Shown: piece by piece, positions 1-64,000 of the stretch
Layout: every line of letters begins with the position of its first letter
Numbering within the stretch: position 1 is the stretch's first letter
Assembly (NCBI GenBank): GCA_027382625.1
Contig: JAJKFJ010022537.1
Location: 1-64,000, forward strand
Source: Tetmemena sp. SeJ-2015
Taxonomy: Eukaryota; Ciliophora; Spirotrichea; Sporadotrichida; Oxytrichidae
DNA length: 64,000 bases
Direction: 5' to 3'
Position numbers and translations under genes: made by a program
The notes under the pieces: generated by a model
Databases searched by the model: none
Told to the model about the DNA's origin: nothing
Seen by the model: the letters and a program-made list of their open reading frames with translations, nothing else

Positions 1-1048
1 TAAACAAAAAAAATATATTTTAATTAAATAAATACCCTTCAATGAATTTTAAATTAAATAAATGGCTTCTAAAATTTTTTATTAAAAGGAAATTTAATAA
101 TATAAATCTCTTTTTTAAGTTTAAAAAATATTTTTATAAAAATTTAATTAAAACATTTTTTGAATATTCTTAATTTAAATTGTCCGATGAAGTCTCAAAA
201 TTCTTAAACTAAAAAATTTCTTTTAATTAATATCTCAAGTTCGAGGGAATCTCAAAAACATTTTAGAATTCGTTATTTGGGGAAAATATTATCTTTTTCC
301 AAGGTTTTAAAATTTGTCTTTCTATTTATTTAATAATCCCCATTAATTCTTAAAAATTTTTAAAAAAAAAAATAATCCGTTTTAAAAATTTTTAAAATGG
401 GCCCAAAATTTTATTTTTTAAAAAATTTTTAAAATTTTTTTGGTTTTTTTTAAAAAAAAAATTTTCCCAAATTTTTTTTTAAAAATTTTTTTTTTAAAAA
501 AAAAGGGTTTTTAAAAAAAAAAATTTTTTAAAAATTTTTTTTTAAAAATTTTTTTTAAAAATTTTAAAATTTTTTTTTCCCAAAAAATTTTCTTCTTTTT
601 TTTAAAAAAAAAACCCCAAAAAGGGGGGGTTTTAAAAATTTTTGGGTTTTTTTTTTTTTTTAAAAAAATTTTTAAATTTTAAAAAAAAAAAAAATTTTTT
701 TTTTGGGGTTCCCTTTTTTTGGGTTTAATTTTTTTAAAAAAAAAAAAAAAAATTTTTTTTAAAAAAATTTAAATTTTTTTAAAAAAAAAAAAAATTTTTT
801 TTTTTTAAAAAATTTAAAAAAAAAAATTTTTTTAAAAAAAAAACCCCCAAAAAAAAAATTTTTTTTTTTTTTTAAAAAAATTAAAAAAAAATTTTAATTT
901 TAAAAAATTTTAAAAAAAAAAAAATTTTTTTTTTAAAAAAAAAAGGTTTTTTTTTTTAAAATTTTTTTTTTTAAAAAAATTTTAAAATTTTTTTAAATTT
1001 AAAGGAAAAAAGGGGCCCCTTTTTTAAAAAAAAAACCCCCTTTTTTAA

Positions 1049-1093
<45 letters not shown>

Positions 1094-1455
1094 TTTTTTT
1101 AAAACCAAAATTTGGGGGAAAATTTAAAAAACCCCTTTTTTTTTTTTTGGGTTTTTTTTCCCCAAAAAAAATTTTTAAAAAAAAAGGGGTTTTAAAGGTT
1201 TCCAAAAATTTTTTTTTTAAAAAGGGGGTTTTTTTTTAATTGGTAAAAAACCTTTTAAAAAAAATCAATTTTTTTTTTTTAAAAAAATTAAAAATTTTAA
1301 AAAAAAAAAATTTTTTTTTTTTTTTTTAAACCTTTTTTTTTTTTTAAAAAAAAAATTTTTTTTTAAAAAAAAATTTAATTTTTTAAAAATTTTTTTGGAA
1401 TTAAAAAAATTTTTTTTTTTTTTTTTTAAAAAAATTTTTAAAAGGAAAAAAAATT

Positions 1456-1488
<33 letters not shown>

Positions 1489-1750
1489 CAATTTTTTTTT
1501 TTTTTTTTTTTTTTTAAAAATTTTTTAAAAATTAAAAAAAAAAAAAAAAAATTTTTTTTTTTTAAAATTTAAAAAAATTTTTTTTAAAAAAAAAAAATTT
1601 TTTTTTTAAAAATAAATTTTTTAAAAAAAAAAAAAAATTTTTTAAAAAAATTTTTTTTTAAAAATTCCAAAAGGGGGGGTTTGGTTTTTAAAGGGAAAAT
1701 TTTTTTTTAAAAAAAAAAAAAAAATTTTTCCAAAACCCAAAAAGGGGTTT
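1..1750. other. Degenerate A/T homopolymer block, probably unreliable consensus
   Basis: The stretch is almost only alternating runs of A and T (5-40 bases) with occasional runs of G or C. It merges abruptly at about 1750 into normal sequence that is homologous to the 3' exons of two downstream paralogs. No gene, exon block or repeat unit is recognisable. The run structure resembles a homopolymer-inflated long-read or amplification consensus rather than evolved DNA. Open frames inside it (Lys/Phe strings) are compositional. Confidence 0.7.
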
Positions 1751-1754
1751 TTAA

Positions 1755-2811
1755 AAAAAGATGTATTCTGTGTTCTTCATATTCAGGAGGTTTTGTTTAG
1801 TGATAAGTTGCGTGATGCTGAGCAACTATTCAGGACTCTAATGCGTAATTTACATCTTGCTTGCTGAGCTCAATATGATTTACATCCTATATCACAGACC
1901 CTACTTAAAGACCAATCTAATTCAATCTTAAATTCAAATTCAACTTTATATCAAACTCAAATTCTTTTTTTTATTGATAAATTAAGGCTATAGATAGCAG
2001 AACAAACATTCTAGAGGTTTGTAATGAGATATCTATTCTCATAGAATTAAGAAATTAATTGAATAATTTGGTTTTGATTCTCAGTTTTTAAGCAAGCAAA
2101 ATTATTCTTGCTGATAATTTTTCACGCAATTGACAGAATTTTTTAAAAGACTTATTTATTTTTTATCATTTGAGTTTTTTTTATTTTATAGAAAAATATT
2201 TTTTAATTTTTTAATTTGAAATTTCCATGAGGGTGATTGTTGTAAATTAAGACAGCCAAAATTTTTAAAAAATTGAAGGAGTTTAAAAGATTAAAAAATT
2301 TAATAAAAAGGTTAAAATCCTAGGAAAGAAAGGAAATTAGTCTCAGAAAGCTCTTGACATTCTTAAAACACTTCCATTTTTGGGGGTTAGGATTTTAAAT
2401 GCCTTATAAATGAATTCAGTATTTTGTTATTTTGAAGAAGTTCCTATTGACTTAGATTACTAGAAAAGGGAGGGGGCTTTGGCTCAAATTTATGAAGAAT
2501 TTGTAATGATGAATCGCTTCGATAATCCTTAATACACTTTCGATAAAAATTTCGCAAAAGATAGACTAAAACTAATTTATAAGTAGCAATAGAGACTTGA
2601 TAAGTAGAAACAGTTTGCCTCAGACTAAAGTAGTGGACTATAAGAAGAGTAATTGGAAGATGAGGAATAAAAGAAAGGCGAAGAAAAGTTAATAAGTCTG
2701 GAGAGTGAAATGAACTACAACTGCGATACAAGATATGGTTCTTTTTATGATTACACAGGGCGGCCTTTTTAGGACACTGCCAAATTAGATACAAATAATC
2801 TTGCTCTATGA
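1755..2811 (+). CDS. 3' end of giant cadherin-like membrane protein, copy 1 (partial)
   Basis: These are the last exons of the first of three tandem paralogs. The block at about 1760-1905 encodes a hydrophobic multi-pass segment (YSVFFIF... then CVIYILLAELNMIYIL) that reappears at 20550 and 35795. The final exon (about 2435-2811) starts EEVPIDLDYQKREG, continues NFAKDRLKLIYKQQQRL, is rich in Gln (mostly TAA/TAG codons) and Glu, and ends MNYNCDTRYGSFYD... before TGA at 2809-2811. The upstream part of the gene is lost in the homopolymer block. The C-terminal tail is predicted to be cytosolic because it follows the membrane segments. Intervening AT-rich DNA (about 1910-2430) holds introns and/or IESs whose borders I did not resolve. 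Confidence 0.7.
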
Positions 2812-3349
2812 TTTCATTAATACAAGATACATTATTAATCACAAGTTATTATTCAACCTTAATAAAAGTAGAGTTAATGATTATTGTAAATAATTATAGT
2901 CTTCATTTGAAGGACATTAATATTCCATTTCACTTTTTTAATTCAAAAGATTTTCACTAAGAAAATTTAGTTGTTGATTGAGAAGTTTATAATTGAGAAT
3001 TAAATTTAGTTTTAAGTATTCTTCTTAATATACATATAACTCATGAATTGCAAAATTATTTCATTTTTAATTTTTTTTATCATAAAATATTTAATTTATG
3101 ATGCTAGATGTTTATCACCCTTTTCACAACATGAAAATTCAATATTTATTTTTATATAATTTTTTCATGCTTTAAAATTATTAGAAAATAATGATATTTA
3201 AGAATTAGTTGCTTCTTTGGGGCAGTAGAAATTAACCTAATAATCCTAATTTGCAGCTTGCTCTTTGCCAAATTTAAGATTTGAAATGCTGTAATTTGCA
3301 TTTTAGTAAATTTACAAATTGAAGATCATTTTTAAGGAGATAATTGAAT

Positions 3350-3740
3350 TATAGCTGAAAATTTAATAAAAAGAGTTAAAATAGGTATTAATTTAAATAG
3401 AGTAAATGAGTAGCAGTTGAAGTGTGTCCAATATTTCGATTCAGCATAAAATTTCAAGAACTTTTTATCCTTGTAACTTTGTGTGGGAGTGCTCAGTCAA
3501 GAGTTATAAGCGACACAAGTTTAATGAAAATGATAAGATGATGATGAAGAATTTGTTAATCATATCTCACTGCTGAGATGTGATGAGGCGATGACTAAAG
3601 AAGAAACTCATATTAATTTTTTATATGTTATCGAACAAACTACAGATCAGGGGGAGAATCTGAGAATTCAACTAACACGAAGTTGCAACTCTCCATTTAT
3701 AATTTTAATCAATCATAAATTTTAATTAAAATTCCTAGTA
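3350..3740 (+). mobile_element. MITE-like dispersed repeat, copy a
   Basis: This is a ~0.39 kb non-coding repeat, clearly homologous to 4191-4610, 45161-45575 and (inverted) 11936-12383. Shared landmarks in order are a left end TATAGCTGAAAATTTAATAA, a GC-richer core containing GAGTTATAAGCGACACAAG, the string AAAGAAGAAACTCATATT, then GTTGCAACTCTCCATTTAT, and an AT-rich right end that is a degenerate inverted copy of the left end. No reading frame is shared between copies. A non-autonomous DNA transposon or germline-limited repeat is the likely identity. Confidence 0.65.
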
Positions 3741-4190
3741 CAATAAGGTACAATTTCAGCTTTGATGTATTTAATAAAGTTTCAGAAATTTATAATCAAA
3801 ATTCACTTTAAAAATGTTTATTATTTGAGAAATTTCATCAAGATAATCTTGCACGATCAATCAATAATAAATGAGAAATATTTCGATAAAGTATTAGAGT
3901 TACTTCTCATTATCTAATGAACACTAATTTATAAATTAGACTTTTTATTTGCATTATAAAATTGAAATTTAATTAAAAAATTATTGAAAATACTCAAAAT
4001 TTAATCAGTAAATAAAATGTACAACTTCAATTTTTCCATTTTAAAATTAAAAAAAAATAATTAAGAAGCGGAATTTTATTTAAAATGAGCAAATAAAAAG
4101 AGAATAATTATCGCTTTTTTAATTTTTACTAAAAATTAAATTTTCTTAAAGATATTATGTCTCAAATGCAATTAGATAGTTGCGAACATA

Positions 4191-4610
4191 ATACAGCTGA
4201 GAATTTAATAAAAAAGAGAATTAAATTATATATTAAATTAAAATGGAATAAATTAACGGCAGTTGAAGTGTGTCCAATTTAAATGATAATTACACCATTC
4301 GATTCAGCATAAAATTCTAAGAACTTTTTATCCTTGCAACTTTTGTCTGGGAGCGCTCAGTAAAGAGTTATAAGCGACACAAGTTAAGATGAAAATGAAA
4401 TGGAAGATGATGAAGAGTGTGTGAGTCATATCTCACTACTGAGAGGTGCTACAAAGATGATTAAAGAAGAAACTCATATTAATTTTTGATAAGCTATCGA
4501 ACAAGCTGCAGATCAGGGGGTGAATCTGTGATTTAAACTGACCCAAAGTTGCAACTCTCCATTTATTATTTTAATCAATCACCGATTTTAATTAAAATTC
4601 CTACTATAGT
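4191..4610 (+). mobile_element. MITE-like dispersed repeat, copy b
   Basis: Second direct copy of the repeat, about 450 bp downstream of copy a. It shares the same ordered landmarks (GGCAGTTGAAGTGTGTCCAA, GAGTTATAAGCGACACAAG, GTTGCAACTCTCCATTTAT). It is slightly longer than copy a because it keeps an ATGATAATTACACCATTCG segment that copy a lacks and that is also present in the copy at 45161. Ends are AGCTGAGAATTTAATAAAA and TTTTAATTAAAATTCCTA. Confidence 0.65.
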
Positions 4611-4926
4611 ACATATTTCTTCAAAGATTGTATATATTCACCCGTAATTTAATAAAAAATGTTGAGATAAATAATTTAATTTACAATTTAAAATATTAAT
4701 TTCATGGATGATTTCTAAAACCTATTGCAAATCTTACCGATCCTCTTTTCAAGTTTTAAAAACACAGAGGTAAGTAAATCCATTGAGCTTGCTATCTAAT
4801 TCTTAACATTCTTTTTGGGTTTAGCTCTAATTCTATTCAAATCGTAAGTAGAGTTTTTATTAAAATTGATTTTTTAATTTTCACTTTGACAAGATGAAAC
4901 TCTTGATTGCAAAAAGTAATTATAGG

Positions 4927-6601
4927 ATGAATATGAATAGATTAGAGGTGGTAGCAGAAGGTGAAATAAACTGTCAGGGAATTGATTTGGTCCTTCTCCT
5001 ATTAATTTTTAAACTTAATTTAAATAAAAATGCACTAAGAAGATGAATCAGGCATGCAGGAGAACTCTATCTTTAGCTCATTCCTTTCACGATCTGAATT
5101 TAGAGGTCACTACAAGCACCCGGGGGACTTCTTCAAGAAAAGAGGATACTCTATTTGAGGAAGGACGCTATTCTAATCGCTCGCAGACTATCATGAGTTC
5201 TTTAAAGACTAGGGGGAGTTTGAGAATGTAAGCGAGGAAGCTCTATCAAACTGGTACTTTGCTTTCAAAATGGTTAAGGTCAGGCCTCTTATCTACAGGG
5301 CGTTTGCTGCAGCTTTCTACATTGACGAACTAGCCTATGACCTCAATTGCTACATCCTGCACATGGCGACAGCTGAATGCTAAAGAAGGAAAGGATACGC
5401 AAAGGCATTCTTGGCTGATGTGTAAGACTATCTGAAGTAGCAAGAGGTGGCGAACCACAGGAGTGTTGCCATAGTGTGTGGAGTAAGCGAAGATCCTTCC
5501 AGCTTACAGTTTTTCAAGTCTATGGGATTTGGATCCAAGCTCCTCCCAAGATACCGCTGTCTTGAATGGAACAGGAGGAGAGTACTTTGCAAATACATTG
5601 GTGGATATTGTATAGACGAATTACGTTTTTGTCCCACCCCAAATCGCACCACCACCCCAAATCGCACCAAATTAAATGCGAACTTTGACACGATCAAGTC
5701 TATTAAGAGTCATCCTAAGACAAGCTATGATAATGTGACCCTCATCAGAAAAGTCAAAACACCATAGAAGGCAGTTCAGTCTCGTGTAGGTGAGGAGATT
5801 GATGGGAGTTCTATCAATTCAGAGTCTGGCGATTTGGAAGAGAAGGAGGGTGATTTGAGTAGAGGAGAGAATATGTCAAGAAGGACAAGTAGCCTTAAGA
5901 AAATAAGGAGAGCTAGATCAAGCCCCAAGAATTTAGATAGAGCGAAAGGAAAGGCATTGAGAAAAGGAGGAGAGCGAAATCAAGATGATCAATACAATGG
6001 GAACCAGGAGAAGTCAAGTGAGCCAGAGGGAGGCCCTGTGAGCAAATGTGGTACATTCCATAAGCATTGCCGCTACGAAGGCTGCAGCACGCTGAAGGTG
6101 ATCACTGGAAACCATTGGTACAGGCATGTCAAGGATCATTTAGAGACTGGGGTTTCTAGAGAAGAGATATCTTATGAGAGATGCAGTGGAGTTCATTGTG
6201 CTCTCTGTTCAGAGTGTAAGTGGAATTCTCTCAATAATGAACTGGGTCTGGCATTAATATGAAAGAGAACACTTTTGACATAAGTTGGTGCGATTTGGGG
6301 TGGTGGCGCGATTTGGGGTGGTCATTCTATCAAAGCCAGTTCATTCCAGCATGTATCAATCATTCGAGAGCATGAATCTCTGCATTCTCCTTCAAACATT
6401 GGTCTGATATATTATTTAGGGAGGGAGCAGAAGGTGAGCAGGCACGGGAAGCACAAACAGATCAGGTGCGAGGTCTGCCACAAGGTCAAAACATCGGAGA
6501 GCTTCAGTACACAGCACATTTCATCAGTCTGCAAAGCATGCTAAAGGATAGATGATGAAAAAGGAAAGCAGAAGGCTAAGAGACCCAGACTTACAAAGTG
6601 A
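4927..6601 (+). CDS. GNAT-like acetyltransferase / zinc-finger protein of the TIR element
   Basis: Read in the ciliate code, one frame runs from about 5035 to 6601 with only two internal TGA codons (5156-5158 and 6260-6262). About residues 60-180 resemble a GNAT fold: MATAECQRRKGYAKAF matches the acetyl-CoA binding Q/R-x-x-G-x-G/A loop, and SSLQFFKSMGF matches the C-terminal strand/helix. A basic Ser/Arg/Lys linker follows (about 5830-6020), then a Cys/His cluster (KCGTFHKHCRYEGC, HWYRHVKDH, HCALCSEC). After the second TGA comes a further C4 motif (RCEVCHK...VCKAC) and a Lys/Arg-rich tail. The N-terminal exon (MNMNRLEVV) may come from the left inverted repeat through an unresolved junction near 4990-5040. 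The internal stops mean it may be decayed, mis-sequenced or IES-interrupted. A function in chromatin or mobility is inference. Confidence 0.55.
5634..6321. repeat. Inner 37-bp inverted repeat pair nested in the GNAT element
   Basis: 37-bp arms at 5634-5670 and 6285-6321 are reverse complements with one mismatch. Each arm is itself two tandem units of CCACCCCAAATCGCACC. They bracket the basic linker and first zinc cluster of the encoded protein, and the left arm is translated in frame (PTPNRTTTPNRT). Confidence 0.8.
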
Positions 6602-6848
6602 GGACTGAAGAGAGGAGCTGGTCGTGTGAAGAGAAATAGAATGAATAGTTGGAGACCTCTATTGAATTGTATCGCGAGGAAGGCACTAAACCAATAAATA
6701 TGCAGAGTAATTGCAGATAATAAGTAATTAATAATGAGGGGATGCTGTCTCCACTGAATAAATCTCTTTCTAATGCTAATATAATCAATTCCCTGACAGT
6801 TTATTTCACCTTCTGCTACCACCTCTAATCTATTCATATTCATCCTAT

Positions 6849-7290
6849 ATTCAATAGTAAATATTGAAATAAGAATAGCATATAATTAATTCTATAGGGG
6901 ATGCTCTTAACTTACAAAAAAATGAAAGATATTTGAAGTGTTTGTTGATTATCAACTTTAAAGCAATGCGAGGGAAGCTAAACATAATGGAACAAAGTCA
7001 AACGATTTCTCAAAGAAAATAAAGTTCTTAGAAAACTGGAAATAGCTATAGAAATGCAAATCCAATGGTAATTCTGTTCACAATCATCTAATTGCATTTG
7101 AACAATAATAAAAAAATGTAATTTATAATTAGAATCATTCTATTACGAAATCAAAGAAATGTATTGAGAGAAAACAAATAATTTAATCACTATGCACTTT
7201 TTCACTATTTTTTTTTCTTCATAATTACAAAATCTCTTTATAGTTTAAGGCTTGAAAATATAAAACTGATTATTTCAGATTATTTACAAT
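6849..7290. promoter_or_regulatory. 5' flank of gene copy 2
   Basis: AT-rich upstream region of the copy-2 start codon at 7291. Part of it (about 7170-7290) is homologous to the 5' flank of copy 3 at about 23500-23620, so the duplication unit includes promoter sequence. I see no distinct box beyond AT-rich stretches. Confidence 0.35.
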
Positions 7291-10200
7291 ATGATTAAAG
7301 TCACCAATAGAGTTATCTTGTTGTTGTTAACCTTAGCTAGAATGGTGTTAACAGATACCAAATTCGACTACTGTGAAAATCAAATCACTCAAATAAAATA
7401 AGTTTTTAAAGACTATTATAACCTTTTACTCCAATTGGAGTATTTCCTTAGATAGATTCAACTAAACAGGCTATTATAACTTGTCTATAATATTTATATA
7501 ATATGACAGCACTTGATAAAGCTTAATCTATGGAGGATATTATAAATAACTTAAAAAATAAATTTTTTGTTTAATTAATCCAAATTATATCTAATGAGAT
7601 AAAAGTTCTCTGAAAAACTAGAAAGTATAATTTGCAAAATCTCATAATTGAAATTATATATCATAATTAATTTCTTTAAAAAATGATTATGTAATGGATA
7701 ATATATTAAATAGAAATTATTTGATTTTTTAAAACTAATAAAATTAAGAATTAAAAGATTTTAAATTGATACTTTAAAGTTTATAAAAATAAATGAGTGT
7801 GAAACCTAAATGAAAAGTTATAAATTTAAGATATTTTGTACATAAATACTTTTAACAAAAATTTAGTTTTTTTTTATTTATAAAAGTATTTTTGGTAAAA
7901 GTATAATTATAGGCTAGGAGGCTTTAGAGATATTTTTATTAATTTTAATGCCTAAAATAATTAATTAATATTTTTAGCGTAAAGTAAAAGTCATGCACTA
8001 ATAGAATATTATTCACAGAGATATAATACCTGAAAATACAACTTCCACTGCTTTCTTTCCTATGTATTTCACTTCCTACGATCTTCTATTTCTATTATAT
8101 TCTTCACTATATTTGAGATTTATTATATTAATTTGATTAAAATAAATATTCAGAATCTCCATCGTTTATATAGGGATAATCTACATATAGAGGAAATTCA
8201 TTTTTAATAGCTCAATATCTCAACAAAGGAAACTATATGTTCTAAAAATAAACAAAATAAAATTCATGAAAATTCAAAAAACAAGTGAAAAAAGAGATAA
8301 ATTTACAACACTATTAAAAATAAGATTTTATCTCCTCTATATTTTGAAATTTTTTAAAGATCTTTATTTAAAATGTAGATGAGGGGAAAATACTTTACCT
8401 TTTTTTATTTTAAAAAAATATTGTTGTGCAATTTATTTTTCTTTAAGAATATTATAAAATGATTTCCTCTCTAAAATATATAAAGTGTCCAAAAAATATG
8501 ATATTAACACTCTCTAACTATAGTTGATAATTTGATGTATAGTAAATTTATTTTATTTAAAAATTTTTAAATGCGCAGAGTAAATACGGTATAAGAATAA
8601 TTTAACGGTTGGGAAAATATTTTTCATATTTATATTAAGATATACTATGATGATAACATATTAATTGATATTTAGTTTCTCTAACTTTCAAGGAGAAGAG
8701 AATTGGAACGATATGCTTAGCTTTTCTTACTTTATAGAATTAACATACTTTATAAAGCGATCTGGGTTTTTAATATAGGGAGAGCAATAATTATTCTAAA
8801 AAGAAATCAAATTTATTTAATTTAATCGGAACAAATACTTCTTCTTTTAGCATAAGCCTTTGCGCGATTTCTCTAAAGAATATATATCTAATTGATGGCA
8901 AGACTTCTATCGCTTTGATTGATTATGAAGACTTAATTCTAATAAATTATTTTATTTAATTTATAATCATAAATTTGTGTAATTTTTATACTTTTATAAA
9001 AACAAATTTCCTTCGCAGCAATATAATTGATAGTTTCATTATAAGAATTTACAGACAAATTATGAATAAATTAATTGAGCGTTTAATTATTTATGGCTGT
9101 GAATGAATTTAATTTATAAATGCTTAATTTTAAACTAATCTTCGACATTTAATTGTGTTTATTTAACTTTACACCTAGCAATATATATTGCAAAATTACT
9201 ATTTTAACCTTGTTAAAATAGCAGAAATATTTATTTAAACGATACAAGGTAGGCATATTAAGAAGAGTATTGTTAACCATAGAAACTTATAGTTTAAGAA
9301 TGACCCCAAAGTAATCGATACCATATTTAGCATAGATACAATCTTAATTAATTCAACCACTTCAGTCTTTTACATAAATTTATTATAGTATAAATTGAAA
9401 AAAAAGTCATTAAAATAAAGTCTAATCAAATTATAATTTAGGTCTTGGTCCACATAAGAGGTACTTTTCTGAATTTTTTTAAAATTCATTGAAATATAGC
9501 GGTAGGTGATTTACCTTCAAGCGAAGAAGTCTCATTATAATATTTATGAATAATTGTTTTTAAAAGAATATCTGGTAGTGTACAAATAATATAAGTTAAT
9601 TTTATTTGTAATTCAATTTGAACTTAATTTATTAATTTTTTAATTCAAATTATGATACTACAAAAAGAATTAAAATTATTCTTTTTAAATTAAAAAATGG
9701 AAATACTTTCTTTTATATTCAATCATTTAGTTTTATTAGATAATTGATTTATAAAATACTTGAAAATAAATTTATTTAAGAACAACATTTTAGATTCAAG
9801 ATTCATTTATTTTTATTGACAATTTATTTATAATGAAATAAATAAAAATTATTAAGAATTTATGAATTTATGAAATTAAATTAGAATAGTTACTTAAAAT
9901 TAAAATTATCTATCATAATTTGAATACACTGAAGACTTGATGAACCATATGGCTTACTAGCTAAGCATTAAATAAATTATTATTAGCTAAGTTAAGGTGA
10001 AACAAGCATATTTAAATCGAGCAAGGTTATCCATTTGTAATTCATTTATATCATTAGGTTGTCCAAGAAACTTTTAATAAAATAAAATTTATTAATTTAT
10101 GCATTTATTTTGTACTTAGAGTTTCTATTACGCCTCCCAATAACAACAAAATGATTATATAAATAAGCAAATAAAGTTTATTATATTATGGCTTGTACAT

Positions 10201-13200
10201 CTATGCCTTAAGCTTTATTACACTTTCAAATAACAAGTAAGTTTAGCAATAATCCATCAAATAATTCTCCATATAGGTTCTATTACAAGTTCATTCAAGT
10301 CCCCTCATATCATCAAATTCAGTTTTCAAATTAAATTTACTTAAACTTGACTATCATCTTTATTTATTTTCACGGCAATGGATGCTGCTTTAAGCCCAGG
10401 TAAATTTAAGTTATTAATTAAAGATATTCAGATAGCACATATTCTATTACTGTTGCATCTAATATAGAATTTTAAAATTTATTATATTTATCTGTCACTT
10501 ATAATTTTTATTACTATAACTTTCAATATAGAATTTATTTTTTCTAAATAGCTACAGCCAATATATAAAGAGATTTTGAATTAGTAATACTATTTCGGGG
10601 GGGACGGAAGTGCACCTCCCCTCCTTTCTATGGTCAAAATCACCCAAAAATCGTCCATTTAGGCCGAATGGCCCAAAATGCCAAAATTCAGAGTTTTTGG
10701 CCTTCGAAATTTCTTTGAGGGTCAAATTTTATGATTAATTTTCGAAAATACTCAAAATATTTTCAAGTCAAATTTACCATTAAAATAAAAGTCTTAAAAT
10801 AATTTAGGGTAAATTTACTCTAAAAGTGAAATATATCCTTCAGTATTTATAAATATTGCAGTTATTCGATTTCCTCTCCAACTAAGAGATATATTTCCTC
10901 GAATATATGTACTCACTTAATAAGTATATGTAAGTTAAGTTTAAAATCAAGATAATTTCATCTATTGCAGTATTTGGTCTTTTACTCTGGCTTTAACAAA
11001 GAGAATGGCCCATTGATACTGTTTTATAAAAGATAGCATGCTTTATTTACTATTTTGACAATAGCATTTAAACTTCTTGGAACTTAATTGCAGAACTTGT
11101 CACACCTATTTTTTGATAATCATTTCTTAGGCTCACTATTTTAAAGAAGAATATTTAGACGTTCAAATCTGACTCAGTCATTAAAAGGAGATGGGGCCCC
11201 AAAAACAAGAAAGTATTCATCAAAATTAGACTTAATAACCTAAAAATAGATAATTTTTTGAAAAATTTGAAATCATAAAATTTCACCCTCAAGGAAATTT
11301 TGGAGGCCAAAAACTCTTAATTTTTTGACATTTTTTGCCGATTTCGGCCTAAATGGACAATTTTGGGGCGATTTTGGCCATATTTAGGGGGGAGGTGCAC
11401 TTCCCTCCCTCCCCCCTGATTTCAATTGACAAAAACTATAAGTAATTTTGATTAATACTTTGTTAACTTTTTGGAAGAGTAATTTTATAACCGCATATTT
11501 TTATGTTTAAAATATTTTAAAAATAAAAATTTAAGGTTTTAAATAAACAAAATCAAATTTTATTAGATAGATTTCCTTTAAATAACATCTTAAAGTATTT
11601 TAAAAATTCTTTAAGCGTTCATAATTTAGCTTTAAAGTTTTAAGTTGTAAAATATAGGTAATTTAATTAAAGTTCATAATTTCATTTCTATAATAAATTA
11701 AATTATTTTTTATAATTATGAAGCATGCACTGGAAATAATTAACTGCCAACAAATCCTTCTAAATTATTATTTATAACAGAAATTAACATTTTTTTTATC
11801 TAGATATGAGACTACAGCAGGCGCAGATATTGTGATTGCAAAACAGCTTTCAAATATATAATGAAAAATATAGATTTTATTAGCCCAATATATATCAAGG
11901 TCTTCCAACTCTATTAAAACATTAAATAGTTAAATATTGTTGAGAATTAAATTATAATCGATGATTGGCAAAAATATATACAGAGAGCAGCAATTTCTTG
12001 GCAGCTTAAATGAATATTCATTTCTTAATCTGTTTCTTATTTGATAAAATATCAACAACAAAAAAATTAATATGTGTTTTTTCATAAACATTTCATTTTA
12101 CTCTCTTAAGTCGCTTTTAACTCTTGACTGAGCGCTCACACGTAAAAGGTGCAAAGATAAAAAATATTAGAATTAAATGCTTATTCGAATAATGTAATTA
12201 TCATTCAATATAGAGATAGTTCAACAGCCACCATTATTTTATTCCATTTTAATTCAATATATAATTTAACTTTATTTTTCATTGAATTTTCACCTGCATT
12301 TAATTGGATGCACTTCAACTTGCTAAATTATTTGCCATATTAATTTAAATATTATTCTCTTATCTATTAAATTTCCAGCTATAATACTAATAATGAGTAT
12401 CTCTTTGAAGTTTTTTTGTTGATCATTAGTACAACTTTGGGTGCACATCCTTATTTATAAAGTAAACTAAGGTGTCCACCCATTAAGCACAAGATAATGA
12501 TGATAGTTTGATTATGGTCTAAATCTAAAATATATTATAACTTTAATTTTCAAATGAAGTTAGAATTGGGTTTATGCAATCATGCTAACATCTTAAAAAG
12601 CTATTGAGATTCACAAGTATTCACTTGCAGACAACATAAGAAAATAACTATTTATTTTTAATTAAACAATCCTAGCGTAGAATATATATTAAGTTTAAAT
12701 AATTAAATACGCCAAAAAGTATTCGGTATCAACACTTGACGCTCTTACAACTTATGTAAATATTGTACTCCTTGATTTAAAAACAAAATCATGCAAATTT
12801 AATTTATCATAGAAGTTTTTCTCATCTAAACATTACTATAATTATAATATGAGAGATAGAAAAATTATAAAATTGAGGATTAAAAACATCTTTAGAAGAA
12901 TAAAAATCTCTAAAAACAATCAATTATGTATTTTTAATGATTAATTTGGAATAAAATTTTGACTAAGAGTTTTGAAGTTGCTTATTTAATACTTATTAAA
13001 TGCAATTTTTGTTGGTTTTTCAAAAGATGATATTAAAAATTCTATATTTGGGTTTAAAAACCTAATCTTTATGAAATGCAAATCATAAATTATACGTTGA
13101 TAGAAATGTTCCTTAATTTTACTACTCTTTTGCAGACTTGAAGTACCAATACAACCAAAATTATAATTATTTAACTCAAATAAATTTATTATAAGAGTCA

Positions 13201-16200
13201 CACTTTTGAAAATAAAACGTATTATTCTAATGTTACTCACATTTAATTATGGACTAACTAGATAAACTTACCCCATCTAAAAATTAATTCTTTAATTTAA
13301 AAATATTGGTGGCATTTCTTCATAGAAATTATTAAACTTTATATTTTATACAACATCTTTTATTTCGATGAAAACTCCCAGCCCGCTTAAACTCAAATTT
13401 AAGTTAAATAATAGTTACTTAGCATTTATTACTTATATAATAATTATAAAAATGTAAGTTTACTTCTCCTCGTGGTTTGATGATGTGATAATTAAAATAA
13501 TATTAGAGTCTTCTGATAGAAAATCAGAAGCAAAGTAGATGAAATACTATGCTAGTAGATAAATTATGGCTACTTATTAATTATTAATCTAATTTATAAT
13601 TTTTTTGTAATGCGGCGACTACCAGTGCAATAAAGTTCACTCTGGGACTCTAACTTTGACTATAACTATTTCAAACCATGCCGTGACACAAGCTTTCTAA
13701 CATTCAATTTTGTGCTATCGATATGATAATCCTCAAAATCTTCTAAAGTGACAAACTAGCGACTACACAGTAAATTCATGTTATCATTTGGAAATTAAAG
13801 CTTTAATAAGAAATAAATAATGAATGCAGAGTCATTTAAACAAGAACTTAATCATCTTGGTTGGCCTAAATAATTTTTCATACCCTTGGTGCACTAAAAC
13901 TGCCTTCCTTTCATCTAAAAATTTTTCATCAAAAATACTAGAATTTTATAAATATAGCAAATGATTTTTGCTCTCTATACCTCTATACCCTCATTGTTTT
14001 TGAATTTTAATTCCCTCAGTATCAATAATATCTATAAATATGGCAAAAATTTTAATGAAAATGGGAATTAAGTTAAATAATTATTCAGGAGTTGTAGCTG
14101 TTAGATTTTGAAGTAGTTCACTTAATATAGAGCTTGTTCTTTCGCTTTTTAAAATTTTTGAGATTTTTTGATGTTCCCAAATTTTGAACAAAGAAATTAC
14201 CCAAGGTTAAAAACTTATGAGAGGTACCCCCTCTAGTCCCCCTTTTGAAAAAGTTCAAGGATGAAAGTTTCTTAGAATTTAATTCTCTTTTTAAAATTTA
14301 AAAATTTTACTTAATGTAACCCAAATTTTATATCAATTAATTTATTTATTAATTCTCTTTTTTTATTAAATTTTCAGCTATATAGTGAAAGGTATTACTC
14401 TAAGATAAAACTCAAATGATTTATACACATCTCAAGGCTAAAGCACTGTTATCAATGAATGCGGAGCACTTTTCTACCTTTTATTAAAAAAGAAAATTAT
14501 AAATTTATTTTCCTTATTGAAGAGAGTTAACTTACTATAAGAGATCTTTCTAATGTTCCTCTCCGCTAATTTAAATACTTCAATAATATCTTGAATTATT
14601 ATTAAATTCCTTCAAAATATTTTCAGTAATTTAATCTTCCAGTTAAATGTATTTCATAATAAAAAATAAAAAATGTTAAATTTAGCGTCAGTTATGATTC
14701 ATGTATTTTTTAAAAATTTGACTTCTCAGATTTCTAAATTGACCCTCGAAATTAAACCTTCTTCAGCCCTCTTGTGTTTGACGCTCCTGCTGCAAACTAC
14801 GAGCTTTATCCTCCATTTATCGAATTAATTAAAACTTAATTTATCAATTACAATCGATAGAGTAATCTACATTATCTCCAAGGATAGCGAAAACTTAAAC
14901 ACAGCCAAGATAAGCTTTTAGCTTAAGCTCAATCCATAGCTTTTATTTATAAACTCATTATAAATAATATTTCATATCAATTAAGTCTGTTTAAATTACT
15001 TTTAGTGAATCAAAAATCTAATTTTTTTCTTTATAATTTTGAATTAACTTTTATGATTTAAAAGTGCTTTTAGAATTGCCTTCTTGCGTGAGATAAATAG
15101 TCGTGTTTAATTTTAAATAAATATTAGCTCTTATGAATTTATAAAGTGATAGATTTACTTCCTGGGGATGGATAAAATAACATAGCCACTGAGATAGAGT
15201 TAGCATTTAAATATTTTTCAATTGTTAGTGAGAGGCACGCCTAATTATCTGGTAGTCAACACAAGCAAAATTTATTTAGTTTAGCATTTCACAGAAGGTT
15301 CCGTAAAATAAAAATTTGAACTTAACTTTTTATTTCGTCTAAAACCTTTATCCAAAATCTTACTCTAATCTCAAGAGATTTAATATAACGAATATGCTTA
15401 AATTTAGATATCTTTGGAAGAATTAGTTAACCCTATAATTTCTAAATTATAGCTGCAACAAACATTCAAAAGCGTATAATTTTATTGAAAGAATCACTTA
15501 AATTCAACATTAACAATCCCAGATGTTATGGTGAAGTGGTGAAGCTCTAAAAAAATAATGAAATTACTCATGCCCATCTATGACCAAGTATATGTATTGG
15601 GAGAATTCCATCTTCAAATTAACCTCCTTGTCTATAATTATTAGATTCTCGAAATTAATTATTTTTTATCGCTTAGCCTTCATATCCAAATGATTGCTAT
15701 TTAGAGGTTAAAATTGCTCTCTCCAGGGTGGTTAATAACTATTAAATAGACTACGATGATGATCTCTTAACACTTTATCAAGATGCCAAAGTCATCTTTG
15801 TTTTCACTGTCTTATTTTAAATTTTTGTTGAGTGCTCTTAATCTAAATGTTTGGGCCGCTACACTTTTCAAGTGGACGCATTTATCCCTGGATATTGAAT
15901 ATATTGATTTTATTTCCTTATAATAATAAGCAGCTTGATCTTCTCAATAATTCAATCTATAAGTTGTCTAGAACTATTTATAATCTTTATTTTATATTGG
16001 GTTTAATTGATGAACAGGCCAGATTGTTTAGATGTGAATCTCTTGGCTCCAAGTGTTCCCAGTTACCTTGCTTCAATAGCTCAAACTCAAAACGGTTATC
16101 TCTTATACTCCGGCTTTCACTTCGACAACAGTTCCTGCAACTCAATCCTACAAATTAGACCAAGTTTAACAAACAAAGATGGCACGGTATTCGACACAAA

Positions 16201-19200
16201 TTGCATAAGTCCCTCACTAGGCAGTGGATACATCACTAAACCAAAGTTATATTCGAAATTTAAGATATAAATAATTATAAGTGAAGTTTATTATACCACC
16301 TGGGTGCACAGTTAATCAAAACTATATACTCTGACTCAAAGCAGAAGCTTACACCGTAATAGATAAACAGATAGTCGTGTTTGTCACCAATTAAACTACT
16401 TTTAACTCATCATATATTTTAGTTAAATTTTATAATAAAAAGCTTTACACAGACTTCGTTGTTTATGTTTCAACGAATGATGGAAATTGCTCAGACAACT
16501 ATCTTCGACCTAATTTTATTTTACCTCCCATTATTCACCAATTAAATTTAAATATATTTATATGCTTTTAGAGTTGCTATATTGAATAATTTTTGAAGTT
16601 ATTTTTCAATTAAAATAATTTCAAACTAACAATTATTAATTAATTGTGATTTTAAGATTTTCTCTGCTATATTTTTACTTTAAAATTCATCAGAATATTA
16701 TTCCATCATAGATATTTAATCTTTCAATAATACAGCTACTGCAAATTTCTTAACTTTTTACTATGATATTTACTCAAAGCAAAAACTTTTGACATTTTAA
16801 TAAAATAAATGTATCATTTATAAAATAAACAGGTGTACGCTATTGGAGCGTTCTCATCCTCAAAACCTGATTTAAGTTTTTTATTAATTTTATAAAGTCT
16901 ATAAGATGATAAGAAAGTTGGAATGAATTGTGTAAAAATAAATCTGAAATAGATGAAGATTCAAATCCATGCGAATTTTTACTGAAATCTACTAATAAAG
17001 AAAATAAAATATAGCAATCAAAATTCATGAACAATTTTCACTTAGATACCATTTAAACCAACACCGTAATTATTCTTGATTAAGGCCCCCAATGAAATTT
17101 CATAGTTTTTTTATAATGTTATAAATTGCTTTGAAGTCCTAAACATTTTAACCTGCATTGTGATAACTTTATTTATAATTAAAAATACATTCTTATTTGT
17201 ATCCTTATGATCTTTTATATTTATTATATTGAAAATATTTCTCTCATCACATGCCATCTTACTTTTAATTATAATATTCTAACATTCAGGGGGGTAGTAA
17301 AAACTAATCAAATGCTATTAATCCATTGAAGAAGGTTATAATACCCCTGGGGGATAAATATATAGATTAGTTTGAAATTAGATTAAAGATTAGTAAGATA
17401 GGTTTTTCTTATTTTTACAACTCACGATCTAATTTACTTAATTAATTTTATAAATTATTTTGATTGCCCGACTGATTAGGTGAAGATTTACTTCTAGGAG
17501 TACTATCCTCTTCCCAGCAATGATTTCTAAATGACTGTAATAAACGGCAACTTGTAAATAGTGGTCAACCCTTCAAATATATTGTTTGCTGATGATCACG
17601 TCAGAGATTACTAATTCTATCTATATGTTGCTATTTATTATTTAGGGTTTAATCTTTCAAAATTGTGACTTAATTGAAAAAGGAAAAAAATTAAATTAAA
17701 AGGAAATAATCGTTATGTAAGTTAATAAACTAAAGTAATCGCCCAAAGAAATAAAGAGATATTTCGCGACCATAAAAGTAAAATACTATTTATTTCATTT
17801 TGAATGATGAAATAAATTAAATAGCTTTTGCAATAATAGTGAAAACAAGGCTTTGCGGGCTGAAGTCAGAGTGAATTTTCAATTATACGATTCGAGTAAA
17901 TGCGAAATCTAAATAAAGTCTGGGTCTCCTAAATCGTACATTTATCCCGCATCTGGTGTTGCCAAATCGGTTTTATTCAGGAAGTCATAAAAAAAATATA
18001 ATGATAATTAAAGTCTCTTAATCATTTTAAGTACTATTTGCAGGATCCTACGCTCTGTAGATACAGACACATAAAATAAAAGATGATATTGAGTAGTGGA
18101 GAATACTTGCCTTCTTTCATGACTTATGATAGGCAAATAGGGAACCTCAATATATAAACTTCGAACATCTATGATAAAAATATGCAACTCTCTTCCAATT
18201 TAAAATTAATACTAATTTTGATAAAAAAGAAATGATATAAGGACCTACAACATCATCATAGTAGGTACTTTGATTCCACCACTCTTAAAGAGCTTTACTT
18301 TTTCTTTGACAGTTTAATACTATGTCAAACCTAACACAGGTCCTCCAAAGTTCACTTCCTCTCTCCCTGGAATTGTGATTTTTGCAGGAACCACCTATGA
18401 GCTCATCTAAATACAATTATAAATTCATTAAGCTAGAGTTGCCCAAGTACAGCGACCCAGACAATAACAATATAGTGATATCAATAATTCATTCAGGAAT
18501 ACCAGGATTCCCATCTTTCATTATCCCTAGTCCAGATCTGACTACTCTGCACTTTGCCCCAAGGAAGCTGATGTCGGGACATACTCAGTCCTCTTCATAC
18601 TTGCTGATCAAGATGAAAATGCAGAGTTTTTAAAATAGGTAGCTAAAGCTTATGGCTTAAACATCCCAGCATTTGTCTCAAATTTTTCATTCATTGCATT
18701 AAACGATTTATAAATTTCTCAAAGTAAAACGTATATGACATGTCGGTTATCATCAAATCATAAATCATAGCATACCTCATAAATTTCGTTTTATAAATCT
18801 ACTAAAGAATATGAACAAAATTTATTGAACTCAGCAAACGCAAAAATAGAATACTCTGTTGAGAAGTTTACCTCTGATGGGGTTCTTTCAATATCCTTTA
18901 GCCAAACACTTATTCTCTTAGTCAAGGGGGGAAATAGTGTAACCCCAAATTACATAACAGTTGCCTTATTAATTTATCAATACTTTTATATAATTGCTTA
19001 CTTATTGAAGCAAAACAGTGATGTCGTGTACAGTGGAATTTCTTGGACTTTTTAGTACTTTATTATTAACAAAATTAATTATTAATTATTAAATTATTGA
19101 AATATTTGCACTTGTAATAGCAACGTGCTCAAAATCAAGATAAACTTTTCAGCAGCTTAAAGGAGCGACATCGAATCAGACAATCTTCAATTATCTGTAA

Positions 19201-21677
19201 ATTTTAAATAACCAAACTTATTCCTTTTAGGTCAAAATTTTGCAAAAATAATTTTTATTGATAAATTTTTAAATATAAATTGATCCGACTCTGTTTAAGT
19301 CTCTAAATTCTTCAACAATCAATCCAAAATTTACTCTGATTACTTAAATACCCTCTCAAGTTCAGAATGGTCAGGCTAATCGATAGTAACTTGTTGGTTC
19401 ATTCAATTATCTTCAGGGAACTATGAGTTCTCTCCTATTCGGCAATTTGATCTTAAATATAGTGCTTTCAAGTTCACTTTAACTCATATGGGGCACCATC
19501 AATACGCTTTAGATAGCAGTTTAACATAAAATATCCAAACTTGTTAATAGATTTAAAAGATTATTGGTTTTTAGATTAAAACTAAGGAGTTTTTACTAAA
19601 ATCTAAAAATAGAAATTTTCTTATTAAATCTATTTTATGATAACTTAATTTAAAAGCAGTTTTAATAGCTCTGTTGAACTTGAAAATTCCCGGAAACACG
19701 CTTTTCTTCTTTTAAATGGTTGCTCAAATATCTTCTTTCCAGATTTTACCAGTGGATGAATATGTGAACTACTTTTTTGATTTCTCAGACTCTGATCCCA
19801 TTCAATTTAATATTTTAAACTATTTAAAGTTTTAAGTTTTTACAAATTTAATTAACGAAAACTTTGACTCTCTTGATATCTTTACATTCTAATAACTTTT
19901 TGGATAATTTCTTAACTAACCAAAGCTACTCAAACTCAAGTTTATTGCTAAATCTAAATACTATCTTGGTCATTACAATGGTAAAAGAATAACTTTTGTT
20001 AAAATCTTCTCTATTAGGTAACTTGCACCTCTGCAGTAACTTTGTTGATAATTTACGAGTTCGCAAAATAGCATCGGAGGTACTTTTTTCATAAATTATC
20101 TAAAATGTGCCTATAGGTTACTGAAGAAAATCTAGCCAATCTATGACGACTATTTCTACAACTTCTTGATCAGATTCGTATTTGAAGGATATATAGAACT
20201 TACCCTCAGCTCTCTCTTAAATAAAAAATTCTTAAATATCCCCTTTAAAATATATTAAATGTCCTGAACGTAAGAAACTTTAGGAGCTAACGTTTTTAGC
20301 TGCAATTCTTTACTGGTGGTGATCAGACATCCTCTTGCATGTCTGTTTTTATCTTGGGTGTTTGTTTGGTATTTCCAATGTGGGCATCTCTCTTTATAAT
20401 ATGCAATTCCAATAACATAAAGTACGATGAAAGAGAATACTTTGAGAAACACTTTGGTTCTCTATTTGAATCTCTCAGGAAAATCACTTTCACAATCAAT
20501 TTAATGAGTGGAATATATATTAGTAAATTAAATTGATTGGGGTAGCAAATGTATTCTGTGTTCTTCATCTTTAGAAGATTTTGTTTGGTAATAAGTAGCG
20601 TGATGCTGAGCGACTATTCAGGACTCTAATGCGTAATTTACATATTGCTTGCTGAGCTAAATATGATCTACATCTTATATCACAGACCCTACTTAAAGCA
20701 CATTCATTTAATATAAGTTTAAAATATATCTTGCCACTTGATTAATCTTTTTTTTATCTTGAATAAAATTTATTTAGACTATAGAATAAAGGACTAACAT
20801 TCTAGAGGTTTGTAATGAAATATCCATTCTCATAGAATTTCTATTAGAAATTTAATGAGTTTTCTTTGATTCTCAGTTGTGGCTATATGCTTTATCATTA
20901 TATTTATCTTAACCTATGCTGATAGTGTTCACAGACTTTGTTGACCAGCAAGACTTTAAAGACATAGTGGGATATGCTATTGTGGGCATCATTTTAGCAT
21001 TTTTATTATTAAATAAATGATTTTAATTTGCTTTAACTTTCTGGTTAATTTCTCAGTCATGGTGTTTGACTTCGCAGTTAAACTTAAGTTTACAGTTCTC
21101 AAAAATAATTTAACTTAAATATAATTCGAAGATCGATTTAAAGATTGAGAATAATCCTTGAAAAAAGGAGAAAGGTGAAGAAAGATATACTCTAAATGCT
21201 TTATAAAGACTAAGGGAATAACTCTTAGCGGCCTCTTGATAATTCTAAGAATATCTCCTTCTAAGGGGATTAGGATTTTAAATTTCATAAGTAGCTAATT
21301 TTAAAAAAAATTATTTTGAAGAAGTTCCTATTGACTTAGATTACTAGAAAAGAGAGGGATATTTGGTTCAGGTCCATGCACAATTTGTGAAGATGAATCA
21401 ATTAGAGAATCCGCAATACGCTTTCGATCCCAATTTCGCCAAAGATAGACTCAAGCTGATTTATAAGGAGCAGTAGCGACTAGAATAAAATAAGCAATTA
21501 ACTAATAAGAACAATTCACCATAGGAATAGCTTTTGGAAGAGGAGGAATCAAAGCAAGGAGAAGAAATCTTAATAAGTCTTGAGAGTTAGATGAACTACA
21601 ATTGTGATACAAGATATGGTTCTTTTTATGATAACTTCAGGCCGATCTTTTTAAGAAACTGCAAAATTTGTTCCTGA
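7291..21677 (+). CDS. Giant cadherin-like (CADG-type) multi-pass membrane protein, copy 2
   Basis: The start at 7291 gives a signal peptide (MIKVTNRVILLLLTLARMVL) followed by TDTKFDYCENQIT, conserved in copy 3. Downstream, coding blocks match copy 3 at protein level while separators do not: about 14715-14822 (FSDFQIDPRN...FSPLVFDAPAANYELYPPFI), 15160-15280, 15530-15640, 16010-16270, 18240-18640 (ELPKYSDPDNNNIVISI... then ADQDEN), 18825-19050, 19680-19800 (LPVDEYVNYFFDFSDSDP), 20300-20510, 20550-20700 and 20880-21677. The repeated D-P-D / DVG-x-YSV / ADQDEN pattern is that of dystroglycan-type cadherin-like domains. Hydrophobic blocks near 20340, 20560 and 20890 form the C-terminal membrane region, followed by a Gln/Glu-rich tail ending in TGA. 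Introns and IESs are mixed. A ligand-binding surface receptor is inference. Relative to copy 3 one base is missing near 18555, and two mobile elements are inserted. Confidence 0.65.
10597..11417. mobile_element. ~820-bp TIR element inserted in gene copy 2
   Basis: Arms of about 155-165 bp (10597-10755 and about 11250-11417) are imperfect reverse complements, ending in GGGGGGGACGGAAGTGCACC and GGTGCACTTCCCTCCCTCCC. The interior is AT-rich and non-coding. The equivalent interval of paralog copy 3 (about 26460-26990) is roughly 0.85 kb shorter and lacks it, so it is an insertion. It is probably a non-autonomous DNA transposon. As it sits between coding blocks it would be removed with the surrounding intron or IES. 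Confidence 0.65.
11936..12383 (-). mobile_element. MITE-like dispersed repeat, inverted copy inside gene copy 2
   Basis: Reverse-complement copy of the repeat at 3350/4191/45161. It includes CTTTTAACTCTTGACTGAGCG (complement of the shared core) and ends AAATTTCCAGCTATAATA. The same interval of copy 3 (about 27080-27190) lacks it, so it entered after the gene duplication or was lost from copy 3. Confidence 0.55.
14819..14852 (+). other. IES in gene copy 2, pointer ATCGA
   Basis: ATCGA occurs at 14819-14823 and again at 14853-14857. Removing one copy plus the 29-bp AT-rich insert (34 bp in total, not a multiple of three) joins ...YELYPPFI directly to DRVIYIISKD in frame. There is no GT at the left border and no AG at the right. 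Copy 3 has the same pointer and the same length at the same site. Confidence 0.8.
15200..15224 (+). other. IES in gene copy 2, pointer TTAG
   Basis: TTAG is present at 15200-15203 and 15225-15228. Removal of 25 bp joins ITTEIE-type coding (ATEIEL) to VRGTPNYLVVNTS, the homolog of copy-3 VRGVPRYLDVSAS. The insert is AT-rich and has no splice consensus. Confidence 0.7.
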
Positions 21678-23621
21678 TGATCTTACTCAATGATTATCAT
21701 TGCCCTGAGAAATATTATTTCTCACAAATATTTATTCAATCTTTAACAAAATTATGGCGATGTTTTTAAACATTAAAATATTGAATTTAAAGACTTCAAA
21801 TATTTCATTTTCATTTTTTAAATTAAAATTTCTCACTTGAGTAATTTGATTGTTGTTTGCAAAGTTTATACTTTAGATTGAAATTATACTTCAAAAGTTT
21901 GCTTTACATTATGTAAAATTTATTACGTACCTCTTTTAGGTAATCTAGAGAGGACTGACTACAAAACTAGGAGGATAATATTAACAAGCTTGGGGATTAT
22001 GACAGGTAATTTATGGGCTCTATATATTAACTTTTGAGGAGCTTATAACGAATTATTCAGTTCAAAACCAACATTATGGAGTAATTTATAATTCTAAATC
22101 AAATTTGTTCAATAAAAATAACCAATAAAGAGATCAAGTGCCTCAAATTTTATTGCTATATCAGTCTCTTTGAGCTCTGAAATCTCTCTTAAAATCCCTC
22201 GTTTTAAGTTGTTTTCTTAAGATAGGGTAAACAGTTAGTGCCTAAATTTAAAGTTTAAACATTTGATGTTTGAAAACCTTATAATAAATTCGAGATAACT
22301 CTTAATTTTTATTTGATGTTAGGCTTAAAAATAGATTTAAACGAGAAATTTTAAAAATTATCTCTGTCCTCGAAATACTAATATAGGAACAAATTTGAGG
22401 CTTTAGATATCTAAATCAGCTATTTTAATGTAAGAATTCCATTTAAGAGTAAAAATAGTCCCTAAGGATGGTTCTTTTTAACAGTATAGATCTTTAAAAC
22501 TTTACTTTTCAGGAAAGGGTCCCTGCTATCTTTAAAATTTTATTGGGATTAAGGGCTTATTTTATATTTTTAAATATTTTTAGTATTTTTAAATTAAAGA
22601 TCACGCGTGATAATTTGTAAGGTTTTATTAAGATCTTATTTTATTTGATTGAGATTTTAATTTATGATATTCTTTTGTTAAAAAATCTAGTATTTTCTGA
22701 AATAAAACTCAGTCGATACTCTTTAGTTTATTAATTATCATTAACCCTATTCAATCAAATAGACATTCTCCCATTGCACAACATGTAAATTCAATATTTA
22801 TTTTTATAAATGTTTCATATTTGCAAAAAAAGAGCAAAAAAAACAAATTATAGTACAACATAGGTATTAATTAAAATCTAAAGATAATAAATTGAGTAGT
22901 GTAATTTAGGAGCAGTTAAAATGGGAAAAGTACTTAAAGCTGTATCTTGTTCTATATTCAATAAAAAATTTGATATAAATTCTTCTTTTTTTATCTTTAT
23001 TAAATTTTTGAGGATAAAAATATGATTAACGCTTTTTTTTTCTTCTTATTGCAGTATTAATAAAGACATACTCACTTTAAATCTGAAACTGATCAATTCA
23101 AATATATTTTTAATTTATAATTGAGAGCATAATTCTATTTTAAGATTCTTAGCTGATAGCAATAAATTAGTCTCAAATTTTTCTTATAATTAAATTTTAA
23201 AGAAATTGATATTTAGATTTTTAATTATTTAAATTGGTAAGGAAAAATTAGGATTTTTTCTTTTATTTAGTCTAATTTTTCAAATTTTTTTGAAATATAA
23301 AATAATCCGATTGAATAGAGAAAAAAATATTAACAAGAATTAGTTTTTACTAAACTTATCGTGAAATAATATCTTTTGATTAGTTTCCCCATTTAAATAT
23401 GATTGCTTATTCTCTATTTGAGATATTTTTATCCACTCTATATTTGGCTTATTCAATTTAAAATGAACATGAACTAAAATAAAAGAAATAATTGAGAATT
23501 ATATACAAACAATTAAATACATATTCACTTTTTTACATTATTTCTCTTCAGAAATACAAAATCTCTTTATAAACTTAAGCCTTTTAAAAAATAAAACGGG
23601 TAATATCAGATTATTTACAAA
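21678..23621. other. Intergenic region between gene copies 2 and 3
   Basis: About 80% AT, no supported gene. The last ~100 bp before 23622 resemble the 5' flank of copy 2. Nothing else is recognised. Confidence 0.5.
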
Positions 23622-26600
23622 ATGATTCTTCCCATGAATAGAATTCTCTTAGCGGCAATAACTTTGCTAAGAATGGTGTTAACAGATACCAAATTTGACT
23701 ACTGTGAAAATCAAATAACTAAAAAATATAAATGAATTTGTAAAGTATTTTATCTTTTAACTCCTATTGGAGTATTTCCACAGATAGACTCAACTAAACA
23801 GGCTATTATAACTTGTCTCTAATATTTATATAATATGAGATCACTTGATAAAGCTTAATCTATGGAGGATATTCTCAAAACTTTTAATTGCTAAATAATC
23901 ATCTATCAATTAATTCAGATTTTAATCTTATTTTAATATACAAAATTTTAACTATTAAAGTAAAAGTTTTAAATTGAGATATAGATTCACTGAATTACTT
24001 AGTGCTTTATCATTCAATGAATGAAACTTTTTAAATATTAAAGTTTTAATATTAAATGAATAATTATTCAATTTGTAAGCTAATCTAAATTTTTTTTAAA
24101 AAAATGGATGTAATTTTTATAGAGTAGACTATATAATTATAAGCAAAAGGTTTTTTTTTCAAATTTAAAGAAATAAATATCTTTTTGTCTTTGATCTCTT
24201 AAATCTTTTAAACCGAAATCTTTTTTCATATATCATTTTTACTTATTTGCGTATTTATATCAAGATATAAAAATAAATTTATTTTCATGGATATTCTGAA
24301 TCAACATCATTCTTATAGGGAGATTATACGTCTCAAGGGAACTCATTTTTAATAGCTTAATATCTAGACAAGGGAAACTATATGTTCTAAAAATAAACAA
24401 AATAAAATACGAGAGATAAATTTTTAATTACTTATACGCTTTTTTATTTATGAAAATAAATTTTTCTTATAAATCTCTTATAAAATATTTTATTTTTTTT
24501 CCTTAAGAATTCTGGTAATTAATATTTTTAAATGCATTTAAAAGAAATATGTTTATTAAAATATTAAGGATCACTTAATATACTCTAACTACTGTTTAGA
24601 ATTTATAAAAAAATAAATAATTTTGGCTAAAAATAATTAAAATGTAAAATATGTTGCAGTAGTTGAATCATTAAGGGTTTGGAAATGTTTAATTTGTATT
24701 TTTCTTCAGAAATTCTATGCTAATTCTAGTTGAAAATTTATATATAAAATAGACTAACTTTTATAATGAACTTATAGAGGCAAATTTTAGATTTTACCTG
24801 CAGATATTTTCTAGTTATTTTTTTTTTATTTATCAAATTTATAATTTAATTTAATAGCTTAGGAATAATAAATCTAAAAAGAAATCAAAATTAATATATT
24901 TAATCGGAACGGTATCTAGTCCATTTGCTATAAGTCTATGTGCGATTTCTCAAAATTATATATTTCTAATTGATTATGGTATCTCAATCGCAATAATTGC
25001 TTATGAAGACTTAATTCAAATAAATTATTTTATTTATGATAATAAAATTTAGATTTTTTAACCTCCACAATAATAAATTCAAGATAGATTTTATCACCTT
25101 TAAATTATTTATGACAACCATATTAAGAATAGGTATGTTATAATATAATGAGAATAAATCATTTTATATAATTTATAATAATTTCTCTATAAAATTTAAT
25201 TGAAATTAATCATCTCTATTTATTTAAGTTAATTATTTTTTGACTTTAGCTACAAGCAGATATATTATTAATTTAGAATAAATTTCAAATTATAAAAACG
25301 CAATTATTTTATCAATATTAGGTATATTAAGTCATTTGCTAATCGTAGCAACTTATAGTTTAAGAATGACCCAAAAAGTGTAAATAAGGTATTCAGCATA
25401 GATACTATGAAGATAGATTCAAACAATAAGGTCTAAATTTAAAATGGGAAATTATAATTTTGTATCAGCTCAATTAAAATTAAGGTATTGGTTCATTTAA
25501 GAGGTAAGGTTTCAGAATTATTTTTATTCAGAAATCTTTTAGCTTCCTCAAATTTGCCATCAGACGAAGATAAATTATTTATTTAAAAGAGTATCTGGTA
25601 GTGTACAAATAATATCGCATTAATTATAATTTTAAAATAAAAGGAAATTTTTCGTTATTTTAAAAATAATATTACTGTGAACAAATAAATATTTTAGAAT
25701 ATATTTTTTAAAAAAAGGTATTTTTATCTTTATCCTTATAAGATGATACGCACTTAGTATCTTATTTAATCTAGGTTAAAAGTCAAATAGGATATGAATT
25801 CTACCAAGAATTATTGATAATATTTTTAATGCACATAATTTTATGACTAGATTAAATATTAAGTTTATTTCTTCTTTTAAATAATTTCCCAAATATTCAT
25901 AATTGATTTCTTCTCAAATGAATATTAAAATAAATTAGAGATTATAATTGATAATTTAAATAAATACACTGAAGACTTGACTAGTCATTTTGTTTACTAG
26001 CTAAGCATTAAAATAAATTTTACTTACGCTAAGTTCAGGTGAAACAAGCATTTTTAAAGCGGGCAAGGTTAGCAAATTTTAATTTAAGAACATCATTAGG
26101 CTGTTCAAGAAACTTTTTTATTTTAAATTTTTAGCATGCTTTCATTTTTTATAACTTATAATTTCTACTTCGCCTCATAAGTAACCTTAAATGGTTATAT
26201 AAATTGCAAAATATTATTAATTTAAATGGCAAGTTCACCTACTCTTTAAGTTTTGTTTCACTTTACAATTCATAGTAAGTTTAAGCAATAATCTTAAGCA
26301 TTTAATAAATTCTCCCTATAGTTTCTATTATAACTACATTCAAGTAACCACATAATCAAATTCTGTTTTCTATAAATATAAATTTAGAAGGACTTGAATA
26401 TCATATTTTATTATTTTCACGGCACTAGATGCTGCTTTAAGCCCAGGTAAATTCACATTATTCATTAAAGATATTAAGATAGCACATATTCTATTACTGT
26501 TGCATAAAAACCTAATCAATATTTTATTATTATCTCATTAAATTAAAATATTTAATTTTAGCTTAATTGGTAGGAATTTCTAAGTTATAAAATGATTTTC

Positions 26601-29600
26601 TTGGAGAAAGATAATTAAATAATTTCATTTTAGTATTTTCGATTACTTTCTCTGGATTTCAATCTCAATTTGCCTTAATATAACGATAATAAAGATCAGA
26701 GTTTATTATTTCTGAGCCAGTGGTTTTAATTGAAATGAATTTGGAAATATAAATGTTTGTCAACTGATATAGACAGTTCTTCAATAATTTTACAGATTTA
26801 TTTTTTTTTTATTAAATTAAAAAGATTATACAAATTATTTTGGGAATCACGAAAGTTTAAAAAGGGAAAAACAAATTTAAATTTTATAATTTTAAAATAT
26901 AATATTTATTTTGGTAGCATGTACTGGATTTAATTACTACCAACAGATCAAACTAGATGTACAAAAAAATTTATTTTAATATAGATATGAGCGTTCAGGA
27001 GGCACTGATATTGTGATTGCAAAACAGCTTTAATATAATCTGGAATGCTAAAATATTTTTAAATGAGCTATCTCCATTTGTTGATTTCCCTACTCTTAGG
27101 AAATAAATTATTTAAATTAAAACACATGAATAATTTGTATCTCTTCAAGGTTATTCATTTTCTCATTCATACTAATTTGGCTGCACGCAAAGTGTATTTT
27201 TTATTTTAAAGCAAATAATGATAGCCAATCATAACTCTGATGCTAGTGATGATGGATTGAGAATTGTATAAACCAAAATATATTCTAGTTTTATTCACAA
27301 ATTGTGTTTAATAGAGTTTACACAATCATTCTAACTGTTTAAAGAGCAATTGAGATCCACAAGTTCTTTCTGGGAAGTAACATAAAATCAAAATATATTA
27401 ATTAAATTAACACTCCTAGTTTGAAATTTATTTAAAATTTAAATACGCCAAAAAGTATTAAGCAACTACTCTTGATATTTATACAACATATCTAAATGTT
27501 GTCCTTCTTGATTAAAAATTATAAATTAAGTTCATCATAATGGCTTTTTAAGAATGTAGAATTATTTGATAAAACATTCTAATATATAATAGGTAATGGT
27601 TAAGATTTGAATAAAAAATGGAGACTGAGATTCTTAATAAAATCCTTTTTTATTCATGGCATATTTCTATTCTTGGATTTAATACTTATTCAATTGAGAC
27701 GTAAAACTATAAGTATCAGTAGAAGGGAAAAAAATTTCCTTTTTTATCAAAAAAATTTATAAATTTGATTTTTTTCCCTAATTTTTATACCATTTGAAAC
27801 TTGAAAGTACTAGTAAAAAAACAAATAAAAATTCACAAATTTTACTAATTTTAAAGGGCTTGATTTGAAAAAATTTTTTTAAAAATTAATTTGCTTTTTA
27901 TTTACGTTATCTATTATCTACTACTTTACCCCTTGTGTTTTAAAGGAAAAGCCTGGGGAAAAAAGTCCTTTTGGAGACAAAAAGGGCTAAATTGGGAAAA
28001 AAAGGGCGAAATAGTTTATTTCCCTTTTGGGGTTTTATTTTCTGCCCCCTTTGCCCCTGTAAGGAGTTAACTGGATTTAATGGGGGCAGGTGCCAATTGT
28101 TCAAAAAATGCAACCCCCTATTTTTTTAGCCTCAGAATTTGAGGATTAAAAACCGGTCAACCCAAAGGAAAATTCTTTTTCCGTTTCTTTAAAGTTTGGG
28201 AGCATTAAAAGAAAAATTGGGGGGGGTTTTAAATAAATTTAATAAAAATCATTGGGTTTTTGAAACCCGGAAAATATACTTCTTATATAAAAATTTAAAA
28301 AGTTAAATAGTTGCTTTATTTAAAATTTCTTAAAAGCAAAAAACTTAAAATTTTTTGAGTATAAAAAGGGAAAAAAAAACTTTTTTGAAAGGAAGCTCTA
28401 AATTAGAACAAAGGGTTTTTAAAATTAATTAAAAGTTGAATTTTTATAAAACTTTTTTTTTAAATTAATTGGGTTTAAAAATGTCATTAATTAAAAACTT
28501 TTCCCCGCGGGGGGTTCAACGACCTCCTTTCCCCTTTCATTAATCAATCAATAGTAGAAATTCCCATTGAGCGGGGCGAAGTCTGATTAATGATTTGGAG
28601 GACGGCCCCTTTTCAAACCCCCCGGGGTTAAAAGTTTTTAATTTAAGACAGTTAACCTAATTAATTTTAAAAAAAAGTGATTTATAACATTTTCCAATTT
28701 TTTATTAATTTCAAAAACCATTTTTTCTCAGATATTATACTCCATCTCTAAAAAAAAGTTTTTTTTTTCTTTATACTCAAAAAATTTTTAAGTTTTTTAG
28801 CTTTTAAAAAATAAATAAACAACTATTTAACTTTTAAGTTTTTAAAAGAAGTTTTATTTTCAGGTTTCAAATCTCTGTAGATTTTTATTCATTTAAATTT
28901 TTTTTCAAACCCTAGCAATATGGGTATCAGTGAAACTATTTAAAGGCGAGGAAAAAAGATCCTGTTGATTTTGGGTTTTAAACCCCCAATTTTTGAGGCT
29001 AAAAAAAATTGGGGTTGATTTATGAACAATTGGCACCTTTTCCAAATTAAATCCCTTAACTCCCTCAGGGAGCAATAAGGGGTCAACCAATAAAGTCCCG
29101 CTAATTTTGCAAGCGCTTTCCAATGAGCCCTAGATGTCCCAAAATGGACACTTTTCTCAAATGCCAGGAAATCATGATTTTACCCAAAGGGTAAAGAGAA
29201 GATAATAGAAACGTAAAATAACACAAAAAAATTTTTAAAAAAATTTTTTCTAAATCAAGCTTAAATTAGTAAAATTAAATTAATTAAAAAATTTTAAAAT
29301 AATGTTTTAAAATGCAAGTGCTATTCTATTTAAAGTTTTTTTTTAAAAAACTTTTTCCTTTTTAAAAAAATTTTAAAATTTTTTAAAAAAAATTAATTTT
29401 TGATTAATAAAATCTTTTTTCAAGAAAATGACCAGCCTGCTTAAACTGAAATTGAATTTATGTACTCAATTATTTAATTTAATCTTATTTATGTTTTTAA
29501 TTAATGTATCCTATTTTAGGTAACAATTAGCTCTATTTTTATTCGAAAAAAGATTGTTTTTTATCTTAAATAAGTTTACTTCTCAAAGTGGTTTGATGAT

Positions 29601-32600
29601 GTGAAGGTTAAAAAATAATCATTTTATTATGTAATTAAATCTTTGAAACCCAAACAAATTTGGTTAAACCATTTTCTCTAAAAATTTTTTTTAATAAAAA
29701 AAATTTAGTTTTATTTTTTTGTGTATAAAATTACAAAGAGACTTTTTTTTTCCCCTGGAATTTTTAAAAAAATCTTAAAATTTAAAGTTACATCTACTCA
29801 AATACTCATTTAAAAATTAAAAAGAAAACTTTCATAAAGTTTAGAGTTTATAATTCATGTACATTTATTAAAATTTGACTTCTCAGATTTCTAAATTGAT
29901 CCTCGGAATGAAACCTACTTCAGCCCTCTTGTGTTTGACGCTCCTGCTGCAAACTACGAGCTTTATCCGCCTTTTATCGAGTTAAATTAAACTGAATATA
30001 TATTAAACAATCGATAGAGTAAACTACGTTATTTCAAGAGACATCCAAAACAAAAACACAACAAAGGTACGTTTTGAGCTCAAGCTCAGTCCAAAGCTTT
30101 TATTTATAAATTCATAATTTAACTAGCTAAAGAAAACACTTCGAGTTAATTAAAGAGATTTATAATTAATACTAATAGTTTGATTAATAAGAAAAGCTTG
30201 CAGAGTTATCTTCTTGCTTAAGTGCGATAGTAGTGTTTAAAATAAAATATTTGAGTTAATGAAATTAGAAAGAGTTTGACTTACTTCCTGGATATATCGA
30301 CACTAATATAACCACTGAAATAGAGATAGTAGGGAAAAAATTTTATTTTATAGTAAGAGGCGTACCTAGGTATCTGGATGTCAGCGCAAGCAATTTTTAT
30401 ATTTTATAGCATTTCGTAGAAGGTGCAACCAACCTCAACGTAATAAAAGTAATATTATGGTTCAATTTTTATCGTCTAAAACCCATGTCCAAAACCTTAA
30501 GCTAATCTCAAGAGATTTAATATGAAAGATATGTTTAAATTTTAGATATCTTTGGGTGAATAAGTTAACCCTATAATTTCTAAATTATAGCTGCATCAAA
30601 CATTAGAAAACTCATATTTTTATTGAAAGTATAACTTGCCTGTTTTAAACATTTTCAACCCAGAATGCTATGATGATGTGGTGTAGCTCTAAAATTATAA
30701 ATAAATTAGTCATGCCCATCTTCGACCAAGTATATGTATTGGGAGATTTCTTACTTCAAATAAACCTCCTTGTCTATAATGATTTAATTTTTCAATTTAT
30801 TTTTTATCTCTTGGCCTCAGGCTCCAAATATTTGCTGGACCGAGGTAAAAATTGCTCTCTCAAGAGTAGTGAATGGCTATTAAATGGATTACGATGATGA
30901 CCTCTTAACACTTTATCAAGATGCTAAATGCATCTATGTTTTCATTAAGTCAAAAATTTAGTTTATATGAATTGTTGAGTGCTCTTAATCTAAATGCCTT
31001 GGCTATTATACTTTCTAAGTGGACGCCTATATCCCAGGATATCAAATTTTATGATTTATTTTAAGCTTATTATAAGCAATCAGATCTACGCAGAAATTCA
31101 ATCTCTATGTTGCAAAGAACTTTATGCCTTTAAATTTGATTTGCAATTTAATTGATGAACAGACCCGACTGTCTTGACGTGAATCTCTTGGCTCCAAGTG
31201 TTCCTAGTTACTTAGCTCCGAAAGCCCAAACTTAAAACTTTTAGCTCTAATTCTCAGCTTTTCAATTCGACAACAGCTCCTGCAGCTCAATCCTACAAAT
31301 TAGAACAAGTTTAACAAACAAGGACGGTACGGGATTCGACTCAAATTGCTTAAGTCCCTCTCTAGAAAGCGGATACATTACTAAACAACCACATTTTAAA
31401 GTAAAAGTAACTAGGTTTTTGTTTAAAGAGTAAAGTTTATTGTGCCATCTGGGTGCATAGTTAATCTAAACTATTTTCTCAGACTCAAAGCAGAAGCTTA
31501 CAAAACGATTGATAATTAACAAGTTGTGTTTGCAACTAATTAAACAAATTAGTTCTCACTTTTAAATAATATATCTCTAAATTAATTATAAATTAGATTT
31601 ACTCTGACTTCGTTGTAAATGTTTCAACTAATGCAGGCAATTGCTAAGATAACTATCTCAGACCTAAATTTTAATATCGTAGAGTCAAATCTAATTTTCA
31701 ATGACTGTATGAAGTTATTTTTTTTATCTTGACAATACAAATTTTTGTTAGAGATTTTAATCAAATTGGTAATGATGGTGGAGGAAGATTCCTCTTTAAT
31801 AGGAGAAATAATAGTTGAGCAAAATTTCTTTTCTATAAAAATGTGAAATATTTCTGCCAGCCAAGGAGTACTTACACTTAAAAGCTTGGGGATGATAGAC
31901 TTCGAGTTAGTACTTATTCATTTCATTTTTACTTAAGGGACCTAAAATATTTAGAAATAGAAATTTAACTGACAATATTTTACCTCCAATTATTCATAAA
32001 ATAAAAATTTAATAGATAAATATTTTTACAAGCTTCTGTATAAAAAAAAAATTTAAGCTAATATTGTCCATAACTAACTCTAAAAAGGTATTTATTTATT
32101 ATAATTTGTCATTTTTCTACATAATTTTTAATAAAATCTAATAAAATTTTTAATCACAGAAATTAAATGTGTCAATACTACTGCGACAGCAAATTTTTTG
32201 ACTTTTTACTACGATATTCACACTAAGAAGTAACTTTTAAACTTTTATTACATTGATATTTAAAAACAGGTATATGATATTGGGCCGTTCACATCTTTAA
32301 AACCTGAGTTTAATAAAGAATTTAAGGATGCATTATATTGAGTGCCATGCTAGCTAGGTGTAAATTTACTTCTAGGAGTACTATCCGCTTGTTGGCGATG
32401 ACTTCAAAATTTCTGGAATCAACTTGAATGATTTCATGTAAATTGTAGTCAATCCTTAGAATATCCAGTTTCCAGATACTTATATCAGAGACTTCTAATT
32501 CTATCTCTATATCACTATTCAAAATAGACCATAATTTTTGAAAATATGAGGAAATTTAATTTCTTTCAAAAAAAATACAAAAATTCATTAAGGAATTAAG

Positions 32601-35600
32601 CAATTTGTATGATTAAAACTTTAAGAATTTAAGAAAGTATGGATGAAAAATAAACACCTTAATTGAAATATCTTAATTATTTATCATGAGAATCATTAAA
32701 ATAATTAATTTTCAATACTGATAACCCTGCTGTCAGGGCTGAAGTCAGAGTAAATTTACAAATCTATGATTCGAGCAAATGCTCTCTCTAAATTAAGTCT
32801 GGATAGTCTCAATCGTACACATATACTCTATCTAGCTTTGCAGAATAAATTTAATTCGGGAAGTTATAAATTTATATTATGATAATCAATAAGTTCAAAA
32901 ACATTAATATAAAGTACTATTTGTTGACTCCTTTACTTTGCCGTTACAGGTAAATATGTAAAAGATGATGTTGAGAAATGGAGATTTATTGCCCCCTTTC
33001 TTGACTTATGATGAACCCACTGCCAACCTAAATGTCTAAACTACCCAAATCCCAAATATTAACAATAAAACACTTGGATATATTTAGGAAAAAATATTGG
33101 AACCTATAACATCAAGATAGTAGCTACTTTGATTCCACCGATATTTAAGAGCTTTAACTTTTCTTTAACTATTTAATACAATTCCAAACCCAACACTGGC
33201 CCTCCTAAATTCTCTTCTTCTCTCCCAGGAATAGTTATTTTTGCTGGAACCACTTACGAGCATATTTTAAAAGGATTTTAGTTTTATTAGCTAGAGATGC
33301 CCAAATACTTTGACCCAGACAATAACACTATAGTGATATCAGTTTCTCATTCAGAGTAGCCCGGATTCCCTTCTTTCATATTCCCTAGTGCAGGTCTAAC
33401 TTCCTTGACATTTAAGCCTCAGGAGAAAGATGTTGGGTCTTATTCAGTTCTCTTCATACTTGCTGATCAAGATGAAAATGCAGAGGATTTGAAATATTTA
33501 GCTAATAGCATTGGATTGAAATAATTGATTAAGTGGAATAAATTAAATAAAAAATTCTCTACCTTCTTTGAAATAATAGCTGAGTTTTGGTATAGTTAGT
33601 AATCATCATAGTAGATAGTGGCAACGATTCTCAGCAATTATTTAATTAGCCCCGCTCCTTGTTAAATCAAGCTTAATTTTAATTCTTATTCTTAAACAGG
33701 ATGAGCTGAATATTTTATTTTAATAGCTACTACAATCCGGTTTAGAATAATGATTAGAAAGATAAAACCCATATAATAATTATATAAAATCATTTTAACT
33801 TTCCTTTTCTGATTTTTGTAAAAAAACGCTCATTTTAGGATTCATTCACAACTCCCTAATTGATGTTGATTCTGTACTTTAAGGCTTACGGTGTTACCTT
33901 TCCCCCATTCATCTCAAACATAAAATTGTTCGATATATTTAAGATTACATTTTTTTCAAAGCAAAGCTCTTACGACATGTCAGTTATCATCAAATCATCC
34001 AAATATTTTATATCTCTCCAAAAAATATTTTGATAAATCTACAAAAGAATACGAATAAAATTTGCTAAACTAGGCAAACGCAAAAATAGAATACTCGGTT
34101 GAGAGGTTCACTTCTAAAGGGGAACTCTCCATAACTTTTACCCAAACTCTGATTCTCTAAGTAAAGGATGGAAATAGTGTGACTCCAAATTACATAACAG
34201 TCGCCTTATAAATACAATATATTTTAAGCATTTTTATAGTTGATTATTTATTGAGGCAAAATAATTAAATGGTATACAATGACGTTTCCTGGACATTTTA
34301 GAGCTTTCATATTGCAATAATATTTTCTAATCTATATGTAATAAATATTATTTTTGTGCTTGAATAACAACGAACTCAATATTAAGATCAACTTTTCTTC
34401 TGTTCAAAGAAGAGACATCAACTCAGATAATCTTCAGCTATCTGTAAACTTTATATAGCACAACTTACTTATCTTTTAGGTCAAAATTATGACTAAAATG
34501 TATTTTAAAGATTGATAGATAATGAATTTAAATTGATCCAACCCTGTTTAAATCTGCTACTTCGATGACAATCAATCCTAAATTTACATTGATAACTTAA
34601 ATCCCCTCTCAAGTTCAGATGGATGAGGCTACTCAATAGACACTTCTTAGCACATTCAGTTATTTTTAAGGGACTATGAGTTCAGTCCTATTCAGCAATT
34701 TAGTCTTAAATATTGTGCTTTCAAGTTCACTCTAACTCATTTGGGGCACCATCAATACTCTTTAGATAGCAGTTAAAATATATAAAATGATCAATAATTA
34801 TGCAAGATTAATGAATAAATTAGCATTAAAGGTTTAAATGAAAATATCTGATTAACTTATTTTTTAATTCCAAATTTCGTCTAAATTCAAAAGCAGTTTT
34901 GATAGCTCTATTGAACTTGAAAATCCCAGGAAATACTCTCTTCTTCTTTTAAATGGTTTCTTAAATATCTTCTTTCCAGATTTTGCCAGTAGATGAATAT
35001 GTGAACTACTTTTTCGATTTTTCAGACTCTAATCCCATTCACAATAAATTTTTAGCTTATTTTTATATCTAAGTAACATTTATTTATTAGATTAACGAAA
35101 ACTTTGACACACTTGATATCTTTAAATTCTAGAACCTTATGATATCAATTCTTAACTATTATAAACTACTCAAGTTCAAGCATATTACTAAACTTGAACA
35201 CAATTTTAGTAATTTCCATGGTAACAAGAATAATTTTTGTTCAAATCTTCACTAATAGGCAACTTGCAGCACTGCTGTGACCTTACTGATAATTTACGAG
35301 TTTGTTAAATAGCATCGGAGGTATTCCCATTTCAGTAATTCACGAAAATTTGCTTTAGGCTAATGAAGATAATATAACCAATCTATGACGACTATTTCTA
35401 CAACTTCTTGATCAGATTCGTATTTGAAGGATATATAGAGCTCACACTCAGCTCTCTCATAAATTTAAAAATACTTATGTACATTATTTTAAAAAGATAT
35501 AAATATCCTGAATGTATGATAACTTTTATGAGTTGACAATTCTTAGCTGCAATTCGTGACTGGTGGTGATCAGACATCCTCTTGTATGTCTGTTTTTATA

Positions 35601-37410
35601 TTGGGTGTTTGTTTGGTATTTCCAGTGTGGGCATCTCTCTTTATAGCATGCAACTCTAATAACATAAAGTACGATGAGAGAGAATACTTTGAGAAACACT
35701 TTGGTTCTCTGTTTGAATCTCTCAGGAAAATAACTTTCACAATAAATTAAAATAGAGTTGTATATAAAAGTAGATTTAATGGATTGGGGCAGTAGATGTA
35801 TTCTGTGTTCTTCATTTTCAGGAGGTTTTGTTTGGTGATTAGTTGCGTGATGCTGAGCGACTATTCAGGTATTCAATGCGTAATTTATATCTTGCTTGCT
35901 GAACTCAATATGATTTACATTCTTTATCACAAACCTTACTTAAAGCCAATCGAAATTTAGTCAACAATAAAGTGTTAAATGATATAAGGTTCACATTCTT
36001 TCCTTTGATTAATAAATTAAGGCTATAGATAGCAGAACTAACATCCTAGAGGTTTGTAACGAGATATCCATTCTTATATAATTATCATTATAAGGAGGAA
36101 TACAAATAGTTTATCATAAATTCGAAAATTAAAAACAAGATGACATGATTAACTAATCTTAAAATATTTAATGAAATTCTTTGAAGAAATGGAGTATTGA
36201 GTTTTGAATTTTGTACATTTTTGAAATTCTGTTCATTCTTCTAGTGCTCTGAAATTAAAATTAGCAGTGTTCGTTTAATTTTCACCTAAAACATGAGTAA
36301 TTTTTTTAAAAATATTTATTAAAAGCTTTAGAATCTCTCATAAGTTATTTATCTTCAATCTGAGTACTTGCTATAGTAAATCCTCTACTATTACCTTTTT
36401 ATGAAATTAAAAACTCGCCTTCTGTCTTAGTCTAATGAAAACCTAGATTTCATACTATTTTAATATAAATTTCAACACAAATTAAAAATCAAGATTAGTT
36501 AAGGTGATCTATAGCATATCAATGCTTTATATTCAGAGAATAAGTAATCCATCATCTATTCTATTTATCCCATAGTTATTGAATGGTTTGATTATGATTC
36601 TCAGTTGTGGCTACATGCTTTATTTGTGATAATAAATTTAAATTAATATTTGCTGATTGTCTTCACTGACTTTGTTGACCAGCAAGACTTCAAAGAAATA
36701 GTGGGGTATGTAATTATAGCTATCATTTTATTTATTTTTAGATAGCTTTGAATTTTAAATTTGCGTTAACTTCCTGGCTAATTTCTCAGTGATGGTGGTA
36801 GACTTCGCTGTGAAACTTAAGTTTACAGTTCTCAAATATTATTTATCTAAAATAGTTCGAAGGTTGATTTAAAGATTGAGAAGAATCCTTGACAAAAGGA
36901 GAAAGGCTAAGAAAGGTGCACTCTAGAAGACAGACAAAGGGAATTAGTCCCAGCAGGCTCTTGATAATTCTCAAAACACTTCCATATTTGGTGGTTAGGA
37001 TTTTAAAACATCTCAGTAAATTAAAATTTTCTTATTTTGAAGAAGTTCCTATTGACTTAGATTACTTGAAAAGAGAGGGAGTTTTGGCTCAGATTCATGA
37101 AGAATTTGTGATGATGAATCGACAAGAGAATCCGCAATACGTCTTTGATTCAAATTTCGCCAAGGACAGACTCAAACTAATTTATAAGGAGTAGAAGCTA
37201 CTAAATTAGCAGAAGATATAATCCATAAACTAAAACACCACACCTAATGAATAGCTTTTGGAAGAATCAAAACAATACGAGGAAGAATTAATAAGCCTAG
37301 AAAGTGAAATGAACTATAACTGCGATACGAGGAATGGATCTTTCTATGATAACTAAGGGCGAGCTGTTTAAGAAAATTCCAAAATTGGCACAAAGTATTA
37401 GGCCAAATGA
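23622..37410 (+). CDS. Giant cadherin-like (CADG-type) multi-pass membrane protein, copy 3
   Basis: Start at 23622: MILPMNRILLAAITLLRMVL, then TDTKFDYCENQIT as in copy 2. Matching coding blocks occur at about 23755-23875 (TPIGVFPQIDSTKQAIITCL), 29870-29980, 30290-30400, 30660-30790, 31150-31430, 32960-33060 (PPFLTYDEPTANLNVQTTQI), 33110-33500 (EMPKYFDPDNNTIVISV; DVGSYSVLFILADQDEN), 34020-34300, 34890-35040, 35540-35750 (SVFILGVCLVFPVWASLFIA), 35795-35950, 36600-36740 and 36780-37410. The ectodomain is built of cadherin-like (CADG-type) units. The last third carries several membrane segments and a basic juxtamembrane stretch (IVRRLIQRLRRILDKRRK), then a tail from EEVPIDLDYLKREG to TGA at 37408-37410. 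The window's best-preserved frame of the family is here. Function as a surface receptor or adhesion protein is inference. Confidence 0.65.
27790..29300. mobile_element. ~1.5 kb long inverted repeat in gene copy 3 (damaged consensus)
   Basis: Two imperfect arms of ~0.7 kb are reverse complements around a centre near 28545. Outer matches include TTTACGTTATCTATTATCTAC versus the complement of 29175-29215. Inner matches include GGTGCCAATTGTTCA at about 28090 versus the complement at about 29020-29040. Runs of G, C, A and T are inflated, so the consensus is poor. The corresponding interval in copy 2 (about 12960-13390) lacks it. Probably a foldback transposon whose palindrome disturbed sequencing. 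Confidence 0.55.
29976..30009 (+). other. IES in gene copy 3, pointer ATCGA
   Basis: ATCGA at 29976-29980 and 30010-30014. Removing 34 bp gives ...YELYPPFIDRVNYVISRD. Position, pointer and length equal those of the copy-2 IES at 14819, while the interior is diverged. Confidence 0.8.
30326..30349 (+). other. IES in gene copy 3, pointer ATAGTA
   Basis: ATAGTA at 30326-30331 and 30350-30355. Removing 24 bp joins DTNITTEIE to IVRGVPRYLDVSAS. It is orthologous to the copy-2 IES at 15200, which uses TTAG. Confidence 0.7.
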
Positions 37411-37768
37411 TATTCATTGCCCCTGAGTTACTACTCACTTATTCAACCTTTAAATTTTGTTACTTGATTTAATTATGATCTTGTAATTTAATTCTTCAAA
37501 AAATTTTATGTTTTAATTTTGCTCTTGAGTGAGTTGATTTAAGCTTGAGAAATTTATAAAGAAGAATTAAATTAATACAATAAGTTATCTACTCAAATAT
37601 AAAAATATCTCATAAAAATACTACTCTAATATAATCCAAATTTATACTTTAATAAGTTATGTGGTGAGAGGTGTATATCTGATATTTAAATAAAGAATTT
37701 ACAAAGGGCGGTCATTAAACAGTGATGATGTCTATGTATACAATTAATATAGCAGCGGACATTTATAT
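37411..37768. other. Intergenic, 3' flank of gene copy 3
   Basis: AT-rich, no supported feature. A GTTATTGTTGTTGTTGGTGGTGG simple-sequence stretch follows at 37781-37803. Confidence 0.5.
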
Positions 37769-38656
37769 TCAGTGGGCTGGGTTATTGTTGTTGTTGGTGG
37801 TGGGTAGTGAACTAACTAGCAGGCAGTTTATATTCATAGATCTAAAAATTATCGCTGCAGACTGCTAAACGGAGTGTTCTGAAGCCGTCTGTTTACTTCC
37901 AGATTCCGAAATTACACACAACAAATAAAAGACATTTATCATAATTAGCATGAAAAATTTATTTTTATATTACTGTATATTATACGTTTCATCATCCACA
38001 TCGTCGTCCATGCAATCACCCGATTAAGAAAGGTAAAATGAAATTCCTTAATTGCTAAGATTACCTAACTGCAATATTATTGTGGGTCCGATTCTGGTAC
38101 ATTTCTCTCTTCTTGACACCGGGTGATTACGAAACAAGTGGAGTATTTTTTGCGATAGCAGAACTTCTATTTTAGTGTATCTTATAAATGAATTGTGTGA
38201 TAATCTTAACTTATATATTTGTATCAAGGCTGCTGGTTTTTCGCTCTAAAAAATAAAATTAGGGTGATGCTGAGGAAGGAGTAGGATCTGGGTTGTGATT
38301 AGATTTGCTGCATGCCATTTATGTTATGGTTTATGCTTTAAGGCGAAATATCCCTTTCCCTTGAGGTGTTTCGAGACAGAGGCAGGCATTTAATAACGGA
38401 GCTAAAGTCGTTAATTATTTGATGACAAAGTGGCCCCTCGTCTACGTTAGCAATAACCGCCGAAGAGGATCGCGCCATTATTTCCCTCATCTGTTTAGAC
38501 TGAAGAATGTTTAAATTCTGAATAGCTATGTAGCATTTGTTTTTATGTGAGGGCTGTTGGGCACTGCGTCTTGGGGTGGCATGTTACTGAAAAAATTGCA
38601 ATTGCTGGTTACATGATGTACCCCGCTCCCTTCACCAACATTCGGTTCCCATCCAT
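37769..38656 (-). other. Unassigned GC-richer stretch with open frames on the minus strand
   Basis: In the ciliate code one minus frame is open from an ATG at 38656 to TGA at 37769-37771 (295 codons). A second minus frame over about 38600-38330 looks more protein-like (ILQSKQMREIMARSSSAVI, then NVDEGPLCHQIINDFSSV) and is preceded by a TTTTTTCAG that could be a 3' splice site near 38595. Base composition (38230-38650) is clearly GC-richer than the flanks, as in the genes here. With only one stop codon long frames arise by chance, and the two frames conflict, so I cannot decide which, if either, is real. No family is recognised. Confidence 0.3.
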
Positions 38657-38910
38657 GCTCCTCGTTTTAATTCAGATTATCGAGTTCGTTAAAGTTAAAC
38701 AGCAAAATCATACACTATCACATCTGACTATGAATGTAAGTTAGAGTTTTGAATGTCGGCAAGGGGCAATTAAATTAAAGATTCTTCCAGATCTTATTAT
38801 AATTCCGGAATTATCTCCTGAAATGACTGCTAACTCGGCATCACATGCACTCGGATTTCCTCTGGCGCCTGCTGTTAACTTTAAATAATTCTAAACACTT
38901 AAAATTAAAT

Positions 38911-40801
38911 TCATCTCTATTCCTTGATATAGACGATTTTGTAATATTTTTGTTGGTAATAGAGGAATTGTTGTAGATCGGGTGACTGGTACTTAAACCA
39001 TTCGTGGTGCAGTGCTTGTCTGATGGATAGTCTTTTATTGGGATCGGATTCCAGAAGTGCTTTGAGGTATTCTCTGTCCTGGGGGTTGAGTAAATCATTT
39101 TCATCGAGAATGCTGCCAATATCGCACTCCTTGTTTAGCCTCATCACTTCATCAAGATCTTGGTGCTTAAACAATGACTCGCAAGTCAGGATGAAGTACA
39201 GTACAACACCCGCAGAGAAGATGTCACATTCAACAACCTTAGTTTAAAATTATGATAGAGACAATCACATACACTTGAAATTATAAGTGAAAAATGAATG
39301 AAGATTTTTCTGTGTACTCTTCCTGGCGGAGGATTTCGGGTGCGATGAATCCCGGAGTACCAGAAATAAGGCTTACCTTATTATGTTTGCGAATAGATTC
39401 CACAAGTCCCAAATCTCCGATTTTGACACGCAGCGACCCTATGTCCTAGTATACCAGAAGGTTTCTAGTTTTATAAATTCAATAAACTCTATAGTAAACT
39501 ATTTTGAATAGTAGTTTTGATGTCTTTGTGCAAGAAGCCACGCTTATTCATCTATTAAATACCTAGGAGGAGGGATTGCATGAGACTGCGCGCTTCGACA
39601 TCGTCTATGAAGTTGGATGAGAGAATTTTCTGGTGGAGGTCTCCTTCCTCAAAGTACTCCATTACCAGCAAAGTGTGCGTGGGGGTTTCGAATACATGGA
39701 ATATCCGCACTATGAACTTCTACTGTTTCAGATTTCTCATTCACCTAAATTCAACCATATAATTGAGAGACTGAAATTACTATTACATAAAGAGCTAAGT
39801 GAAAGTTTTATAAAGTTTGATTGCGTGTATTTCTTTGCGGAGAAGTGTCTCGTCAAACGCTTCCTTGTAAATGGCTTTTACCGCAACCTTAAAAACTATC
39901 AAAATATTGTATGCTCATTTAAAAGATAACCTATTCGATATTCGAATAAGAAAATTTGAATGAAAATTTTTGAAAAATTTGAGAGCTGATATTCTCGGTT
40001 AGCAGAGAATTATCGATGATAGTGGCCCTGTAGACTTCGGAGAATTAGCCAGCACCGATTTAGTTTCCAAGCATATCATATTACAAAAATGATATATGCT
40101 TTATTGAAATCCAAGCGAGTAAAATTGGTAGAGAGGGTTGACAATTAAGACAAAGTTTGAGAGTTCCCGGAGCCAACACTTGTAATCTACATCGTTTCCC
40201 AGAAAGTCCAGCGTAGCCTCGAAGTCTTAAATCATTGTCTCTCTTTCATTTTAGCACGGCAGTTCTAGCTGAACTTTCGGCTTTAAATGTTATTGCCCGC
40301 AATCATCTCAAAATTAAAGATAGACTCTAAATTCTTATGTAGAAGTATAATCTGACTTATCGGATTAATTAGGTTGTTCGAATTATTAAGAGGAGTCGAT
40401 CATTTTTTGTTTTGCGAGTGTGATTAAAAGTTGAAGGGGTTGGTCGGGAGCGGCCTCCTCTTGTTCCTGAGAGTAGCAGGGCGTAGCAAGGAGAGCGAAT
40501 TCGATGTCTAGCTAAAAGTCCTATCGCCAGCTATTGGTAATCTGATCGAACTCGCATATGCACCCCCTCATATCCAAACCCAAAATAGTCTGCCTCATAA
40601 TCGTCTAACCTGAATTCACAGCCACCGTAATCATCACCTCCGATATTCAAATCATCATATTCAATAGGAGATACTCTTAATTAGAAATATGAGTAGGAAA
40701 GTGGAATTATTATGGTTCTTGGTAGTCCTGAGGGAGGTGATGTTGTTCTGGAAGAGGTGCCGCTTTTGGTCTCCTCCCATGGAGCTGAAGGCACGAATCA
40801 T
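38911..40801 (-). CDS. Serine/threonine protein kinase
   Basis: Kinase motifs appear in order along the minus strand, split by introns/IESs: glycine loop GNQIGAGQFSEVYRA (about 40070-40025), VAVKAIYK with the ATP-binding Lys (about 39890), MEYFEEGDLHQKI (hinge, about 39660), GFLHKDIK as catalytic loop (about 39550), KIGDLGLVESI in place of DFG (about 39410), GTPGFIAPE (about 39350), and a C-lobe ending WFKYQSPDLQQFLYYQQKYY, then TGA at 38911-38913. HKD replaces HRD and DLG replaces DFG; both keep the catalytic and metal-binding Asp residues. The N-terminal ~200 residues (from ATG at 40801) are of unknown type and their exon joins are not resolved. Substrate unknown. The HxDxK lysine indicates Ser/Thr specificity. 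Confidence 0.75.
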
Positions 40802-41780
40802 TTTCAATTTTCTAAGTAAGAAAAGCTCCTGTTATTTATCAGCAATATGATATATATAATTTATTAATCATTCTCATATATTCTTTAATTATAACTTTTA
40901 ATACACTCTCCACTTTTCTCTCACACTCGCCACTCATCATTCTAAAAATCCTAGTGAGTGTATAGAATATACGCATTTTTTAATTAGAGCATTTAACTGA
41001 GGGAGTCAGAGGTAGAATAATAATTATAAACTTTTAGGAGAGGTAGTAGGCGAGGGAGTGATTAAATAAGCCTTGAAATTTTCATTTTCTGTCTTGAGGT
41101 AGTTTCACAAGCGCTACCTAAGCAGTATGAAAGTGAAAGCGAAGTTGCTAACTTGAGAGTCAAAACTAGAGAAATGAGATGCTGTTATAATTCTACCTAA
41201 GTTTGACTTAGAGCAAATTTAAATTTTCAGTTTTTAAGATGTCAGAGAGACCTTGCGCGATTAAATTGAGAGTCTTTATTTAAAATGAATAGGAGATGAA
41301 ATTTAAGATCCTTTGCTATTCCCTAATTAAAAGAGTCCACTCTTTTGTAAAATCACAGTGTCTCCTGTCCTAATGCTGGTGTGAATAGTCAGTCCATTTT
41401 GTAAAGTTTGGTTATTTTGTCCTTGATGTGTAAGTCTATTATACTAATGGAAGACTTCTCTTTCGAGAGAGAAGGAGCTACAGAATATGAGTTAAGGCTG
41501 AAAAGTTCCTTGCTTGATTTAATTCTTATGAACAACGCAGCAGATTAAGGCTTTCTCCCTCTATACAAATACTCACACTTTATCATTGTAATTTACATTT
41601 ACTCTCTACAGCTACCACCTATAATGCTTCATCATTCAATATTTAAATTCAATATTAGAATTTGAGAAAGAAGTGCTGAAAATTGGTTTTAAATAAAAAA
41701 AGATATTCTAAATTATTAACTAAAATTAAGCTTATAAACCAATTAACAATCAATGAACTTTAGGCTAACTTTTTGGGTAA
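40802..41780. other. Gap between kinase and RING-TLDc genes, ambiguous frames
   Basis: This is the upstream region of the kinase and 3' flank of the TLDc gene. About 41560-41770 resembles 46840-47050, the corresponding 3' flank of the TLDc paralog, so flanks were duplicated with the gene. Between 41180 and 41600 both strands carry open ciliate-code frames of about 80-130 codons (plus strand from ATG at 41239: MSERPCAIKLRVFIQNEQEM). They contradict each other and I recognise no family, so no gene is called. Confidence 0.35.
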
Positions 41781-44700
41781 TCATTTTCTTTAACTGACCT
41801 TGAAGATTTCTATTTCTGCCACTTTAAATGACTAGGATCCGGCGAGATATTATAAATTTATAATAGATTTCTAAAAATATAAATAAATAAATGAATTAAT
41901 TGGAGAGCGTTTTTTTATCCACTTCCTGATTGTTTATTAAATATATGAAAATAATAGATCAGAATATTTGAGTGTATCAGAATGCAGTTTAAATTTAAAG
42001 ATATTAAATAATTGTTGCGATTATCACATATTAAAAATCAACCTCGCTTCCATCACCAATAATGTCTCCCTCTGAGTCTGTTCCTGTCACCCACAATTAG
42101 ACGACTTCGCTAGGAGTGGTTCCATAGGCCTGGCAGGAGACTCAGAAAATAGGGTTTGAATCCCGCCCCTTATCTTACATTTCACAGTCCCCCTCTGTGC
42201 ACCCCCACCTTCTTACTTACTATGACTGTCTCGCAATAAGCTCTCTGACTGATCTCTACTAGCAGGCCTATGGAACCACTCCTAGCGAAGTCGTCTAATT
42301 GTGGGTGACAGGAACAGACTCAGAGGGAGACATTATTGGTGATGGAAGCGAGGTTGATTTTTAATATGTGATAATCGCAACAATTATTTAATATCTTTAA
42401 ATTTAAACTGCATTCTGATACACTCAAATATTCTGATCTATTATTTTCATATATTTAATAAACAATCAGGAAGTGGATAAAAAAACGTTCTCCAATTAAT
42501 TCATTTATTTATTTATATTTTTAGAAATCTATTATAAATTTATAATAGTTATTGGCCTCATTTGAGCTCTTTGCCATTCCATCAGGAGGCTTATAAGTAA
42601 ACTTTAATAAGATTTTTGCAAAAACCTGATCTTTGAGCATTGTTTAGAACCGAAGTGTGAGTAGCTGAGTGCATTGTTGTTGCATTTAAAAATTAAATAT
42701 TACATAGGATAATAACTAATTTTCTAATTCAGTACGATAAGTGCTGTTTTAAGAAATAGATTATTAATTATATTCCTAAAATTTTACTTTTACTTTACTT
42801 TAAAAATTAAATATAGAATGTTTTATATGTGAAAATGATTTTTAATGATCGAAGCGAAATTAAAGGAGATAACCCACAGCGATGATAAAAAGACACTCTC
42901 AACTGGAGTAACATGCTCTAAACAAAAACCTGTCAACCACGACCTCAGTGTATCAGTTTTGGCGCATTTCTTTCATTTAAGGAGGGCGAGAGAATCCCAT
43001 TGTGGAAGTTGACACCCTACACCGAATCGGCTCTCACTCTGAGCACATCCGAATATGGCGGTTTGACCCTTGCGCAAAAGATTTTTGATCCTGATTGGTC
43101 AAGAATAGAAATGAAAAAACTCACATATGGCCAAATAATTGACGAGACGAGTATTTCTTCTTTGTATTTGGCGTTAATTAATGAGTAAGGTAAGAAGTAA
43201 ATACCCCAATGGCCGCTAGATTCCGTTGATGATTTCTACATCAAACGTCGCTCCCTGTTGATGCGCTATTATCCTTGCGTGATAGTGCTAATCTAGAGCA
43301 AGCGGACTACATATTGGGAAATACTTCGGTTCTCCCACGGCATTGGGAACTCCAAAGTACAAGCACCCTCTATATAACATACTACTTACCCTTGGATTAC
43401 AAAATGTGCTTGCATTTTATAATCTCTGCCAACAATGTCAGCCTTGGCCAAAATACCAAGGGCCACTGGTTTGTAAATCAGGGTTCTTGCTTAATAACCT
43501 TCTAATATAATAAGAGAGTTGCAATTTAGAGTATTAATTTATAACTGAACAGGTTTAAAAATTATCGTCCTAGCCATCTAACAGCTTTTAAGGTTAAACA
43601 GATATATACAGATCAATTCAAAGATATTCTTACCCTCTGAACATTTGAAAGAAAACACAGGTCGGGTAATAGTAGACATGTCTCACTGAAACACTGAAGT
43701 CATTGGCTTTATAATATTTTCAGTCTCCTTTGTAGATATCGCCATCAGTTTGAGATTGCTATGTGTCTGACTGATAGGTATCTAATGTCAAAGTCGAGGA
43801 GTGCTCCCGTATCAAACTGTGAATTTCCCCTCCAAGGTTTATTCAAATATTTAGATGCCTTGAGTCTGAATAAGATTAAATGAATGGAATATTAGCGAGC
43901 AAAGATTGAAATGATGAGAAAAGGCAGTTGAAAATATAAGCGTACAACTGTGACTGCTAGGGCAAGGTATTGAGAGGTCACCCTGATATTTGAATAAACC
44001 TTGGAGGGGAAATTCACAGTTTGATACGGGAGCACTCCTCGACTTTGACATTAGATACCTATCAGTCAGACACATAGCAATCTCAAACTGATGGCGATAT
44101 CTACAAAGGAGACTGAAAATATTATAAAGCCAATGACTTCAGTGTTTCAGTGAGACATGTCTACTATTACCCGACCTGTGTTTTCTTTCAAATGTTCAGA
44201 GGGTAAGAATATCTTTGAATTGATCTGTATATATCTGTTTAACCTTAAAAGCTGTTAGATGGCTAGGACGATAATTTTTAAACCTGTTCAGTTATAAATT
44301 AATACTCTAAATTGCAACTCTCTTATATATTATTCAGGGAAGGGAATAAACTCTTTCCAACCAATTAGCTATTTAATTCCTTATTTAAAAAAAAGGGAAG
44401 GCCTTTCCTCATCATCCACTTTTTTTTATGAAAAATTGACATCTGTCCTAAAATCAGCCAAAAAACAATAATTATTTTGCCCAAATTCGAATCTAAATGA
44501 TCTTGCCTACTCATATTCTTCATTTTAGATAATATGGGAGAATCTTTATAGAAATTTTATTTTAAAAAAAAATTTAATTGTAAAGAAATGGTACGCAATT
44601 TAAGCAAATTAAAGCCTTAATAGATTTAAGATTTATAATGTAGCAACTAATTCATGATCTCTAAACTTGTCTATAAGATATTTAGAGTTCTCTTTTTACT

Positions 44701-46742
44701 TTAGACACGCATTAAATCTAGTTACTTTAAAATTAAGATCTTGATCTTATTATTTCTATTTCAACAATTTTTATGTAAGCTGATAAATTAAGAAATCCTA
44801 TTTATTATATGTCTCTTCAAACATTTTATATATAATGACTTTTGTTTTTATTACTTATATAAGTTAAAGCATATTCGTAAGAAATTTATTTTATTAAAAG
44901 CCTTTTGTGCATCAATATCTTAGCTGGTTATGTAATATATTTTTTAAAAATTGCTATAAGATTAAACAATATAGCTGAATTTTAAAATGTGCTAAAACTA
45001 TAATATAATTCCTCAAATTGAAGAATATGAGTAGTTTAGACCCTTTGTATTTGAATTTTGACCAAAGAATTGTTGTTTTTATATCATTTAGACTAGATAG
45101 TGATTTTTCATTTTAAACAAAAAAAAGTGGGATAACGAGTATAGGCCACCCCAAAAAAAATTATAGATAATTTAATAGAAAAGAGAATTAAATTATTATA
45201 ATAATTAAATGGCAAATTATCTAGGCAGTAAAAGTGCGGCGTTTAATTTAAATAATTATTACACCATTTGGTTTAGCATGGAATTCTAGGAACTTTATAT
45301 CTTTGCAACTTTTGTGTGTGAGCTCTCAGTACAGAGTTATAAGCGACACAAGTTTAAGAGTTTTAGATATTAAAGATAAGAAATTCGCGCGCACATATCT
45401 AGCTTGTAAGCAGCTGCAAAGTTGATTAAAGAAGAAACTCATATTTATTTTTGATAAGCTATCGAACAAGCTACAGATAGAGGGCTGTTTGAGCGATTTC
45501 AACTGACACAAATTTGCAACTCTCCATTTATTATTTTAATCAACCACCAATTTTAATTTAATTCTCAGCTATATTATTATAGCTATAATATTAATACAAT
45601 CGTGGTAAAGAAGAATATCATAGCCAAACCAGATCATGAAAGAGTTTTCGAAATAGAGTGCCTGCTCTTTGTTTTAATACTGCTCATGCTTGGTTTTATG
45701 AGTAAGGGAAAAGATGAAGGCTTTTGAATCAGCAGTCCAGGCCCCAACAGCTTTCCAGCCGATGTTACTGTAGCCTCCAAATACCTTGTCATGCTCAGAC
45801 TTGACGATGGCTATGATAGCTCCCTTATTGTTTATCTTTTCATGCATTTTGGCAGAATTAAAGGTGTCTCTTGTGGCCTTGTACAGTAACTCAAACTTCT
45901 GTTTTTCTGCTTTCATTTCTCCATCTATCCATGATTTCATAAGCTCTTCATGCTCATCTGTAATGCCAAATGCTCTAAGAGTTTCCTCATTAAAGTCATT
46001 TTCAATAAAACGTTATCCTTCCTTGAATACTAGCTCCACTTGTTGTTTCTCCTCCTTTGAGATGATTTAGTCTTTCACTTCTCTAAATATTTTCACAAAC
46101 TAATCAGAGGTGTAACTCTTCTCCTTCTACTTAAATTAACTCACTTGCTCAATTAAACCTCATTTGAAATTTTATCATTAAAATTAGATTTATTAATGTA
46201 GTTTAGGGTCTATATCTTATTCCTTCTGTCCTAAAGTAAGTTGAGAGATCTATCACATAGTCCCTCTACATCTTTTGCAGCCACTTGCTCTAGGCTTCTT
46301 TGAGTGACCTGCATGAGTCTTTACAGCACACTAGTGGCAAATCATTTCTTTGTGCACTGGACAAAAGTACTCAGCTATCATATCTTGATGGTCTTTGCAC
46401 ACAATCCAAAGCAGTGATGCTTTCTGCTTCAGAAGCTTATTAAAATTATAATGGCATTCTCTTATTTAGGATATCAAAATTAATTTCACTATAGTCACAT
46501 TCAAAATGAGTGTAGCTTTTGGGATTTATGTGTATACTATATTTTTTATTGTCTCTAAACTTCATGGTAATTATGAGAATTTCTTAATCGATTGGGCAAA
46601 TGATCTTGTTCTCCTGTGGTTGGAGCAAGGGCGAGAAACATGAAAGACAGATTGAGTCCCCACATGGCAGTATAAGCTGGTGACGGTCAATTTGATTAAA
46701 TAACTCATTGCAATTTTAACATCGGTATCCCAGAGCTTCCAT
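41781..46742 (-). CDS. RING / B-box / TLDc domain protein, copy A (invaded by elements)
   Basis: ATG at 46742. Residues ~1-60 form a RING-like Cys motif (YRCQNCNELF...LPCGDSICLSC...IICP) in which the usual His is Asp (CGDSIC). A B-box follows (CKDHQDMIAEYFCPVHKEMICHQC, about 46390-46300), then a helical linker and the TLDc domain (about 45940-45610: VFGGYSNIGW, SKAFIFSLT, IWFGYDILLYHDC). Coding stops being continuous at 45610 and resumes 2.9 kb away at about 42690 (CNNNALSYSHFGS), runs through TYKPPDGMAKSSNEANN, is cut by a 696-bp foldback element, and ends YLAGSQSFKVAEIEIFKV before TGA at 41781-41783. One extra base (CC for C near 46288) shifts the frame compared with copy B. TLDc proteins are linked to oxidative-stress resistance, and RING/B-box suggests a ubiquitin-ligase role. 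It may be functional only after germline DNA elimination. Confidence 0.7.
41850..42545. mobile_element. 696-bp foldback element inside a TLDc exon, TA-flanked
   Basis: Arms of ~290 bp (41850-42139 and about 42263-42545) are almost perfect reverse complements around a ~120-bp unique centre. Tips are TTATAAATTTATAATAG. The element is flanked by TA on both sides (41848-41849 and 42546-42547). Removing the element and one TA restores NEANN-YLAGS, exactly the uninterrupted coding of paralog copy B at about 47128. It thus behaves as an IES that is recognisably a TIR transposon. No coding capacity is seen in it. Confidence 0.8.
42599..42621 (-). other. 23-bp IES in TLDc copy A, pointer AAAC (GTTT on coding strand)
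   Basis: AAAC is repeated at 42599-42602 and 42622-42625. Removing 23 bp joins SKIRF to TYKPPDG in the TLDc frame. The paralog has a 23-bp insert at the same place. Confidence 0.7.
42913..43548 (+). CDS. Unknown ORF lying inside the gap of the TLDc gene
   Basis: Ciliate-code frame of 211 codons on the strand opposite to the surrounding gene, beginning MLQTKTCQPRPQC and containing PLWKLTPYTESALTLSTSEY and DPDWSRIEMKKLTYGQIIDE. From about 43225 a second frame (VDALLSLRDSANLEQADYIL, then GHWFVNQGSCLITF) looks more convincing than the continuing first one, so the true product may switch frame there through an indel or IES. GC content is above the flanks. Its last ~40 bases run into the arm of the adjacent foldback element. 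No family recognised. It could be part of a transposon, a nested gene segment, or chance. Confidence 0.35.
43510..44326. mobile_element. ~817-bp foldback element 2 in the TLDc copy A gap
   Basis: Arms of ~345 bp (43510-43855 and 43984-44326) read as identical reverse complements in the portions I compared. The centre of ~130 bp is unique. Outer tips are ATAAGAGAGTTGCAATTT and its complement. Sequence is unrelated to the 696-bp element but the architecture is the same. Either a very young foldback transposon or an inversion artefact of amplification; no empty paralogous site is available to decide. Confidence 0.6.
44327..45160. other. AT-rich filler inside the TLDc copy A gap
   Basis: Over 800 bases of roughly 78% AT with no supported frame, repeat or motif. 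Presumably germline-limited DNA removed with the neighbouring elements. Confidence 0.5.
45161..45575 (+). mobile_element. MITE-like dispersed repeat at the broken edge of TLDc copy A
   Basis: Third direct copy of the repeat of 3350/4191, with AGTTATAAGCGACACAAGTTT, AAAGAAGAAACTCATATTTA and GCAACTCTCCATTTATTATT in order. Its right end TTTAATTCTCAGCTAT is the complement of the left end of copy b, which shows the terminal inverted repeats. It lies within 35 bp of the last recognisable TLDc codon block (…LLYHDC). Confidence 0.65.
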
Positions 46743-47057
46743 TTTTTATTTTAATTTATTAGAATTCACATTTGACTGAATAAATCTCTTCTGAATGAGA
46801 GATATTATTTGAGTTTAATTTTAAACCGCCCTTCATCATTTCAATTTATATTTGCTCTCTATCAATTCAATTTATTGCACTTTATTTCACAATTCATCTA
46901 ACATTTAAAATCAATATTAGGATAGAAGAGAAGAGCACTGATTGAAGATGATTTAAGTTGAAAATTCCCAAATTATTATCCTAGGTTGAAGTTTAGCTAG
47001 AAATGACTAACTTTTTATCAAATGCTGCACACTCATGCTAAAGGATAAACTGAGTTG
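46743..47057. promoter_or_regulatory. Spacer between the two RING-TLDc genes
   Basis: Holds the 5' flank of copy A and the 3' flank of copy B. AT-rich with no clear box. Part of it (46840-47050) is similar to 41560-41770, the 3' flank of copy A. Confidence 0.4.
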
Positions 47058-48476
47058 TCATTCTCTTTCACTTACTAGGAAAATTTCCATTTCTGTCACT
47101 TTGAAAGTATGGGATCCAGCCAGATAATTATTGGCTTCATTAGAGCCCTGCAACATGCCATCAGGAGGCTTATAAGTATACTTCGAAAATGTTAAAACAA
47201 AAACCTCATATTGTAGAATAGATTAGAACCGAAGTTAGAATAGCTGCTTGCATTCACGTTGCATTTAAAAATTTAACAGAGAATATTACGATTGCAATCT
47301 GTGTAAAGTAGAATGTCATAGCCAAACCAGATCATGAAAGAGTTAGCGAAATAGAGTGCCTGCTCTTTGTTTTGATACTGCTCATGCTTGGTTTTCTAAG
47401 TGAGAGAAAAGATAAAAGCTTTTGGGTCTGCAGTCCATGCCCCATCTGCTTTCCAGCCTATGCTGCTGTAGCCTCCAAACACTTTACCATGTTCAGACTT
47501 GACGATGGCTATGATAGCTCCCTTATTGTTTATCATTTCATGCATTTTGGCAGAATTGAAGGTGTCTCTTGTAGCCTTGTAAAGCAACTAAAACTTTTGT
47601 TTTTCTGCTTCTTCCTCGCCACCAATCCAAGTTTTCATAAGTTCTTCGTGCTCATCTGTAATACCAAATGCGTTTAGAGTGTCCTCGCTAAGGTCATTTT
47701 CAATAGGTCGTACTCCCTCCTTGAATACTAGCTCAACATGGTGTTTCTCTTCTTTAGGAATGTGGGGTATGATAGAGTCTTGCACCTCTCTGAATATCTT
47801 CACAAACTGCTCTGAGGTGTAACTCTTCTCCTTCAACTGGAACTGACTCACTTGCTCAATTAAACACGCATCCAAAAGAAAAGCATGAAAGTGAATATTG
47901 TCAGTCTGAAATAGTTTAGAGACTGTATCTTATTCTTTCTGTCTTGGAGTCTGTTGAGAGATCTGTCGCAGAATCCCTCTACATCTCTAGATGTCACATG
48001 CTCTAGCTTCTTGGCGTGATCTGCGTGGGTCTTGAAGGCGCACTAGTGGCAGATCATTGCCTTGTGCACTGGACAAAAATACTCCGCGATGATATCTTGA
48101 TGGTCCTTGCACAGAATCCAAAGTAGAGATGCTTTCTGCTTCAGAAGTTTATTAGAAAAATAATCTCTTTATTATATCAAAGTATACCAAAATTAATATG
48201 GCAATAGTCACATTCAATCAATATAACGAAAACAATGATGACAATGATGATCGTATTTTGTGCTTATACGATATTAATTGAATTGTCTCTAAATTTCTTG
48301 GGAATGACTAGTATTTCTTCATCGACTGGGCAGATGATCTTATTCTCCTGTGGTTGAAGCAAGGGTTCGAAGCAAGAGAGGCAGATTGAGTCTCCACAGG
48401 GCAGCATGAGTTAGTGGCGATCGATTTGGTTAAAGCGCTCGTTGCACTTTGCACATCGGTATTCCAGAGCTTCCAT
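47058..48476 (-). CDS. RING / B-box / TLDc domain protein, copy B
   Basis: ATG at 48476. RING-like motif YRCAKCNERF...LPCGDSICLSC...IICPVDEE (His replaced by Asp as in copy A), B-box CKDHQDIIAEYFCPVHKAMICHQC (about 48115-48045), linker helix (QVSQFQLKEKSYTSEQFVKI), and TLDc domain from about 47590 (VFGGYSSIGWKADGAW, DPKAFIFSL, IWFGYDILLYTDCN). After removal of a 33-bp and a 23-bp IES it continues VNASSYSNFGSN...YTYKPPDGMLQGSNEANNYLAGS and ends HTFKVTEMEIFLVSERE, TGA at 47058-47060. Non-coding inserts also lie near 48150-48240 and 47880-47930. Family roles: ubiquitin ligation (RING) and oxidative-stress protection or V-ATPase binding (TLDc). Uninterrupted by transposons, so it is the reference for copy A. 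Confidence 0.8.
47180..47202 (-). other. 23-bp IES in TLDc copy B, 2-bp pointer
   Basis: Bordered by AC (GT on the coding strand) at 47180 and 47203. Removal gives SNLFYNMRYTYKPPDG in frame. A splice reading with the nearby AG shifts the frame by one and breaks the conserved YKPPDG. Confidence 0.6.
47259..47291 (-). other. IES in TLDc copy B, pointer TTGCA
   Basis: TTGCA at 47259-47263 and 47292-47296 (TGCAA on the coding strand). Removal of 33 bp joins LLYTDCN to VNASSYSNFGSN, the expected TLDc sequence. In copy A the same site holds 2.9 kb of inserted DNA. Confidence 0.75.
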
Positions 48477-48864
48477 TCTTATTTTACTTTAGTTTATTAA
48501 TTATTCTGATCTCACTACACATCTCTGACTGACTAAATCTCTCCATCTAAGATACCAATAAACTACCTCCTCTTTCTCATATTTAATCTCACTCTCTCTG
48601 GTCATAGAAAGATCTGGTTATTTCTAGAAAAAAGAAGTATGGAATAATAAGTTAGTGGAAACAACTATAAACTAAGTGTGGGTGGGTATTTATTTATAAC
48701 ATACTCATTTAGAAATTGCCTAAGTTGCTGCACTAGCTATTACTACTACTCTATTAATAAACTACACTATACTAATATTAGTGTAATGAATTGCACTCAC
48801 TACATGGTTTAGTTGTTTTAAATCTACAATGACTAGAGTGATTATTAGTGGTGATCTTCTGGGC
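48477..48864. other. Intergenic between TLDc copy B and BiP 3' end
   Basis: Contains the TLDc copy B 5' flank and the BiP 3' flank. AT-rich, no clear motif. Confidence 0.4.
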
Positions 48865-49645
48865 TCATAGGTCCTCGTGGTCCTCTTCGTCCTCACCTCC
48901 ATATCCTCCTTGGCCACCGCTCTTCTGGTACACCTTGGAGATTATGGGGTCGCAGATGCTCTGGAGATCCTTCAACTGGGTCTCGTAGTCTTCCTTCTCG
49001 GCATCGTCGTGAGAGCCTAGCCAGTCCTGGGACTCCTCGAGGGCGTCCTTGATCTTCTGCTTGTCGTCTGCGTCGATCTTCTCGGCCAGCTTCTCCTTGT
49101 CTTCGATGGTGTTCTTCATGGTGTAGATGTAGTTCTCGAGGGAGTTCTTGGCGTCAATCTTCTCCTTGAGTTCCTTATCCTGGTCGGCGAATTTCTCGGC
49201 ATCGCGGATCATGGCGTCAATCTCCTCTTTGCTGAGTCTACCCTTGTCGTTGGTAATGGTGATGCTCTCTGATTTGCCAGTTCCCTTTTCGTGGGCGGTA
49301 ACGGAGAGTATACTGTTCTCGTCAATCTCGAAGGTGACCTCGATCTGGGGAACTCCTCTGGGGGCGGGAGGAATACTGGTGAGATCGAACTTGCCGAGCA
49401 AGTGGTTATCCTTGGTAAGGGTTCTCTCTCCTTCGAAGACCTGGATGGTGACGGTAGTCTGTTGGTCTTGGTAGGTGGTGAAGGTCTGGGACTTCTTGGC
49501 GGGGATGACAGTTCCTCTGTTGATGATCTTGGTCATAACACCTCCGACGGTCTCAATACCGAGGGTAAGGGGAGTCACATCGATAAGAAGGATGTCCTTG
49601 GTCTCCTCTGAGGTCTCACCTCCTAAGATACCTCCTTGGACTGCT

Positions 49646-49677
<32 letters not shown>

Positions 49678-50979
49678 ACCTCTGTTGGGTTCCTTTCCGT
49701 TGAAGAAGTCCTTGATGAGTTGTTGGACCTTGGGGATTCTGGTAGAACCACCGACGAGCACGACCTCATCGATATCAGTCTTCTTCATGCCTGCATCGTC
49801 GAGAACCTGCTGCACGGGCTGGAGAGTCTTCTTGAATAGGTCATTGCAGAGTTCCTCGAATCTGGCTCTAGTGATTGTCTCACTGAAGTCAATTCCGTCA
49901 ACGATGTTCTCAATGGAGACCTTGGTCTGATGGACGCTGGAGAGGTCTCTCTTTGCCTTCTCAACTTCGGCTCTGAGCTTCTGGAAAGCTCTGGGATCGT
50001 CCTTGATGTCCTTGTTGTGCTTCTTCTTGAAGATCTTGATGAAGTGCTCGGTGAGTCTCTGATCGAAATCTTCTCCTCCCAAGTGGGTATCTCCGGCAGT
50101 GGCGACGACTTCGAAAACTCCGTTATCGATGGTGAGGAGGGACACATCAAAGGTACCACCACCCAAATCGAACACGATGATATTCTTCTCTCCCTGCTTC
50201 TTGTCCATACCGTAGGCGATGGCTGCAGCGGTGGGCTCGTTAATGATTCTGAGAACGTCGAGTCCAGCGATGAGGCCAGCATCCTTGGTTGCTTGTCTCT
50301 GTGAGTCGTTGAAGTAGGCGGGGACGGTGATGACGGCGTGCTTGACGTCTCTTCCGAGGTATGCCTCAGCGATCTCCTTCATCTTGATGAGGATGAAGGC
50401 AGAGATCTCCTCAGGGGATAGGGTCTTCTCCTCACCTCCTTGAACTTGCATCTTAATGTAAGGCTTGCCTCCCTTGTTCACGATGTCGTAAGGAAGATAA
50501 ACCAAGAGTGTCAGCAATCAATTAGCAGATCTATGGATGAAGCATTGATTCATCTGTAAGTTTACTTCTTGTCTCTTTGAACTTCCTTGTCTTCGTAGCC
50601 TCTACCGATGAGACGCTTGACGACGTAGATGGTTCTCTTGGGGTTGATGTGGCCTTGATTCTTGGCGGCTTCTCCAACCAGGCGCTCCTCATCAGAGAAG
50701 GCGACATAAGAGGGAGTGATACGGTTTCCGAACTCGTTTGGAATGATCTCGACTCTTCCATTCTTGAAGATACCCACGCAAGAGTAGGTGGTTCCCAGAT
50801 CAATACCGATGACTGGACCCTCCACTAAACAAACAGGTGAGCTCAAAGTTTAAGTGATAGCAAATACGAAAGAGGATGGGGAGTGAGAACTTACCTTCCT
50901 TCTTTTTGGAGGGACCGCAAATGAATGCGAGGGCTAGTAAAGATATCAAGATGACTTGATTTAAACTTGTCCTTTTCAT
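48865..50979 (-). CDS. BiP: BiP / GRP78, ER-lumenal HSP70 chaperone
   Basis: ATG at 50979 begins a signal peptide ([19 protein letters not shown]). After a 70-nt intron (50825-50894) comes [20 protein letters not shown], the first HSP70 phosphate-binding signature, followed by [15 protein letters not shown] and [16 protein letters not shown], substrate-binding domain and lid, and C-terminal HEDL, an ER-retention signal, before TGA at 48865-48867. It is an ATPase that folds and retains proteins in the ER lumen. Only a 68-bp IES near 50488-50560 interrupts the ATPase domain. No TAA/TAG Gln codons were seen where checked and codons are GC-rich, as in H2A, consistent with high expression. Upstream lie a TATA-like run and paired CACGTG boxes. 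Identification is secure. Confidence 0.95.
50488..50555 (-). other. 68-bp IES in BiP, pointer GTAAG
   Basis: GTAAG at 50488-50492 and 50556-50560. The 68-bp segment puts the two halves of the gene in different frames and contains an in-frame TGA. Removing it yields [21 protein letters not shown], matching the HSP70 alignment within one residue. No AG is suitably placed for splicing on the coding strand. Confidence 0.75.
50825..50894 (-). other. BiP intron, 70 nt
   Basis: Coding-strand GTAAGT at 50894 and TTGTTTAG ending at 50825. Splicing joins KKKE to [11 protein letters not shown] through a split Val codon, placing the intron right after the signal peptide. Confidence 0.85.
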
Positions 50980-51426
50980 TGAGACTTATTAATAAATTAT
51001 TGCTCAAATTAATCCTATAAAAAACTATAGAATAATCAAAATGAGATTAGTATTAAGATATATATATATATATATATGTTGATTTAGAGAATATTAAATC
51101 AGGATGAATAAAGCTTTAAATATCAATTCAACACGTGTTCAACACGTGTCGTCCAATCATTTTCATTATTCCTCTACTCTCTCACCCTTTTATTCCTATC
51201 TTGAGTCATAGTTCATCGAAATAATGAAATTAAAGTACGAAACTACTTCTTTGTATTTTTATTGCTATTGGAGGTAGGATGGATTCATACACATCATATA
51301 ATGCTCTTCAATCGCACTTGGGAAGTATTTACATAATAGTTTTATTTTAGGAAGAGCTGAACTTGGAAATAGATCGCTCTATGCCTTCGTTCTTGCGACT
51401 GAGATCACTCAACCTTCCATCTCCCC
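50980..51426. promoter_or_regulatory. BiP upstream region with paired CACGTG, CCAAT and TA-repeat
   Basis: Two CACGTG palindromes (51132-51137 and 51143-51148) sit in an 11-bp tandem TTCAACACGTG, followed by CCAAT at 51153-51157, some 155-180 bp upstream of the BiP start codon. A run of alternating TA lies at about 51058-51077. In animals and yeast, BiP promoters are controlled by elements combining CCAAT and ACGTG-type cores, so an ER-stress control element is a reasonable inference. No canonical ERSE spacing is present. Confidence 0.45.
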
Positions 51427-53511
51427 TCAACGATTCAGGTTTTCATTATTGCTCCTCTGTATTCCCTCTCTAAGATCTAACGCTCCCAAGCCACCTTGCA
51501 TATGTTTACTGGTTAAGGCTGGTGTAAGTTTCTACAAGCTTTACATTCTCATTGTGTTTTAGAATAAGCTTTGATTCTGTGAAATACTCTCATTCTTGTT
51601 CTTCACTCTTTGAGTTAACCCACCTGATACCAATCCGCTCAGCAATTGTCCTCTATCATCTAGTGATGAGTCAGTATCTCCGCCCACTCCTGCACTGAAG
51701 AAACCTGGTTGACTAATGCCACCCACTAGGCCTCCTATAACTGATTACTACCCTCTCCTTCTGTCAGAGAGCACCTTCTTCATATCCTAAAGCTGTCGCT
51801 CGTATTCAAAGCGCTGCATTTCAAATTCCTTCTACTTGATATAGCCTTTCTTCTCAGTGAGATTCATGCGCTTGAATTTTTTCCTCATGCCTGAGATCAT
51901 GGACTCCTGCTCCCTCACTCTTCTCTAATACTCCTCCAGCAAGTAAGGATTCTTATCAACTGGCACGAAATGAATCATGCTTGAACTTGAGTGACCACCT
52001 GCAGTGCTTCCCCCAGGTTGCTGACTACCACCTTCAAACTTGTATCTTAATAAGATAATGGAAAAAGATGACTATAACTTATTAGCCTTCTCGCTCTCTT
52101 TCTTATAGCGTTTAAGTTCTTCAAACACTCTCTCAAAGTCTTTCTTGATCTTTTCAATGTAGTTGTCCTTCTCCTCTATTCTTATCTTGAGTCGAGCAAT
52201 CTCATGCTCGCTCTTCTTCGTAATCTTCTCATTGACCTCTGCCCTGTAAGTCAACTTAGATATCTGCTGCGCTTCTGATCTCTCGTTCTGAATCCTTTCT
52301 CTGAATGAGCGGACCTCATTCTCCAGAAACTCTAATAATTGAATAGTATTGCTAATAACTAGATGCGCTGTTCTTGGACAGAGTTCTGAGCGAGTAGTTT
52401 AGAATACTCAGAGTCGCCTTTCTTCTTCTGAGCAGTCTCCTGTTGAGTCAGGGCTTTGAGAGAGTTGAGGTCGTGAGCGTACTTGCCCTCAAGGAGGCGG
52501 ATCTTGTGTTTTAGCTTGCTGGTGTCAGTCAGCTTCTCCTTGAGTTTCTCGATGTGGATGTCTCTGTCCTGGATGTCCTTCTTCTGCAGTTCTATTGTAT
52601 CTTTCTTCTACTCGATAACCCCCAGCAGTTTTTCATTGTCTTTCTTAATCTCTTCAAAATATTTAATATTGCAAGCCATGCTTTAAAAATGATATTCAAT
52701 AAGGGCGTGAGAAGTATCAATAGCAGTTTTCTTAGAGAGGCGTGTGTCTGCCAGCTCTTGTAATGTCTTCTCCTGCTCCATCTTGAGTTTGGAGTTACTG
52801 TATTGAAGTTTCTCAATAAGAGCCTTTCAACTCATATCATAATCTATTTTACATTACAATTATAAAAGGACTCCTTGATGTACTGTTCATTCTCTGCGCT
52901 GAAGAGTTGGCCTGCCTTGGCAGCACCAGTAGGGGAGAACATGCTAGTGAGCTGATCCCCCTTCTCTAGCTTTGCTATGGTGTGCTTGAGTTCTTCATTC
53001 TCGTTTTGCACTTTGAAGTAGAAGCCCTTTAAGTAGTCAAACACTAGCATGATTGGCATCTTCTAGTAGCGTTCTTTCTCTCTGTCTGTGTCAAACCCCT
53101 TTTGCATGTGAGGTGCATTCTAAAACCAAATTTATAACCATCCATAATAAGAAATTCCTATGATTAGAAACGCCTGCATCAAAATATGAAAATGAACTAT
53201 AACAATAAAAGCCTTGCTTGGTTACTTACCATGAAAAAGTAGAACTCCACCATCTTATCCTGTAGTTTGGTGATGGTGGCTTCTAAGTCCTTTGCTTGAT
53301 TATTCAAACTGATAGTCTTATAACTTGAGAGACTCTTGGGTTTCTCAAACATCTGCTGGTCGAATTTGAAAGTCTTCAGAATTTTTTAATGGCTCTTCTC
53401 CTGCATCTTACTCTGCAGAAAGCGAGAAGATTGAGAACCCTTGCGGGATTAAATCGCCTAGGAGAGAGGGAACTAAGAAGAGTCGAAGAAGGTGGAACGG
53501 GCTGATTCCAT
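51427..53511 (-). CDS. Coiled-coil protein (unknown function)
   Basis: ATG at 53511, MESARSTFFDSSQFPLSQAI. Four small introns (53120-53229, 52824-52852, 52046-52078, GT..AG) and one 20-bp IES (52339-52358) interrupt it. The middle ~400 residues are heptad-rich and charged (QNENEELKHTIAKLEKGDQL, KDNEKLLGVIEQKKDTIELQ, EIARLKIRIEEKDNYIEKIK), followed by a Gly/Ser linker (GGSQQPGGSTAGGHSSSS) and a second short coil (EEYQRRVREQESMISGMRKK), then a Gly-rich tail ending NENLNR and TGA at 51427-51429. Such proteins are common in ciliary and cortical structures; that placement is inference. Many Gln codons are TAA/TAG. It shares the spacer 53512-53965 head to head with the CCA enzyme gene. Confidence 0.75.
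52339..52358 (-). other. 20-bp IES in coiled-coil gene, pointer CTAATAA
   Basis: CTAATAA at 52332-52338 and 52352-52358 (TTATTAG on the coding strand). Removal of 20 bp joins SVQEQRIQL to LEFLENEVRSF in the coiled-coil frame. A splice reading (GTTATTAG...TATTAG) breaks the frame. Confidence 0.7.
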
Positions 53512-53965
53512 TTAAAGAAACTGCAAAAATTATAATACTCATTCAAGTCCCTAATTATGAAAAAATCACATTCACACTGATCATTAAAATTCTTGCCAGT
53601 TTTCTATCTACCCAAATTATAAAATTTGATGATTCATGCAACTATAGAATGTGTGAGGAAAGAGGGTATATTATAATTATTTTTGCCATGATTTGCTCTA
53701 TACTCAACTAGTTTAGGCAACCCTTGCGTTAGAGGCTAAAGAAAGATGATCAAATTATATATTCTTCTTATGATTATAGGCTAATGTAGAGGCAGAGTTG
53801 CAATATTGTTAACCTGAGAGCTAGGATGATGAGCTAGCATATCTATTGGTATGATTAAAGATTTAAGCACCTACACTCACACTATCTCCCAATTAAACCA
53901 CTATATCACTTCATAATTAATAAAGAGAATTAATCACTCACTCACTTTAAAGGCAATACAAATTA
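53512..53965. promoter_or_regulatory. Divergent promoter region, coiled-coil gene / CCA enzyme
   Basis: 454 bp between two head-to-head start codons, so both promoters must lie here. AT-rich; I see no shared box. Confidence 0.45.
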
Positions 53966-55841
53966 ATGGAGTCAACAGGCCACTACACAGTCAACACGGA
54001 CATCAAACTCACAGAACTAGAGTAAAAGATATTCAACACTCTCATGGAAGTAGTGAATGAACACTAGCTTAAGACCACACTCAGAGTAGCAGGAGGTTGG
54101 GTCAGAGACAAAGTAAGTTTAAGCCATAGCAATAAGCACTATATGATCTCTGCTTGTCTAATTCTGAGGAGAAGTCAAAGTTCTTTAGATGCTCACACCT
54201 TGTATAGTTGATGGGAAAGGAGAGCAGCGATATCGACATCGCACTAGACGATATGTTTGGAGAGGAGTTTGCGAAGATGATAAACGAGAAGCTACACCCA
54301 GAGGGCAAAGCAAAGTATGGAGTCATCAAGTCAAACAGCGAGAAGTCAAAGCATTTGGAGACTGCCACACTTAAAGTTCATGGCTTTGGAATAGATCTAG
54401 TCAACCTTAGATCCGAGAAGTACACTCAAGAATCTAGAGTGCCCACCATAGAAATTGGAACGCCAGAGGAAGGATGCTTTCAGAAGAGATCTCACCATCA
54501 ACTCTCTCTTCTATAACATCAACTAACAAAAGGTCGAAGATTTCACTAATAGAGGGATTTAGGATTTGAAAGACGGGATCATTAGAACTCCACTTGAGCC
54601 TCTTTTAAACATTTTTTAGACGATCCTTTGAGAGTTCTCAGAACAGTAAGATTTGCAACAAGGTTTGGCTTTTCTATCTTAGAAGATATATACTTTGCAG
54701 CTAAAGATGAGAATGTCCTTGTAAGAATATCTAGATTTAACTTATGCTCTTATTAGAATGCCTTTGCGACCAAGGTATCTTATGAGAGACTTGGAAAAGG
54801 GGATGGACTTTGATGTTGGCAGATAAGAATCCAGCTGACTTTTGTGAAGTACCTCTATGATTTCAATATAATTAAGAGCATCTACAAGCTGCCAGATAGC
54901 TGTAAAGGTATGAGCTAATATTCTCTGTAATTCTTTGTCTTAGAATTGAAGGACCAGAACTTAGTTGACAGACACATTTTCGAGTCTTTGAAGCTCTCTC
55001 AAGTGCTGGGTTGCCTATTCAATTTATTACGTCAGCACCACGGCAGAGTTAACTTTGCAGGCTTCGACTATGTAGTGGACAGTTAAGAAGAACAAGATGC
55101 AGGAAAGACTCTTGAGTAATTCAAAGAATTCCAAAGGAACACCTTCTATTCAGCGTTGCTGTTTCCCTTTTTCCCTTATGAGTACGACGTCAAGAAAGGG
55201 AAGAAGGATAGAGTGGTAAACGCTATACTATACGACTCTCTCAAGAAGTCAATTGACTCCATGAAGTTTGTGTAGTCTACACTTCCTCATATTGAGAAGG
55301 CAGTTGAGTTTGCTAATCTAGTTGAAAATCTCTAACAGCTTGATGATGCCCAGAAACTTGAAATTGGAAACTTTTTGAGAGAAAGCGGCCACAAGTGGGA
55401 CTCTGTCCTCCTACTTTCAATTGCCTGGGACTACTTTGTGAGAGTGCTCAGAGACCAACTTGATTTTTCTTAGATTGAACCAGTCGTAGATGAGCAATCA
55501 CTATAGGTGATCATTGAGAAATTCAGACACTTCAATGATCTAATTATTGAAGATATCTTTTCGATTTATATTTAATTTACCTCCGTAAAATTAGCAGTTT
55601 TTTTAATTTTAACTTGTATTTTTGTAATAACCAGCATAATCTGAGAGAAGTGCATTTGATGAAGCCACTTCTTGATGGGAAGGATATATGCCAGATCTAT
55701 GAGATAAAGCCAAGCAAGCCAATCAAGTTCATCATAGATGAGGAACTGAGATACCAAATTATTCACCCACTCTTAACCTTCGACCAAATGAAAGAGTATC
55801 TCCTCCAAAGGAAGGAAGAGTTCCTCAAGAAATATAGCTGA
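53966..55841 (+). CDS. CCA tRNA nucleotidyltransferase
   Basis: The enzyme adds CCA to tRNA 3' ends without a template. Motifs in order: LRVAGGWVRDK (nucleotide-binding GGxVRD), SSDIDIALDDM with the catalytic DxD, ETATLKVHGFGIDLVNLRSE, IEIGTPEEDAF/RRDLTINSLFYN (frame shifts by one G near 54471), GIQDLKDGIIRTPLEP, FLDDPLRVLRTVRFATRFGF, ATKVSYERLGKG, and a C-terminal REVHLMKPLLDGKDICQIYE. Introns: 54113-54207, 54721-54756, 54908-54943, 55585-55634. Stop TGA 55839-55841. Frame jumps of one base coincide with runs (GG at 54471, T runs near 54603-54620, GGGG near 54798, TTTT near 54839) and fit homopolymer over-calls. It likely serves nuclear/cytosolic and mitochondrial tRNAs; no clear targeting peptide seen. 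Confidence 0.85.
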
Positions 55842-55981
55842 AATTAATACTATTAACTTCTTTATTTATTAAGCACTCATTTGTCAAAATTGACTTTCAC
55901 TTGCGAATTGTATGCTAAAATGCTTAAAACTTATCAAACTTAGAAATTCACAAACTTAAAATCTAAACTAATCTCACATTG

Positions 55982-57238
55982 TCAATATCTTCTCCTTTGG
56001 TTGTATTCGAAGGCCTTTGAGCCGCTACTGCCTTAACTGTTAAACTGGCTGCCTCCGCCAAGCAGGGACGAAACTCCAGATGACTGATTCTAATGATAGT
56101 AGGACATCTTCTGCCTGCTCTAAGCTTGCTGCCCACTTGGCCAATTGTACTTGTTATCCTCGCTGCTGCTGTCAGAGCAGGTGGATTCACTTTCCTTACG
56201 CTGAGCTTTCACTCCTGTATCCACTTTATTACTCTTTCTCCAGTCTTGAGAAGAAGAAGAACCGAATTTCTCCTCTTCCTCAGCTTCTTCATTTCTTCTA
56301 TGGCTCTATTTAGAATCAGAATCTATGTCTAAGCTATAAACTGTAGAGAGTAAATAAACTACCCATTATATATTAAGCCACAAAACTTTTCAACTACGTT
56401 TCTAATCATATCCTCCTTTGTCTGCGTCTTATTAAAATTGGCAGCTTCTCCTCCTCCGAGATGATTACGATTGGTCTACTTGGCTGCAGGAAATACTTGT
56501 TCCTTATCTCTAAGTTACTTGAGGTTTTAAGTTGGCATCAAAGTATTGACTGAAGACCACGAAGTTATTGGTTTGAGGCACATAGTTCTTCAGGTAGTAG
56601 TGCCTTGACAGGAAACTTAGTAGCTTCTCAGAGGGGCGATCGTATCCTAAGCTTATGCGGCTGTATCTTCTCAACACTTAGCATCTTCTCAAACAACTGC
56701 TTTCAAATGAATAATGATGAATTTGAATAATGATCTTTCCAATTCCGTTTCTCTGCACGGATTCGTGGACGTAGAAGTCTAAAACGCAGAGTGGTTTGAT
56801 TTCCTTCATCTGGCCTGAGTCATTGCGGATGAACAGATTTTTCTTGCCAATCTTCAGTAATCCTAGACAAGTCTTTCCTTGTACGATAAGATAGAGTTTA
56901 TTATCTTCACTGAAAAAGAATTTCTGAGCTGTGGTAATCACTGCTCCAAGCTTTTGGGCCTAAAATGAAATGTAAATTTACAGTCCAGAAATAAAGAAAA
57001 TAAGGATTTAAAGATGAGAACCTGATTAGATCGTATAAGATAATTACAGAAAATGTGAGATGGGTTTCGTTTTGCTTACCTTTGCACTTGCAGCACCCAT
57101 CTTATCAATTATATCATAGATTTGTTGCACTTTGGCAGTCACTCTGCCTATGGGTCGATCTCTCACAGCATCAAGCACCACCACTCCATCACTCTAGTCA
57201 GGTTTGAAAAGGCTTTCACAGTCGAATAAAAACTCCAT
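55982..57238 (-). CDS. ATAT1: Alpha-tubulin N-acetyltransferase (ATAT1/MEC-17 family)
   Basis: ATG at 57238, MEFLFDCESLFKP, then VQQIYDIIDKMGAASAKAQK, where the intron 56960-57079 splits the SAKAQ motif. Next KTCLGLLKIGKKNLFI, KPLCVLDFYVHESVQRNGIG with the acetyl-CoA loop and the catalytic Cys/Asp region, QLFEKMLSVEKIQPHKL, YDRPSEKLLSFLSRHYYLKN and PQTNNFVVFSQYF, all diagnostic of the family that acetylates Lys40 inside microtubules. The tail is Ser/Gln/Glu-rich and ends YNQRRRY before TGA (55982-55984). A 35-bp IES (56700-56734) and an intron (56341-56397) interrupt it. One extra A in CTTAGGATAC (about 56645-56655) shifts the frame, probably a consensus error. It is convergent with the CCA gene, 140 bp apart. 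Confidence 0.9.
56700..56734 (-). other. 35-bp IES in ATAT1, pointer CTTTC
   Basis: CTTTC at 56700-56704 and 56735-56739 (GAAAG on the coding strand). Removing 35 bp joins VQRNGIGK to QLFEKMLSVEKIQ, the family consensus. The unremoved frame ends shortly after in unrelated residues. Confidence 0.8.
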
Positions 57239-57651
57239 TTTTAAGTTGAACAAGACGAACAAGAATATCTCTTTCTCTGATTAGAAGTAGCTAATTAAAA
57301 TTTATTTTCAAACTTAACAACTCTCACTCCATAAACCACTCTCCCACCACATCTTATATTTGTTCTGATTAGAACAAATGAACCAATAGTAGGGGAGAGT
57401 TAGACAGTTAAATCAGCCATTATAATTAAAATTTGGGAATCCTATATCAAAAACCTATCTCCCTCAAAGCTCACTTCTTATTGGCTCCAAGTTGATTCAC
57501 GCCCTCTCATTTCCACTTATAAACCCGCCTCCCCTCCCTCCTTTAAATATCCCCTAATCAAACCACATACACACATACACCTACAATATCATCAAATATG
57601 TGCTCATTTTAATTGGGGGATAATTTCAAATCTCAAAACTAAACTAGACAA
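57239..57651. promoter_or_regulatory. Bidirectional ATAT1 / H2A promoter region
   Basis: Head-to-head spacer of 413 bp. A perfect palindrome with 9-bp arms ATTTGTTCT/AGAACAAAT around GATT lies at 57358-57379. A TATAAA box is at 57519-57524, about 130 bp before the H2A ATG, followed by a C-rich stretch (CCCGCCTCCCCTCCCTCC). Nothing comparable to the TATA box is clear on the ATAT1 side. Confidence 0.5.
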
Positions 57652-58050
57652 ATGGCCGGAAAAGGAAAAGGTGGAAGAGGCAAGTCCTCAGGAGCAAGAC
57701 CCGTCTCCAGATCATCCAAGGCTGGACTCCAGTTCCCCGTTGGAAGAATCGCCAGATTCCTCAAGCAGGGAAGATTCTCCGAGAGAGTTGGTGCTGGTGC
57801 CCCCGTGTACCTCGCTGCCGTCCTCGAATACCTCGCCGCTGAGGTCCTCGAGCTCGCTGGAAACGCCGCCAAGGACAACAAGAAGACCAGAATCGTGCCC
57901 AGACACATTCAACTCGCCATCAGAAACGACGAGGAGCTCAACAAGCTCATGAGCAACACTACCATTGCCAGCGGTGGTGTCCTCCCCAACATCCACGTCT
58001 TCCTCCTCCCCAGAAAGGGAAAGGGTGAGAAGGGTGAGGCCCAAGAATGA
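57652..58050 (+). CDS. H2A: Histone H2A
   Basis: 132-residue complete, intronless and IES-free core histone. [20 protein letters not shown], then [17 protein letters not shown] (H2A signature), the acidic-patch helix [17 protein letters not shown], and [20 protein letters not shown]. It ends GEKGEAQE and TGA, so there is no SQ-E/D-hydrophobic H2A.X tail and no H2A.Z-type changes. It packages DNA in nucleosomes. Gln codons are CAG/CAA only and third positions are C-rich, unlike most neighbours, typical of a highly expressed ciliate gene. Confidence 0.97.
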
Positions 58051-58394
58051 GCAAGCACTCTCAAGTGAGTAGCCGCACGCCAAGCTGATACTCTCTGCGA
58101 TCGAAGAACTGCACAACTTAATTGAATTGTGTATGATCAAGCTTAATTTTCAAAAATTTAAACAAAACTAACTTCACATCTCCCTCTCTCCTTCTCTAAA
58201 ATGTCTTCTATTTAAAAGTCTAATGGCGGCAAGATACGCCTTTGCTTCTTATAAGGTGTGATGTGGTAATTAATGCATTAAAGGTTTCCCTCGCTTTTTA
58301 AATTACCTCCATTAAATTACCCAACGTATTAAAGTTAACTTAAATTTAATTAACTAACCTACTCACTAAATTTACAGATAGCAGATACAATATA
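58051..58394. other. Intergenic, H2A 3' flank
   Basis: Convergent spacer between H2A and a minus-strand coiled-coil gene. No histone-type stem-loop is evident. AT-rich with no other signal. Confidence 0.45.
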
Positions 58395-60965
58395 TCAACA
58401 AAGAACTTGAGATTCTTCAGTCATGGGCTACTTTTCATTTGTTGACAATAGAACTATACTAGAATGGTTGTTCTCATCTTACTTCTAGAATGGTCCGCTC
58501 TAGTCATTTTTAAAGCAGCTTCTGTTTTCTTTGAAGTTGAATATCCACCTTCGATTTTAGGTCTTTAGAACTGGAGGCTCTATATTTTCACATTTCACTT
58601 TGCTCTTAGATATCCTTAAAGCTGACTACTCGTTTATAGCTCCTTAAGTAAAATCCAGCACACACTTTGAGAGCTTGCTCTTGTGGCCTTTCATCTGACT
58701 TGCCGCTTGCCAGTTCATAATATCTATCTCTTGTGAGTTCAGAATCTTTTCCTTGAAAGGTTAAAGCTCAGTTTAAGCAGTTATGACTGTTTAGTTTAGC
58801 AACTTTTTCTCTGTCTTTGAGTCTACTGCTCTCTGCTTGAGCTAAGATTTTAAGTTCGATATCTTTGTGACTAGCTTGGCGTTGTTGACGAGCAAGTTAT
58901 GGCATTTGTCACACTCTGCCAACTTCTTCATAATGGACTTGAGTTGTGCCTCCTTAGTTTGAGAACAGTCAAATTAGCTTGCTTGAGTGAGCTCGCTCTC
59001 AACATATCTTTCAGCTTGTTTTCTCTGTGTCTATCCCTAGTTATTAAACTTGATCTGTGACTCCAACTCTTACACTCTTGCCTCAAGCTCAGTACATTTC
59101 TTCCTCTCTACTTAAGATTCTCCTCATACTCTACTCTCATTTTCTCTCTCTTAGCTTTAATCCTGTCGTTCTATGTGATTCGGTAAGAGTTAAATTAGTC
59201 CTCGATCCTTTTTACTTCCTTTTCGTAGCTATCTTTAATTTACTATAGATCTTGCTTTAGAGTGTCAATGGACAGCTGATTCTTTGCTCTCTCAGATTCT
59301 CTCCTCCTGAAGACTCGCTCCTTAAACTCTTCCATGTTCCTTCTCTATAAATAGAAGATATGAAGTGTAAATCTATTTCTCTCTTAGTTTAAGGTGTCTT
59401 GAAGCTTTATCAGTTCACTTTTTAGAACTTCAAGCTCTTCTCCTTCGCCAGAAGGTGAAGTCCAATTTAATGCAATTTTAAGGATTTTACAAAAAGATTT
59501 ACAGGTAATTCTTCCACTGGAAGGTTAGAGAGTCTTGAAGCAGCCTAAGTTTGGCTCTCCTTCAAATAGTTACTGAGATTAGAGTAAGTAGAGGAGTGTT
59601 GATGGGCATCCTGATAAATGTGAGCGACTTCAAATTCATTCCTCATCTTTTCCTGATAATCGAGAATATTGCTGTTCATTTTCAACACACACTCCTTCAA
59701 TTGAGCTGGTTCCTTTTCCTTGAACAGTAGTGAGAGCGATGATGGGTTGGATTCAGATTTTAGCTTCCCCATAGATGTTGAGGTTGTTAAAACGCTGGTC
59801 TCTTATATCTTTTCTCTTTTTAGTGCTAAATTAGGCTCTATGCTAAATCTGCCCTGCGATTTGGATTGAGAGAAAACCCTAGGCTCATTATCGTAATTGG
59901 ATTCTAAATTGAGATTAGATTTAGAAGTGGCGCATCTATAATCTTATGTCATGTTGAGTCTGTCCATTAGCTGCGATGCATCGTTAAAATAAAAGTGTTT
60001 CTATTGCTTGGGAAGAGTCGATGAAGATCATCTTTGAAATCTCTTATCTTACTCCTGATGCCCAAGTTTCTTGGATAGAGACTTTACTAGCAGCCATTAT
60101 ATTCCTTCCTCTTCTAATTTTTGTAAGAGTCCTCCTCTTTAAAAAGAGATGTTTCTGTCTTATTATTGTCTGCTCTCTCATTTATTTTCATGACGATCAC
60201 AGATTCTTCAACCTCCAAGCTTTTGAGACTTGCTAGAAGCTGCTCTTAATTGTGCATATTAATTTATTAATAGCAGCCTACTAGAGCATTGTAACTCTAT
60301 TTTTCGGTTCCCAGAACTTCCTTTGCACTCCAGCCTTAATGCTGTTGAATTGGGTATTCTTATATTTGCTAGAATGTGAATAACCTCTCAAGCTGAGTAT
60401 CACTGCCCTTATCTTAACTTTTTGAAAGGAGTCTCTCTGTCCTCGAATCTCCCAATACAAAAATAAGGATAAGCATTTGCACTAATCATGCGTAGAGAGT
60501 GAGAATTGAGCTATATCTCTTTGAGGCATCCTCGTTTAAAATTTCTGCAGATTCCTTGTAGAGTTGAACTGAATCTTCTCGATCTCATCCTTCTATCTTT
60601 CAATCTGTCTCTTCTGCCGATCAAGATGATCTCTTAAGCTTTGATATCGCTCTTCACTTCAAATATACAAAAAATGCTCCTTTCAACAAAGTTTTCACTT
60701 TATTTTTGGTCTAGTGAAACTGATCTAGAACTTGTTTCCTAGACTTTCCCAATAGAGTAGTTGATAGCCTGGAATTGTTCTTGACGCTCATCTGTAGTCT
60801 TGGAGATATAGTCTTGTACTTTGTATAAGAAGCACTCCTCTCTTCTGCAATTCTTGAGTTTTGACTGTAGAAGGTGGTGTCTACTTTTTCTTCCTAGGGA
60901 GGAGTGACAATGCCCCTAAAGTTGTATTTGTAGGTCTGTCCGGCTTGAGAGACTGAGCGAGGCAT
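58395..60965 (-). CDS. Coiled-coil protein 2 (unknown function)
   Basis: ATG at 60965, MPRSVSQAGQTYKYNFRGIV. After a low-complexity N terminus the protein is rich in heptad-like charged stretches: EERYQSLRDHLDRQKRQIER, KMNSNILDYQEKMRNEFEVA, MEEFKERVFRRRESERAKNQ, LSIDTLKQDLQQIKDSYEKE and KISNLKSQLKQRAVDSKTEK. It ends NEKQPMTEESQVLC before TGA at 58395-58397. Several frame changes (near 60650, 60560, 60440, 59460) need introns, IESs or indel corrections. A 7-bp direct repeat AAGTGAA flanks a 37-45 bp insert near 60655-60700 and is a candidate pointer. No domain recognised. Structural or ciliary role is only a guess. Confidence 0.6.
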
Positions 60966-61913
60966 GTCCATATTTTTCAAATCTCTCGTGTGTTGTTCTT
61001 TAGAGAACTAGCTGCTGTTCTTTTATTAACTCTGGATAGGGGAGGTAGAGTTTAACACCACTGCTGGAATCTTGCTGAAAGATTAATTGTGGTCTGACTT
61101 CTGACTTGCAAACAAATTCTGCCTGTTCAGATCAACTAGATAGAAACAAAAAATTCTCTGACTGCCTTAAAATAAATGATAGTCACTGACATTTGGCCGA
61201 GTTTAGTCATGTTACTCAACCCTCTTGAAGGAATTGAATTAGGAGAGCACCACTCCCTCCCTTCTTTAGTTATTTTAAGTTATGGTCTATAGGGACTTTT
61301 ATAGTTGGAAAACCTGCGCCATTGACAAACACTAATTTATAATATGGGTTCGTTAGTTTTTAAATTTATTTCTCTCCTCTCTCAAATTTTCTACGACTTT
61401 CCTCACTCACCCTATATTAAAATCAATCATCGCTTATAATTCAGTTTGTGGGTAAGAATAAATTGTGAGAGATGAACTAGCTTTTATAAGTTTAATGTCT
61501 AAAATAATATAAAGTTTAAAAATATTAGGAGTGGTGCACAACACTTAGTTCTCCAAGAGGATGGTTGGAGAACTTGTGGACAAATAACTCCTAAGACAAA
61601 AAGATACATTCACACTCTTCATTCTGGAGTTAAATCCAATAGATGCACATTTTATCAGAAGAGTGCAACAAAAGTATACTTACACATTTAAATACACACA
61701 TTGATTACTCACTACTTAATAAAGATGATAAATTATGGATTTTATAATAAATTTGAGCAACCTATAAAATCTGAGTTTTTGCATCCACTTCTTAAAAGTG
61801 AATTAAGGCCACTCCAATATACACACACATAATACAACAAAGACAAAATTGCCATTAAGAAAGAAAGCAAGACAGTAGAGTAATTGAAACTTATGGACTT
61901 AACTCATCACTAA
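60966..61913. other. Intergenic with no supported gene
   Basis: 5' flank of the coiled-coil gene and upstream region of the small ORF at 61914. AT-rich, with no repeat or RNA gene recognised. Confidence 0.45.
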
Positions 61914-62333
61914 ATGATGAGCTCTTATGCTTCACTTATAAACTGGAGGAGAAATCTAGCGGTGGCCTCTCTCTTTTACTAGCTTGAGACTGATCTTTAC
62001 CACACACTATACTAGGATAGAAAATATCACAAACTCAATAATACGCAAATACTTAAAAGAAGGGAGGAAAGAGGAGATGATACGGGCATTAGGTTAGACG
62101 AAGCAAGGAGAGTTGCTTATATAAATCGTAGGTTCAAACATAAGATTATGCTTGGAAGGATAAGAGAGGAACATTTCGCAAAGAAAATACATGAATTCGG
62201 AAAACAGGCAATAAAAAATGCAAGGCTTATGAAGAAACCAAGGCTGTAGGTGATAGTTGTGGCTGGAGATGCTCATAAGGGGAAAATCATAGATATTTTT
62301 CGAGAATTTTATCATAAAGAAGACGAAGATTGA
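61914..62333 (+). CDS. Small basic protein, unknown
   Basis: Uninterrupted 139-codon frame in the ciliate code starting MMSSYASLINWRRNLAVASL, with three TAG Gln codons, and ending FREFYHKEDED before TGA at 62331-62333. It is rich in Lys/Arg with probable helices (RLDEARRVAYINRRFKHKIM, then REEHFAKKIHEFGKQAIKNA) and a short hydrophobic strand (QVIVVAGDAH). No signal peptide, membrane segment or known motif. It lies 109 bp upstream of alpha-tubulin on the same strand. Because only one stop codon exists, a chance ORF cannot be excluded. The amino-acid pattern and GC content favour a real gene. Confidence 0.45.
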
Positions 62334-62442
62334 TTGATTGATGTTTGATTTTTTGCTGTGTTAAATCTTCGAATTGATTATCAGTGAGAGAAGGTTAAAA
62401 ATAAAATCAAATTAATTCAAATAAGAATAGAAGTTTTGCAAA

Positions 62443-63975
62443 ATGAGAGAAGTTATCAATATTCATGTTGGTCAGGCAGGAGTACAGGTGGGAGCAGCTT
62501 GCTGGGAGCTATTCTGTCTTGAGCATGGTAAGCCTACTCGTCATTGATTCATTTGTACCATAGGTATTAATCCAAGTGGGTTGCTGCCTGAAGAAAATGC
62601 GCATCTCAATAACGATGACTCTTACTAGACTTTCTTCCAAGAGACAGGAGTAAGATCAAATTTAAAAGAGCGATTGTGAATTGAACTAACTCTAAACTAT
62701 TATAGGCTGGAAAATTCGTACCAAGAGCAGTTTAAATCGATCTAGAGCCTACTTGCATAGATGAAGTGAGGTCAGGAACTTACAAGGAGCTGTTTCATCC
62801 CGAGAATTTGATCAGTGGCAAAGAGGACGCAGCTGATAACTTTGCCAGAGGTCACTACACAATTATCCTATAGCCATGTTTCTAGTATATTTAGCACAAT
62901 AGGAAGTGAAGTTATTGACCTGCTTCTCGATAGGATAAGAAAGCTTGCTGATCAGTGCAACGGACTTCAAGGTTTCTTGGTCTTTCACTCGTTCAGTGGT
63001 GGCACAGGATCAGGACTGGCCTCTCTTCTTCTCGAAAAGCTCAAGAGAGATTACGACAAGAAGACAAAGATAGAATTCGCAGTTTACCCTTCAGAGCAGT
63101 TATCATCAACAGTTGTCGAGCCTTATAATTCGGTTTTGTGTACTCACGCTATGCTAGAGTTTTCAGAGGTTGCTTTCATGGTCGACAATTAAGCCATGTA
63201 CGATATTTGCTTGAGGAATATGGATATTGAGAGGCCTAAGTTCACAAACCTAAACAGAATGATTGCTCAGGCTATATCAAGTATAACTGCAAGCTTAAGA
63301 TTTGAGGGTAGTTTGAATTGTGACTTGACTGAGTTCTAAACTAACTTGGTACCCTACCCTCGTATCCACTTCCCCATCTGCTCTTATGCGCCATTCATTT
63401 CGAGTGAGAAAGCTTATCACGAGACTTTTACTACTTATGAGCTATCCTCAGCCGTCTTTGAGCCTGGAAATATGATGGTAGCTAATCAACCTACACTTGG
63501 AAAATACATGGCTTGTTGTCTAATGTACAGAGGAGACGTCGTACCCAAAGATGTGAACGCAGCAGTTGCTACAATCAAATCCAAGCAGACTATAAATTTC
63601 GTGAACTGGTGTCCCACTGGTTTCAAGGTGGGAATTAATCATTCTCCCGCAACAGCTGTGCCTGGTGGAGATACAGCCAAAACCTTGAGATCTCTTTGCA
63701 TGATAACAAATTCCACTTCAGTGGGCAATCCATCTTCAGTATATATGTATAGTCAAATAATTTGCAATTATTTTGTAAAGGTTATAGAGAGAATGGATCA
63801 TAAATTCGACTTGTTAATGAAAAAGAGATGCTTCGTGCATTGGTTTGTAGGAGAAGGTATGGAGGAAGGAGAATTCGCAGAGGCGAGGGAAGATTTAGCA
63901 GCTTTGGAGAAAGATTATTAAGAAGTGGCTCAAGACACAACTGATGCTGAGGAGGGGGATGATATGAATGAATGA
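62443..63975 (+). CDS. Alpha-tubulin, divergent isotype
   Basis: [20 protein letters not shown] with the MREV/I start motif, tubulin signature in altered form ([12 protein letters not shown] for GGGTGSGLGSLL), [42 protein letters not shown] and [20 protein letters not shown]. It forms the microtubule alpha-beta dimer. Introns at 62528-62563 and 62650-62705, a 37-bp IES at 62858-62894, and a probable in-frame intron at 63739-63780. Compared with canonical alpha-tubulin the residue-40 loop is [14 protein letters not shown], lacking Lys40, the C terminus is EEGDDMNE without terminal Tyr, and many core positions differ (FHSFSGG for FNSVGG, PICSYAP for MLSSYAP). Stop TGA 63973-63975. Confidence 0.93.
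62528..62563 (+). other. Alpha-tubulin intron 1, 36 nt
   Basis: GTAAGC...CCATAG; splicing joins EHG to INPSGLLPE through a split Gly codon. Confidence 0.85.
62650..62705 (+). other. Alpha-tubulin intron 2, 56 nt
   Basis: GTAAGA...TTATAG; splicing joins FFQETG to AGKFVPRAV, the conserved ETGAGKxVPRAV. Confidence 0.85.
62858..62894 (+). other. 37-bp IES in alpha-tubulin, pointer CACAAT
   Basis: CACAAT at 62858-62863 and 62895-62900. Removal restores [23 protein letters not shown] against the canonical [23 protein letters not shown]. 37 bp is not a multiple of three and no GT..AG fits. Confidence 0.85.
63739..63780 (+). other. Probable in-frame intron in alpha-tubulin, 42 nt
   Basis: GTATAT...TAAAG. 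The 42-nt segment is AT-rich and open in the CDS frame. Splicing gives [21 protein letters not shown] versus the usual NSTAIAEVFSRIDHKFDL, three residues longer. Without splicing the protein would carry a 17-residue insertion. Confidence 0.5.
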
Positions 63976-64000
63976 GAACGTTTTAATATATAAAGAGTGG

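Follow-up and report, generated by a model that had tools for sequence, protein, structure and literature searches.

A TA-flanked foldback element in a TLDc gene of Tetmemena belongs to a dispersed family and is probably a transposon-derived IES

What is a 696-bp inverted-repeat element doing among the codons of a TLDc gene, and how did it get there? The question is raised by the window analysed here, which comprises the first 64 kb of a contig of 160,529 bp, and was pursued with genome searches that covered the 146-Mb assembly. Code 6 was applied, since the neighbouring BiP gene ends in HEDL-TGA and a tubulin-like gene has an in-frame TAA where glutamine is expected, at what we take to be a conserved glutamine position; the standard code and the Euplotes code were rejected on the same two observations. 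The second of these genes (window 62812-63975, plus strand) was named by eye as divergent alpha-tubulin-like, with TAA read as glutamine. The assembly contains TBE ends that are identical to the published Tetmemena terminal repeat over 60 nt (L046:6187) and over the first 56 nt (L050:4293), as far as that repeat is given in the cited part of PMC4724952. Because of code 6 and the identity over 60 nt, the assembly is very probably the Tetmemena micronuclear genome, for which the cited part of PMC9797194 gives 237 Mb and 32% GC; the 146 Mb may represent the longer contigs of that genome, 10.8 kb being the smallest length met among them. The DNA appears to be in the germline state in that BiP, too, needs a TA-flanked 65-bp piece removed, and without this piece and a 70-nt intron its frame is open to HEDL. 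Among the best 120 of 7996 BiP matches, many relatives of 80-93% come from contigs some 2.0-2.5 kb long, which is the length expected of gene-sized nanochromosomes, and none in this protein collection exceeds 93% identity. Macronuclear DNA of the species itself did not turn up in the collections searched. The telomere pattern C4A2 had no match, and the 21 matches of C4A4 on 3 contigs are no excess over the reversed control (4 + 24). The first 2000 positions of the window have a GC content of 13.5%.

The host gene, copy A, and its neighbour, copy B, are minus-strand paralogues arranged in tandem (Table 1) and are 75.5% identical over 804 bp in their 5' part. Frame restoration was examined within the TLDc part of both. 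When stretches of 2914, 47, and 698 bp are removed, copy A has 148 stop-free codons under code 6, and copy B opens after the removal of two stretches of 33 and 47 bp. The joined copy A matches Pfam TLD with 1.8e-21 and copy B with 4e-22, while a RING-like N-terminal part of copy A scores under the Pfam cut-offs. The 698-bp cut, which is not a multiple of three, takes out the element and one TA and rejoins NEANN-YLAGS with one TA left, as the original prediction had proposed. The restored copy A reads ...SSNEANNYLAGSQSFKVAEIEIFKVS... across the junction, and copy B is unbroken at the same point (...GSNEANNYLAGSHTFKV..., TA at 47126-47125) and is thus the empty site that it had been said to be. 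In copy A the stop codon TGA comes three codons past the modelled end, and in both copies it is three codons downstream of the last aligned VS. Thus, the element has what is expected of an IES, namely a direct repeat at its borders of which one copy is left and a reading frame that is restored. The 47-bp stretches lie at the same point in A and B, and one TA remains after their removal. A TA at the borders of all putative IESs was considered and rejected, the 2914/33-bp site having TG in A and TGCAA in B. The two proteins are alike at 127 of 148 residues (dN 0.086, dS 0.602, dN/dS 0.143), and with a dN/dS of 0.14 against paralogue B the TLDc protein looks conserved.

Table 1. Positions of the foldback elements, the TLDc copies, the BiP gene, and the putative IESs in the window
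Feature	Position	Strand	Remarks
Coding piece of TLDc copy A following the element, YLAGSQSFKVAEIEIFKVSQRK-TGA	41781..41847	-	alignment to ...KVSQ; final codons and TGA read directly
Left arm, including flanking TA 41848-41849	41848..42140	+	inverted-repeat search
Outer ~150 bp of left arm, common to the family, end TATTATAAATTTA	41848..41999	+	
Loop separating the arms	42141..42254	none	no further copy found in the assembly
Right arm, including flanking TA 42546-42547	42255..42547	-	inverted-repeat search
Outer ~150 bp of right arm, common to the family	42396..42547	-	
Coding piece of TLDc copy A preceding the element, with end ...NEANN	42548..42599	-	
47-bp TA-flanked putative IES, copy A	42600..42646	-	same site in B
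2914-bp putative IES, copy A	42685..45598	-	flanking repeat TG; B has 33 bp here
Second foldback	43510..44326	none	arms 43510-43850 and 43986-44326; within the 2914-bp putative IES
TLDc copy A, first part of domain	45599..46100	-	upstream end approximate
TLDc copy B	47058..47590	-	no break at the insertion point (TA 47125-47126)
47-bp TA-flanked putative IES, copy B	47179..47225	-	
33-bp putative IES, copy B	47264..47296	-	TGCAA repeat
BiP gene	50979-48865	-	70-nt GT-AG intron and 65-bp putative IES
65-bp TA-flanked putative IES in neighbouring BiP	50500..50564	-	removal gives RDKKYLPYD

In our view we are probably dealing with a non-autonomous foldback MITE that inserted at TA and would be precisely excised in the macronucleus. 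This member of a family dispersed in a hypotrich germline would have entered one of the two TLDc paralogues by cut-and-paste, at a TA close to the 3' end, and duplicated this TA, with the transposase presumably supplied in trans. Its persistence would be explained by exact excision in the developing macronucleus, with one TA remaining, as for the other putative IESs of the gene. Another reading, which we judge unlikely, is that the insertion is very recent and not excised, so that copy A would be a new pseudogene. The dN/dS would then record the history before the insertion, and the arms, being 99% alike, are in keeping with a recent event; paralogue B by itself, at dS 0.6, is compatible with an insertion that simply broke copy A. 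However, copy A has two more stretches that must be removed, both at sites that are filled in B as well, and BiP also contains a stretch needing removal. In addition, Oxytricha TBEs in protein-coding regions are described as precisely excised in the cited part of PMC3731211. The unbroken state of the window element's own site is read from one paralogue, at dS 0.6. An uninserted paralogue shows a gain, so that to call the locus a "direct snapshot of transposon-to-IES origin" was an overstatement; nor is the idea new, the concept having already been published for Paramecium and Blepharisma.

The inverted-repeat element itself is real. Its arms comprise 293 nt including the TAs, are 99% complementary, and enclose a loop of 114 nt. 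Without the TAs the arms have 291 nt and four mismatches, at 41907, 42133, 42134, and 42137, of which the last three are close to the inner edge. A TA stands at either border of the 696 bp. Folded as single-stranded DNA the element reaches -331.6 kcal/mol, and none of 20 shuffled sequences folds as well (mean -55.3, sd 5.4). Six-frame reading revealed no transposase of its own, the element consisting largely of near-identical inverted arms. No gene fragment was seen in it either, and the one arm peptide tested, of 42 residues, matched no Pfam family. Elsewhere in the window, at 25263-25286, there is a single isolated match to the element end with three mismatches.

As a whole the element was found once in the assembly, and its relatives are found through its ends. 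Apart from itself, the 696-bp query retrieved a 150-bp stretch of contig C3421 at 70%, which belongs to another foldback (L042), and the inner arm with the loop matched only itself. Full-length copies of the 290-bp arm, which had been proposed as a search target, were accordingly not found in the assembly; the outer part of the arm is shared with the relatives. A search for the 29-nt end that tolerated three mismatches gave 42 places, two of which are the element's own and most of which read TATTATAAATTTAGAATTGATTTTTAAAA; the reversed control gave none. The family end, which is TATTATAAATTTAGAATTGATTTTTAAAA plus one base, occurs under the same threshold at 189 places (95 + 94; reversed control 0 + 0), and among the matches listed many form inverted pairs. 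This bears out the view of a foldback, transposon-like element. Thirteen other elements were cut out, which are 695-972 bp long. With nine of them the window element shares 146-155 bp of the outer arm at 69-75%; for the remaining four the match is shorter, 50-99 bp at 75-86%. Long inverted arms were present in all 11 loci checked by repeat search, ten of which are among the 13; L032, L038, and L040 were counted as elements from their paired ends. The longest ungapped arm blocks in ten other fully paired elements are 97-426 nt. The family thus combines the terminal inverted repeats, dispersed copies, and shared ends of MITEs and foldback elements. Two stretches on contigs C3327 and C4388 (L052, L053), both with a family insertion, are 98.2% alike over 9.9 kb and are perhaps haplotypes. 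Near the loop, the arms of L025, L028, L036, and L041 contain the palindrome GGTTCGAACC, which to us resembles a tRNA T-arm/B box; a tRNA-like centre was rejected, ARAGORN reporting no tRNA in 17 loci. In 16 loci searched with Rfam at E 0.1, L029 and L040 had between them five matches to miRNA families, none of which reached the gathering score.

Arms were compared in 14 elements with gaps ignored. Over 290 bp, an element's own arms resemble each other more closely than they do any other element in 12 of the 14 (the exceptions are L026 and L058); for the outer 140 bp the figure is nine, with two ties and three losses. For the window element, the likeness of its own arms versus that to the best other element is 0.986 versus 0.819 and 0.993 versus 0.813. 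This suggests copying between arms, and a process like gene conversion may maintain their likeness even as the element and its relatives diverge. Palindromes are prone to error, and at least five contigs (C4043, C1107, C441, C449, C1387) end about 126 bp into a family arm, so that the assembly might raise the arm identity. These ends match an assembly with k=127, and for the Tetmemena assembly k up to 127 is given in the cited part of PMC9797194. It might even be supposed that the whole foldback is a chimera of assembly or reads, and the proneness of palindromes to error and the contigs breaking inside arms would fit this. We regard it as very unlikely, because the element has exact TA borders, four differences between the arms, and a 114-nt loop, and because a dispersed family has the identical plan and ends.

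The 2914-bp putative IES of copy A contains a second foldback, with arms of 341 nt that are 100% complementary and a 135-nt loop. In the genome it matched itself and one weak relative of 68-69% on contig C2283, and matches to the fetched loci are limited to 42-50 bp at 80-83%. A decayed MORN-like reading, TDGDIYKGD..., was noticed in it by eye. Among the relatives of the window element, one arm each of L025 (3.8e-9) and L036 (1e-6) encodes a MORN repeat according to Pfam, and an arm of L023 has a piece of DUF4215 at 27.1 bits, against a cut-off of 27.0. A DNA search with the MORN sequence, of which the best 40 of 159 candidates were evaluated, gave at least 45 matches on 26 contigs, in inverted pairs on 18 and in a single orientation on eight. 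Four of these eight were checked for the family end, and all four (C186, C823, C1026, C2793) bear it; C2498, C2958, C3555, and C4496 were left out of this check. The best MORN-coding place outside recognised foldbacks among the top candidates, on contig C3147, is 79% identical over 29 residues, some others are tandem (C3054, C4833, C3143), and a near-identical donor gene outside an element was not found among these candidates. It is likely that arms of relatives captured MORN gene fragments. How foldbacks maintain themselves becomes a testable question, given arms that are alike despite the divergence of the elements and in some cases contain inverted coding fragments. A speculative and rather improbable extension is that each element copies one arm to the other through a hairpin or cruciform, that a captured host fragment would so become a near-perfect inverted repeat, and that double-stranded RNA in the germline would link mobile IESs to the small-RNA rearrangement system. 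If this were true, transcribed foldbacks would yield long double-stranded RNA carrying host-gene sequence.

Whether TA is duplicated on insertion has to be read from unbroken sites. TA was part of the search patterns, and its presence at all 15 left and 14 of the 15 right ends is therefore not evidence for duplication; the one right end with CA instead belongs to a filled copy of the L034 site. Joined flanks were made for 15 elements, six of which were searched against the genome with 40 of 180 candidates scored, and 13 of the 42 resulting rows were dropped as query loci themselves or the filled copy (C1949). Within these best 40 of 180 candidates, unbroken relatives appeared for two of the five other insertions. 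At least 26 rows run through the junction of the L024 insertion and at least three through that of L034 (C2471, C3544, C656; 85-87%). One TA is present in the unbroken L024 site in L037 (87%), and likewise a single TA in L066 for L024 and in L063, L064, and L065 for L034; in L059, which holds a stretch 71% like the L024 site, the TA position falls in a gap. In the relatives, the L034 site falls by eye in a helicase-like reading frame. Within the same candidates, the joined flanks of L025 and L027 matched only themselves, those of L023 themselves and one filled copy, and those of the window element only themselves, paralogue B being absent too. The target-site duplication of the family is thus TA, and filled together with unbroken sites make the excision directly testable with macronuclear data. 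That the element leaves the RNA and not the DNA, as an intron, is highly improbable: the coding sequence is interrupted and restored on exact removal, and BiP does have an intron, but the TAT repeat lets the 698-bp cut shift by no more than three positions, and GT...AG never results. A piggyBac-type element with a TTATAA target can hardly be meant by the TTATAA present at both element ends, because the conserved ends extend past it to the TA and the unbroken sites read have TA without TTATAA.

For the preferred reading, a TA-inserted MITE, a source of transposase is needed. Pfam DDE_3, a possible source, has 921 candidates in the genome, of which 150 were scored. The family end motif is missing from the six DDE_3 loci that were read, each of about 3.4 kb. 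No autonomous copy with a recognised gene was found among 20 longer loci, some of which are clipped by contig ends; L045 and L054 have one family end each, L044 is a short element, and four open frames in the longer loci belong to no Pfam family. Given the TA duplication, as in Tc1/mariner elements, and the many DDE_3 matches, the element is most likely moved in trans by a Tc1/mariner-like enzyme. Of the predicted use of TA as in Tc1/mariner-type elements, the target is supported by the unbroken relatives, and the Tc1/mariner identity stays at the level of this likelihood. TBEs were rejected as close kin, since ends of TATTATAA and a TA duplication stand against telomere-repeat ends and ANT.

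Tec elements of Euplotes use TA and have long inverted repeats. These two features and the spirotrich germline are what they have in common with the present family, by description. Tec elements, which belong to the Tc1/mariner group, have three genes (PMC9797194, PMC4724952; here and below, statements follow the parts of the papers cited). The hypotrich TBEs, with telomere-repeat ends, ANT duplication, and three genes (PMC4724952 Table 3, PMC12242761), are germline transposons in coding DNA that are precisely excised, as is predicted for the present element, and their ends occur in the Tetmemena assembly, but the ends and the duplication are others and no gene was found here. In Paramecium, where IESs have TA borders (PMC3731211), mobile IESs are mostly non-autonomous families located mostly in protein-coding regions, and the ends of the IESs are those of the families (PMC8354472). 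The likeness in TA borders, coding location, and non-autonomy is one of description, whereas long foldback arms with gene fragments are not mentioned in the cited part of PMC8354472. The BogoMITE/MITIES of Blepharisma stoltei (TAA/TTA duplication, about 389 bp, Pogo-linked) are non-autonomous inverted-repeat elements too and are IESs, and palindromic IES families were noted there (PMC9942856). They differ in ciliate class, ends, and the TAA/TTA target, in contrast to the TA and long arms here, and unlike BogoMITE with its Pogo, no autonomous partner was found among the loci read. Outside ciliates, Drosophila Tetris has long inverted arms, is apparently non-autonomous and modular, and may be homogenised, but it has 8-10-bp duplications in place of TA and was placed in Mutator (PMC4079207). 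Plant Pack-TYPE elements are non-autonomous and carry host coding DNA (PMC8903248), as the arms of our relatives carry coding fragments, with the difference that in our case both arms contain the fragment, one inverted relative to the other.

No report of a foldback or MITE family of Tetmemena was found among the papers listed by literature searches; the repeat table of PMC9797194 may hold it as "other", and the words "MITE", "inverted repeat", "palindrom", and "hairpin" are absent from the main text of that paper. The transposon origin of hypotrich IESs has been discussed through TBEs with ANT borders in the cited parts of PMC4724952, PMC12242761, and PMC3731211. Transposon-derived IESs are already known, and what appears to be new is a TA-using hypotrich foldback family some of whose members carry gene fragments. 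A second, TA-using, non-autonomous family in exons would mean that one genome draws its IESs from mobile elements that are unrelated.

A minor observation concerns two of the unbroken relatives of the L034 site. Both L063 and L064 contain a repeated helicase-like ORF about 3.4 kb from DDE_3 matches (C2471:133054 and C3544:34876), and this ORF and the DDE_3 transposase possibly form one element.
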